From Henckelia pumila (taxonomy: Eukaryota; Streptophyta; Magnoliopsida; Lamiales; Gesneriaceae), in contig NC_133122.1 of the NCBI RefSeq assembly GCF_033568475.1, positions 66,735,442-66,799,441 of the forward strand: a stretch of 64,000 nt of DNA, read 5' to 3'. This document shows, piece by piece, positions 1-64,000 of this stretch. Position 1 is the stretch's first letter, and each line of letters starts with the position of its first letter. A program made the translations under genes and the position numbers. Under the pieces are notes generated by a model. That model was not told the DNA's origin, did not search any database, and saw only the letters and a program-made list of their open reading frames with translations.

Positions 1-1036
1 ATAAATTTTAAATCATATTTAAAATGAGGGATTTTATTTATAAAAATATTTGTCTCATCATATTTAATTTATTGCATGCATTGCCGGATTCACGCAATTT
101 ATGTCTAAACATGCATACAATCATAATATCACATATTATATAGGATGATCGATTCCATTTCTAATTGACCCGTGGTTGCCAATCACGGGTCTTAGTCCAA
201 TCCTAGGTAATATGCAGTATGCAAATGCAATCCTATTACATATGCTTCCAATTTACATTTCTTCAATCTTCATTGTCTGCTGGGCCCACCATCTTCAAAT
301 CTTGATCTCCCACTAAATCTAATGTATTTACAATTAAATAACAATGACAAGTAGGGGATACATTTTTAGGGGTGGGAACGGGCTATAAACCAAGCCCACT
401 TTTATTACATATGACATTCATATCGGGCCATAAACCAGGCCCATTAATAAAACCAACAACAATAAAGACAAAATGTAAATTCCTAACATACACCTACAAA
501 ATTGGTCATGGCAATCGATCATCCTTATCCAATAACATTTAATTCAAAATTAATTTATTGGATAACATGCTGTGGCAATTCAAATTTAAACAAGATAAAA
601 TCATATTTTATATATAAAATCACATTTCACATATAAAATCATATTTTATCTTCATATCAAATAAAATCATATTTTATCTATAAAATCCAATTTTACAAAT
701 AAAATCATATTTTATCTAATATATCATAAGATCATATCTTATCATCAATTGTACCAAAATAATTGATTTCAAAATTCAATTTACGGATAAAATATTAAAA
801 TTTTCCAAAAATTCAAATTTATCCAAAATCAATTTTAAAATTTACGGACTTGAACAATTCGATCCGAAATCTCGTGAACCAATCAAAAACAATTTTTGAC
901 CGGACCAAAAATAAAATTTTAAATATTAAAATTAATAAAAATATTAAAAAATTAATTTTTCCCGCGGGCCACCCGGGACACTCCCGGGTTGGCCCGCACC
1001 CGGGGCGCGGGCCGGGGCAGCCCGGCTGCCCCCTTA

Positions 1037-1354
1037 GGGCAGCAACGTTTGCTGCCCTGGCGGCGCCTGGCGCCGCCGCTGGGCGGCGCCGTGCGTCGCC
1101 CTGGGCGGCGCCGAGCGCCGCCCCTGGGCGGCGCTGTGCGCCGCCCTGGGCAGCGCCGAGCGCTGCCCTGCGCAGCGCCCAGCGCTGCGCTGGGCAGCGC
1201 ACAGCGCTGCCCTGGGCAGCGCCGTGCGCCGCCCTGGGCGGCGACGGTCGCCGCCCTGGGCGGCGCCGTGCGCCCCCTTTGGGCGGCGCCGTGCGCCGCC
1301 CCTGGGGGCAGCGACCATCGCTGCCCCCTCCGGGCAGCGATCCAATCGCTGCCC
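1037..1354 (-). repeat. GC-rich array of about 14 short hairpins in a Copia leader
   Basis: About fourteen near-palindromic units of 21-23 bases, mostly spaced 22 bases apart, follow one another here. Units at 1081-1101, 1103-1123, 1126-1146, 1236-1256 have arms GGGCGGCG/CGCCGCCC (one mismatch in the first). Units at 1148-1168, 1192-1212, 1332-1354 have arms GGGCAGCG/CGCTGCCC. The unit at 1170-1190 has GCGCAGCG/CGCTGCGC. Arms change together, so base pairing is kept while the five or so loop bases vary. The region is mostly G and C inside an AT-rich leader. ORFs rich in Ala, Arg and Pro called across it in both strands are composition artefacts. Confidence 0.9.
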
Positions 1355-1467
1355 GGGTTTCGCCCCCCGGAAAAAAAATTTTTTTTTATTTAAAATATTT
1401 ATTTTGTTTCAAAAACCGAGACTCAAAAATTTTGTACAATTGATTAATTCAATCGATTGATCTGAGC

Positions 1468-1485
1468 AACCTGGCTCTGATACCA
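1468..1485 (-). other. Primer-binding site (initiator Met tRNA type)
   Basis: On the minus strand, TGGTATCAGAGCCAGGTT lies one base inside the LTR end. This is complementary to the 3' end of plant initiator methionine tRNA, the usual primer for Copia and Gypsy reverse transcription, and it fixes the orientation of the element. Confidence 0.85.
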
Positions 1486-1486
1486 C

Positions 1487-3347
1487 TGTTGGAAAACTGG
1501 CGAGTTCCCAGACCAATTACGATTGATACCCGGTGCAGCGGAAGTTTAAAAATTTTCTCATGGAACGATTCCATGGTGTGGGTATCAACCATACAACGAT
1601 TGAATTATTGTGTGTAAAATTTAAATAACAGTTAAATAAATTTTACCTCAAATCTCGCAACGAGATTAATGGACACCAACAGAACAATTCTGCTCTTGTT
1701 GTCTCTCCCTGGAACCGATGAACGCCTTCAATCAGGTCCACGAACAGAGGTTTAATCCCTCTGATAGATTGCACTAGAAAATCTATCAGAAGTTTTCTGC
1801 GAAGAGAATACACGAATTTGATTCGTTATTCCTTACTGCGATACAAAATCACAGACCGGAATTTTCTCGGGCAGAGTGAAGGGGCGGCCGAAATATGTTT
1901 GAGAGAGAGGGTAGGGTTTTCGAAAATTGCTCTCAAAATAATGACCTGTTGTGTGTAATTTCTGTACTGAAATAACTTATTTATAATGCAGGCCACTAAC
2001 ACCTTAGGGCCCATTAGTCATAAGCTGGGGCCCGACAAGCAAAGCCCGCTCGTTCAGAAATTAATATAAAATTCATCGTGACTCCGATTGATGAAACGAT
2101 TTCACCAATGTGCACAGAAACCATTTCTGCACGTTTTAAAGTCAAAATAAATTTTCCTGAATCCGAATTCAGTGGTTTCCAAAAATGTCCATCCCTATGT
2201 CATTTTAGGAAATCCTACTCCCTTACTCTTATTTAAGAAGTCCAACTCCTTAGTTCATTAAATTTAACTCTTTAAATTTAACTATCTCAACGGGGATTAA
2301 AACTCCATTACACTGTGTGACCCTCAATGGTTCAGGGATACAGCTAGCCGTGGGCTCACAACTCCTTGTGACTCGGAACAACACTTTCCGACTTGCCCAA
2401 CGAATCATGGTAAAGCGCCTAGCAACATCGCCCCATGATTCCCTAGGTATCACTGATAGTGCCTACAAGAACCAGTAGATTTTGGTTAACGTACAGTACG
2501 GTCCCTTCATCCAAATATCCCGATCGAATCAACAACCATTGGTATATCGAGAGTCGCTCAAGATTCGATAACTATGCAATACATCTTGAAGATCAAATTA
2601 GTGACATCGCATGTGCTACTAAGAAACCATTTCTTAAATCACATCAAGTACTCTGGCCAGAGATTTGTCACACTAATATCTCCTCAGATCGCATAGGATA
2701 TCCACACTCGCAAGTATGTGGTGAATCCTTGACAACAATGCATTGACTCCTATATGTGTCGTAACTGTACCCAATCTCGACACCTGATGACCCCCTCAGA
2801 GTCGGTAAACGAGTCAAAGCACAGTACTAGCATATAGAGTCTCCATGATGTTTCAAGTCGTAAGGACTAATGGTGTACAACCAAAACCGCGGACTTTATC
2901 CACTCGATAAGTGATAACCACTTGGAAAGTCCGGATAGGGTAGTTCGACTATTCATCCTATGAATATCCATTTGCATGCTTCGAACATCTCCATGTTCCC
3001 TACCAATGAAACGTGGTACTCCGCATCGCAAATGCTAGTCTCAAACTCGAGCGATCCTTATCCTTATTATCGGACGGCTCAATCGACTAGGAACGGTTTT
3101 AGAATATACAGTGACTATAAGATGTATTTCATGATAGACATCTCCATGTTCTACCACATCTTACATACACTATAGTATATTCAAGGTCTTTATCAAAACA
3201 ACAATAGTATATCACAATATAACAATATGAAGTAATATAAAGTCATTGCCATAAAAGTGTAAATAATATTAAACAAAAGATTGTTTATACAAAGAGTCAA
3301 CAAAGCCCATAGCCACACAGTTGGCTCACTGGGCACCCACTCTTACA
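1487..3347 (-). repeat. LTR of Copia family 1 (5' LTR, minus strand)
   Basis: On the minus strand the LTR starts TGTAAGAGTGGG and ends TTTTCCAACA, so it has the TG...CA ends expected of an LTR. At about 1861 bp it aligns throughout with the 1863 and 1865 bp LTRs at 47494-49356 and 55267-57131. It is visibly more diverged from them than they are from each other, so it is a separate and probably older insertion of the same family. ORFs of about 60-100 codons inside it recur in all three LTRs and are not taken as genes. Confidence 0.9.
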
Positions 3348-3649
3348 GTTACTACCCAACAAATTTTTTGTTGTGATTTTTTGTTCTTTGCTTTTGTATT
3401 TTTCAAAATTTAGTTGTCTATATTATCGAATTTTAGATTTAGTGCACTTTCTGATTTTTTTTATAATTTGTCATTTTTTATTAGAAGAACTGACGTGTCA
3501 TTATACAAATCAGCGTCATACCAACACTGCATTAGTTTCATATCAGCGTCAAGTCAAAAATTTTACTGATATTTTTTTTAAAAAAAATAGCGAACTACAA
3601 TTGAAACTTGATAATATAGAGGACCAAAATATAAAGTGACAAACGTAAA
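3348..3649. other. Intergenic, AT-rich, degraded repeat
   Basis: No gene seen. It contains repeated 'cagcgtcat/cagcgtcaag' words and an 'aggaccaaaatata' tail. Loosely similar words occur at 15890-16090 and 24388-24500, which suggests an old dispersed repeat that I could not classify. Confidence 0.4.
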
Positions 3650-4469
3650 AGAAAAAACAATCATCATCGCCGCTGGTTTGAATATGCTTCAATAAACGTG
3701 GATGGCTTAAGATACAATTGGATTACACGGTGATCAGAACCAAAATATCCATGATCTATCATGTTATCGTCCCAAAAAATTGCTCTTTAGGATTGATTGC
3801 AATAAGACTATTCGTTTTTTTTATGACGCGGGGACCCGCAGCTGCTGTCTTTCGATGCGCGCTGGATAAACCTTCGGACTAACGCAACAGCTTGAAAACT
3901 ACGCTAACCAGGTAAACCGCACTATGCAAGCCCTATGCGACTGCAGGCTAGTCCAAGAAGATGTTAGTTGGAGGAATCGAATATCTGACCTCTTGGCTAA
4001 ATGTTCACATATTCCACCAGCTATGACACCCCTTGGGGCATGAACCAGTCTTTCTTGAATATTGAACGGGAGAGCTTGTTTGCTAAACCAATTAAATGAA
4101 GTCCGTAAAATCCTAAATCTTGAAGACCACATTCATTCAAGGAATCTTTAAAAGCAGTCATGGAAGAATAAGAGATGTCGATGCCACCAATATTTTCAAA
4201 AATATGAGTGATCTAATTAAAATATCCTCTGAAAAACCATGGAAGAGAATTCACAGAATGAAGCCCGCATAACAGTTCTCAAGAGTAATATCGCAGACCA
4301 CGACCGGGTTCCCATAGAAACTTGCGAAGCGCCATGAAACCTCATCTTCAAGAGTAATGATAGTATCGGTGTATCCCGGGCCATAACTCCTCAAATCTAT
4401 CTACCATTTAATTAGAATGCCAAAAAATGGCCAATCGCCACTTCGGTCATTGCTATCAACACCAAAAAC
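3650..4469 (-). pseudogene. LINE (L1-like) endonuclease fragment, interrupted by a SINE
   Basis: The minus strand encodes, with stops and frameshifts, pieces of an APE-type endonuclease as found in plant L1 LINEs: NVFGVDSNDRSG, then SLPWFFRGYFN (the family has a D-F-N motif here), IGGIDISYSSMTAFKDSLNE, PFNIQERL, and beyond the SINE DHGYFGSDHRVIQLYLKP (the family's S-D-H motif). The upstream part is at 11638-11800, separated by the Gypsy insertion. The reverse transcriptase part is not seen. This is a dead fragment. Identification rests on my recognition of the motif order. Confidence 0.7.
3818..4034 (-). mobile_element. tRNA-derived SINE-like element, copy 1
   Basis: On the minus strand the element begins AAGGGGTGTC, has a B-box-like TATTCGATTCC, then a body containing CTTGGACTAGCCTG, GTTTACCTGGTTAGCGTAG and GCGGGTCCCCGCGTCAT, and ends in a run of A. 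The body recurs at 20066-20209 and 22364-22560. Short length, an internal pol III promoter-like box and an A tail point to a SINE. It sits inside the LINE fragment. I could not define a clear target duplication. Confidence 0.65.
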
Positions 4470-4474
4470 ATTAC

Positions 4475-6622
4475 TGTCACTAATTTATCTTAATTGACTT
4501 TATTTGAGATAATCGGAGATTACATAGTTCAAGAACCGACTTGATTTTGATCAGGGTCTATTTTGCAAATTTTGGAATTTTCAGTGACTAAAATGCAATT
4601 TTGGACTTTGTTAGATATTTAAGCATGTTTGACTTGGTCTTCTTCATTCTTCATCACCTTCCTCATGCCTCCTCCCTCTCCAAACCGCCATGGAAGTCCC
4701 TTTGAGCTTCCAGATTTCTTCCCGAGCTCGATCCGTCCGTTAGAATTTATTTCTGAAGGCAGATTAGCGATCACTGCAGCGAGAGCTCCGTTATACCGTA
4801 AGTATTTCTCCGATCAGATACGTTTTGTTTTTCGGATGTTTTTAGATTCGATTGAGTTTCGAGTATGTTGTTCTTGGCAGAGTTCAGATCGTTTATTCTC
4901 AGATGGTTTTGAATTTGAGAGTCGTTCGGATTTGTTAGAAATTTTGGAAGTTTATTCTAAAAATTGAGTTTTGAGATTTGTTGGGTTTGAACCTTTATTG
5001 TGGTTTTAGCATTGATATGATTTGTTTGAGATGATGTACTGCTGTCTGTACTTTCGGTTTGATCAGTTATAGTCGTTATGCTGCCAGTTTGAGTTTTGGA
5101 ATATCAATCGTTTATATTGATGAGATTTTGGATTTAGGAGTTGGAATTGAGTTTGAATGGTTTGAATTGGATGGATTGACTTTGGAATTCTTTTATATCT
5201 CCTTTCAGATTCAGTTGCAGATCTTGGAGTCCGGAATTGACAGAATTCGAATCGTTGAAGAATTGATCAAGGTTTGGTATCGAGGTTACTCTATTTCCTT
5301 GACTTGTATTGAGTAGTGTTTTGATTGAGCCTTTTGTGCTTGTAGCTTGTCCGATTGCAGCTACGTCAATCAAAGAAGAGATAAAAGATGACTTTGGAAT
5401 GGAATAGGATGATTAACTCGAATCCGGATTGATTCGAGTGTCCTAGGGAAAATCACATACTTGCATGCTACTTGAAGTTTATGTTGTTTGTTGTTTGATT
5501 TACACTTTCATTCATATTGAGTCAATTACCTTTGTTTTGAGGGCAAGAGAGGCCCAGAGAAGTTAGATGTTCTGTGGACTATAGTTGAGTGACATTGGTT
5601 AGCAGATTTTTTTACCAATTGTCGAGAAATACTCTCTATAGGCGCCCAGAGTCTAGAGGAGTAAAATATTCATCGTCCACCTCGATCGGGAGAGTCGTTG
5701 TGTTGGTGATATTTTGTCCTCGGGATCCCAAATGAGATAAGAAGAACCTTTACCTTGTGATTATCCAGACTTTATAATCCTTGTTTTAAAGACATGCATT
5801 GTATTTTATGCATTTTGATTTGGAGTTATTGACTTGCTATTGGAATTGCTTGTTTGGTTGTTTCATATATCGCGTTCGATATATATTATTTGATATGCAT
5901 GTTTTGTCTCTTTTACTGGGATTTGTATTCTCACCAGATTTATCCGGCTGTTGTCTGGTTTTGTATGTGTACTTGGCAACAGGTAGGGCAGGTTTGAGTC
6001 AGAAGCTGCATGATTAGATCGAGTTGGAATGGATATAAGTGAGACTCGATTTATAAATCGAATTCAGCATTTCAATCTAGTTTATGTTTTGTAGCGAGTT
6101 TAGAACGCTAGTATGGACTGTTGGTTGTTGTTGCATGTGATTCGAACTTGTTATGTTTTGTATTCAAACTCGTTTGTATTTCGGAGTTGTATAACTTGGA
6201 ACGAAGCATGTTTAGGACTTTTATCGATCTAAACTTTATGTTGATCTTAGGTATATTATGAAAGCATGCTTAGTATTGATATTGTTATTGCGTGTATTCT
6301 CTACACCTCGTTTTATTTATGGGTTTGAATGCATGTCGGAAGCGAACACGGAAGATTTTGTTGGCCTTGAATTCATTTATGCCCAGGTCTTCCGCGCGCG
6401 AGCGAGATTGCACCTCGCGCGCACGAAAGTATTTCCCAGGCCTCGGGTTATTTAGCCCGCGCGCGCGCGAGGGAGGTATCTTGCGCGGGAGCGAGCATGC
6501 AGCGAGGTTTCTGGAATTAGAGCTCGCGCGATGGTTATCTCGCACGGGCGCGAGACGTTAAAAAAATTATGGCTTTTAATTGTTTAAATACGGGATTAGT
6601 TGTTTAGAACCGAGGTCTCACA
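4475..6622 (+). repeat. 5' LTR of the Gypsy element
   Basis: It starts TGTCACTAATTTATC and ends GAGGTCTCACA. The 3' copy starts TGTAACGCCCCAAATTT, so the first bases of this copy have suffered a small deletion. Near its end (6385-6560) lies a CG-rich module of alternating CGCG runs that differs in length from the 3' LTR copy. A related solo LTR lies at 41392-43376. Confidence 0.9.
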
Positions 6623-6627
6623 TTAAG

Positions 6628-6639
6628 TGGTATCAGAGC
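6628..6639 (+). other. Primer-binding site of the Gypsy element
   Basis: TGGTATCAGAGC, complementary to plant initiator Met tRNA, starts six bases after the 5' LTR end. Confidence 0.85.
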
Positions 6640-6907
6640 GATAAGTTCTTGGTTGAACTAGAGTGAGCGGGGTAGTTCGAGTCCGCATGAATTGAATTCT
6701 CGCATGTGTTTGAATTATTTATTTGACTTATTTAAATATCATGCAAGCATGCTTTATTATGTGAAGATTATTTGAATTGCATGATTTGTGATTTAAATTG
6801 TAAAACATGAATTATCTGGTATATAAACTGTAATTGTTTCTCAATTGCAATTGAATATTTTTTAGATAGAAGAAAATTGTTGAATAGAGATTATGGACAT
6901 GAGATGA

Positions 6908-6938
6908 TTGAGATTGAGATTGAGATTGAGATTGAGAT
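6908..6938 (+). repeat. (GATTGA)n microsatellite
   Basis: About five copies of the hexamer GATTGA lie in the leader of the Gypsy element, upstream of gag. Confidence 0.8.
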
Positions 6939-7047
6939 GTTTGTGTCCTAATGCTCTCGAAATTGAGATATGTGTTTCTCGATGAATTTTGAACAGGAAT
7001 CTTTCCGCATCGGAATCCGATTGAACGAGGTTGTTCACGACTGAGGA

Positions 7048-7953
7048 ATGGACGTTACTCCGACGCCGATGGAAGCCTTGTTGATGAGGTTCCAGACCTT
7101 TCAACCCCCAACCTTGAGGAGTACAGAAAATGCGGTGAAATGTGTAAATTGGTTAGAAGAAATCGACCAGTTATTTGATTCTCTGGAATACAACGACGAC
7201 CGTAGAATTCGGTTAGTTATGTACCAACTGCAAGGGACTGCTAAAAATTGGTGGATTTCTAGGAAGAAGGCATTAGAGAATCAAGGCTTGGTTGTTTTGT
7301 GGAGTTTGTTTAAAGCTGAATTTCTTAGGCAGATTCCGTTCCAAAAATCGACCGTGTACAGAGGAAGTACCACTAGGGGTCTTTTGCAACCGAGAGGACA
7401 GTCATTCAAGAAGTATGGGAGTAGTTCTTCTAGCTCCAACGGATCGAAACAGTCTGGTTCCGGACATAGTTCAAGATCTTCCGGTGTATCTTGTAATAAT
7501 TGTGGAGGTCAACACCTCAGTGAGCATTGTCTCGGAATTTCTGGATGTTGCAATATCTGCCATCTGTCAGGACACTTTGCTAGGAGATGTCCTCGACGTT
7601 ATACCAGTGGATCCCAGTCGGGGAGTTCTTTTAGACCAATGGTTCAACAGGAGAGACAAGCTCGTGTGGTTCACTCATTTCAGACGCCGCACCAGAATCG
7701 ACTTAGAGGCTCTTCGATCATGAATCAACCTCCGATTCAACAGATGTTGAATCTTGCTCTCAAGAGGATCCGCAGACTTGTGTTGCACCCGATGATGACA
7801 CATCAGGTAACCGTTGAATATGATTTTATGCTCTTTTCTGATAGTTCTGTTATGCTCCTTACTTTCTTAACTGAGGATATTACTATGATGCACAATCTGC
7901 CATTTGAGTTCTTACTTTCCGCAGTTGCTATTGTCTGTCGTATGACCACTTGA
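7048..7953 (+). pseudogene. Gypsy gag, internally shortened
   Basis: A 301-codon ORF encodes a Gypsy nucleocapsid. Residues 1-95 carry the retrotransposon gag fold signature (MRFQTFQPPTL, then QGTAKNWW). After a Ser-rich linker come two zinc knuckles, CNNCGGQHLSEHC (C-X2-C-X3-H-X4-C) and CNICHLSGHFARRC (C-X2-C-X4-H-X4-C). About 150 residues normally found between the gag domain and the knuckles are missing, since the text passes from FLRQIPF straight to the linker. The protease that should follow is not recognisable; the last 60 residues read like out-of-frame sequence. The ATG at 7048 is the first in frame after the leader. The function would be particle formation and RNA packaging, but this copy is surely inactive. 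Confidence 0.8.
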
Positions 7954-9480
7954 TTTCAGAATTGTACGGAGGAATTCTCTTTGTATGCAGTTGATGTCCT
8001 AGGATCTAGCCCAAATTGGTTGATAAACCAGTGGTTAGAGAGTTTGCTGGTATTTTCCATATAAGATTCCGGGATTGCCTCTGATTTATGAGGTTAGATT
8101 CAGCAACGACTTGAGATCAGACATCATCAGCTGAGAGTTAGTAAGAAAGAGGTATGGAATACTGGATTTGGAATGAGGTATGGCCGCTTTGATTTTGTTG
8201 TAGTACCGTTCGGATTGTAAATTCGTCTTCAGTGTTATATCCCTTGAACTGAATATATCAGAGGTATTAGATGAATTTAGAATTCTTTTTGATCTTATCG
8301 TGTCTGTACCGGAGAGTTGAAGATTATGAGTTCTATAACAGATTATTCGAGAGATTCTTATCGTCGTGGAGCCGATTTCTCAGCTATCTCCAGAGAATGC
8401 ACTTTTGTCTGAACCAAATCTTTGGAGATCAGTTTGTTTAACCAGAAGATTTATTCTTATTTTATCTACTACAATTATTCTCTTGACTGGTGATTTCTTC
8501 ACTTCTGGTTGGAGTGTAGATCCGTTCTTATGTTATCTACTATCCGTATTTCTCCTGAATGATAATTGATGCAGTTCTGGTTTAGAGTTTGAAGCAGATA
8601 TGAGAATTCGTTGAAGGAATTCAGATTGGGATAGCAGTTCGAGTTTCAGGTCAGTGCCGAGATCGTTTGTTGTGAGTAAGTGATTCTGTTATGCCAGATG
8701 TTTCGGGGAAAGCAGAGTATCTTGAGATTGGCACTTTGCAGTTATTCAGTATTCTTGATTTCGGTACTGATGATCTTTTAGTACTTGGCTATTCTTCTTA
8801 TTGAGATTTTGGATGTATTCTTGTTCAGAGAAATCACTCTCTAGTCTAGACATCGAGACAACTGAAGATGCTCGAGACTCAATGTCTGAATTTGAACTTC
8901 AAGCTCGCAGCGATCTTATTGATTAGAGGGTTTGTTATCTATTGTTTTATGAGGAGATTTCCGTGATCTTCTCTAATCTTTAGAGTTGGAGTAATTGTTT
9001 CGCAGACGGAACCGATTATGAGGACATAGAAGAAGATTAGATTGTATGAGATTCCGTCTGCGAATCTTTTACCTGAAGAATTGAATGCAACAGCTGATGT
9101 CTTGAACCGTAGGATTTGATCTTATTTTATCTACTATCTGTTTATGGTTGTCTGATTGATGAAATCTGCTACCGTATTCCGTACAGAATGACTTTTAGTC
9201 AGGATCAGAGGATTGATATTTTTGTCATAGGTCGTCAGATGTCTTGTTTTGCCGAAGTCCGTCAGTTTAGATAAAGATCCTCGTTGCACTCGTTCTTTCG
9301 GCAAGGACTTCGAAGAGACTTTTGTTGTTTTAATTACAACTTATTTCAGTTCAATATCCTCAGAACGATGGACAGCCAGATCAGATGAGTCGACCTTTGA
9401 TTGACGGACTTGAAGGAGTAATTTGAGAGACACAGTTCGTGTTGGAACCATGTTTGATTTCGAGGACGAAATCTTTTCTT
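7954..9480 (+). pseudogene. Gypsy pol remnants (RT, RNase H, integrase)
   Basis: No long ORF remains, but three landmarks keep the pol order. At 8119-8220 RHHQLRVSKKEVW... ends in VVPFGL and a stop, the RT region around the conserved M/V-P-F-G-L. Near 9086-9112, ATADVLNRR corresponds to the end of RNase H. At 9352-9384, QYPQNDGQPDQ matches the integrase H-P-Q-T-D-G-Q segment. The 3' end reads as FEDEIFS with a stop just before the purine tract. Large deletions and frameshifts separate them. Confidence 0.75.
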
Positions 9481-9493
9481 AGAGGGGGAGAAT
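9481..9493 (+). other. Polypurine tract of the Gypsy element
   Basis: AGAGGGGGAGAAT directly precedes the TG of the 3' LTR, where plus-strand DNA synthesis would be primed. Confidence 0.8.
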
Positions 9494-11632
9494 TGTAACG
9501 CCCCAAATTTATCTTAATTGACTTTATTTGAGATAATCAGAGATTACAGAGTTCAAGAACCGACTTGATTTTGATCAGGGTCTATTTTGAAAATTTCAGA
9601 ATTTTCAGGAACTAAAACGCAATTTTGGACTTTGTTAGATATTTAAGCATGTTTGACTTGGTATTCTTCATTCTTCATCACCTTCCTCATGCCTCCTCCA
9701 TCTCCAGACCACCATGGACGTCCCTTTGAGCTTCCAGATTTCTTCTCGAGCTCGATCCGTCCGTTAGAATTTATTTCTGAAGACAGATTAGCGATCACTG
9801 CAGCGAGAGCTCTGTTATACCGTAAGTATTTCTCCGATCAGATACATTTTGTTTTTCGGATGTTGTTAGATTCGATTGAGTTTTGAGTATGTTGTTTTTG
9901 GCAGAGTTCTGATCGTTTATTCTCAGACGGTTTTGAATTTGAGCGTCGTTCGGAATTGTTAGGAATTTTGGAAGTTTATTCTAAAAATTGAGTTTTGATA
10001 TTTGTTGGGTTTGAACCTTTATTGTGGTTTTAGCATTGATATAAGTTGTTTGAGATGCTGTACTGCTGTCTGTACATCCGGTTTGATCAGTTATAGTCGT
10101 TATGCTGCCAGTTTGAGTTTTGGAATATCAATCGTTTATATTGATGAGATTTTGGATTTAAGAGTTGAAATTGAGTTTGAATGGTTTGAATTGGATGGAT
10201 TGACTTTGGAATTCTTTTATATCTCCTTTCAGATTCAGTTGCAGATCGTGGAGTCCGGAATTGACAGAATTCGAATCGTTGAAGAATTGATCAAGGTTTG
10301 GTATCGAGGTTACTCTATTTTCTTGACTTGTATCGAGTGATGTTTTGATTGAGCCTTTTGTGCTTGTAGCTTGTCCGGATTGCAGCTACGTCAATCAAAG
10401 AAGAGGTAAAAGATGACTTTGGAATAGAATAGGACGATTAACTCGAATCCGTATTGATTCGAGTGTCCTAGGGAAAATCACATACTTGCATGCTACTTGA
10501 AGTTTATGTTGTTTGTTGTTTGATTTTCACTTGCATTCATATTGAGCCAATTACCTTTGTTTTGCGGGCAAGAGAGGCCCAAAGAAGTTAGATGTTCTGT
10601 GGACTATAGTTGAGTGACATTGGTTAGCAGAATTTTTTACCAATTGTCGAGAAACACTCTCTATAGGCGCCCATAGTCTAGAGGAGTAAAATATGCATCG
10701 TCCACCTCGATCAGGAGAGTCGGTGTGTTGGTGATATTTTGTCCTCGGGATCCCAAATGAGATAAGAAGAACCTTTACCTTGTGATTATTCAGACTTGAT
10801 AATCCTGGTTTTAAAGACATGCATTGTATTTTATGCATTTTGATTTGGAGTTATTGACTTGCTATTGGAATTGCTTGTTTGGTTGTTTCATATATCGTGT
10901 TAGATATATATTATTTGATATGCATGTTTTGTCTCTTTTACTGGGATTTGTATTCTCACCGGATTTATCCGGCTGTTGTCTGGTTTTGTATGTGTACTTG
11001 GCAACAGGTGGGGCAGGTTCGAGTCAGAAGCTGCATGATTAGATCGAATTGGAAGGGATAGAAGTGAGACTCGGTTTAGAAGTCGAATTCAACATTTCAA
11101 TCTAGTTTATGTTTTGTAGCGAGTTTAGAATGCTAGTTTGGACTGTTGGTTGTTGTTTCATGTGATTCGAACTTGTTATGTTTTGTATTCGAACTCGTTT
11201 GTATTTTGGAGTTGTAAAACTTGGAACGAAGCATGTTTAGGACTTTTATCGATCTAGACTTTATGTTGATCTTAGGTATATTATGAAAGCATGCTTAGTA
11301 TTGATATTGTTATTGCGTGTATTCTCTACACCTCGTTTTATTTATGGGTTTGAATGCATGTCGGAAGCGAGCATGGAAGATTTTGTTGGCCTTGAATTCG
11401 TTTCTGACCAGGTCTTTCGCGCGCGAGCGAGATTGTACCTCACTCGCGTGCGGAAGTATTTCCCAAGCCTCGGGTTATTTAGCCCGCGCGCGCGAGCATG
11501 CAGCGAGGTTGCTGGAATTAGAGCTTGCGCGCGCGAGATGGTTATATCGCGCACGCGCGAGGCGTTTAAAAAAAAATTTATGGCTTTTAATTGTTTAATC
11601 CGGAATTAGTTGTTTAGAACCGAGGTCTCACA
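9494..11632 (+). repeat. 3' LTR of the Gypsy element
   Basis: It starts TGTAACGCCCC and ends GAGGTCTCACA, and aligns along its whole length with 4475-6622. ORFs of 60-110 codons that appear in both LTRs at matching positions are LTR sequence, not genes. The CG-rich module (about 11418-11565) is shorter than in the 5' LTR. Confidence 0.9.
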
Positions 11633-11637
11633 ATTAC

Positions 11638-11800
11638 AAAAACCCAGAGTACGCCGCAAAATAGAATTATGATTTCTTGATAACTTAGTTTTGGAAACAA
11701 AAACTAAATTAGGGGGATAACTGGTGAATAATACTCTACAAACGATTTAATGCTCGGAGATCCCCCCAAACCCTGAACATTCTAGCAAAGGATACATATG
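11638..11800 (-). pseudogene. LINE endonuclease fragment, N-terminal side
   Basis: On the minus strand the text gives GDLRALNRL, then after a frameshift NLVFVSKTKLS and ILRRTLGFCNVFG. These match the start of an L1-type endonuclease (family text G-L-G-N-P, then F-L-M-E-T-K-L). It joins the fragment at 4469 once the Gypsy element and one ATTAC copy are removed, which confirms the insertion history. Confidence 0.65.
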
Positions 11801-11913
11801 GAGCTCGGCAAGGTTGTAACACGTCTCCGCCTATAATTGAGATGAACAGATAGCCTGAGAATCAACAGAATCCTTTTGCATAGGTTGACTAATAATATGA
11901 ACTGAGCGTCTTT

Positions 11914-12060
11914 TTGTATTGGGATAAACATATCATTGTAACGAATAATTTTAGTACTCCAAGAATACATCATTTGGATTATTTCAATTCAGATCATTGT
12001 ATGATACAACTAGTTTTGTGCTCTCAATCCAATGCCGAGCATCTAACCCCTATCAATGGT
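11914..12060 (+). pseudogene. Second LINE endonuclease scrap, plus strand
   Basis: The ORF text HHLDYFNSDHCMIQLVL resembles the C-terminal S-D-H motif region of an L1 endonuclease. It lies opposite in strand to the neighbouring fragment, so it is from another copy or an inverted piece. It is short and I am not certain of it. Confidence 0.4.
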
Positions 12061-12541
12061 AACGAAGATACGATTGAAAATAGCAAATTGATATAAGCAC
12101 GCAAGTGTCACTTCGCAAAGTATGAAGATACATGGCACCAAACAAACCTACTGTAATAGTAAAATCAGAAAGACAATATAAAAATATATATAAAATATTA
12201 TTATCAACCCCAGCTTATGTTATAATTTTGTTAAATGAAAGAATTAGCATTTTACAAAAACTTTTTGAGATTGTTTTACAATTTAATTTTTTGAGATAGA
12301 TTTTTAACCGATCCTATAGATGAAAAATATTTTTTTTTTATGATAAAAATTTATTATTTTTTATTATATATATAAATCGAAAAAACTCATCTCACATATC
12401 CTATAAATAATGTTATTTGTTTGAAATTTAAATGACCAACACAAATATTAAAAATAAGTTTTTATTATGAAATGGTTTTACGGAATTAGGCACGTAGTAG
12501 ATGTTGGCAATTGGTGGTGCAAAATAGATGAGCGAGCTAAG
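12061..12541. other. AT-rich upstream region of CPN20
   Basis: No ORF or repeat recognised. It is strongly AT-rich with poly-A/T runs around 12320-12370. It is presumably intergenic DNA merging into the CPN20 promoter. Confidence 0.5.
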
Positions 12542-12575
12542 TACATAAATAAAATTTCTAGAAACCTCTAAGAAA
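12542..12575 (+). promoter_or_regulatory. Putative CPN20 core promoter with heat-shock-element-like sequence
   Basis: A TATA-like ACATAAATAAA (from about 12543) is followed by TTCTAGAA (12556-12563), which is a perfect inverted pair of heat-shock units (TTCnnGAA), and a poorly matching third unit. Many chaperonin genes respond to heat, so this is plausible. The position between the TATA-like box and the expected transcript start is unusual, and the function is inferred. Confidence 0.35.
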
Positions 12576-12850
12576 TTGCATATAACCCCCTCAATCGAAA
12601 ACCTCTATCACCTAGGGTTTTGTTATCCTCTTTTCCAACGATTTATACACTGTAATTCACAAACCCACCTACCAGAAGCAGACTTTAACTCGTACTCTCT
12701 TCTCTTCACTCTGCTATCAACTTCCCTACTCAAGGTATTATCTGGCTTTCTTTCCCTTCAAAGTAGCTGTTGTTGGAACTTTCTTGGTTCTTGATTTGAT
12801 GGGGTTTTTTTTTTTTTTTTTTTTAATTTTCTTCAGATTTTTTGCAAGAA

Positions 12851-15426
12851 ATGGCGACTATTCAGCTGACTTCCGCTGCATCTTCGATTTCAGCAAAAGG
12901 GTTGACCTCGTTTGAAGGGCTAAGGGCGTCAAATGCAGTTAACGTGTCTTCTTTTTCTCCTTTGAAGCTGAACGCTGAGGCCCGTAGGTCGTTCCGTGGT
13001 CTTGTTGTTAAGGCTGCTACGACTGTTGCGCCGAAGGTATAATCTTCGAGTTCGTTTAAGTGGTTCTTTGTTAGTCCATTCCTTTTATAGCTCTTGGTGC
13101 TGTTATTTTGTTGAATTTCTTATCATGCTTTCATCGATTCTTGAATGTTGTTTTATGAATTATTCATGTGTTTGTAAGATAGCTGGATGTTGTGTAACCT
13201 ATGTGGTGTGCAGTATTGGATTGGGATTGTTTTGATTAAAATACACTGAATCGTTTCCTTGTTGACTGTGTGCTTGTGGTGAGAAGAAAATTTTTCTTTG
13301 GGTTGGTTGATTAAATTGTCGTTTATGTTTCTTGTGTGTTTCATTTCTGTAGTTTCACACAGTATTCGTTAATTTTGACGGCGTCTTTCTTAGGTGGTGT
13401 AAACTGAACTTGAAGGTGGATTATTTAGAGCTCTAAAATACGGCAACACCTGATTTTGATATGCGCACTAAGCTCTAGGTTGATTGAAGTATACTATTTA
13501 CTTCTGCACCAAAATGTATAGGCGTGGTCTTGTTTTTTGTGAATGACAATGCTACCGCTGACTAATATTTATGTTCCCGACTTCAGTATACATCGCTCAA
13601 ACCTTTGGGTGACAGAGTGTTGGTAAAAATTAAGGCGGCTGAGGAGAAAACTTCGGGTGGTATCCTGTTACCAACCACCGCGCTATCAAAACCACAAGGC
13701 GGTGAGGTGGTTGCTGTTGGAGAGGGTCGTACAATTGGAAAAAATAAGGTGGAGATTAGTTTGAAGGTATGATCCGACCCTTTTAGGTGTTTTTATGTTT
13801 TACAACGGTGAATGCTCAGACTTATGGATTGATACCCATGTTCAGACTGGTACCCAAGTGGTTTACTCGAAGTATGCGGGTACAGAAGTGGAGTTTGATG
13901 GTTCAAATCATCTCATTCTGAAGGAGGATGATATTGTTGGTACTCTTAATACTGATGATATAAAGGATTTGAAGCCTTTGAATGACAGAGTTCTCATAAA
14001 GGTTGGTTATTCATCCAGCTCCCTATTTCTACTTGTAATCCATTTATATTTTTTCCATTCTAGGCTGTAGCACACACAGTTTGTGTTTATCGATTATTCG
14101 AACCAATACTTTGTGTATCTAAAGTAAACATAGAGAGTTCCATGTTGGTCTCTTAATACACCATCACTTATATTTACTAAAATGGCTATACTTATCTAAT
14201 CAGCAACATGAAATTCGAGTTTGAATCCTTTTAGAATATCATTCTTTGAATTTACTAAAATGATAAAATTGTTGATTAAAAAAATTTCATGTTGCTGATT
14301 AGAGAAGTATAGCCATTTTAGTAATTATAAGCGATGGGTGTATTAAGAGACCAACATGGAACTCTCTGATACCGTTTGGTATCATGGATGAGATGTACGA
14401 TAGATGAATAAAAACATGATGAGATATGGATAAGCAAGACATAGTTATGAATAATATGTTGTTTTGCATGTTTTTTATTTTGTAGGATTATTGTGTTTAT
14501 TCTCTTAATTGTCATTGTCAATTTCACACAATGTCACTTATATGACACTCATCATCCACTAATATTATGGGTGGAGAGGTATTTGTCATCAAACCTACAT
14601 CTAATATCATACCGGGCCATGAGATATCATTGGGTTAACAAAAAAATGAGAGAAACATGAGATGAGTAAAAATTTGTGTCTCATCCCACTTTAATCTCAT
14701 GTACCAAACGGTACCTCTATGTTTACTGACATGGATAATTGTTGGGTGGTCCTTGTATGAGATATAACAACAAATAGATAGATAGATGGTCTCCTTCATC
14801 CTGCAAAAACGTGGTTGAATGTTTGTTGTCCGTCTTAAAATTGGATTTAAAATATGCCTGATTTTTCTTGGATTATGCCATCCCCAGTAGCGATACAATG
14901 AAATTACGCCATTTCATTTAACATCATAATCTTGGGTACAAGCAAGCTCACCCTACCTCCGTTTTAGTGTGCTGTACATCTAGTACACTGAACATTTTTT
15001 TTATTTCTAGTTAGCAGAGGTTGAAGAGAAAACTGCCGGTGGATTGTTCTTAACTGATGCGAGCAAGGAGAAACCTTCAATTGGCTCGGTGAGTGGCGGG
15101 TGTTGAACTTTTCTTTAATATGAATGCCTGATAACTCAATGTCGGTCGAAGTTCTTTGTTCCTTGATGTGGTTCGACCAATTAATAACATGGGCTGGAAG
15201 TTTAGGATATTGGACATACAAACTGTACACACTTTGTACTCTTAAATTACAGGTTGTAGCAGTTGGGCCTGGCCGCCTTGACGAAGATGGTGAGAGGAAG
15301 CCATTGTCAATCGCCCCAGGAAATACAGTTCTGTACTCAAAATATGCAGGCAACGATTTCAAAGGTAGTGATGGTTCCGAATACATAGCACTGCGTGCAT
15401 CTGATGTTATGGCTATCCTTTCCTGA
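12851..15426 (+). CDS. CPN20: 20 kDa chaperonin, chloroplastic (double-GroES co-chaperonin)
   Basis: This encodes the plastid co-chaperonin that caps the Cpn60 cage and helps fold stromal proteins such as Rubisco subunits. Exons are 12851-13036, 13587-13766, 13846-14001, 15011-15088 and 15253-15426, all phase 0 with GT/AG introns, giving 257 residues (Arabidopsis CPN20 is about 253). Residues 1 to about 52 are a Ser/Ala-rich transit peptide. Two GroES domains follow: [12 protein letters not shown], mobile loop [11 protein letters not shown] and [13 protein letters not shown] in the first; [34 protein letters not shown] and [10 protein letters not shown] in the second. The start is the first ATG after a probable 5' UTR intron (12735-12836, GT to polypyrimidine/AG). 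An AATAAA at about 15638-15645 may signal polyadenylation. Intron 3 (1009 bp) holds two MITEs. The reading frame is intact, so the gene looks functional. Confidence 0.95.
14132..14367. mobile_element. MITE with long terminal inverted repeats in CPN20 intron 3
   Basis: The left arm starts AGAGAGTTCCATGTTGGTCT and the right arm ends in its reverse complement. About 80 bases at each end pair nearly perfectly around a 70-base centre. It is a small non-autonomous DNA transposon or hairpin. The target duplication is unclear, so no superfamily is given. Confidence 0.7.
14370..14713. mobile_element. Second MITE in CPN20 intron 3
   Basis: The ends are TACCGTTTGGTA (14370-14381) and TACCAAACGGTA (14702-14713), with further inverted similarity inward (CATGGATGAGAT against AATCTCATG). 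It abuts the first MITE. A TACCGTTTGG start also occurs near 23844. Confidence 0.6.
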
Positions 15427-16550
15427 GTTCCCATCTGGTATTTTGTCAGCGATTTAGTATCCTGCAAATGGTGAAAATAGAGACACTGCTGTAATTTAGT
15501 GCCGAACACGGCTTATTTATGGTTCCATGAAACGTAACAGTCTTCAGATTTTTGGCATAAATTTTGTTGGTTTACAAAGAGTTGCTCGTTTCTTGCTCTC
15601 CGGGGCTCGTGTATCTGTTTTCAATATTTCTCGATCGAGCTAATAAAGTAGAGCAATCTCTTAGCATTTTCTTAGCAGATTACGTGTGTGAAATGGTGTT
15701 ATTTGCCGAATATTTTACGCATCTTTGAATTCAAGCCTTTCGATAGGCAAGATCATACAAGGGACCAAAGGTGTGCTTGAATCTAGCCACTGTTTTGGAA
15801 TATAATACTGACAATTTGCATATGATAATCGCATGTGCATGTCGTTCTCCTCCCTAATTTACGGGGAAAGTGGATTTTTTTTATTGGATTTTGTCACGTT
15901 GCAATTTTAGTTTTGTTATAGACGTGTTATTCTTGTATTTTTTTATTTTAATCTTTAATTGAAATTGCTAATGTGATATGACACATCAGCGTCATGTCAA
16001 TAATTTATAGTTCAATGTTGTATCGAAAAACAAACTAAAATTATAAAGGTAGACAAAAAATAGAAAATTAAAACTGAAGTTTGATAATATAAATAAGAAG
16101 ACAAAAATAGAAAATTAAAATTGAAGATAAATAATATAAAAATTAGAATATCAAAATTGTAAAGTTAATGACGTAAAAATTGTTATGAGTTGAGTTTTAT
16201 GGGTTAATTTTGTGACATGATTATGTGATGAGATTCATTAAAAATATTATTTTTATATGAAATAATATAATTTTTTACCGGAATCGGTTGAATGGTGAAA
16301 GAGTGTGACAAAATACATATTATTTATTTTATTACTTCATATTAAACACGGCACATTTATGTATGATTTATCATATGTTATCTAAAATACTTTCTTAAAC
16401 GGGCCCAAGGCCCGAGCCTTTACGAACCCGGATCAGCCCGTTGTCTTCTCTCGTCACTTCTACACTACTCCCATTCATTTCAATCGGCTGCGGAAATCCT
16501 CAGATTAGCTCAATTTCGGGGTAAACTATCCACATTACCAGCATTTTTTC
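15427..16550. other. CPN20 3' UTR and intergenic region
   Basis: The CPN20 3' UTR probably runs to just past 15645. The rest is AT-rich with a degraded repeat at 15890-16180 (words like 'gacacatcagcgtcatgtcaa'). The last 150 bases are less AT-rich and probably hold the promoter and 5' UTR of the next gene. No clear TATA box was picked. Confidence 0.5.
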
Positions 16551-19309
16551 ATGGAATCGGCAGATGGGGTGGTTGAAATCGACCGCCTGGAGCAGGGTTT
16601 GTTATTGGACGAGGTGGATACCGACATTGATGACCAAGATCCGGTTCTTTACGCGGCGTCTTTCGACGAATCCGAGGAGAATTTCGTGAATTACCAGACG
16701 GCTTACTGGGTTTTGTATTCGTTGCTGTTGGTACTTGCCTGGGGCTTTGGCTTATTTATGCTCATTTATTTGCCCCTGCGGAGGTACATTTTACGCAAAG
16801 ATATCCGCTCCAGGAAACTATATGTCACTCCCAATGCCATTGTTTATAAAGTAATTCAACTATCATTCTTTGTTCTTTCTGAAGTTTTGAACTTGATTGC
16901 GTGGTTTCTGTTTATCACTCCTGTTTTGGTGATATTATTGCCATGGATGGTAGCTTTAGGAATAATGTAATTTTTTATGCTAATTAGTCTCTTGAGTATT
17001 GGATATGCTGAATTATATACCAGAACATGTGTGAGAGAGCATAAATTTCATGTGCAATCATACATCATAAGGTCAATGGTTCATGGGTATTTGTCTGGTT
17101 TAAGCAAATTTGATATTATTGCTGCTATGGGCCTGAAATCGATGTCAATTTGACGATGGGGTATGAGGTTGGTTAGATACACTTTGAGGGAAAAGATCTT
17201 TGAAAGCAATTCCATTGTCATATTTTCGTTTGAGAAACAGCTTGACACCTTATGTCTCCTGCTACATTAGTATGCTCTTTTATTTTGAATTGGATTACCC
17301 ATTTAAAAAATGACTGATGTCTGATACATTCAATATTCTGATAAGGCACTCAGCTTTTGGTGGTTTATTGAATGCATGGATGAAAGAAAATAGGAGAGAA
17401 TAAGGTTTATCAACCAGCGCACGTAGTTTTACATGATTCATAGCATTGTTTTATTTTTGGGGTTCTAATTTTCACTACCTGCTTTGACTCAGGTAAAGAA
17501 GCCAGTGGCATTTCCATGTTTCGGTTTTCTGGAGAAAGAGAAGTATGTCCTGCTGCCTTCTGTGGCAGATATTGTAATTGAACAGGGTAAATCTAGCCCA
17601 TACATTTATTTCCCTTTTTTTTTGGGAATACGTAAAGGAGTTTGGTCGATATTTACATTTTGTGTCTTGAATATGCATTTAAGTCGGTCGATCAAAGATG
17701 GTTTGATTCCGTTCATTTGGCTTTTTCATCACAACAGGTGAAAATCACAAATTACCTTAAACCTTTTGAATTTTGATGTGAACTGATTAATTGTTATTGT
17801 TTTGAGTTCATTTCTTGTGAAGGTAAGTAATTGAAGTTTGTAGACATTGATATAGCACCACTCACTGGTTTTCTGTGTTTGTTTAAGACACTTGGGTAAT
17901 GCTTGAATGTGTTTCTCGCGTTCCTATAGATTGCTTTAGGAATATACTATATAAGCGAGACTGAAAAATAAAAAATGTGATGCATGTTTGGTCATATTTT
18001 TTGAAAGAGTTATTTTGTTATCTTTACATTATGTCATGTCAAAATGTGTTGTGTAATTTAGTTTTCTTATGGTATACCAGTCTCTTTTATTTTAATGTAT
18101 AATGTAAAACAATAAAATTTTCTTTTTTAAAGTGGTGAAAAGTTAGAATTTAAAATAATGATCGTAGATGGAATAAAAACGTGGGAGAGGTGTATGTTTT
18201 AAAAGAGTTTTAATCGGGTGGGTGTGATATGTTGCAATATGTTTCGAAAAGAATGAATCTATTTCTGGGAAACGTAAACAAACGTTGCCTTGGTGTCTCT
18301 TTGGGATCATATTTAAAGTTGAAGCTAGAGCAATCGACTCCAGTTGATAGGTGTATCATTCTTGAGCCAAACCTTGATTTTGAAAGCATATAATATGTAA
18401 GTTTACAACTTGGTCCTTTATGAAGTTCTCCCCATGTTTATGTCGTATTATAAAATGTTTCTAAGAGAGACTGCCTTGAGTTTTCCTGAACTAGCTGGAA
18501 AGCTCTTGCTCTCATCATATCTAAGTTGGTACAAACTCTGTACTTTATCAGGATACCTTCAGTCCCTGTTTGGCGTATACTCGGTCAGAATAGAGAACGT
18601 TGGAGTGCGGAGGCCTGCAAGTGATGATGTTAAAATCCAAGGTGTTTCCAATCCTCTTGCTTTCAGAAAGGTATTAGTTATAGTCGAATCATCCTCAGTG
18701 AGAATTACTTGCTTGGCCACGTCTAAAGTCGAGTAACTTTTTTCTACGCCCTTTCTGGCTTTACCTCCGCCAGGTTGTTCTCTCACACTTGTCTAACATA
18801 AGAGAAGAAGTTTTCTCTAGGCAAGCTTCCGCGATCGAAGAAGTGTCAACTCCAAGAATGGGTCCTTCTTCCGTTACTTTGGTATGCCTAAATTCTTATA
18901 TAATGAACTTCACTAGCAACTAATTTGCATATGAATCGGTATCAGCTTTTCTCGGATCACTAGAAAAGTCGGCTGCAATATTGCTCACATTTCTCTCATC
19001 CTGGCAAGCCTTCCTACATAATCAAAGACATCTCTGTTTTAAAATTTACATTCATTTCGCAGATGTCCCCACCTTCAAAATCCCCAGGGTATGATTATTT
19101 TTCTCAGCTTGGTGATGCTACGATTTTGCAAAAACTGGAGGAAGTTAGCAGTTCAGTAAAGGTTAGTTGGGATTGCTGTAGCCTGTAGTACCACGTTTTG
19201 TTTGCCTTTTTTTTTCCCCCTTCTATGCCACATGCTAGTAATTTAGAGTTTCGTGCAGAGAGTTCAAGCTTTGATTGAAGAGCAGAACCCTCAAGCACCA
19301 GCAAATTAA
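16551..19309 (+). CDS. Membrane protein of unknown function with bacterial-PH-like region (DUF7642-type)
   Basis: Six exons: 16551-16850, 17493-17586, 18552-18670, 18774-18881, 19063-19161, 19259-19309, with GT/AG introns and frame kept (intron 2 is phase 1), giving 256 residues. Residues 1-45 are acidic. A hydrophobic helix at about 52-76 is followed by basic residues (LRRYILRKDIRSRK). From about 90, LYVTPNAIVYK, LPSVADIVIEQGYLQSLFGVYSVRIENVG and IQGVSNPLAFRKVV follow the order of the bPH_2/YdbS-type domain. The C-terminus is a short helix-rich tail (LQKLEEVSSSVKRVQALIEEQ) that may be a coiled coil. I recall similar plant proteins only as uncharacterised; the DUF number is from memory and not certain. 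The start is the first ATG and gives an intact frame. It would be a single-pass membrane protein. The role is unknown; membrane or lipid association is inference. Confidence 0.85.
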
Positions 19310-20062
19310 GCATTCGCCCGTGTTTTTCCTTTTGCGAATTCTGACTCGTACGTGGGTTCTTCTGACTTGAACCCAGAGCCTAATCCTCAAAAACCGTCTG
19401 AATGGGTTGGTCAACGCTTGCAGGCCCAGTCTCATTCAACGGAGCAACATCTCGAAATTGACTCGAGCTTGAGAGCTTGCATTCAAGAATTGTTGTAATG
19501 AATATTTCGAAATTCACGAGTATATCACACGTTCTTGTGTAAATAATTCTGTTGAATCTAGTTCACGGTATTTTAAAGATATTTTAGCCCAATTTGAATA
19601 CCCTTATTTCGAAAACCAAGTAATGTTAATAATTGGGGCTCAATCGATAACATAAATTGCTGGTTTACCCCTCTATTAAACTCATTAATAGAACACAAAA
19701 TATCTGGTCATTGTAAATTTATTAAAAAAAATTGAAAACATTTTTGTTCAGAGAAGTGTTAGTTACTTCATGGTAGACTTGCCTAGGTTGGAGGTTCTAT
19801 GCTCCACCAGGTGGGTGCTCTCACCCGGTGGATCTTGGCCCTTCATTGGGCATGGGGCCCACACATTTGAGCATAGAACCTCCCGTTAGAGATGGCCTGA
19901 TTATCTTTCAAAGTGTGCCAAATCGATAGTATATTATTAAATCTACCTCTTCTAAACTTGCACAATGTCCACTTTTCGATTCCAAAGTAATCCAGGCCAT
20001 CTCTCATCAATGTTAAGTAATTGCCCATCCCTACCTCACAATATTTTCACTTGGAGTACGAT
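19310..20062. other. Intergenic region with a 94-bp hairpin MITE
   Basis: It contains the 3' UTR of the upstream gene and a small element at 19790-19883 with a 15-bp perfect inverted repeat, GGAGGTTCTATGCTC, and an inner hairpin (CCACCAGGTGGG against CTCACCCGGTGG). Next to it, AGAGATGGCCTG near 19888 and its inverse near 20000 suggest another short MITE. No gene seen. Confidence 0.5.
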
Positions 20063-20065
20063 CTT

Positions 20066-20209
20066 TTGGACTAGTCTGTCACACAAGGCTTGCTTAATGT
20101 GGTTTACTTGACTAACGTAGTTTGCAGACTATTGCGTTGGTTCGGGGGTTTATCCACTGCACACCGAAAAATAACGGCTGCGGGTTCCCACGTCATTAAA
20201 AAAAAAAGA
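20066..20209 (+). mobile_element. SINE-like element, copy 2 (5'-truncated)
   Basis: The body TTGGACTAGTCTGTCACACA through GCTGCGGGTTCCCACGTCATT followed by an A run matches copies at 3818-4034 and 22364-22560. The tRNA-like 5' part is missing or unrecognisable, which is typical of 5' truncation. Confidence 0.6.
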
Positions 20210-20211
20210 TT

Positions 20212-22363
20212 GATGTGGATGTTGCAGTCAGATTTTAGGATCTGTCATTTTTGCCTTCATGCATGGCCAATTTCATTCACCTCACATCTTGCGGAGATCC
20301 AAGCAGTTCTTCAAGGCTAACCAACTTGTCAATGAGCCTTGGATTTTGAAACTTTATCTATATAAGGCGTAGGAAATATTTGATTTTTTTAAAAAAAAGT
20401 ATGGTCTTATAATATATATATTATATTAAAATCAAATATTTGTTTCAAAAAAAATAGGGCAAATAGAATATGGTCTTATATCATATTAAAATCAAATATT
20501 TTTAAAAATAAATATTATATTATGTATACACCACACATGATATTTATATATTATGTTGCACATCCGTTGCGTGTGCGTTGTCAATATATATATGTTGGAG
20601 GCTATATATAATTCAATATTACAATATGGTTATATTTTTGTAGGTTATTTGAAGCGGCTGGGTTCATCCAAATCCCAATCTTGAAAATCCAGATGAAGGC
20701 GTGGTGAGTCCCCCTCCCGCCGCCCTCTCAACGAGCAAAGAATTACTGTGTTGTGCATGTGTAGCATATTAATTATATTGTTATTGTCATCTGAAGATCC
20801 TTAACTTGTTTACTACAAATGCTTCTTATCTATCATTACATCAATGCAAGTTGTTTACAGCAAAAAAAAAAACAATTAATGTTTCAGTTAGAGCTAGCTA
20901 GGACGCCTCACAGACATACAACATCAGAAAAGTCGGAATTGGAACGAATTTAATGAATTATGCATGTGAAACCATGCACAAAAATGAGTATTCTATGCTC
21001 TAAAATTTCTTATTTCTTTTGAATTGAAGTGAGTCGAGAAGGCACGTGTTTTGGTTAACTCTGTTTAGTCACACGGTTTGTAACATGAGTGAACATGTTA
21101 TATGAACAAGAAAGCACTTACAATAGTAGTGTTTTCAGTTCAAACCATTATGTATGTATGTATGTATGCACACAAGTATATTATATTAATCTTCAGCAGT
21201 ACCAGATAAAGTTGCTAGAATTCTGAACCAAGCCTTGTACAAATTTATTGGGTTCTCAAGCTCCGTAAACATTTCTCTGCCTCAAGTTTTTGTCTAATGG
21301 AAATTGTTGCATTTAGTTTCTCATAAGGACATCATAGAACGTGCTTGCACACTCGGTATAGCATTGAATTTATTGTCGATAGTGTACAACTGTGGGCTGA
21401 TCCCGTGGGACTACTCCTTTCTTTCATTAAAAGTGGTAACTGCTAACTACTCTAAAAGTTCTCATTTAATATTCAACTATATATATTATTGAGGACCATT
21501 TGGGAAAAATGACTTCACCAGTTTAGCTCCAACTGCCAAATATTGTCCAAGGAAGCTGTGTCACGTGATATCAATAATATAATGCGTATTTCAATTAAGG
21601 GTGAATATTTATTTACGTGACTATCTCAGCGTTCTTATTTGCCTTGCAACAAGACAATAATGTTGAAGAATTTCGAAAAAATATAGAAAGGATTTAATGA
21701 ACTGGATCCAAGACACGTTTATTACGCTATCTTTTAAGAGATGTTTTTATAGAGAAAGATGTATCTGAACGGGTGTGATTCTTAGTCAATCAATACATCC
21801 GTTCACGAACCAAAGCATCCACTCGCGAACAGGTCGATCGATCCTCGTAATTTTCGCTGCGGAAATCTTTATTCGTCATCGGCAACAAAATTTTCGAAAA
21901 TATTCTGAAAAATATTCTAACAAATAATACATGATGGTTTTAAGATTGTTGTGAGTCTAAACCTAATATGTGCCAACTTTTTTTGGAATAATAGATTTCT
22001 CATGAGATAGTCTCATGGAACTATATTTGATGTGTCGACCTCGTCCAATTTGCAGTGAGAAGCAACATATTTTGACATAAAAAGTAATACATTTTCACGA
22101 ATTTTTTCGAAATTTATTTCACAAAATTTAATTATTAGACGATAAGAGTATTTTTGATTTTTTGAAATACTTGAAAAATAACGATCTATCATAATATTTC
22201 GCAATTATACAAGTCTTAGAAAAGACGTAGAATATGTGTTTGGAATTTTCAATCGCTATGCTATTAGGAAAAAAAAAACATTTGCCTAATATTATAGATA
22301 CATACAGTATAATGCACAAGTTGATTATTTAAGTGCACTAATACAAGATGCAAAAAAGCCCTT
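20212..22363. other. Intergenic, AT-rich
   Basis: No gene seen. There is a short TATG microsatellite near 21150-21170. ORFs of about 60 codons have no coding signs. The sequence near 21640-21900 has a higher G+C content and may be a piece of an unclassified LTR. Confidence 0.5.
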
Positions 22364-22560
22364 AAGGGGTGTTCAAGTTGATGGAGTAGGTGAACTCTTG
22401 GTCAGAAGTCAGGAATTTGATTCTCTTACCAACACCTTTTTGGACTAGCACGTCACACAGGGCTTGCCTAGTGTGATTTACATGACTAACGTAGTTTGCA
22501 GGCTATTGCGTTAATGCAGGGGTTTATCCAATAGGTACGCGGGTTCCCAAGTCAAAAAAT
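22364..22560 (+). mobile_element. SINE-like element, copy 3 (full length)
   Basis: It begins AAGGGGTGTTCAAG, has a degenerate B box (GAATTTGATTCTC), then the shared body TTTGGACTAGCACGTCACAC to GCGGGTTCCCAAGTC, and ends in AAAAAA. The start matches the minus-strand copy at 3818-4034, so both mark the true 5' end of the family. Confidence 0.65.
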
Positions 22561-23021
22561 TAAAGAATCTAAAAAATTGAACAGATTTAATTTCAAGGAT
22601 TTTTCACCCAATGGCGCAACGAAATGCATTAATTGATCACTTCCTATTCCAATATGGTAGTTCAAATAATTAATTTGTATCTATTTCCGGTTACTTTATT
22701 TAATAAAAGGCATATTTATGATCTTTGATGTCAATTTAATAACTTATTTACACTATTAAGTTAAATATTTAATTAAATTAAATAGATCAAATCGAGTAAA
22801 CCATTAAAACTAAACTTATTAACAAACTTATAAATAAAAATTAGACAGAATTTAACAATTTGTACACTAAAATATTATATTTTATATATATCATAATCAA
22901 AATCTGGCGTTGATATTATGAAACCTTGCAACAGAAACATGAACACACAGTAGAGTTTCAGATTCCGTACATATATAATATATATATGTGGTAAAGCTCC
23001 GATCAATATTCAGGCGTAATT
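22561..23021. other. Intergenic, AT-rich, 3' of the inhibitor gene
   Basis: No ORF of note. It lies downstream of the minus-strand gene at 23022 and probably contains its 3' UTR. Confidence 0.45.
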
Positions 23022-23600
23022 TCACCGGCGGCGATTATCGTCGATGAGGTTGATGAGATAGAGCGCATTACTGGTGACTCTGGCGACGTTCGTGATGCTC
23101 CGCCGCACGTCGGAGCGTACGTCGCCGCCGATCTCCTTGAATCCGTCGAGGCAAGTTTCCTCGTTGCTCAAGGCGGCGCTGACCCACGTCTCCGCATTGC
23201 TCATCTGCCACCGGAAATCCCCGCCGCGGCGGAGGCTCTTGAGGGCGGAGAGCGTCTTGCTCAGCTCGTCCACCGAGTCCCCCATCTGCTCCACGCAGTC
23301 GGTGAGGGCCCCACGCTCCCTCCTCGCGATGCCCTTGAGGGTGGAGAGGAAATCCGACGCCTTCTGCACGCGGCCGATGCTGACCCTCACCGCCGCCAGA
23401 GCGAGGCCGCGCGGGGTGCTGGCGGAGCCGCCGTAGGAGGAGAGCGTCCGCAGGCAGATGTCGGGGTAGCTGGCGTGGACGCAGGAGGAGCGGACTAGGT
23501 CGTGATTGTCTGCGTGGCTCGTCTGAAGCAGCGGCGGCGAGAGGAGGAGGAGGAGGAGGAGGAGGAGAATGGAGGAAGAGGGATTGAGGGTTGTTGCCAT
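23022..23600 (-). CDS. Secreted invertase/pectin methylesterase inhibitor-like protein
   Basis: An intronless ORF of 192 residues. The N-terminus has a Leu-rich signal peptide (about 1-30, ending near SHA/DN). The mature part has the four cysteines of the PMEI/C-VIF fold, C40 and C49 (helical hairpin) and C102 and C150 (bundle), with the family spacing. The segments LVRSSCVHASYPDICLRTL, ALTDCVEQMGDSVDEL, MSNAETWVSAALSNEETCLDG and VSNALYLINL-like end are typical. Such proteins act in the cell wall and bind either pectin methylesterase or acid invertase; sequence alone does not tell which. The gene is GC-rich at third positions, in contrast to its AT-rich surroundings. The ATG at 23600 gives the complete signal peptide. 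The length is normal for the family. Confidence 0.9.
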   Translation of the reverse strand: MATTLNPSSSILLLLLLLLLSPPLLQTSHADNHDLVRSSCVHASYPDICLRTLSSYGGSASTPRGLALAAVRVSIGRVQKASDFLSTLKGIARRERGALTDCVEQMGDSVDELSKTLSALKSLRRGGDFRWQMSNAETWVSAALSNEETCLDGFKEIGGDVRSDVRRSITNVARVTSNALYLINLIDDNRRR

Positions 23601-23745
23601 GGTGGGCTGAAGATTTCAGGAGACAATGCTACTGGCGGCGAGACGGTGGTGGGAGTTGGGTGTGCAGTATGTGAGAGTGTGCCCTGTGAGTCAAAGATTC
23701 ATATGGGAGAGTTTGAAGAGTTTGGACCTTTGTTTTTTGGCAGGG

Positions 23746-23757
23746 CTTTTTATATTT
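23746..23757 (-). promoter_or_regulatory. TATA box for the inhibitor gene
   Basis: On the minus strand, AATATAAAAAG lies about 150 bases upstream of the ATG, a normal distance for a plant promoter. Confidence 0.5.
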
Positions 23758-23840
23758 CTTATTCATCACAATAAAAATTTGCATATTTTTTTCACAAAAA
23801 TAAAATCAAATATGCCCCCATTTTAAATTTTTTAAGATAC

Positions 23841-24200
23841 CGTTTGGTTTGACGTATGATATAAATAATATATAGATAAGTAGTATAATGTAATAAAAAA
23901 TAAATAAAAAAATTATAGTTAAAATTGTATTGGATTTGATTGATAGATTATGTTTTATTTGATTTGATTGATTAAATTTTATATAAAAATGTTAAATGAC
24001 TATTTTGTCTTTTTAACAATAAATAAAATAAAAATTATATTATTTATAAGGGATAATATAGTAATTTGAATTCAATATGTGAGATAAATAATTAATGATT
24101 TGATTGATGTAAAATAAATAGTTAATATATAAATAAATAATATGATTAGAAGAACGTGGGATGTGATGTGATGAGTTATACATATATTAGTAATACCGAA
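23841..24200. mobile_element. Possible MITE
   Basis: The left end, GTTTGGTTTGACGTATGATATAA, and the reverse complement of the right end, GTTCGGTATTACTAATATATG, are similar. The centre is AT-rich. Ends and target duplication are not firm. Confidence 0.35.
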
Positions 24201-24616
24201 CATCTTTGATACTGTCTATTTAGCTTTTTTTCGACTCGAATTTCAGTTTTAATCAGTTTTAATATAATATTAGGTCAATCGATTAAAAGCTTTTGAATCT
24301 AGCGTTGTACATAGCATCATGCACCACTTGGATCAAGTGGACCCTCGTTTAGGTCCTACATTCAACAATTCTGCGTTGCTGCAAAGGATCACAATTCAGA
24401 TTAAAAAAAATGACTAACACTATCAAAAATCAAAATATACATAATTAAGGCGGAAATTTGATAATGTAAGAGACCCAAATCACAAAAAATAAACAATACA
24501 GGACCCAAAAAAGGTACAAATTTCCTTAAATAAATTATTTTTTTTTAAACTTTTAACGAGGAAATACTTAAATAGGGACATCCATTCTCTATGTTCGAAA
24601 GTAGCTAAAAAAACGG
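24201..24616. other. Intergenic, AT-rich
   Basis: No gene. It has degraded-repeat words 'gagacccaaatcacaaaa' near 24470, similar to those at 3600 and 16030. Confidence 0.4.
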
Positions 24617-24793
24617 GCAATTTGCTCAAAAATCTCCAAATTCAAACATGTTTTGCTTTGGGGTCCCTAGTCATAAAATGTGATACAAAACAATACAAGA
24701 TGTGGTACAAAATAACAAAAATTATGGTACAAAAAAATGGCTAGGGAGTGCAGAGCAAAACATGTTTGCATTGGGAATTTTTGAGCAATTTGC
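24617..24793. mobile_element. MITE of 177 bp with about 45-bp inverted ends
   Basis: GCAATTTGCTCAAAAATCTC at the left pairs with GAATTTTTGAGCAATTTGC at the right, and the arms extend through AAACATGTTTTGC. The centre holds tandem 'gtacaaaa' words. No target duplication was assigned. Confidence 0.6.
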
Positions 24794-25359
24794 ACCTAAA
24801 AAATCTGTGTTACCTTGGCGCTAAATATAAAAAAGCTGAACCATAGGTTGAAGGTGATGGTACAAATCTTGATCAGAATGTGAATCAAAACACCAAGTTG
24901 TGTTACATTATTCCATAACCAAATATTTTGGTAAATTTGGACCAAATTATATATTGAACAATATTAAGTTATCCATTAAATTTGTTGCAAAGTTTCTATT
25001 TAATAAAATAATAATAATAGTAATATAACATATTTTTTTTAAGAAACAAAATTAATAATAATATAAGTTTCATTACAATAAATGCAGTGGTGGGCTTGGT
25101 TGCAGAAGTACAGTGGTCGTATTCATAGGTTGGCTTATGCAATGTCGGCATTTGTCAACCATTAACTCCTTTTACCTAATTTTTCTGCCAGAGGACTCAA
25201 ATCATGCATTTCCATATACAAATTCAAGTATTCTTCAAAAAAATATATATATATATTCAAATTCAAGTCGCGATACACCATTGTTAGATTTTTTTAGGGC
25301 CCGTTTGATATCATGGATTCAGCATGATTGTGAGTACATTTCCTTGTTAATCTTTTTTT
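24794..25359. other. Intergenic, AT-rich
   Basis: No gene seen. GGGCCCGTTTGATATCATGGATT near 25299 looks like the end of another MITE. The last nine bases (25351-25359) are the target duplication of the palindromic element that follows. Confidence 0.45.
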
Positions 25360-26963
25360 GGGATAATTCTCAATTTGGTCTCTCATTTTAGACCTCATTT
25401 CTGATTTGGTCCTTCGTTCTTACATCGACCCAATTTAATCCCTCGATTTTCGTCGTTTTTTCGCAATTGGTCCATCTGTTTAATTAAACGTCAAAACTAA
25501 CGGAATGACCTGCTAAGCTCATTCTAGCATTACTTTTAACTTCTTCAACCGGTCTCCATCAATTTATATTTTTCCTAAATGCTATAAATAAAAATATTTT
25601 ATAAAAATTCAACACATACAATATTAATATTATTTTTTAAAATTTAAACACATAATAAAAAGTCTCGTTTATATGTAATTAAAATGTGAAAGTTTAATTG
25701 TAAAAATTTAAAGTATACTTAGTAAAAATAAATAAATATTTCTTAACAAAAAACAAAATTTTACAAAATAAATATTAATTATTGATGACAATATGTTTTA
25801 AATATACACTTTTTTCAAACATAAAATATTTTTCGAATGAACTCATCTAGGTTTGTTAATATAATTGAAAAGACCTTCATAAATCCAAACAAATTAAAAT
25901 AAGTCAGCAATTGATATAACAACTTTGTAATTGAAAAATAAAATTTATAATAAATAATATAAAAAATAATAAAAAGAAATTTTTATTTATGTTAACCAAT
26001 ATTTTTATAAATATAACCGATCAAAAAAATTTCATTTAATGACTTTACTTTTTTATTTTCGTCTCCTTAATAATTTTTTGATGGGCATCAAAAACGAAAT
26101 TTAAAATTAAAATTTATCAATTTTGAGAAACAAAATTTTACATTTATAATAAATAAATTATAAGTTTATAAAAATATTTTTGTGGAATTTTTTATCTCAA
26201 AATTGATAAATTTTAATTTTACATTTCGATTTTGATGTTCATTTAAAAAATTATTAAGGAGACGAAAATTAAAAAAAAAGTTGTGTCATTAAATGAAATT
26301 TTTTTGATCCGTTATATTTATAAAAATATTGGTTAACATAAATAAAAATATCTTTTATTATTTTTTATTTTATTTTTTATAAATTTTATTTTTTAATTAC
26401 AAAGTTGTTATATCAGTTGTTGACTTATTTTAATTTGTTTGGATTTATGAAAGTTTTTCAATTATATTAACAAACCTAGATGAGTTTATTCGGAAAATAT
26501 TTTATTTTTGAAAAAAATGTATATTTAAAACATATTGTCATCATTAATATTTATTTTGTAAAATTTCGATTTTTGTTAACAAATATTTATTTATTTTTAC
26601 TAAGTATACTTTAAATTTTTAAAATTAACTTTCATATTTTAATTATATATAAACGAGATTTTTTATTATGTGTTTAAATTTTAAAAAATAATATTAATAT
26701 GTTATGTATTGAATTTTTATAAAATATGTTTATTTAGGTAAAAAATATTTTTATAAATATAACTGATAAAAAAATCATTTAGTCAAAAGTAATGCTAGAA
26801 TGAGCTTAGCAGGTCATCCACGTTGGTTTTGACGTTTAATTGGACGGATGGACCAATTGCGGAAACACGGCGAAAATCGAGGTACTAAATTGGATCGATG
26901 TAAAAACGAAGGATCAAATCAGGAATGAGGTCTAAAATGAGGGATCAAATTGGGAATTATCCC
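25360..26963. mobile_element. Palindromic (foldback) Mutator-like element, 9-bp target duplication
   Basis: Almost the whole 1604 bp is one inverted repeat: the left arm (25360 to about 26136) pairs with the right arm (about 26190 to 26963) around a loop of roughly 55 bases. Ends are GGGATAATTCTCAATTTGG and its near reverse complement. The 9-bp direct repeat TCTTTTTTT lies at 25351-25359 and 26964-26972. Long inverted ends with a 9-bp duplication are the hallmark of Mutator-like elements. There is no transposase ORF, so it is non-autonomous. The T-rich duplication is low in complexity, which lowers certainty slightly. Confidence 0.8.
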
Positions 26964-26972
26964 TCTTTTTTT

Positions 26973-27224
26973 TGGTGTATTTTTTATTAAACAAATTTTA
27001 TCCACTCTCCAAAGGACTAGCCTTTATTAGAGTAGGTTAAATAAATCCACACACCATCCCACTATTAACAATTTTTATTTTTATCATCTCCTTAATTCCA
27101 ATAATACCCCTTTTTCCTGGCAAAAATCTCAAACCTAGAAATCTCAAAATCCACCGTAGAACCAGAAATCCCTTCTCTCCACAGAACAAACGTAAATGCG
27201 AAGTTTTTCAAAATTTTGCATGCC
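26973..27224. other. Intergenic flank left of the short-LTR Copia element
   Basis: AT-rich, then a moderately GC stretch (27110-27220) with 'aatctcaaacctagaaatctc'. It may be 5' leader-like sequence of an unrecognised locus that continues at 31925 past the Copia insertion. Confidence 0.35.
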
Positions 27225-27229
27225 AGGTT

Positions 27230-27385
27230 TATCAGAAAAATATTCATAGCTCATAGAATCGAGATTGATATGTAAAAGGAATTTCATATATGTTGAAGAA
27301 GTTATTTACAGAGAGTCAAACATGCCTATTTATAGTAATGTGATGACTAAGCCTAACTAAGTGACACGTAAGCTAATATTTAATA
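27230..27385 (-). repeat. 3' LTR of the short-LTR Copia element
   Basis: 156 bp. It is followed inward (27386-27396) by CTCCCCCTCAA, the complement of a polypurine tract TTGAGGGGGAG. Confidence 0.9.
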
Positions 27386-27392
27386 CTCCCCC

Positions 27393-30158
27393 TCAAGATG
27401 ATGAATGAATATTATGCATTCCCATCTTGGACAAAAGACTAAGAAAACGAGAAGGCAACAAAGGCTTAGTAAACAAGTCTGCTAGTTGAAGCTCCGAAGA
27501 AACATGCATTAACTTCACGATTCCAGCTTGGACCTTTTCTCGTACAATATGACAATCGATGTCAATATGCTTTGTTCTCTCATGAAAAACAGGATTAGAC
27601 GCTATATGTATGGCTGCCTGGTTATCACAAAACAATGCAGCTGGTTCATCACAAATGACTCCAAGATCAGCAAGAAGTGAACGAAGCCATAGTATTTCAC
27701 ACACAGAAGATGCCATTGATCTGTATTCTGCTTCAGCTGATGATTTCGAAACAGTTTGTTGTTTCTTGGCATGCCAAGAGATCATAGACTCTCCAAGAAA
27801 TACACAAAATCCAGTTACTGAGCGTCGAGTATCTACACACGCACCCCAATCCGCATCTGAGAACAGCTGAAGTTTCAGATTAGACTTCGATTTATATAGT
27901 AAACCTTGACCAATTTTTCCCTTCACATATCTGAGTATATCAAGTGCTGCCTCCATATGAGTTGTTCGTGGCTTAGAAACATATTGACTAAGCTTATTTA
28001 CAGCAAAAGCTAAGTCTGGCCGAGTAATTGTAAGGTACAACAATCTTCCAATCAATCTTCGATAGGATGTAGGATCATCAACTAAATCACCATCATCTTG
28101 CTTAATTCTGATATTAACATCCATAGGAGTACTTCGTGATTTACATCCCAAGAGACCTGCTTCTGTTAACAACTTTAGAGCATAATTTCTTTGGCAGATT
28201 GAGATGCCAAGAGAAGATCGTGCCACCTCTATGCCCAAAAAATACTTTAAACTCCCCAAATCTTTCAAACGAAATCTGCCATTAAGGAATTCTGTCAACT
28301 CAGTGGCTTCTTGTTTACTGTTTGTAGCTATCACTATATCATCAACATACACTAACAAGGCCAAAAAAATAGTACCACGAACTCTTGTGAATAAGGAGTT
28401 ATCTGCATGGGACTGAGAAAAACCAATATCTAACAATGTGGAAGAAAACTTTGCAAACCATTGTCGTGAAGCTTGTTTAAGACCATAAAGTGACTTATGA
28501 AGTTTGCAAACTACATTTACAGGTAACATCTCCCCCTCATGACAATAACCAGGAGGTAAAGTCATATAGACTTCTTCAAGCAAATCACCATGAAGAAAAG
28601 CATTGTTAACGTCAAGTTGAGTAAGAAACCAACCACGAATAGATGCAAGAGCAAGTAATGTCGTGACAGTAACCAATTTGGCAACAGGAGAAAAAGTCTC
28701 AAGATAATCGAGACCCTCTTGTTGAGTATAACCCTTGGCCACTAAACGAGCTTTGTGACGTTGCAAACGGCCATCAGCACCAAACTTTGCCTTATAGACC
28801 CATCGACAACCAACTGCGGTCTTGGTGGCAGGTAAAGACACAATAGACCATGTGTCATTGAGCTACAAAGCCTTAAGCTCTTCAGCCATGGCCTGTCTCC
28901 ACTCAGGCAGAACAACAGCTAGAGCAAAAGTGTCAGGCTCAAGAACAGAAGAAATGTTATTAACAAAGGCACAATAAGAAGGAGATAATTTGGAAGAATT
29001 AAGAACAAAATGCAAAGGATTAGCAGTGGAAAAATTGGAGGAAGACTGAACCATATAGCATTGGTAATCAGTGAGATGAGAAGGCTTTTGTAATGATCGT
29101 CCAGAACGAGTGGTTTGTTGCTGGACAGGAAGAAGTGAGGGAAGAGACTCAGAAGAAGATAAAACAGTATCCTGGAATATGTCAGGAAGAACAAGGGAAG
29201 AAGAAGATTCCTTGAATGGAAAAACTTCTTCATGAAAAATGACATCCCGAGATATAAACACCTCATTTGTGTGGATGTTCAACAACTTATAGGTTTTATA
29301 TCCTCGGAGATAACCAAGAAATATACATTTGACAGCTCGTGGGGAGAATTTATGTCGTGATGACAAAAGAGTGGAAGCATAACAAAGACACCCAAAAACC
29401 TTCAAGTGAGAATACATAGGATGTTTGCCATACAATTTTTCAAAAGGAGTTTGATTATCAAGGATTTGAGAAGGAGTATTGATGAGATACACAGCAGTGT
29501 TAACGCAATCACACCAATAGACAAGTGGGATATTGGACTGAAACAAGAGAGCCCTTGCCATATTAAGTATATGTTGATGTTTTCTCTCAACAATAGAGTT
29601 TTGTTGAGGTCTTTCCACACAGGAATAATGATGAACAATACCCTCTTTGTTAAAGAGATCAACAAAACCAAGCTCAGGAGCATTATCACTCCGTACGGAT
29701 TTAATACAAGCATTGAATTAAGTTTTGACCATGCGACTAAAAACTGGAAAAATATTAGACGCATCAGATTTATTTTGAAACATATATATCCATGTGAACC
29801 TTGTATGATCATCAACAATGGTAAAGAAATATCGATAACCTTCAACGGAAATTGGAGTAAAAGGTCCCCATATATCAATATGTAAGAGATCAAAGGAACG
29901 CTCACAGATTTTATTGAGAGAAACAAAAGTCAATCTCTTTTGTTTAGACAAATGACATATTGAACAATGTTTTATTTCTGTAGCAGCTGGATCAAATTGT
30001 AAGATATCACCTATGACAGAGATTCTAGTGGAAGAAGGATGCCCCATATGGCAATGCCATAATTCTGTTTTAAGAACACTACAAACTAAGGAAGAAGAAG
30101 ACATATCTGGTTTGAGTAGCACATATAGGTTTCCAACTCTTTTACCCACCCGTCCCAA
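27393..30158 (-). pseudogene. Copia pol: integrase, RT and RNase H, broken by two nonsense codons
   Basis: Reading on the minus strand from 30158: the integrase zinc-binding part (LWHCHMGHPS, then HCSICHLSKQ), catalytic core ([24 protein letters not shown] giving D, D, E), then RT with LVYVDDIVIA and Copia signatures (CRWVYKAKF, SLYGLKQASRQWF), and RNase H (DADWGAC, SSAEAEYRSMA, DNQAAIHIASNP) to a stop at 27393. One frame runs throughout but has a TAA near 29718 and a TAG near 28863, each a single-base change from a sense codon. The element copies itself through RNA; this copy cannot make full pol. Confidence 0.9.
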
Positions 30159-30762
30159 TCATTTTGGTCTTGTTGATATCCTGGATATGACAAAAATCGG
30201 ACACAAAAGACACGGAGCACATGAGAACTCGAGTAAGAGAGCTGATTGATAGCGAATTGAATTGAAAATGAGGAACATATAAAACATCATTGAGAATGAG
30301 ATCTTTGGTTAAACGAACATAACCCAAAAGTTTTACTGGAATAGTTAGACAATTAGGCAATGTGACAGTAGAGTTAACTGCCCTGGAAGAACTAAATAAG
30401 GAGATGGAACAACATATATGATGAGTTGCTCCTGTATCCATTACCCAATCTGTTCTTGAAATGGAAAAATAAGAAGAAGATGAAGAGTGTATACCAGCAA
30501 AACAGGACACAATATGCTCTTGCTGTTGTCCTGTCGAATTGGAACCATTCCCAGCTTGGAGCTTAGTACTCAGAAACTCTATGAGCTCCTGACATTGATT
30601 TTGAGTCAAAGTGTCTATCGAGGTATTTGAAGATAACTCTGCAGTCCCTGATATTTGATGAGCTTGTGGCTTATTTGAAGTAGAATTCTGATTGTATCTT
30701 GGTATGTCCATATTGTGGATTTCATTAAGGTGGAAATCCATGAAGCTTAAAACATTTATCAA
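30142..30762 (-). pseudogene. Copia protease segment, frameshifted on both sides
   Basis: It contains WVMDTGATHHIC, the aspartic protease active site D-T-G, about 110 residues into the ORF. It is out of frame with gag (one extra T near 30745) and with integrase (shift near 30150), so the polyprotein is cut into pieces. Confidence 0.8.
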
Positions 30763-31678
30763 CAGTATGATTTGTGAAGTGACAATAAGAACACATCATC
30801 TTATCCAATTTTCCTCCATTTGATCTCTGAAATGGTCTCATGTATGCAGCAACAGCAACATTAAATAATGAATTTTGTGGCTTCGTAGATGTAGCAGCAG
30901 CAATGGTAACTGGTGAACTTACAAAATTTATACCAGTTGGAGAATCAACAGCTACTTTATGAATACTACAATGTATGGATCTCTGCCTCTCTTCTTGCAC
31001 TACAAGTGAAATTTTTTTTGTAATTATCGGTAGAGGCTCTGACATCAATATCTGTGCTCGAACCTGTGCATAAGATTCATTTAACCCCATCAAAAATTGC
31101 ATCACACATTCCTGATTTTGATAGTTCACCCATTCCTTCGTTGAACCACAATTACAGACTGAATTTGGTTGATAGTCTCGCAACTCATCCCAAAGCGTTC
31201 GCAGCCTGGTATAATATGAAGTAACATCCATTGATCCTTGTTGTAGTTCACTAAGATACCTCTTAATTTGATATACTCGCGAAGCATTGCTCTGATGAAA
31301 TCGATCTCGCAGATCTGTCCAAATCTCACTAGCAGTTGTCATGTACATAAGACTATCAGCAATTTCTCGTGTTATAGAATTCAGAAGCCAAGATATCACC
31401 ATGCTGTTGCATCTAATCCAAGATCCATATAGCAAATCATCAGATCGAGGACATTGAATTGAGAAATCAATAAAACCGAGCTTGTTTTTTGCTGTTAAAG
31501 CCACAATCATAGCTCGACTCCAAGTATTGTAGTTCGATACTACAAGAAGATGAGATACGAGCTTCAAACCAGGATGATCTCCATTTTGGAGGAAATAAGG
31601 ACTGCTTGAATCTTCTGAAAATGCGCGAACAATCGGATTTGGATTTGGAGCTTGATTTCCTCCTCCTCCTCTCGCCAT
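30725..31678 (-). pseudogene. Copia gag (nucleocapsid)
   Basis: From the ATG at 31678 (MARGGGGNQ) the ORF has the Copia gag region: YFLQNGDHPGLKLVSHLL, NYNTWSRAMIVAL, EIWTDLRDRF, and RVYQIKRYLSELQQGSMDV. It ends in one zinc knuckle, CSYCHFTNHTVDKC (C-X2-C-X4-H-X4-C). It stops after KLHGFPP because of a single-base insertion. An upstream in-frame ATG at 31720 is also possible. Confidence 0.85.
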
Positions 31679-31752
31679 CGTGAGCCGATCGAAGTTGAAA
31701 TTGGAACAATCTTCAAACAATCAGAGTTGTGGATCTAGCCTCTCTGATACCA

Positions 31753-31919
31753 TATCAGAAAAATATTCATAGCTCATAGAATCGAGATTGATATGTAAAA
31801 GGAATTTCATATATGTTGAAGAAGTTATTTACAGAGAGTCAAACATGCCTATTTATAGTAATGTGATGACTAAGCCTAACTAAGTGACACGTAAGTGATA
31901 CGTAAGCTAACATTTAATA
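31753..31919 (-). repeat. 5' LTR of the short-LTR Copia element with primer site
   Basis: 167 bp. On the minus strand the LTR end CTGATA is followed at once by TGGTATCAGAGA (31741-31752), an initiator-Met tRNA primer site. Confidence 0.9.
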
Positions 31920-32134
31920 AGGTTGACATTTGAACTTCGATTTCTTCTGTAAATCGGGGGAAAAAAATTAATATGTAAATAAAAAATAACAAAAAATAAC
32001 GTACTAACTAGATTTTTTCTTCTTCGATCTGTGATTCTTGTTCCAGATGGACTCGAAGTCGTGCTCATATGTAAATCGTTTAGGTCGACTCTGTAAACCT
32101 ATGACAAAACACCAATCTCTCTCTCTCTCTCTCT

Positions 32135-32317
32135 CTAGCCTTGTTGCCCATGCTGCTGCATTTCGAGCTTGAGCATATTGCAATCTGTGTGCTCGGTTTG
32201 GGGTTTTTGACTTGCTGCGTGATTCTGAGTTGTGACTTGTGAGGCCTGCTGGCGGTCACTTTGTACATTGAATTTGAGTTGTTTAGAGTGATTTTGGAAT
32301 TGGTTTAGGATCCACAT
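32135..32317 (-). other. Gln/His-rich ORF, possible gene fragment, not recognised
   Basis: On the minus strand a 60-codon ORF (NQFQNHSKQLKFNVQSDRQQ and on to LEMQQHGQQG) is followed by a GA-repeat (plus strand CT at 32116-32137). The composition looks like a transcription-factor linker, but I cannot name a family. It lies next to the Copia insertion point and may belong to whatever locus that insertion broke. It may also be chance. Confidence 0.25.
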
Positions 32318-33077
32318 TGCTGCTAGGCGAGATTCAAGTGTTTGTGTATTTGCCTACTTGAGATTGCTCAATTAAGAAAAATATATATAAAAAAAGTGAA
32401 AGTATATTTGTCCATAATTTTTTATCTAAAATTTATCTCACTTTTAAAAATCACATCATACATAATATTATTTACCATAAATATTATATATATTTCTCTT
32501 TCAACAACTAATCATTCTAGTTATTAATCATTCAATTATCTCATCACATGTTCCAAGCGTTGCCTAAAAATTTGTTGGGTATCATGCGATCCACTTGAAT
32601 GAATACTTATAAAATGTTTTTATAAAAATATTTTTTTATAAAATGTTTTAAAAGTGTTTCAACAAAAAATATGTTTGGTCAATTATTATATAAAAATGCG
32701 TTTTTACAATTAAAAAATAATATATTTTGATTTTTATCGTTGTCTTCATTTCTAAAAACATAAAAAAATCTTTCAATTTGTAAGGATCGAAAAATGTGTT
32801 TAGAAGAGGTGAATAAAAACTTTTAAAAATTTTCAAAATTTTCGGTCTGATGATTATTAAGCTGAGTTATCAGCTCAATAATTGTATTTGCTTGACAGTT
32901 ATTTTTCCAAGTACTGAACTTATCAGTGCGCAAATTACTTGAAAAAAAAAGTGAGCTGATCATATATAAATAAATGCATTAGATAAGTGCAAAAGAAATT
33001 TTTTGGGAGGACTTTTCAGTGGGATTCCACTAGAAGACTTTGATTTATACAAACATTTGTAAAAACCCAATCTTTGA
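32318..33077. other. AT-rich region, possible degraded LTR-retrotransposon leader
   Basis: No gene. From about 32780, text such as 'agaagaggtgaataaaaac' resembles the leader of a large Copia element on the minus strand, ending at the primer-like site at 33078. Confidence 0.35.
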
Positions 33078-33089
33078 CTCTGATACCAA
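33078..33089 (-). other. Candidate primer-binding site of a decayed LTR element
   Basis: The minus strand reads TGGTATCAGAGT. Two bases away, TGTAAAACAG at 33091 could be the reverse-complement end of an LTR extending to the right. The rest of that LTR was not delimited. Confidence 0.35.
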
Positions 33090-33100
33090 TTGTAAAACAG

Positions 33101-34001
33101 AGTACTTGCAACCTTATCAAAAGCTATATTGATTGAAAGAAGTGTAATTATCGGGAGGATGATTGTTGAAGTGCAATAATTGTCCCTGCAGGTAGAACGA
33201 TCGAACCACGGTGTTTGAGTTGATGTACGATTAAAAAGATTTTAGTTGCACCATTACTATCGGATCGATATAGCTTTTGGTAAAGTGGCAAGCGCTCGCT
33301 ACTTCACAATTGTGTTTTTAAAACTATGCTCGGAGAACATTTTACAAAAATGTTATCATAACATACAATTTAAGTTTTTTCACTTATAAAACACTAAAAA
33401 ATTTTGAAGTACTTGTCTAAACGGAGCCTAATTGTTTTTGTTTTGCGAAGAATCGAACCATGATCCTTAGGTTGTTGTACGGTTTGAAATAATAAAATTA
33501 CACTATTACCACCAGTTATATATTTTGATAAAATGACAAGAGTTTCGTCCTAAAATTGGTATTTGATTCAAGCTTACAGGTTTGATTATCAAAAATTGCG
33601 AGGAGACGAACCATTAATAGGACAAGATTGTTGTGGTACAATGCTTTGATTGAAAAATGATTGAATTTTGATGCTTGGTTGTTATACAATTTAAAATATT
33701 AGAGTTGCACCATCATTATTCTTACATATAAAATTTAAATCCTCCACAACAAATATAATAACCTTATTTTTTTTCAAACAATTCATAGCGATGAATAATA
33801 ATCGGTTATATTACTCTCTCCGTTTCAATTATATAGTTATATTTTTTTAACACAGATTAAAAAAAATCATTGAAAAAATAAATTTTATACAAGATTCCTA
33901 TTTTATCCCTATTTAATGTATTCAAAAGTGATTACACAATTTTCAAGGCGTAGTTAATAGATGTATATTAATTAAATAGTGTAAAAAAATATTACTAAAT
34001 A

Positions 34002-34046
<45 letters not shown>

Positions 34047-35976
34047 GGACAAACAAAAAAAACGTGAATTATATAATTGGGACGGAGAAAATACATATTT
34101 GATTGGATTTTTTTTTTTTAAAAAAAACGAACATTCGCATGAGTAACTGATTTCTATCCTTTTTCTCGAATATTTTATTTACTTTCTTCAGTCTTGTTTA
34201 AGAATTAATTTTCATCCTCAGAAAAATTTATATTTTCCATATTTATAACTATATTAGACAAGTTAATATATGTTTAATGATAATCAAAACTAGTAATGTA
34301 CGCATGCGAAAATTCGTGTGCCTAAATAGTTATATTATATTTAAAAATAATGAAGTTTTTTTATATTTTTAAATTAAAAAATATAATTGAAAGATGGTAG
34401 TTATAAATAGCAATTACATTTTTTTACATCCATTAATTTGATCAAGTTAATTATTTTAAGGGGTTCATGTATTATTATATTGTATGTATAGATGTATATA
34501 TTGTAGAGATATTTGTTTCAAAAAAAAAATATTGTAGAGATATTATATTTGAAAGAAAAAATAAATTGAAAACTTAAAATAGATTATCGAACCGATAACT
34601 TTAATTTGGTTCCAACTTTTATAAAGTTTTATTAATTTATTGATAAAACCGATAACTTTAATTTATCAATATTTATTGATAAGTGGCCTTGGTGCTGTAC
34701 TTGAAACATTGAAGTGATACCAGTCAAAATTTTATTTTTTTAGTGGTATCATTTTAAACAAATAAGTTTATGCTTACTTTCTTCGATAATTTATAATTCA
34801 GTCCCCAAATCTAAATTTAAATTGATAATCAGTCATTGTTAGAAAAAATTTTTGTTTAAACTCCCTGGGCCCACATGTTTTGTTTCGGATGAAATTTGGT
34901 ACAAAACATAAAAAATATGGTACAAATACATGATATTTGAGTATCAAATGTGTTAGATTTAGTATAAATATATGATTTTCGAGTACTAAAAAATATTGAT
35001 ATTAATAACACATTTATCTTATTTAGATGAAAATCGGTACAAAATATTGAAAATATGGTACGCATATGTGATTTTTGAATACCCAATGTGTTAGATCTGA
35101 TACAAATATATGATTTTTGAGTACTCAAACACATGTTGCAAGTTCACATTAATAAATATATTTAGATTTTATATCAAAATTGTATTTTTTCTACTCGATC
35201 TTGAACAATTAGTGCTCAAATATCTTGTATTTGTACCATTTTTTCCTATCGTTCAATTTAAAAAATTAAACTGTAAAAAAAAAAATTTAAAAATTAATAA
35301 CTTTTATTTTAACTTTTTTTAAAAAAATAATTTAGGCTTTATATTTTTTTTTACGGATTACATGCACCAATGTGCACATTCTTTTAGAATTCATTATGTC
35401 AGAGAAACCATTAAATTATTTAAAATTTTAAATAGATCAAAGTAATTCATTTATGTTGTTTTTAGTTAAATAAATAATATTTTTGATATATTAATTGAAC
35501 ATAATTATTAAAAAATACCCCCTCACCCCAAAAAGAAAAAGAAAAAATTCCCAACTTTTTCTGTTCAATAGATATTGGGCGCCAATTTTAATGTATTGGA
35601 TGCTAATTTTAAATATGTATAAATGATAAATAATATGCAACAAGACATGTGCGAGTTGCAGAGATACAGGTGTGGTCAAGCTAAGGCCCCCACTTCTTTG
35701 ACATTTTTGGATCCAAATTCAAAGATATTTTTCCTCTATTTTATTTATTAGTTTCTTTTTTCAGCAGGAAATTTTTGGGATAATGGAAACTGAAATAATT
35801 TTGTAGCAATTGCTTCCTCTTTTGAAAATTGAAATAATCGTACCAAAAGTTACGGGCAAGGTTGAAATCTACCACGGGCAAGCTAATGTCTCATACATAA
35901 TATATATATTTTTTGTTTTGTTAAAATAACAGAAAGAGAAAAAGCAACTTTGGCGAAATGTTAGATGAGTAAATAA
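33101..35976. other. AT-rich intergenic region with simple repeats
   Basis: No gene. It contains (AT)n at about 34002-34043 and a two-unit tandem repeat at about 34886-35130 (words 'ggtacaaaa' and 'tgatttttgagtac', period about 140-155). ORFs there arise from this repeat. Confidence 0.55.
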
Positions 35977-36148
35977 GGCAAACACTTGTATGCAACCGTT
36001 GCACGGGTCATATTCGTGTGACGGGTCTCTTATATGGGTTATCCATTAAAAAGTATTACATTTTATGTAAAAAGTATTACTTATTATTATAAATATGGAT
36101 AGGGTTGACCCGTCTCACGAATGAGACCGTTGCACAGGAGTGTTACTC
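35977..36148. mobile_element. MITE, 172 bp, 9-bp target duplication AGTAAATAA
   Basis: Ends GGCAAACACTTGTATGCAAC and (inverted) GAGTAACACTCCTGTGCAAC are imperfect inverted repeats. AGTAAATAA occurs at 35968-35976 and 36149-36157. The interior has the CCCGTCTCAC words also seen at 40060-40415. The 9-bp duplication again suggests a Mutator-like derivative. Confidence 0.65.
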
Positions 36149-36157
36149 AGTAAATAA

Positions 36158-36723
36158 TGGATTATTTGGACAAAAAATTTAACTCGGAGCCAAAAAGAAA
36201 ACATAAATTAAATGACATATCCAATAAATAAATCATGTGACAATGGTCTCATAAATCAAGCGGTAAGAGTTTTACCAAAAATATCAAAAAGTAATTTAAA
36301 TCTTCTAATATGTTGAACCGTTCAAATATTATGTTTTACCATTCCCTCAATTGTAAGACAATAGCCGCATCACACAAAAATAGTGTAAAATATTTTCCAA
36401 AATGACTGCATTTTGTTGTTATTTTTGTATTTCAAATAACATTAATAATATTTTATATATTATTTTAAAAATAATTCGTGGCATATATGATAAATAAATT
36501 AATTTATATAATAAAAATAAATTATAAAGTATATGTAAAAAATAAAGAATATTATGGAATATTTTTTTGGTGTAAAAATTTGGTGAAGACTGCTGGAGAT
36601 AAAATATTATTTGCACTATATTTAACACAATAATAGTGTAAATATTTCACTATTTTAGTGCTAACTGCTGGAGATGGTCCCGAATATGTGATAAAGTTTA
36701 ATATATCACCGTCATAACTGATA
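36158..36723. other. Intergenic, AT-rich
   Basis: No gene. 'ctgctggagat' occurs twice (36589, 36666), a word common at MITE ends; a small MITE is possible but not delimited. Confidence 0.4.
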
Positions 36724-36991
36724 TGATCATTTTTCGATAATTCACACACACACAAGAACGAAAATGCAGAAATTAAAGGAAACAAATATTTACGTGGTTC
36801 GGCCACAAAAGTGCCTACGTCCACGTCCACAGGTGGAACAGATCTTATTAAGAGACTGGAACTGAGATTTACAACCCGTGATTACAACTCAAGAACTCTA
36901 CACAAATTTCACTGAAATCAAATTTTAAGACCACTCTAATCTTCCATCAGTATCTATGTATAATCGCTCTTGAACTCACTCGCAAATTTGC

Positions 36992-37077
<86 letters not shown>

Positions 37078-37479
37078 TCCAGCTGACCGACGTATTTATA
37101 GACGACTGGTCTTAACCATGTAAGTTCATGCGTAACCGCGTAAAAACATCTCTAACAAACTAACAAACTGGTACGGACGACTGAATGACCACTGACCAGT
37201 TTACCACCTAGTTGCGTAGATATTTAGTTGAGCATACTCGACTAACTTCATACTCAACTGACTTCAGCTTTGGCTTTCTCGACTACTTCATTCAGTTGAG
37301 CTTCCGTCTCCAGTTGAGACTTTCCTTAGCTGATTCCATCAGTTTTTTTGGTGTTCAGTTGATCTTGTGACTTTAGTTAGAATCGACATTCAGTTTCCAG
37401 TTCCAGTCCCGCTTCCTCACTTCAGTTTCTATCCACTGAACTGAGACCAACCAGCTTTGCAGACACTCCAGTTTCAACA
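36724..37479 (-). repeat. Copia-type LTR (minus strand) with polypurine tract beside it
   Basis: On the minus strand it starts TGTTGAAACTGG (37479) and ends at TGATCA (36724). It is preceded by GAGACAAGGTGGAGATT (37480-37496), a typical Copia polypurine tract, so this is a 3' LTR of an element whose interior lay to the right. A TATA box (TATAAATACG, 37092-37101) lies on the same strand. No matching target duplication was found because the other end is missing. Confidence 0.65.
36997..37074. repeat. (CT)39 microsatellite inside the LTR
   Basis: An uninterrupted run of about 39 CT units. On the transcribed (minus) strand it is a GA tract that begins about 18-20 bases after the TATA box, so transcription of the LTR would start inside it. 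Confidence 0.95.
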
Positions 37480-37496
37480 AATCTCCACCTTGTCTC

Positions 37497-38782
37497 AAAG
37501 ATGGCTCTACCTTCCCCCTCTTCAGTTTCTTCATGTCAAGGGCCACTCCACTATCCCAATCAGTTCTAAATAGAGATGCAAATGAGTCAAGCTACTCGTG
37601 AGCAACTCGAGAGCGACTCGGTCAAAACTCGACTCGAGCTCGGTTTGACTGAGCTTGAATCGAGTTTGAGTAGCTCGTATTAATAATTGAGCTCGAGCTC
37701 GAGTATTATATGTATGTGTTCTAGTAGCTCGCGAGTTACTCGATTATATATAGATATAATAAATATAATGACAGGATCAGTTTTGGGGTGGTCTTCCTTG
37801 ACTGATATTACTGTAGTAATTGACCCTTGAAATACTTGATTGAGTTTAGTTGAGGTTGATCAACTGAACTCTTTCCTTCTCGTATGTCGATGCTAATTAA
37901 CAAACAATTGATATGTGCGAAATGATGCCAACTAAGAGATTAGAACCAATAATCAAATGACTAGACTGAGTTTGTGAGTGAATGAATGAAGGTGCTCGAC
38001 TGATATAAGAGAAAAACTGAAGAGTAAAATGCGCAAGTGTTTGTTTTTGGTTGTTCGAAGCTAAAACTCCTACGTCACCCCTTCTTCCTCCTCGAAAAGA
38101 TTCAGAGTTTGATTATTACAACACTTTGCAACAGTCCACTCCAAAACTAAAATTTATACTCAACTGCCTATCTCAGAACTCCTATAATAAAAAACTCAAT
38201 CGTCGACTGATTTTTGTTACAACAGTAGTGTTTACAGTTCACTAAACTGATTTATTACAAGATTTAAAACTCGATAAGCTTTGAACAAAGTGACCCTCCA
38301 CTTGATCAAATATGCCAATATGCGTGTGCTTGATCAGTTCTCTTCAGTTGAGACTTCTTGAATGCAGATGTAAGTTTTTTTGTGTGATTTTCTCTTATGC
38401 GTGTTTCACTTGTATCACACGTATGTTTATTACGTATATCTCGATCACTTCTATATCTTGAATACTGATATTCATATCCTTTATATATCAATTGAGTGTA
38501 ACGACTCTTAAATTCAAATTGAAACTGTGTTGTGATAGTACAATACCGTTATGAAGGTACTCTGTCCCTCTGCAGCTTTTGTTGCGTATCGGGAAGTAAG
38601 ATTTCATTCAGAAGAGGAATCCCCTTCATGTAAAGCACTGGAGGAATCCGCTTCTTTATGGAAATAATTAATTAATATCTCTCTCAAGATCGATAAATCC
38701 CTTTTCCAAGTTGGTTATTCCATTGAAAGTTTCGGGCCAACTGCACCCTCAGACTCAATCTTGTATTTTGAGCTCATGATCG
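37497..38782. other. Repeat-derived intergenic region
   Basis: 37500-37560 is a short leftover of the Copia interior. 37570-37745 is dense in CTCGAG/GAGCTCG words (ACTCGACTCGAGCTCGG), a dispersed-repeat type I cannot classify. 37790-38560 shares 'ttcagttgag' words with the LTR at 36724-37479 and may be part of a related element. No gene seen. Confidence 0.4.
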
Positions 38783-39046
38783 ATGGAGCTTCGTAAATCC
38801 CAGATTCTTTCCATGTTAAGTGGTGCAAAGCATGCATCTTTTCGATCCATGTTTGCCAATTTTGATTCCACCCAAGAAACTTCACCTCGGTTCTTGTGGA
38901 ATGACCGGAGGAAAGCCGGAGCCATCAATGGATCGGAGGCCGCTGATGGCCGGAGAAAATGGCCGATCGTCTCCCATGGAATCATCAGCTCGTTTCTCTC
39001 TTCTACGATCAAGTTTGCTTGCAACGAAGAAGAGCTACATGCATGA
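38783..39046 (+). CDS. Unrecognised small ORF with coding-like composition (strand uncertain)
   Basis: An 87-codon plus-strand ORF from an ATG (MELRKSQILSMLSGAKHASF to NEEELHA) lies in a less AT-rich island. The minus strand is open over the same bases (77 codons from MIPWETIG to HELKIQD). A good TATA box for the minus strand (GCTCTATAAATAG, complement of 39167-39180) sits about 100-170 bases upstream of the minus ORF. I recognise neither protein. One of the two may be a real short gene, or both may be remnants. Confidence 0.25.
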   Translation: MELRKSQILSMLSGAKHASFRSMFANFDSTQETSPRFLWNDRRKAGAINGSEAADGRRKWPIVSHGIISSFLSSTIKFACNEEELHA

Positions 39047-39250
39047 TGCACCCACCATTGTTGAATTAACACAAAATTTTAATTAATTTCTTCAAGAAAA
39101 TGATATATGATATATGGATTTCAATGTGAGTTAATGTTTTGCGATGAAAAGAAAGAATGCGAGGGGACTATTTATAGAGCTAGGATTAGTGAAATATTCT
39201 CTGGATTGATTATTGAAAAAGCACAACTAATTAATTATTCACCAAATCCT

Positions 39251-40935
39251 TGTAGGATTTTGGTTGGAAAATGGTCAGACTCCAATCTTTTTTTTAAATT
39301 TTTTTACCATTTATTAAATTTAATTTCAAAATAATATATATGAATTTTAATGTTTTTTATACAAAACTAATAAACAAAATATATTTATTTTTTAAGAGAA
39401 GCTAAAATGTAAACCGAAAACACACACACATATATATTATGAAAATGAATTTTTCAACCATTTTTTTAGAAATCATTCTACAATTTTTATATATATTTTT
39501 CTAATGTGTGCAAAATTTTCTTTTCAAAACTTATAAAAAATGAAACAGATTTTATTAATACTATACATAAATATCAGTATTAATATAAAAATCTAGAATG
39601 ATGAGTAAATCTATGCTGGAAAGTCTTAAAATTCATAATTTGATTTTAAATTTCAAATTCAATTTGTGCGTATGAAATTTGTAATGAGAATTAATTACTC
39701 GAATCAATATATTTTCGTAGCAAATCTATACATATTGGATATGTGAAAATTTCAGTGACTCATTGGTAATTAATAATTATGATTATGTAAGGTATGTACA
39801 ACCTTTTTAACTGGAAAAAGCAGTAATGATTTATAAGATTTCAATTTAAAATATTATATTGGTAGATTATTTAACTAAACAAGTTGTAAAACAACTAATT
39901 GTTGAAGTAATCAAATATACAATAATTATAGTTAATTTTATATAAATGAGTTACGTTAAAAATTCATTATTCTTTTGAAAATAAATATGTGTTTGATATA
40001 TATAGAAAATATTAATTTGAAAATAATAAAAATTATCAATTGTCTGTAGATATACGGTTTCACAAAAACTCTTATGAGATAGTTTCATGAATAAACTTTC
40101 TGAGACAGATCTCCTAATTGGGTTACCTTATAACAATGTATAACTTTTTATGCTTAAAATATAATCAAAAAGAGTAGCACTCGTGTGAGACGATCTCATC
40201 CGTGAGACGGGTCAACCCTACCCATATTTATAATAATTAGTAATACTTTTGGCATAAAATGTAATATTTTTTAATGAATAACCCATATAAGAGACCCGTC
40301 TCTAAAAATACCTCTTGAAACCGTCTCATATAAGTTTTTGTCAAAAATATAACTTTTTATTGTGTATATGAGTGGTTTGACCCGTCTCACGGATAAAGAT
40401 CCATGAAAATTGTTGCACAAAAGAACAACTCGTAGGATTTTGGATGGCAAATGGCGAGATCCGATCATTTATGTTTCCATTTATTAATTTAATTTTAAAA
40501 ATAATATAGATAAAGTTTTAATGTATTTTACAAAAATAATGAAAATAAACGGACTTATGTTTGAAGAGAAGCTAAAAAGTAAAGCAAAAACATATATATA
40601 TTCTGGAAAATTTATTTTTCAACCATTTTTTTCAATTTTTTTTAATATGTGTAAACTTTTCGTTTCAAAACTTACAAAAAAAAAAACAGATTTTGTTGAT
40701 GCAATATATAAATATCAGTAATATTATAAAAATCTAGAATGATGAGTAAATCTGTGATGGAAAGTCTCAAAATTCATAATTCAATTTTTAAATTTAAAAT
40801 TCACTTGATATATGAAATTTGTAATGAGAATTAATTACTGGAATCTGTATATTTTCATAGAAAATCTCTATACTGGATATGTGAAATCATCATTGAGTCA
40901 TTGGTAATTACTAATTAATATTATTTTACGTATGT
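39251..40935. repeat. Direct duplication of about 0.5 kb (39251-39800 and 40431-40935)
   Basis: Both copies begin GTAGGATTTTGG and share long matching blocks, such as AAAATCTAGAATGATGAGTAA and ATGAAATTTGTAATGAGAATT, in the same order and orientation, with many small differences. The interval between them holds nested MITE sequence. The first copy lies directly upstream of the minus-strand ORF candidate near 39 kb. Confidence 0.75.
40060..40415. mobile_element. Nested copies of a GTGAGACGG-type MITE
   Basis: An inner copy (about 40166-40332) starts GAGTAGCACTCGTGTGAGAC and ends near GAAACCGTCTCATA. It interrupts an outer related copy whose halves carry 'ttatgagatagtttcatga' and 'gacccgtctcacggataaagat'. 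The interior text (gggtcaaccctacccatatt) matches 35977-36148 in reverse. Confidence 0.5.
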
Positions 40936-41187
40936 ACATATCTAACAATATTAATTACCTGGCTTTTATTTCGACAGTACTAATATTTCATATGTTTAGT
41001 CCATTACGGATTATTTTATGCTACATCTGGAGTATTTTTCCTCCCATGATGTGGTCAAATAATAACCATTGGATAATCAACACAAATGTCAATTTCCATA
41101 AAACTATAAGGGTCTCACGTGATCTAATGGTATTGAAATAGGGGGAGAAACACTCCCGATGTAGCATAGACTAACCCGTCAATTACA

Positions 41188-41369
41188 TGTAGAAACTGAT
41201 GGAATAATATTTCTCTAATATATTCCCAAGAATGAATACAAAAATGTTTATATACAACTAGGGCCATACAACTAGAAAACCTAAGAGATAAAAGGAAAAA
41301 TATAATTACAAAATATACAAAAGATAATATAGAATATATTCCAAGATATATAATATATTCAATAGACCC
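41188..41369 (-). repeat. Short 3' LTR of a second Copia element
   Basis: Minus strand: about 182 bp from TATTGAATATATT to AGTTTCTACA, preceded by a polypurine tract (complement of CCCCCTCAAGATGG, about 41367-41380). A TATA-like box lies near 41250 (TATATAAACA on the minus strand). The coding part continues past the solo LTR at 43382. End points are approximate. Confidence 0.55.
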
Positions 41370-41480
41370 CCTCAAGATGGTGATCTCATAGTGTGAGACC
41401 TCGATTCTAATCATCAAATCTCGGGATAAACAATAATAAAGCATACACGATTAAAAGCAAAGAAATTTTTTTAAAAGGGC

Positions 41481-41667
41481 TGCGCTCGATCACATGAACT
41501 CGTGCGATCGAGCGCACCATCCATGCCTCAAACTCTGCCGGAAAAACTCAGGTGCTGCGCTCGATCCCATGAACTCATGGGATCGAGCGCACCAATTCTG
41601 CAAAGTTCTCTGCCTCAACAAAACTGAGGGCCGCGCTCGATCCGACGAACACATGCAATCGAGCGCG
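41481..41667 (-). repeat. Three 36-nt hairpins at 75-nt spacing in the solo LTR
   Basis: Units at 41481-41516, 41556-41591 and 41632-41667 each have 17-base arms separated by AC. The middle unit is a perfect palindrome (TGCGCTCGATCCCATGA and its complement); the others have two to several mismatches, with outer arms GCGCTCGAT/ATCGAGCGC kept. Confidence 0.9.
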
Positions 41668-41843
41668 CCCTCTGCCCAGAAAAAAAATCAGAAACAGGGC
41701 AGGCTTTGTACCATTCCAACACCATCCAAAACTTCAATCTAACACATGCATCAACATATCCAACATGCATATTACATTACAAGGTAGTTCTAGAGTTATA
41801 CAATCTCCAACTAATAGAATATACTTCAGTCTAGCTTATTCAA

Positions 41844-41880
41844 TGCAATACAATACAATACAATACAATACAATACAAAT
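41844..41880 (+). repeat. (AATAC)n microsatellite
   Basis: About seven copies of AATAC/ATACA in the solo LTR. Confidence 0.85.
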
Positions 41881-43381
41881 ACAATCTAAGTTCGATTACA
41901 TATTTGACTTCTACAACAACAAGGCCTCACTCTCTCAACTCGACCACCTAACCATGCGATCTCTGACTCGGTCATGCCCCACCTATTGCCAAGCACACAT
42001 ACAAAGACAAGACAACATCCGGATAATCCGGTGAGAATAATATTTCCAGTAAAAGAGACTAGCATGCAATATCAGATAAGCATCTCAAAACGAAATATAT
42101 CAATTTCCAGATATTCAAATATCAACCATGCAATTCCAAGAGAAATCAAAATGAAATGAATGTCTTAAAATCCGGGATTATCAAGTCTGGATAATCAAAA
42201 GAGTTGCTGCTTTTGATTTTGGGATCCCGAGGATGAGATCACGTAAACAACTCACCGACTCTCCCGATCGAGGTGGTGCTACGTATCTCCATCTTTTAGA
42301 CTTTGGTGCGATTATAAAGAGTATGCTAGCACTAGGCGAACCTCTACGCCTAGGCCACTCACTTAAAATCCCCCAAAACATCTAACATAAAAGGGTCGTC
42401 CTGCCCGCTGAAATCAAGGATTTTGGTTCAAGATGAATGCAATGCAAATCATAACTCATTCAATAAATTCAAGTAATTCAGTTAATATGCAAGTATGTGA
42501 TTTTTTCGGAACACTCGAATCAAGTCGAATTCAAGTTACTCGTTCCATTCCAGTCTAAGTCGTCTTATACCTCTTTCAAATGTCGATGCTCCAACCGGCT
42601 ACAATCTCTAAAACGATACAACTCCTGCAACCTCGCAACTCAATGGCCTTCAAACGAATCTGCAAAAGAAGTAATAAAGGCCCGAGATCACTATCGACAT
42701 TCAAGCATGACTGAAAATGGCTCAATCAACTCAACCCAACTATAGCCCTCAACTCAAACCGGCGGCATAACGACTATATTCTAATCAAACCAAAATTGCA
42801 GACAACATAATATCAATCCAATAAACTCAAATCAACCAACATTCAACCAAAACAATCTGATTCCAACAAATCACAAAACTCACTTTTTCGAAAATCCCTC
42901 CAAAAATCATAACAATTCCAAATGACGCTCTATTTCAAAATCGACATAGAATAAACGATCAGAACTCTGTCAAGAACAACATACTCGAAACTGAATCGAT
43001 TCTAACAAAATCCAAAAAATAGAATGTATCTGATCGTAGAAAAACTTACAATAGAACAAAGCTCTCGCTGCCGTGATCGCTAATCTTTCTTCAGAAATAA
43101 TTTTCAACGGACGGATCGAGCTCGGGGTGAAATCTGGAAAGCTTGGGAGGCATTTTCTCGCCTTAAATGGATGGAGAGACGATGGAGGAGGAGGGTTGAG
43201 TGAATAGAATAGTCAAAGGAGTTATAAATATCTAAAAAATCCCAAATTTGCACTTTAGTCCCTAAAAAATCCAAAATTTGCAAAAAGGACCCTGGTCAAA
43301 ATCAAGTCGGCTCTTATACTCTGTAATCTCTGATTATCTCAAATAAAGTAAATTAAGATAAAATCGCGGCGTTACACATAG

Positions 43382-44418
43382 AGACACCAATCTTGGAACA
43401 AAGTAGACGTAGTCGTGTACTGGAAAGTGGCTTTGTTAGAGCATCAGCCAGTTGATCAGAAGAAGAGATATGAGAACATCGAATTTGATTACTCTGAACC
43501 AGCTCTCGAACAAAGTGGTAATCCAAGGCAATATGTTTCATGCAGGAGTGAAAAACGGGATTAGCACAGAGATACGTAGCCCCAATATTGTCATAGTATA
43601 TAGAAACTGGGGAGGACCCAACATCAACCCCAAGTTCTTTAAGAAGTGATCGAACCCATTGGATTTTGGTAGCTGTAGATGCAATGACAGAATATTCAGC
43701 CTCAGTAGAAGAGCGAGCAACAGTTCCTTGCTCTTTGGAACTCCAGGAGATAGGAGTAGAGCCAAAGAACACAATATATGCACCAGTGGAAGTGCGATCA
43801 TCAAGATCACCAGCCCAATCCGCTTCACAGTAGGCATGCAAAAGCAGAGAGGAACTTTTCCGAAGAAGTAAACCATAGAAGCGTGTACCATTTAAGTAGC
43901 GCATGAGACATTTAACTACACCCCAGTGAATGGAAGAAGGCGAGTGCATGAATTGTGATAATTTGTTGACAGCAAAGGCAATTTCAGGACGAGTAAAAGA
44001 TAGATACTGCAGACTGCCCACCGTTTGACGATACAGTGTAGCATTAGCAGGTGGAGAACCGCCCAGCAAGTGCAGAGATGTCGACGTGGCAAGCGGAGTA
44101 GAAACTGGTTTGGAGTCAACCATGTTAGTGCGAGTGAGAACATCAAGTAGATATTTTTGTTGCGATAGACAAAGGCCCCCTTCATAGGGAGCAACCTCCA
44201 CATCTAAAAAATAAGATAAGGAACCCAGATCCTTGACAGAGAAACGACTGCTGAGGCGATCAATGAAGGCCTGGAGAGCACCAGAATTATTTTCTGTGAG
44301 AATGAGATCATCAACGTAGACAATAAGATACATAGTAATGCTGCCAGAGCGAAAAACAAATAGAGAGGTGTCAGCAAGAAAGCATATTTGGACCAATTGG
44401 GCATAGAGCTGGTAGAAT
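43382..44418 (-). pseudogene. Copia RT C-terminal part and RNase H, 5'-truncated
   Basis: Minus strand: LYAQLVQICFLADTSLF, then the RT active site YLIVYVDDLILT, YLLDVLTRTNM, RPEIAFAVNKLSQF, and RNase H landmarks (EADWAGDLDDRTSTG, SSTEAEYSVIAS, HIALDYHFVRELV, DQLADALTKPL). The reading frame is open to the solo LTR, which replaces its last codons. Everything upstream in pol and gag is missing at about 44418, where it abuts an unrelated ORF fragment. Confidence 0.85.
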
Positions 44419-44777
44419 GACTGGTGAATCAACACTTTGTATTGGAGCCTTGGAAGCTACTTTCCCATCCTTTCCTTTGTGATTTGACTGAGGCTCAGCA
44501 ACCTTTGAATTATATGGAACGACAACTGAGTCAGTCATCTCTGGCTCCAGCATTACTAAAAGACAGTTCCCTACTTGTTGGAATCAGTCTAGAGGGTTTT
44601 GTTGTGGGCTTGGTCCTGGTGGTTCTAAGCTTCTTTCTAAGTGGTGGAATAGTGACATCCTCAACTTCTTCTTCCTCACTCTCATGAGTGATCAGTTTCC
44701 TACGAGCCTTAGGCTTGGGGGAAACTATCCTTTTTGGAGGTCTTAGAGGCTTTGGTAGCAGGTACTCTAGCTCTTTC
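44419..44777 (-). pseudogene. Basic/low-complexity ORF fragment, not recognised (part A)
   Basis: The minus strand encodes PPKRIVSPKPKARRKL, HESEEEEVEDVTIPPLRKKL and TKPTTKPSRLIPTSRELSF, then a stop. It is rich in Lys, Arg, Pro and Glu. It is in frame with the fragment at 62951-63140 when the inserted 44778-62950 block is removed without any duplicated bases. I suspect an additional ORF of a retroelement or a repeat-derived protein family, but cannot name it. Confidence 0.5.
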
Positions 44778-46140
44778 TGTAGTGACCCTGCATGGAATCA
44801 CCTACTAACCGGCAACTAATAACATGCATTAAACTTAATACAACAAAATACTTAACAGAGTAAAACGTGCAAAAACATAATCCAAAAATTACATACTAGC
44901 TTAGTAAAATATATCCAGACTTAATACTGTAGTGATACAACCATATCGAAAAACTTAAAAGTAAACATTATACAGCTATATCGAATCCTGCTGTATAATT
45001 AACTCCTCAAGGCTCCTGCTCCCTAGTCCTGCCTTGAACTACCAGCTCCGTCTATCCTGCGACCTGCCCCGTAAAATAGGGTGTCCGAGATAACAACTAG
45101 GACGTGAGCGCTAACGCCCAATACATAAACATGAGTAAACATATGTATATAGTGCATGTAACATGATTACTGGTAAAGGGTCATCTGAAAAGTCATGCTC
45201 AGTACCGGCGCCACATGAGTGCTGCCACCACATGGATCAACCTCTGGGTGCAACCACACTCGTATAGTACACCAGAGTAGTCAGACATACATGTCCCCGC
45301 CGTCGCGGTACTCTCAGTGACAGATTATCGAGTATAGAGTTGAGCGGCTCTATAATCAGGTATAACAAGTTATAGGCTCAACATGTATATGCACATGACA
45401 TATGAGTATAGAAAGCGGTAAATCATATATCATGCCATATAATAATGCCAAATAAATGCAACATATAAACATGTATACTCGCTGGCAATCTCAGTCAATG
45501 TGTACGTACCTCTAGGCTAGTTTAAGTATAGTAGATCCTAGGTTCCAAGCCTATATTCAAAAGTTCACCGTATCACTACACAAGTTCTATAAGCCTTAAC
45601 TAAACTAATAAGTACTCCCAAAACTTAAATAGATTCCCGGACCATACCTTCGTCCGTAGATAGCCCTTTGGAGTCGCTAGTCCCGGATGACTATAACCAC
45701 ACATTGGTTATTTCAGAACCTCTATTATAACCGATAGGGCCCTCAAGTATATAACTCACTCTATATAACTGATCGAAGAAGGAAACTAGGAATTCGTATT
45801 TGAAAATGAACTCCGGAGACCCCTATTTATAGCCAAAATTTCCGGACACGAATGTTGCGTCCGTTCGGGTTTGTTGCGTCCGTTCCTGCATGTTTGACAC
45901 TTGTCAAAACTCGTAGCTTAGTCATCAAGCCACCTCATGCCTGCATGTATCTCAAGTAACGTTGCGTCCGTTGAGGAATGTTGCGTCCGTTCTGCCCCTC
46001 CATCATTGCGTCTGATGGCCAACGGAAGCTCCGTTCGTCAAATCATCTTTCTAGTTTATTAAGCGCCAAAATTTGTTAATTACTAATCCTTAATCATGTT
46101 TAACATATTATTACCTTAAAATGGGTTCTGGGTTACTACA
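44778..46140 (-). repeat. Complete LTR of the chromovirus (family 2)
   Basis: Minus strand: 1363 bp from TGTAGTAACCCAGAACCC to CAGGGTCACTACA. Partial copies are at 58397-58454, 59836-60201 and 62527-62950. TATA box CTATAAATAGGGG is on the minus strand (complement near 45820-45834). Upstream of it are four direct GAACGGACGCAAC repeats (plus-strand GTTGCGTCCGTTC near 45854, 45872, 45961, 45980). Confidence 0.9.
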
Positions 46141-46154
46141 TTTTCCCCACCTTT
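46141..46154 (-). other. Polypurine tract of the chromovirus
   Basis: The minus strand AAAGGTGGGGAAAA stands directly before the LTR start. Confidence 0.8.
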
Positions 46155-46260
46155 AGACATTTCGTCCGCGAAATAAAATCTAAAGACAAATCAAGATAAC
46201 AATATAAAACATCAAACCATGTTTTATTACAACAACTGTAATTATATCTTTACATGGTAA

Positions 46261-47488
46261 TCAAAAGTATAAGACAAACAATTCAGAATATTCTGCTCGC
46301 ATATGACTCTTGATTTCCCAAATTGCTTCCTCAACGCCTCGGCGCTGCCACTGTACCATCACAAGTGGTATAGTCTTATTCCGAAGAACTTTCTCCTTCC
46401 TGTCTAGGATACGGAGTGGTCGTTTAACATACGACAGATCTGGCTTTAGCTGAACATCAGTAGACCGAATCACATGTGATTCATCAGCTATGTACTGCCG
46501 AAGTAATGACACATGAAAAACATTATGTATACTGAAAAGAGATGGCGGTAACGCCAAACGATAAGCAACATCTCCTATCTTCTCCAGTATTGGGAAAGGC
46601 CCAATGAAACGAGGTGATAACTTGCCTTTCACACCGAATCTCATCACCTTCCTGAAAGGTGATACTCGTAGAAACACATATTCACCAGGCTCAAACTGAA
46701 GTGGCCTGCGGTGAATATTAGCATAACTGGCTTGCCGATCTTGAGCAACTTTGATCCTTTGTTTGATCAAATCTACCTTTTCTACAATCTGCTGCACCAA
46801 CTCAGGACCCTCGACTTGTCGTTCCCCGACTTCATCTCAGAATAACGGAGTACGACACCGTCGACCGTATAATGCCTCGAAAAGTGCCATATCAATACTA
46901 CGATGATAACTGTTATTGTAGGCAAATTCGATCAAAGATAACTGATTCTGCCAAGATAAGCCAAAGTTCATGACAGAAGAACGTAGCATATCTTTCAATG
47001 TACGAATCGTCCGCTCTGACTGCCCGTCAGTCTCTGGATGATATGCAGTGCTCAAACTCAGAGTGGTGCCCAATGCCTGCTGAAAACTATCCCAAAAATG
47101 TGAGGTAAATCGCGGGTCTCTATCACTAACTATGCTCACTGGAATCCCATGCAATCGCACTATCTCCTGGATGTATAAGTGTGCCATGCGATCATAAGAA
47201 TACTCCCGGTTGTAAGGAATGAAATGTGCTGATTTCGTCAAACGGTCAACAATGACCCAAATAGCATCACACTGATGTGAAGTCATAGGAAAGTGGGTGA
47301 CAAAATCCATAGTCACGTGCTCCCACTTCCATTTGGGAATCTCAAGATTCTGCAGTAATCCACCTGATCGTCGGTGTTCAGCCTTGACCTGTTGACAAAC
47401 CAAACATCTCGAAACAAATTGATAAATACTCCGCTTAATCCCTTTCCACCAGAATCTGGTTCGCAAGTCCTTATACATTTTCATACTT
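46261..47488 (-). pseudogene. Chromovirus integrase with GPY/F module and chromodomain-like tail
   Basis: Minus strand: zinc-binding part (KDLRTRFWWKGIKRSI, CLVCQQVKAEH), catalytic core (MDFVTHFP, VSDRDPRFTSHFW, YHPETDGQSERT giving D, D, E), GPY/F-type module (RFIGPFPILEKIG) and a tail (MVQWQRRGVEEAIWEIKSHMR) like the chromodomain of Tekay/Del chromoviruses. One in-frame TGA at 46837-46839 replaces a probable Trp. The frame continues at 57137 after the Copia insertion, which cut it in the codons following SIHPG. Confidence 0.88.
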
Positions 47489-47493
47489 CCAGG

Positions 47494-49356
47494 TGAAAGA
47501 GTGGGTGCCCAGTGAGCCAACTTGTGGCTATGGGCTTTGATGACTCTTTGTACAAACGATCTTTTGTTTAATGTAATTTACACTTTTATTAATGGCAATG
47601 ACTTTATCTTTCTTCATATTGTTATATTATGATATACTATTGTTGTTTTGATAAAGACCTTGAATATACTATAGTGTATGTAAGATGTGGTAGAACATGG
47701 GGATGTCTATCATGAAATACATCTTATAGTCACTGTATATTCTAAACTGTTCCTAGTCGATTGAGCCGTCCGATAATAAGGATAAGGATCGCTCGAGTTT
47801 GAGACTAGCATTTGCGATGCGGAGTACCACGTTTCATTGGTAGGGAACATGGAGATGTTCGAAGCATGCAAATGGATATTCATAGGATGAATAATCGAAC
47901 TACCCTATCCGGACTTTCCAAGTGGTTATCACTTATCGAGTGGATAAAGTCCGCGGTTTTGGTTGTACACCATTAGTCCTTACTACTTGAAACATCATGG
48001 AGACTCTATATGCTAGTACTGTGCTTTGACTCGTTTACTGACTCTATGGGGGTCATCAGGTGTCGGGATTGGGTACAGTTACAACACATATAGGAGTCGA
48101 TGCATTGTTGTCAAGGATTCACCACATACTTGCGAGTGTGGATATCCTATGCGATCTGAGGAGATATTAGTGTGACGAATCTCTGGCCAGAGTACTTGAT
48201 GTGATTTAAGAAATGGTTTCTTAGTAGCACATGCGATGTCACTAATTTGATCTTCAAGATGTATTGCATAGTTATCGAATCTTGAGTGACTCTCGATATA
48301 CCAATGGTTGTTGATTCGATCGGGATATATGGATGAAGGGACCGTACTGTACGCTAACCAAAATCTACTGGTTCTTGTAGGCACTATCAGTGATACCTAG
48401 GGAATCATGAGGCGATGTTGCTAGGCGCTTTACCATGATTCGTTGGGCAAGTCGGAAATCGTTGTTCCGAGTCACAAGAGTTGTGAGCCCACGCTAGCTG
48501 TATCCCTGAACCATTGAGGGTCACACAGTGTAATGGAGTTTTAATCCCCGTTGAGATAGTTAAATTTAAAGAGTTAAATTTAATGAATAAAGAAGTTGGA
48601 CTTCTTAAATAAGAGTAAGGGAGTAGGATTTCCTAAAATGACATAAGGATGTACATTTTTGGAAACCACTGAATTCGGATTCAGGAAAATTTATCTTGAC
48701 TTTAAAATGTGCAGAAATGGTTTCTGTGCACATTGGTAAAATCGGTTTATCAATCGGAGTCACGATGAATTTTATATTAATTTCTGAACATGCGGGCTTT
48801 GCTTGTCGTGCCTCAACTTATGACTAATGGGCCCTAAGGTGTTAGTGGCCTGCATTATAAATAAGTTATTGCAGTACAGAAATTACACACAACAGGTCAT
48901 AATTTTGAGAGAAAAATTTCAAAACCCTAGCCTCTCTCTCAAATATTTCGGCCGAACACCCTCCCTCTCTCTGTCTGAGAAATTCCGGTCTGTGATTTTG
49001 AATTGCAGTCTGGAATAGCGAATCAAATTCGTTTATTCTCTTCGCAGAAAACTTCTGATAGATTTTCTAGTGCAATCTATCAGAGGGATTAAACCTCCAT
49101 TCGTGGACCTGATTGAAGGAAAGCTTGTTCATCAGTTCCAGGGAGATACAAGAAGCGCAGAGAAATCTGTGTGGTGTCCAATAATCTCGCTTCGAGATTG
49201 AAGGTAAAATTTAATAATAGTTATTTAATTTTACACACACAAATAATTTAATCGTATGGTTGATACCCACACTATGGAATTGTTCCATACTAAAATTTTA
49301 AACTTCCGCTGCACCGGGTATCAATCGTGATTGATCTGAACGCCAGTTTTCCAACA
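47494..49356 (+). repeat. 5' LTR of the Copia element
   Basis: TGAAAGAGTGGG to TTTTCCAACA, 1863 bp. It is the same family as 1487-3347. Confidence 0.95.
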
Positions 49357-49357
49357 G

Positions 49358-49375
49358 TGGTATCAGAGCCAGGTT
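49358..49375 (+). other. Primer-binding site of the Copia element
   Basis: TGGTATCAGAGCCAGGTT, complementary to plant initiator Met tRNA, starts one base after the LTR. Confidence 0.9.
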
Positions 49376-49492
49376 GCTCAGATCAAACGATTAAATTAAT
49401 CGATTGTACAAAAATTTTTGAGTCTTGTTTTTTTTTTTAAAACAAAATAAATATTTTAAATAAAATTTTTTTTTTTTTTTCGGGCAAAACCC

Positions 49493-49770
49493 GGGCAGCG
49501 ATTGGATCGCTGCCCGGTGGGGCAGCGACGGTCGCTGCCCCGGGCGGCGCACGGCGCCGCCCAAAGGGGGCGCACAGCGCCGCCGCCCAGGGGCGGCGCT
49601 CAGCGCCGCCAGGGCAGCGCCGAGCGCAGCGCAGCGCAGAGCGCTGCGCAGGGCTGCGCACGGCGCCGCCCAGGGGCGACGCTCGGCGCCGCCCAGGGCA
49701 GCGCACGGGCGGCGCCTGGCGCAGCCAGGGCAGCGATTGTCGCTGCCCTAAAGGGGCAGCCGGGCTGCCC
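49493..49770 (+). repeat. GC-rich hairpin array in the Copia leader
   Basis: This counterpart of 1037-1354 lies in the transcribed orientation about 120 bases after the primer site. Clear units: 49493-49515 (GGGCAGCG/CGCTGCCC), the next one GGGGCAGCG/CGCTGCCCC, then GGGCGGCG/CGCCGCCC, ending with 49728-49748 and 49752-49770. Order and number of units differ from the other copy, although first and last units correspond. It would form a chain of stem-loops in genomic RNA. Confidence 0.9.
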
Positions 49771-51341
49771 CGGCCCGCGCCCACGGGTGCGGGCCAACCC
49801 GGGAGTGTCCCGGGCGGCCCGCGGGAAAAATTATTTTTTTTATTTAAATTAATTTTAATGTGTTAAAATTTTATTTTTGGTCCGGTCAAAAATTGTTTTT
49901 GATTGGTTCACGAGGCATCGGATCGAATTGTTCGAGTCCGAAAATTTTAAAATTGATTTTTGGATAAATTTGAATTTTTGGAAAATTTTAATATTTTATC
50001 CTTAAATTGAATTTTGAAATCAATTATTTTTGGTACAATTGATGATAAGATTTGATCTTATGTATATATTAAGTAAAATATGATTTTATCTATAAAATTA
50101 GATTCTGTAGATAAAATATGATTTTATTTAATAAAGGTAAAATATGATTTTATATGTAAAATATGATTTTATATATAAAATATGATTTTATCCTGTTTAA
50201 ATTTAAATTGCCATATGCATGATATCCAATAAATTAATTTTGAATTAAATGTTATTGATAAGGATGATCGATTGCCATGACCAATTTTGTAGGTGTATGT
50301 TAGGAATTTACATTTGTTTTATTGTTGTTGGTTTTATTAATGGGCCTGGTTTATGGCCCAATATGAATGTCATATGTAATAAAAGTGGGCTTGGTTTATG
50401 GCCCGTTCCCACCCCTAAAATGTATCCCCTACTTGTCATTGCTATTTATTGTAAATACATTAGATTTAGTGGGAGATCAAGATTTGAAGATGGTGGGCCC
50501 AGCAGACAATAAAGACGAAGAAATGTAAATTGGAAGCTAATGTAATAGGATTGCATTGCATACTGCATATTACCTAGGATTGGACTAAGACTCGTGATTG
50601 GAAACCACGAGTCAATTAGAAATGGAATCGATCATCCTATATATAATATATGATATTATGATTGTATGCATGTTTTAGACATAATTGTATGAATCCGGCA
50701 AGCATACAATAAATTGAAAAATGATGAGACAAATTTTCATAATTAAAAATCCCTCATTTTAAATATGATTTAAAATTGATATCAAGATAAATAAAGGAAA
50801 TTTGAATTTGTTTAAATGTTCCTACCTTCCATCAACGGTCAATGTATGTGATGCTACCCGCGGATACGGTCCGGCTCATATTATTGGGGGGCCCGTCCGT
50901 CGGAAAGCTGTACATTGGATCGACACATGTTGTAAGTTGGGTGGAACTCCCATGGGATCGGCTCATATTATTGGGGGATCCACATGGCGACCGTCCATCA
51001 CAACTTAATATTGATGGGTCATCTTGACATGTCACTATAAAACGCGTCATATTATTGGGCCTTATTAGACATGAGGTAAATACATGGGGGTTGCTTTGGA
51101 AGCAATTGGGCTCTACCTTTTGAGAATTATGGTTGGCTGATATTATTCGGGACCATAAGTTTGTCAATTGGACTCCATGTTCTCACTAAGGAAAAAGTTT
51201 CCCGCTTTCACTAGAGGGTAGTGAAATCGTTAAAATAGTGGGAGTGAGATTCATAAAATTAAATTCGCCTATTTTATGTCTTAGTAAATTGCTTAAACAA
51301 TCATTGATATATGTCTGTTTTTCTTTTCAGTATTTCATACA
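49771..51341 (+). other. Rest of the Copia leader (untranslated)
   Basis: AT-rich text with repeats of 'atgattttatctataaaat' type, then a short direct repeat CGGCTCATATTATTGGGGG (near 50874 and 50961). No coding seen. The long leader precedes gag. Confidence 0.7.
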
Positions 51342-52160
51342 ATGAATTCGCGTAATCCATTATTCTCGATCTTCGAACAAAACAAGTTGACTGGCGCAAA
51401 CTATACGGAATGGTTCCGAAAGTTGAAGATTGTCTTGACTTCGGAGAAGATGCTCTACGTGTTAGAGAAATCACCTCCGAAGAAAGCACCAGCTGACGTA
51501 AGTCCGGAGGAATTGGCCAAACTTGATGCATGGTGGGACCATGACATCAAGACCAAATGCTATATGCAAGCCTCGATGTCTGATGAACTCCAGAGGCGAT
51601 TTGAGGACACCGTGAATGCTGCTGACATTCACGCTCAACTCAAGGAACTTTTTGGGGCTCAATCGAGGGCTGAAAGGTTCGCTACTATTAAGGAGCTGAT
51701 GACGTGTCGCATGCGTGAAGGGACTTCGGTCCGTGATCATGGGGTACGAGTGATTTGGCTCATACAAAAGTTAGCGACCCTTGATTTGGTGTTGGAGCAT
51801 GAACTCAACGTGGATTTACTGCTTCTGTCTCTTCCTTCTTCGTTTGACGGATTGTGGTAAATTTTAATATGAACAAGATAGAGGCCACCCTTGAAGAGAT
51901 GGTCAATATGCTTGTGACATATGAATCCACACTTAAGAAGGATAAGCCAGCTTTCTTGGTGGGCTCCTCATCTTCTGCTAAGAAGGGGCCAAGTATGAAG
52001 GGCAAGAAACGTTCTGCCCCACCCAAGAAAGTCGAGCCCGAGAAGAAGCACAAGACAAAGGCTTCAAACAATGGAAAATCCAAGGATGTTTGCCATTACT
52101 GCAAGAAGCCCGGTCATTGGAAGCGCAACTGCAAGGAATATCTAGAGCAGTTGGGAACTG
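51342..52160 (+). pseudogene. Copia gag, one frameshift
   Basis: From the ATG at 51342 (MNSRNPLFSIFEQNKLTG): Copia gag with NYTEWFRKLKIVL, LDAWWDHDIKTKCYM, LKELFGAQSRAERF and LLLSLPSSFDG. A one-base deletion near 51855 ends the first frame; coding resumes in the next frame (NFNMNKIEATLEEMVNML) and reaches the zinc knuckle CHYCKKPGHWKRNC at about 52093-52134. It would build the particle and bind RNA. Confidence 0.9.
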
Positions 52161-55100
52161 CAAAGGGTATGTTCTATATTGAAATAAACATTTCACTTAA
52201 TACTACTTCTTGGGTATTGGATACCGGATGTGGATCTCACATTTGCAATGATTTGCAGATGATGACAAGAAGTCGCAGGCTTAGAATGGGTGAGACCCAG
52301 CTGAGGCTCGGGAATGGTTCCAGAGTAGAAGCTACAGCCATTGGAGATGTTTGTTTAATTTTGCAGAACGGTTTTAAGTTATTTTTAAGAGATGTTTTAT
52401 TTGTTCCGGATTTAATTAAAAACATTATTTCTGTTTCTATGCTAGATAGAGATGGTTATTCTTGCAATTTTGTGAATGGGATTTGCAATATTTACAAGAA
52501 TGAATGTTTGATTGAAAATAGACAACTTGAAAACGATCTATACAACTTAAAACTAAAAGACGTTCCAATAAATTATGTTGATAAACCGGCGACAACAAAC
52601 AAAAGGAAAATCGATAGTCAAAACCCGGCAAACCTTTGGCACGCTAGACTAGGTCATATTTCCTCAAGGAGGATGAACAAGCTAGTGGGAGAGGGCATGT
52701 TTGATATGTCTGATATTAACTCTCTACCTACTTGTGAATCCTGCCTAAAAGGGAAAATGACTAAATCTCCTTTTAAGGGGAAACCTGAGCGTAGTCAAAA
52801 TCTGTTGGATTTGATCCATACAGATGTTTGTGGTTCATTTAGAGTTGGGACTCAACATGGCCACACCTACTTCATTACCTTTACTGATGATTATTCAAGG
52901 TATGGGTATTTATATTTAATGAAATATAAGTATGAAGCATTTGAAAAGTTCAAAGAATTCAAGGCTGAAGTAGAAAATAAGCTAGGTAAAAGTATTAAAG
53001 CACTTCGATCGGATCGAGGTGGAGAATACTTAAGTACCGATTTTTTGGACTATCTAAAAGAGAATGTGATTCTCTCTCAGTGGACTCCTCCTATGACACC
53101 ACAGCTTAATGGTGTATCGGAGCGTCGTAATCGAACTTTGTTGGACATGGTTCGATCCATGATGAGCTTCACTGAGCTTCCACCTTCGTTTTGGGGCTAT
53201 GCGCTTGAAACGGCGGTATTGTTGTTGAACAACGTCCACACTAAAGCAGTGGACAAAACACCATACGAGTTATGGAATGACAAAGCTCCTAAGTATTCGT
53301 ACTTAAGGATTTGGGGATGTCCTGCTTACGTGAAGCAAACAGTGGGAGATAAGTTGGATAGTCGATCCAGCTTATGTTATTTTGTAGGATATCCGAAGAA
53401 TTCAATCGGATATTATTTCTATTATCCTGCTGAAACAAAGGTGTTTGTTTCTAGGAATGCCACCTTCTTGGAGAAGGAGTTCTTATTGGATAAGAAAGGC
53501 GAGATGATGGAACTCGAAGAAGTTCGAGAAGAACCCGAAATACAAAATAACGATCCTACGCCTCAGGAACCATTACTGGACACGCCTGAACCTAGAAGAT
53601 CCGAGAGGACTTCTAGACCTCCTGTTCGATATGGTCTTCTTCTTGAAGGGGATCATGATGAACCCGACATTGGATGTGATCCAAGAAACTTCAAGGAAGC
53701 AATTTCTGATGCGGATTCAAATTTATGGCTTGAAGCTATGCAGTCTGAATTGGATTCAATGCATACAAACCAAGTTTGGTCTTTAGTAGATCCTCCTGAT
53801 GGAATTGTTCCAATAGGTGTAAATGGATCTACAGAGAAAGCTTGGGCCTGATGGTAAGGTATTGACCTACAAGGCGCGATTGGTGGCGAAAGGTTACACT
53901 CAAAGACAAGGAGTTGACTATGATGAAACCTTTTCACCAGTTGCAATGTTCAAGTCCATAAGAATCCTTATTGCCATAGCTGCATGGTATGACTATGAGA
54001 TATGGCAAATGGATGTGAAGACTGCTTTTCTTAATGGAGACATTAAGGAAGAAATCTATATGAAGCAGCCAGAGGGGTTCACATCCATGGGAAGCGAGCA
54101 TAAGGTATGCAAGCTTCAGAGATCAATTTATGGTCTAAAACAAGCATCAAGAAGTTGGAACCAGAAATTTGATGAAACAATAAAAGATTTTGGTTTCATC
54201 AAGAACCCGGAGGAACCGTGCGTGTACAAGAAAGTAGTTAAGGATGCTGTGACATTCTTAGTACTTTATGTTGATGACATCCTACTCATTGGGAATGATG
54301 TAGGATGTTGCAGTCAACAAAGATATGGTTATCAGGTAGATTCTCGATGAAGGATTTGGGTGAGGCATCCTACATTCTTGGGATACAGATCTATAGAGAT
54401 AGATCTAAGAGAATGATAGGACTCACTCAATCAACCTACATCGACACCATATTGAAACGGTTTTCAATGGATGGGTCCAAGAGAGGACATCTACCCATGT
54501 GTCATGGAGTTTCTTTATCCAAGTCTATGTGTCCCAAGACTGATGCAGAGATAGAGAATATGACACATGTACCATATGCGTCAGCTATAGGTAGTATCAT
54601 GTATGGGATGATATCTACCAGACCGGATGTAGCATTTGCTCTGAGTGTCACGAGCAGATATCAGGCTAATCCTGGTCAAATGCATTGGAAAGCCGTGAAG
54701 GACATTCTTAAGTACTTACGAAGGACTAAGAATATGTTCATGGTATATGGAGGACGAGATCTGAAATTGGAAGGCTATACCGACTCTAGCTTCCAAAGTG
54801 ACGTGGATGACTCGAAGTCAACCTCTGGATTTGTGTTCATGCTCAATGGCGGTGCTGTCTCTTGGAAGAGTTCCAAGCAGGACACCACAGCGGATTCCAC
54901 CACTGAGGCTGAATACATTGCAGCATCAGCTGCTGCTAAAGAGGCCGTTTGGATGAGGAAGTTCGTCCAAGAGTTGGGCGTCATTCCTGAATTTGTTGGT
55001 CCAGTCCCGGTGTACTGTGACAACACGGGTGCCGTTGCTCAAGCAAAGGAACCAAGGTCTCATCAAAGATCCAAACACGTACTGAGGAAATACCACATCA

Positions 55101-55252
55101 TCCGGGAGATTGTGGAAAGAGGAGACATCACTGTCGAACGAGTGGCCTCTGCAGACAATATCGCTGATCCGCTTACTAAGCCCTTGCCAGGACCATTGTT
55201 TGACAAACATCGCGAAGCAATGGGTCTATGTAGTATGACTAGTTGGCTATAG
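52161..55252 (+). pseudogene. Copia pol: protease, integrase, RT, RNase H with frameshifts
   Basis: Protease active site WVLDTGCGSHIC (about 52212); integrase zinc part LWHARLGHISSRR and CESCLKGKMTKSPF; core LIHTDVCGSF, RSDRGGEYLS, LNGVSERRNRTL; RT from about 53740 with VAKGYTQRQGVDY, SIYGLKQASRSWN and LVLYVDDILLIGND; RNase H with TDSSFQSDVDDSKSTSG, STTEAEYIAASAA, DNTGAVAQAKEPRSHQRSKH and NIADPLTKPL, stop at 55252. Frame changes near 53815-53850 and near 54300-54310 break it. It is closest in text to the TNT1/Tork-type Copia pol (recognition, not a search). Confidence 0.92.
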
Positions 55253-55266
55253 GGCAAGTGGAAGAT
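55253..55266 (+). other. Polypurine tract of the Copia element
   Basis: GGGCAAGTGGAAGAT lies between the pol stop and the 3' LTR; it is not perfectly purine, as often in this group. Confidence 0.65.
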
Positions 55267-57131
55267 TGAAAGAGTGGGTGCCCAGTGAGCCAACTTGTGG
55301 CTATGGGCTTTGCTGACTCTTTGTACAAACGATCTTTTGTTTAATGTAATTTACACTTTTATTAATGGCAATGACTTTATCTTTCTTCATATTGTTATAT
55401 TATGATATACTATTGTTGTTTTGATAAAGACCTTGAATATACTATAGTGTATGTAAGATGTGGTAGAACATGGGGATGTCTATCATGAAATACATCTTAT
55501 AGTCACTGTATATTCTAAACTGTTCCTAGTCGATTGAGCCGTCCGATAATAAGGATAAGGATCGCTCGAGTTTGAGACTAGCATTTGCGATGCGGAGTAC
55601 CACGTTTCATTGGTAGGGAACATGGAGATGTTCGAAGCATGCAAATGGATATTCATAGGATGAATAATCGAACTACCCTATCCGGACTTTCCAAGTGGTT
55701 ATCACTTATCGAGTGGATAAAGTCCGCGGTTTTGGTTGTACACCATTAGTCCTTACTACTTGAAACATCATGGAGACTCTATATGCTAGTACTGTGCTTT
55801 GACTCGTTTACCGACTCTATGGGGGTCATCAGGTGTCGGGATTGGGTACAGTTACAACACATATAGGAGTCGATGCATTGTTGTCAAGGATTCACCACAT
55901 ACTTGCGAGTGTGGATATCCTATGCGATCTGAGGAGATATTAGTGTGACGAATCTCTGGCCAGAGTACTTGATGTGATTTAAGAAATGGTTTCTTAGTAG
56001 CACATGCGATGTCACTAATTTGATCTTCAAGATGTATTGCATAGTTATCGAATCTTGAGCGACTCTCGATATACCAATGGTTGTTGATTCGATCGGGATA
56101 TATGGATGAAGGGACCGTACTGTACGCTAACCAAAATCTACTGGTTCTTGTAGGCACTATCAGTGATACCTAGGGAATCATGGGGCGATGTTGCTAGGCG
56201 CTTTACCATGATTCGTTGGGCAAGTCGGAAATCGTTGTTCCGAGTCACAAGGAGTTGTGAGCCCACGGCTAGCTGTATCCCTGAACCATTGAGGGTCACA
56301 CAGTGTAATGGAGTTTTAATCCCCGTTGAGATAGTTAAATTTAAAGAGTTAAATTTAATGAATAAAGAAGTTGGACTTCTTAAATAAGAGTAAGGGAGTA
56401 GGATTTCCTAAAATGATATAGGGATGTACATTTTTGGAAACCACTGAATTCGGATTCAGGAAAATTTATCTTGACTTTAAAATGTGCAGAAATGGTTTCT
56501 GTGCACATTGGTAAAATCGGTTTATCAATCGGAGTCACGATGAATTTTATATTAATTTCTGAACATGCGGGCTTTGCTTGTCGGGCCTCAACTTATGACT
56601 AATGGGCCCTAAGGTGTTAGTGGCCTGCATTATAAATAAGTTATTGCAGTACAGAAATTACACACAACAGGTCATAATTTTGAGAGAAAAATTTCGAAAC
56701 CCTAGCCTCTCTCTCAAATATTTCGGCTGAACACCCTCCCTCTCTCTGTCTGAGAAATTCCGGTCTGTGATTTTGAATTGCAGTCTGGAATAGCGAATCA
56801 AATTCGTTTATTCTCTTCGCAGAAAACTTCTGATAGATTTTCTAGTGCAATCTATCAGAGGGATTAAACCTCCATTCGTGGACCTGATTGAAGGAAAGCT
56901 TGTTCATCAGTTCCAGGGAGATACAAGAAGCGCAGAGAAATCTGTGTGGTGTCCAATAATCTCGCTTCGAGATTGAAGGTAAAATTTAATAATAGTTATT
57001 TAATTTTACACACACAAATAATTTAATCGTATGGTTGATACCCACACTATGGAATTGTTCCATACTAAAATTTTAAACTTCCGCTGCACCGGGTATCAAT
57101 CGTGATTGATCTGAACGCCAGTTTTCCAACA
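55267..57131 (+). repeat. 3' LTR of the Copia element
   Basis: 1865 bp, TGAAAGAGTGGG to TTTTCCAACA, nearly identical to 47494-49356. Confidence 0.95.
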
Positions 57132-57136
57132 CCAGG

Positions 57137-58168
57137 ATGAATAGATAATCGACTCTTGTGAGCTTGAGAAAGAATATTGTTTCTGTGCTCTGAAATATCA
57201 GGTACAACCACCCGATTCGATAAGCACAATAAACCATCTGCCTGATAATGGAATCCAGATGTATTAACTCCATTGGCTAGACGTGCCAAACGCTGAGTCT
57301 TAACATCAGATATCTGAGCATATCTGATCCGAGAATACAATGCTGGCTCAGATAGAATAGTATACAATCGAATCCCATTTCTTCCTTTCCTGTGCTTGAG
57401 CGTAAAACTCAATGAACAGCACTCTTGAATCATATGAGATACTTCACTAGTCTGTAGTGCAGAAAGTCTCACCTGCCGACTCAAGGCATCAGTAGTAAGA
57501 TTAGCAGAACCTGGATGATATTTGATTTCACAATCATAATCCTTCAAGAGATCCATCCAGCGTCTCTGTCGCATATTCAACTCCGTCTGAGTGAATAAAT
57601 ATTTCAGACTCTTGTGGTCCGTGAATATCTCAAATTTCTCGCCATAAAGATAATGCCTCCAGATCTTGAGCGCAAATACAATGGCGGCTAACTCGAGATC
57701 ATGTACTGGATAATTATTCTCATGTGTCTTCAACTGTCGAGAAGCATAGGCAATAACATGTCCATGCTGTGTAAGAACACATCCTAACCCCTGACCAGAG
57801 GCATCAGTATAGACAACATAACCTCCTGATCCAGAAGGTAGAGCTAGCACAGGTGCAATAGTAAGACGTCTACGCAGCTCGTGAAATGACTCCTCACAAT
57901 CCGAGGACCATATGAAGGAAATATCTTTCCGAGTAAGCTGTGTCAAAGGCCTGGCCAACTGTGAAAAATTCTCGATGAACCAACGGTAATAACCAGCTAG
58001 ACCCAAGAAACTATGAATCTCAGCAACCGTCATCGTACGAGACTAGTTCAGCACTGCCTCTATCTTACTAGGATCAACAGATATCCCTTCACTAGAAATC
58101 ACATGACCGAGAAACACTACCCGATCAAGCCAGAATTCACACTTGCTCAATTTTGCATACAACTGCTT
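57137..58168 (-). pseudogene. Chromovirus RT C-terminus, RNase H and start of integrase
   Basis: Minus strand from 58168: [14 protein letters not shown] and [24 protein letters not shown] (RT end), an in-frame TAG near 58045 in place of a probable Trp, then [18 protein letters not shown], RNase H with [31 protein letters not shown] and [11 protein letters not shown] (D, E, D), DALSR, and [10 protein letters not shown] at the start of integrase. It continues at 47488 across the Copia insertion. It is cut at 58162-58168, where it meets the opposite-strand RT segment. Confidence 0.9.
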
Positions 58169-58459
58169 TTAGGACCAGATACGGGCATTATGAATTTCTG
58201 GTGATTCCATTCGGTTTGACGAATGCACCGACAGTTTTTATGAATCTGATGAATCAGGTATTTCGAGAATATCTGGATAGATTTGTCATCGTCTTCATTG
58301 ATGATATTCTTGTCTATTCTCATGACAAGGATGAGCATGCACAACATCTGATGATTGTTTTACAGACGTTACGAGATAAGCAGTTGTATGCGAAATTGAG
58401 CATGACTTTTGAGATGACCCTTTACCAGTCATCATGTTGCATACACTATATACATATGT
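58162..58459 (+). pseudogene. Chromovirus RT core fragment fused to LTR tail (left copy)
   Basis: Plus strand: [20 protein letters not shown], then [13 protein letters not shown] with the RT active site, ending at KQLYAKLS. At TGAGCA (58397-58402) it switches into LTR sequence (CATGACTTT, then GATGACCCTTTACCAG). The same fusion occurs at 62527-62532. About 8 differences separate the two copies in 300 bases. Confidence 0.88.
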
Positions 58460-58613
58460 TGTAGTAACCCGTATCCAGAATTAACGATTTATGAGTAATT
58501 AATAATACGATCATGTTTAGATGTAATAAAACATGATTAAGGGAGTCCCAGATGGATTAACAGAGTTCGGAAATGGATTCAGAACGCTCGAAAATGGTTC
58601 GAGGGTCGTCGAG

Positions 58614-58835
58614 TTCGGAGGCTCCGAAGTCAGGGTTCGAAAGGTCCGAAGTCAGGGTTCGGACGACCGAAGAGTGGTTCGGACGCTCCGAACGTGCTGC
58701 CGACAGTCGTCATGGATGATGTCATTGTGCTGACGTAAGCAATGACGTATTATTGGGTTCGGACGACCCGAAGTCGAGATCGGACGGTCCGATCGTGTTC
58801 GGACGCTCCGAAGTCCAGTTCGGACGATCCGAACT
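58614..58835 (+). promoter_or_regulatory. Ladder of TTCGGAC-type palindromes in the solo LTR promoter
   Basis: About eight palindromes of the form TTCGGACGnTCCGAA (for example TTCGGAGGCTCCGAA at 58614-58628 and TTCGGACGATCCGAA ending near 58833) stand upstream of the TATA box. They could be paired binding sites of a dimeric transcription factor, or hairpins. Confidence 0.7.
58731..58750 (+). promoter_or_regulatory. as-1-like element
   Basis: TGACGTAAGC followed by AATGACGTAT gives two TGACG boxes with the 12-base centre spacing of as-1/ocs elements, known targets of TGA bZIP factors in stress and salicylic acid responses. It lies about 90 bases before the TATA box. Confidence 0.6.
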
Positions 58836-58840
58836 CCGTC

Positions 58841-58850
58841 TATAAATAGG
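58841..58850 (+). promoter_or_regulatory. TATA box of the solo LTR
   Basis: TATAAATAGG, a good plant TATA box, marks the U3 promoter. Confidence 0.75.
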
Positions 58851-59835
58851 AGGGCCGAGATTCAGATTTAGACGCACCAATCACCTTTTCTCTCTCGATT
58901 CCTTAGCCTTTTAGCTCAGATCTAGGGAATTCTAGGCGTCTCGTTGGGAATCCGGAAGTGGCATAGCGATCCAGGCGTCGTAGCGGAGCTGTGGCCTAGT
59001 TTTGAGGCAATCGACAGCAAAGGGCTAACGACGGACGAAGGTATAGCTTTTGCTTCCTAAAAAAATTTAGGAGTATGCTTTAGCTTAGTTAAGGCTTTTA
59101 GAGCGCTATAATGATAGTAGTATCATTTGGCAGTGTAGCGCGGATTATAGGCGTGGACCTAGGGCTGATAGCACTTGCCTAGTATTTGAGGTACGAAAGT
59201 ACTGTTCGAGATATCCTGACTGAGTATGCATGTATTATGTGACTACATGATTTTATGATGCATACATTTTCATATTGAGTTATCTTCTTCGAGATGTCTA
59301 TTAGTAGGATTGTACCCTATCCTGTTAGTGGATGGACTTTCATCGAATTGGGTCCGGAATATCCACTGGTATTTGGTATGGGAGCCACCTCCTACAGCGA
59401 TGGCACAACGTGCTACATACCAGGGCCCGGTCTGTCTTTGTTCTCTGATCCTTGACCTCGAGTTTATAGGGAGTTCAATTTGCATGCATGTATACTCATA
59501 CTCTCGTGCTAAGCATTTTATGCTCACGTCTCGTACTCTGTGTTTCTAGACACCCTATTCCATGGGGCAGGTTTGCGATTGGACAAGGCGGGTGGATCCA
59601 AGAGGGGCTAGGCAGTGGTTGATCAGCTGGAGCTTTGTTTAGGTTTTTATTCTGTTGTTTTGGATTTATACAGCTATTCGATTTGGTTGTATATTATTTT
59701 GGATATTTACAGATTCCTTTTCTTGGGATTGTATATTGTTTATGGTTTCCGCAGCTTGAATTCTGATTTCTGTTAATTAAGTTAATTGCATGCCTAAGTT
59801 CTGTTTAGTAGGTAATCCGGGTAAGGGTCACTACA

Positions 59836-60201
59836 TATGTTTACTCATGTTTATGTACTTGGCGTTAGCGCTCACGTCCTAGTTGTTATCTTGGACACCC
59901 TATTTTACGGGGCAGGTTGCAGGATGGACGGAGCTGGTAGTTCAAGGCAGGACTAGGGAGTAGGAGCCTTGAGGAGTTAATTATACAGCAGGATTCGATA
60001 TAGCTGTATAATGTTTACTTTTAAGTTTTTCGATATGGTTGTATCACTACAGTATTAAGCCTGGATATATTTTACTAAGCTGATATGTAATTTATGGATT
60101 ATGTTTCCGCACATTTTACTCTGTTAAGTATTTTGATGTATTAAGTTTAATGCATGCTATTAGTTTCCAGTTAGTAGGTGATTCCATGCAGGGTCACTAC
60201 A
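59836..60201 (+). repeat. Chromovirus LTR tail (U5 side)
   Basis: TATGTTTACTCATG to CAGGGTCACTACA. It continues the LTR text broken at 58459 by the solo LTR, and matches 62583-62950 and, inverted, 44778-45143. Confidence 0.9.
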
Positions 60202-60205
60202 TTTT

Positions 60206-60217
60206 TGGTATCAGAAC
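60206..60217 (+). other. Primer-binding site of the chromovirus derivative
   Basis: TGGTATCAGAAC, four bases after the LTR end. It departs from the usual TGGTATCAGAGC by one base, which may be a mutation or a different tRNA match. Confidence 0.65.
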
Positions 60218-60312
60218 ATGCATAGATTTTGGGAATTAGTACTTGGGATTTAGAATTAGTCTTGAGTAATTATTGCGCATTTGGAATTTTAATGTGCAAT
60301 GCTTTTCAGGAT

Positions 60313-61230
60313 ATGGCTGACGAGAGTCACGGTAGTGTTGGCCAGGGAGGTGGTCATCATCGTCATCATAGCCATCGTGATGATCAGTATCGTCCTCATG
60401 AGGGTAGACGTCGCTACACTATCAATAAGTTCATGCAGGTAGGACCGAAACCCTTGGTGGGAGGCGAGAATCCGGAACAGGAAAGAGGCTGGATGTCTAA
60501 ACTCGAGAGTGCGTTTCGAGCTTTCGAGTGTAGTAAAGAGCAGAAACTGGAAGTTCTAGAATTCGTTTTAGAGGATCGAGCACACTTATGGTGGGATGCC
60601 AAAGCTACTCAGGCTCGTACTGAGAGAGGACAGGTGACTTGGGGCGATTTCTGTCAGCAGTTTCAGAAACTGTATTTTCCTCCAGCTGTTCGTCAAGCAC
60701 GATCTATGGAGTTGCTGACTCTGAGGCAAGGATCAATGACTATTGATCAATATCAGCAACAATTTCTTGATCTGCTACCTTTCAGTCCTCATATTAATGA
60801 CAGTGATGCGTCCAAGTATGATATCTTTCTGCAAGGCTTGAATCAAGATATCTACTCACAAGTTGTCGTCTGTGATGATCCGACATCTTATGAGATTTTG
60901 GTGAACCGTTGCCGTCAAGTGGTGAACAACAATAGGCGGGCACTGTTGATGATGCCAGGACAGCCTAGTGGATCTTTTGAGCCTAGGGCTCAATCTGTTG
61001 TGTAATCTGAAACTATGTCTTCTTCTACTCCTACTACTTCATCTGGTTCTCGTGGTTCACAAGGTACATTTCATTTCGGGAAAAAGAAGAAGAAGGAGGA
61101 GTTTTGCAGTCACTGTGGTGGGAAGCATCCTGCAGCTTCGTGTCGGAAGGCTACTGGTGCTTGTTATATTTGTGGTGAGCAGAGACATCTGCGGAGAGAT
61201 TGTCCTCAACGTATGAGTTCTGCTAGTTGA
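60313..61230 (+). pseudogene. Chromovirus gag with a premature stop
   Basis: From ATG at 60313 (MADESHGSVGQGGG; chosen over an upstream ATG at 60229 because it begins typical gag text): a His-rich start, the gag domain (KLESAFRAFECSKEQKLEV, RAHLWWDAKA, LYFPPAVRQARSMEL, LRQGSMTIDQYQQQF), and two zinc knuckles (CSHCGGKHPAASC and CYICGEQRHLRRDC). An in-frame TAA at 61003-61005 and TGA at 61228-61230 interrupt it. Confidence 0.88.
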
Positions 61231-61884
61231 TCGGGATCACAGGTTGGATCTCAGGCTTCTAATTTTCCACGTCAGTAGCCAGCACCACAGAGTTCTTCTG
61301 GTTACCGTCCATAGTCACAAGGACAGGTGTTTGCTCTGTCTCAGGATCAGGCTACTGAGGGAAGAGATCGCATGTTGGCAGGTACTTTTTTATTATGTGG
61401 TATTCCTGCACTTGTTTTAATTGATACTGGAGCATCGCATTCCTTTATTTCTAGCCGTTTTGTTAAGAGACATAGATTACCTTATGTATCATTAGATATG
61501 AATTTAGTTGTATCTACTCCGCTGGAGCAGGAGGTAGTAACTAAGCGTCTAGTGATGGGTTGCCTTCTAGAGTTTGAGGGTCATGTGTTATCGGCTAATT
61601 TGATGATATTAGCGATGACAGATTTTGATTGTATTTTGGGAATAGATATGCTGACTTTGTATCACGCTACTGTGGATTGTTATCAGCGTCTGGTACAGTT
61701 TCATCCGGATAAGGGTGATAGCTGGTACTTTTATGGTGAGGGTGCAAGACCTCCGATGCCACTTGTTTTGGCTCTGAAGGCATGTCATGTCTTGGAGTCA
61801 GGTGGGGAGGGCTACCTCATCTATACAGTTGATATGTCCACGAGTAGTCCGGGTATCGATCAGCTACCGGTTGTCAGCGAGTTT
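61231..61884 (+). pseudogene. Chromovirus protease
   Basis: The same frame as gag continues through TAG codons at about 61276 and 61312, then [19 protein letters not shown] (D-T-G-A active site) and [11 protein letters not shown]. It would cleave the polyprotein. Confidence 0.85.
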
Positions 61885-62532
61885 CCTGATGTATTCCCTG
61901 ATGAGATTCCTGGTTTTCCTCCGGTTCGAGAAGTTGAATTTGGTATTGATCTAGTACCAGAAACTACGCCTATATCCCGAGCACCTTATTGTTTGGCACC
62001 GTCAGAGATAAGAGAATTGAAACAGCAGTTGCAGGATCTGTTTGATAAGAGATATATTCGTCCGAGTGTTTCTCCGTGGGGAGCACCTGTTTTGTTCGTC
62101 AAGAAGAAGGATGGATCGATGCGATTATGTATTGATTACAGGCAGCTGAATCGTGTCACCATCAAGAATAAGTATCCTTTGCCGCGGATTGATGATCTGT
62201 TCGATCAATTACAGGTACTTCTGTCTAATCTAAGATAGATATGAGATCTGGATACCATCAGATACGGGTACGAGACTCAGATATTTCTACGACTGCTTTT
62301 AGGACCAGATACGAGCATTATGAATTTTTGGTGATGCCATTCGGTTTGACGAATGCACCGGCAGTTTTTATGAATCTGATGAATCAGGTATTTCGAGAAT
62401 ATCTGGATAGATTTGTCATCGTCTTCATTGATGATATTCTTGTCTATTCTCATGACAAGGATGAGCATGCACAACATCTGAAGATTGTTTTACAGACGTT
62501 ACGAGATAAGCAGTTGTATGCGAAATTGAGCA
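61885..62532 (+). pseudogene. Chromovirus RT, truncated by fusion to LTR
   Basis: [71 protein letters not shown], then after small indels near 62214-62235 [35 protein letters not shown] and FIDDILVYS. It ends at KQLYAKLS; the rest of RT, RNase H and integrase are deleted and LTR sequence begins at TGAGCA (62527-62532). Confidence 0.9.
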
Positions 62533-62950
62533 TGACTTTTCAGATGACCCTTTACCAGTCATCATGTTGCATGCACTATATACATATGTTTACTCATGTT
62601 TATGTACTGGGCGTTAGCGCTCACGTCCTAGTTGTTATCTTGGACACCTTATTTTATGGGGCAGGTAGCAGGATGGACGGAGCTGGTAGTTCAAGGCAGG
62701 ACTAGGGAGCAGGAGCCTTGAGGAGTTAATTATACAGTAGGATTCGATATAGCTGTATAATGTTTACTTTTAAGTTTTTCGATATGGTTGTATCACTACA
62801 GTATTAAGCCTAGATATATTTTACTAAGCTGATATGTAATTTATGGATTATGTTTCTGCACGTTTTACTCTGTTAAGTATTTTGCTGTATTAAGTTTAAT
62901 GCATGCTATTAGTTGCCAGTTAGTAGGTGATTCCATGCAGGGTCACTACA
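62527..62950 (+). repeat. Chromovirus LTR tail, right end of the complex
   Basis: The last 424 or so bases of the family-2 LTR, to CAGGGTCACTACA at 62950. A small ORF that runs from RT into it is chimeric and not a gene. Confidence 0.9.
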
Positions 62951-63140
62951 GTTTTAGTCATTGCCTCCTCATTTGAGGCAGATGGTTGGCCCTTGGTCCT
63001 GAGAGACACAATGCTGCTGGTTGTCAGTCTCTTTAATTTGGTCAATTGGTTGTGCATGTCTTGACAATATACTTTTTTTGAAATGCAACAGACAACTATG
63101 AGAACTTTGTATCTTGGATCAGAAGACTTTCTTAAAATCC
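62951..63140 (-). pseudogene. Basic ORF fragment, not recognised (part B)
   Basis: Minus strand: QLTKLKRLTTSSIVSLRTKG and QPSASNEEAMTKT lead directly in frame into part A at 44777 (KELEYLLPKPLRPPKR). The upstream end is not clear. It shows that the whole block 44778-62950 was inserted in this ORF. Confidence 0.5.
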
Positions 63141-64000
63141 ATTGTGACAGATGTACTTGTAAGAGTGAACGATCTAGGGACTATCTGGACCAGGTGAGCA
63201 TATTTTGTTATGGTGACCAGTCGAATTACTTGAAAACAGGCGAGTCACTTCAAATGACCAGGTGAGTAGTCTTCAAGGTAAGCGATCGATAACCTGTTTT
63301 ACATTAAAAACAGCAAGATCTACAACAATGATTTATTGTTTATTATCACCAAAACTTAGTGATTTAACATACACACACATACATATACATATAAACATAA
63401 TAATAAATTGAAAGATCAAATGTAAAATTAGGGGATAAAAAATATTTCAAATTCAACGTAACTGTAAATTGTAATCTACGTAAAAAAAATTACTACATAC
63501 AAAATTGTTTTTATATCAAAATTCAATTTACATATATAATTTACTTGCCAATAATTAGTGGGGATTGATACAAAAGAAGTTTTTGGAATCGGCCCAATTG
63601 GGTCCCAATCCAGTTATCTACTATTCCAGCCCAATTATAGTAGCTGTGACTGGATCCATACACTATTAAATTATTTCAATTTTCATTGATGTTTTTAGAT
63701 TAACTAGTAAAAGTGACGTGCGTTGCACGTGAAAATGCTTTCTATTATCGATAAACATTGTTAAATAAATGAGTTGAGATTAGAAGAGATAAATATGCAG
63801 TTAGTTAATAATTTTTATGATATTTAGTAAATATTAAATTTAATATAATATGATATTTACAACATGTATTATAAAATGAGTGCGAAAAATCTTTGTTGAA
63901 AGATTTTTTATGTCACAAGTCTAATTGAATTTATAAATATTGTTGCAAATAATAGTTGTAACAAATACTATAATTTCCTATAAATTAGACATTAAGCAAA
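63141..64000. other. Right-end intergenic region
   Basis: To about 63260 it may still be the damaged ORF's upstream text. After that it is AT-rich with a short (CA/TA) microsatellite near 63368-63395. No gene seen. Confidence 0.45.

Follow-up and report, generated by a model that had tools for sequence, protein, structure and literature searches.

A remodelled GC-rich hairpin array in the leader, predicted to be an intron, of a Copia retrotransposon family in Henckelia pumila

Results

Two copies, A and B, of one LTR retrotransposon lie in the window, the whole 64,000-nt stretch of Henckelia pumila DNA that was analysed. Copy A is complete and its two LTRs are 99.4% identical, whereas copy B stands on the minus strand with a leader that extends past the window start. 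The primer binding site of copy A, which we take to be of the initiator-Met type, abuts the end of the 5' LTR. Beyond the gag start, gag-pol of copy A is split across several frames, and a domain search of each frame separately gave the order Retrotran_gag_2, integrase core and then RVT_2. By their LTRs, primer site, target-site duplication, gag type and the position of integrase before reverse transcriptase, the copies are Copia (Ty1) LTR retrotransposons, and they belong to a Copia family that is young and abundant. The features are as follows.

47494-57131, plus strand: copy A, complete Copia insertion with the target-site duplication CCAGG on both sides
47494-49356 and 55267-57131, plus strand: 5' LTR and 3' LTR of copy A
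48885-49203, plus strand: predicted first exon, free of ATG, running from about 30 nt past the TATA box (TATAAATA, 48856) to the donor
49204-51330, plus strand: predicted leader intron of copy A, with donor AG/GTAAAA at 49204 and acceptor TTTTTCTTTTCAG ending at 51330
49357-49373, plus strand: primer binding site of copy A, GTGGTATCAGAGCCAGG
49490-49749, plus strand: tandem hairpin array of copy A with about 11-12 units, each 19-23 nt long; some are fused or have a single broken pair
49753-49826, plus strand: trailing GC-rich hairpins of different sequence in copy A (GGGGCAGC-CGG-GCTGCCCC, GGCCCGCG..CGGGCC and CCCGGGA-GTG-TCCCGGG)
50074-50191, plus strand: second palindromic tandem array of the same leader, AT-rich (TAAAATATGATTTTATATA), with its copy B counterpart at 595-742
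51342-51860, plus strand: gag start of copy A (Retrotran_gag_2)
973-1354, minus strand: hairpin array of copy B, with around 14 units in tandem and the trailing stems in addition
1487-3347, minus strand: 5' LTR of copy B (93.9% identity with the 3' LTR of A)

The unit numbers of the two GC-rich arrays are our own parse. In copy A, Tandem Repeats Finder reported a 23-nt period at 49520-49716 (8.9 copies); in copy B the period was 22 nt at 1054-1306 (11.4 copies) and cleaner. The regular form is that of copy B; gaps against it fuse several units in copy A, which is partly degraded, with a pair broken in A only in three of the ten units compared. A degenerate unit pattern allowing at most two mismatches matched 29 times over both strands of the window, a count in which one palindrome may score once per strand; all matches fell within arrays A and B, none in the LTRs of the window copies, and 100 shuffled sequences gave none. 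GC content of the arrays was 0.80-0.82, with a CpG observed/expected ratio of 0.93-1.0. An Rfam search of 47494-57131 at gathering thresholds gave no match. A sequence-only reading of this locus had described a hairpin array in the leader of a Copia element, and both parts of that description hold, since tandem near-palindromes of about 22 nt occur in A and B far above chance.

Folding against shuffled controls, which the same reading had put forward as a check, agreed with it. The RNA of 49480-49830 in copy A folded at -293.5 kcal/mol (z -14.9) and that of the copy B array at -360.7 kcal/mol (z -15.5), and none of 100 shuffles was as good in either case. The lowest-energy fold of both arrays was a long rod in which unit pairs with unit instead of separate hairpins. 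When pairing was confined to a span of 30 nt, the hairpins-only folds reached -249.5 (A) and -320.6 (B) kcal/mol, 40-44 less stable than the rod; local hairpins would presumably arise first during RNA synthesis. The unit types of copy B seem to be ordered mirror-symmetrically, as in one giant palindrome, but 50 of 300 random orders folded at least as well and this idea was dropped.

Within units, pairing was measured on 17 units of A and B taken as 21-mers from the window, the others being omitted. Pairing held in 97.4% of cells, compared with 87.4% in shuffles, and fell to 33-58% when the partner was shifted by 1-3 columns; in four of nine pairs both sides had changed.

The array was then followed across the genome in two samples. 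A query with the leader returned, as the best 40 of 3970 candidates, the window copy and 39 others that matched the whole query. A query with gag returned 18438 loose candidates, of which the best 150, all except the window copy at 98% identity, included many with open frames near 1319 aa. From these 150 we hand-picked 60 before any of their own leaders had been seen. The gag-picked sample is therefore blind to the array, whereas the 39 leader-query copies are a biased sample because their query carried it.

Both array flanks were present in 57 of the 60 gag-picked copies. The other three lacked the upstream flank; in L058 and L080 the match to the leader starts only 3' of the array, and L060 retains at least part of it. 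Four of the 57 were interrupted, two by foreign DNA between the LTR end and an array remnant (L087, which keeps little beyond the trailing stems, and L103) and two by a deletion that spans the primer site and ends inside the array (L066 and L073). Results showed that every continuous leader of this sample (53/53) carries the array, at 147-389 nt (median 277) and 3-13 units including trailing stems. Absence from relatives, which the earlier reading had named as evidence against itself, was thus looked for among sampled family members with a continuous leader and not found. The leader-query copies had 10-13 units each. Altogether, 98 arrays held 937 units, trailing stems counted, with a median of 10 per array and a range of 2-17; Markov controls held 0.48 per array. 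The first trailing stem was found in 92 and the third in 97 of the 98 copies. The AT-rich TAAAATATGATTTTATATA array was far stabler than the GC-rich one, with four or five exact units in 37 of the 39 copies checked. Further repeats of the leader were noticed by eye at 50340-50410 and 50860-51130, where GGGCYTGGTTTATGGCCC occurs twice along with several CATATTATTGGG motifs.

Array length showed no difference with gag-pol open-frame length in 57 copies (medians 269 vs 277, p 0.76). For comparison, ten other Copia elements of the same genome with long gag open frames were chosen from 150 scored rows of a Copia gag search, and none of their ten upstream regions (901 nt each) held the array. Seven had a Met-type primer site and leaders of 93-244 nt up to the gag match, and the remaining three appeared by eye to have a different primer-site-like sequence near gag. 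Peak GC over 60 nt in these regions was 0.47-0.60, with 0-2 loose AT-rich hairpins. Searches of viral contigs (by protein and by tandem-unit pattern) and of prokaryote genomes (by pattern) found no relatives, as expected for plant DNA.

On sequence features, the leader of about 2 kb is predicted to be an intron, with a conserved donor and acceptor and with upstream ATGs confined to it. The predicted intron of copy A (about 2.1 kb) ends 11 nt ahead of the gag ATG and contains 51 ATGs along with the primer site and the array. The stretch from 48830 to 49255, by contrast, has none; for the 319-nt exon, five ATGs were expected under an order-1 Markov model (P(0)=0.004), or ten at the density of U3. 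The donor was kept in every copy (98/98). Of 97 exons, 95 were free of ATG and two had a single one. The exact acceptor pattern was present in 54 of the 77 copies fetched through to gag, and the predicted intron of these 54 contains 46-56 ATGs in each. Among the 23 non-matches, 20 were inspected; about half have the same site with a base changed near the ATG, and about half form a second lineage with an acceptor-like CATCTCAG. A sub-lineage comprising L012, L018, L020, L022 and others combines the same leader and array with a different gag start and acceptor-like sequence, and is perhaps non-autonomous.

A copy of the spliced junction was sought in the genome and gave no matches, which says little because spliced RNA would be without the primer site. 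Ribosome shunting past a structured leader was also considered as a route to gag; 49 of the 51 upstream ATGs stand 3' of the array, so splicing is the simpler account. If the leader is an intron, as it appears to be, the array would be carried only by unspliced genomic RNA.

The units were then compared for pairing and for sequence. Among the 937 units, 675 were perfect across the eight inner pairs, in a count that leaves out worse-paired units because the unit finder requires at least seven of eight pairs. Perfect palindromes made up 15 of the 22 unit types common to at least five copies and 21 of the 124 single-copy types (p 2.8e-6); types found in 2-4 copies were as imperfect as the single-copy ones (8/43 perfect), and 7 of the 22 widely shared types were imperfect. 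These counts indicate that units found in many copies, which are presumably old, are for the most part palindromes, while private changes mostly break pairing.

Loops proved freer than arms. Ten different loops were found on the commonest stem, and in the ten units that align unambiguously between A and B (the central units being left out) differences were found at 5 of 174 sites in arms and at 6 of 30 in loops (Fisher p 0.0017). The claim that stems survive while loops drift is borne out by these observations. Loops also evolved faster than the LTR (6/30, p 0.006). Arms were not significantly slower than the LTR (5/174 vs 102/1847, p 0.16), nor were arm CpGs significantly slower than LTR CpGs (4/27 vs 20/70, p 0.20).

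Paired change was seen at pair 8 of two anchored units, 2 and 14. Both units had G-C in 49 copies and A-T in 22; the state was mixed in one copy and A.C at unit 2 in two, and 24 of the 98 copies were unscorable, lacking unit 2 or 14 or holding another unit there. The G-C and A-T states split by subfamily. The differences are CpG transitions and may represent few events, perhaps one with conversion between units 2 and 14, which are perhaps not independent. Over five anchored units, all four arm variants common to at least five copies form two complementary pairs, with 54 arm variants in one or two copies and five in three or four. The ratio of shared to rare variants, 4:54 in arms and 3:7 in loops (p 0.06), is only suggestive. 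The earlier claim that the two arms change together, whose failure that reading had also named as evidence against itself, stands for orthologous units 2 and 14, where the events may be few.

Wobble pairs gave a different signal. G.U was not favoured over A.C among half-changed pairs, the ratio being 24:29 for single-copy types and 15:14 for shared types. A count by cells with a rougher finder had yielded even fewer G.U (73:131), a figure inflated by shared types. The case for selection at the RNA level is weakened by this result, since a selected sense stem should tolerate G.U better. Of the proposal that the array is kept because it folds, the observation that pairing is mostly kept stands, and selection on an RNA fold is unsupported, as G.U is about as frequent as A.C and arms are not significantly slower than the LTR.

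No two of the 98 arrays were alike. Judged by the downstream flank alone (600 nt, 37 gag-picked copies), the array was shared by none of 26 pairs less than 0.5% diverged. Distances in the last piece of U5 and the first downstream piece correlated at Spearman 0.21, compared with 0.5 between two downstream pieces; because the histories of U5 and the downstream side are thus partly separate, the test was redone with both sides in 87 copies. Five pairs with at most four edits per 810 flanking nt had a median array difference of 17%, none being identical, and three of these pairs come from one tandem trio. At most eight edits in 810 flanking nt gave 14 pairs, with a median array difference of 23% and again none identical. 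Array distance showed almost no relation to flank distance (Spearman no higher than 0.11).

Two special cases bear on the cause of this variation. Outside the 98, an inverted pair 665 kb apart has the same 5' host flank, with no substitutions and one internal 1-nt gap over 689 nt; because host flank and insertion site coincide, we regard it as a segmental duplication. Its array pieces are identical across 899 aligned nt, so assembly error is unlikely to be the general cause of variation. The array was thus stable at the DNA level in this pair, a single and very young control that is perhaps younger than the other pairs. The tandem trio L093, L059 and L094 (C2:111474000-111493000) has a spacing of about 7.7 kb, the same orientation and one common array deletion, and its arrays differ by 13-20 substitutions and 4-47 gap columns, with unit expansion visible in L059. 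The three may be sister cDNAs or may have changed at the DNA level. Reversed loops were rare, CGT occurring 3 times and ACG 80 times in the commonest stem.

Discussion

We tentatively interpret the array as a palindrome minisatellite that is remodelled by template jumps of reverse transcriptase and kept as a paired element of the genomic RNA. Splicing would remove the leader together with the primer site and join the ATG-free exon to the gag start, and only RNA left unspliced, which is able to undergo reverse transcription, would retain the array. Reverse transcriptase would stall and jump among the near-identical hairpins, rearranging the array about once per transposition, and the feature kept would be pairing rather than sequence. 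A hairpin cluster near the primer site would most likely serve as a multivalent dimerisation or packaging element or as some other mark of unspliced RNA. The leader of retroviruses likewise holds a splice donor with packaging and dimerisation stems, a structured region present only in unspliced RNA, although there the donor lies 3' of the primer site and no tandem array occurs. DNA-level change may also contribute, because the tandem trio that shares one deletion differs in its arrays. A fuller version of the proposal, which we think unlikely, is that the array is a hairpin cassette private to the genomic RNA, spliced from the translated RNA, which works as a multivalent dimerisation or packaging platform and whose interchangeable palindromes lead reverse transcriptase to re-deal it at nearly every transposition, giving each insertion its own fingerprint.

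The closest rival, which is possible but which we would not bet on, needs no function at all; in it, jumps of a polymerase or reverse transcriptase between arms and units would duplicate, delete and re-perfect the hairpins, and the palindromes would make and mend themselves. The parity of G.U and A.C favours such a process, which is blind to RNA, and the near independence of array and flank distances, the deletions of L066 and L073 that end within the array and the unit expansion of L059 are in keeping with it. The array nevertheless survived constant rearrangement in all 53 continuous leaders, and strand-switch copying predicts the reversed loops that proved rare. Persistence in these leaders and the paired change between subfamilies favour a constraint on pairing, and with both sets of observations weighed the functional reading comes out slightly ahead of the self-mending one.

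The remaining explanations also assign the array a role or an effect. It could be a DNA-level control region of the Sirevirus kind, in which a CpG island influences the LTR promoter through palindromes that bind proteins; its GC and CpG content would suit this, and a Sorghum Sirevirus motif has an almost identical arm (AGGGCGGCAGTGCCGCCCT, in the accessible part of PMC2829016). We consider this improbable, as the predicted start stands about 600 nt 5' of the array, neither window copy has a unit in its LTRs, and the arms vary (GGCGGCGC, GGCAGCGC, GGCAGCAA, CGCAGCGC) with pairing intact, unlike a sequence-specific site. Still less probable is a splicing or export switch, in which structure within the leader intron would slow splicing and set the balance of genomic and gag RNA; the array does lie inside the predicted intron, but its length ranges from 147 to 389 nt across continuous leaders. 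Least probable is a target or decoy of silencing, with a rod-like fold feeding small-RNA production as is reported for the LTR palindromes of maize Sireviruses. The unit-to-unit rod is the lowest-energy fold, and small RNAs are attracted by maize Copia palindromes (PMC10760457, as far as its text was available); a harmful feature of this kind, however, would poorly explain the persistence of the array.

Among known systems, the palindromic repeated motifs (RMs) of Sireviruses are nearest. According to the accessible part of PMC2829016, they occur within the LTR, on the 5' side of the TATA box, and also before env, and Copia elements other than Sireviruses reportedly have none. As described there, they resemble the present array in being short repeated palindromes of non-coding plant Copia DNA, most with a CGG-CCG core, in CpG-island clusters, and the arm of the Sorghum motif is almost that of this array. 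The CGG-CCG core occurs in our GGCGGCGC units and is missing from GGCAGCGC and GGCAGCAA units. Compared with the RMs so far as that text describes them, the array differs in standing in the leader past the primer site, with none in the LTR, and in having arm sequences that are unconserved and an arrangement that is different in each compared copy. The junction of 5' LTR and primer binding site reads CA/ATTGG followed by TATCAGAGC, with a 9-nt primer binding site, in Sireviruses (same source, in part), but CA/GTGG followed by TATCAGAGC and CAGG here. In Sireviruses, a linker bearing multiple polypurine tracts precedes the 3' LTR. Copy A has no space for one, because its last pol open frame ends at 55252 and the 3' LTR begins at 55267. 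Since its location and junction features differ, we do not class the array as a Sirevirus motif.

Two further comparisons concern other plant Copia elements, again from the accessible parts of the sources. The small-RNA-enriched CACCGGACNNNGTCCGGTG palindromes of maize Copia elements are likewise palindrome-rich, strongly folding and non-coding, but they form an LTR cis-region with another motif, whereas the present array is in a leader and predicted intron (PMC10760457). BARE is a plant Copia element with translated, partly spliced RNA separate from packaged RNA, as proposed here; its intron, however, measures 104 nt and lies at the end of gag, while ours is a predicted leader intron of about 2.1 kb that would remove the primer site (PMC3735527).

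In the partly accessible literature on Copia hairpin and palindrome arrays, splicing and leader introns, with subscription journals thinly covered, we found no leader array of this type described. The statement of the sequence-only reading that no such array is known for Copia elements must be narrowed, given that similar Sirevirus arrays are published (PMC2829016, seen in part); it may still apply to leaders, those arrays being located in LTRs and before env. Palindrome repeats in Copia non-coding DNA are therefore already on record (PMC2829016 and PMC10760457, in their accessible parts), and what appears undescribed is the leader location, the predicted intron, the paired change of arms and the remodelling in each copy.

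How a single transcript is shared out between translation and replication in plant LTR retrotransposons is an active question (PMC3735527, as far as accessible). The predicted intron that removes the primer site, combined with a structured block private to the genomic RNA, makes the questions of packaging and of the transcript split testable. For plant LTR retrotransposons in general, little is known about the signals that direct packaging and dimerisation. Because the array changes so fast, it could also fingerprint single insertions and gauge template jumping by plant reverse transcriptases in nature.

Other repeats of the window

Several further elements were noted in the window. A minus-strand open frame at 57065-58033, adjoining copy A, resembles by eye a Ty3/Gypsy reverse transcriptase-RNase H. 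At 58605-58833, a palindromic tandem array (TTCGGACGNTCCGAA, with ATCGGACGGTCCGAT) stands just 5' of a TATA-like box at 58842; it looks like an array in the LTR of another element, similar to the published Sirevirus-type motifs. Two to three tandem 75-nt repeats at 41476-41666 each contain a 10-bp inverted repeat, GCGCTCGATC..GATCGAGCGC. A 2.1-kb direct repeat at 4482-6625 and 9506-11636, with 93.7% identity, is probably another LTR pair.
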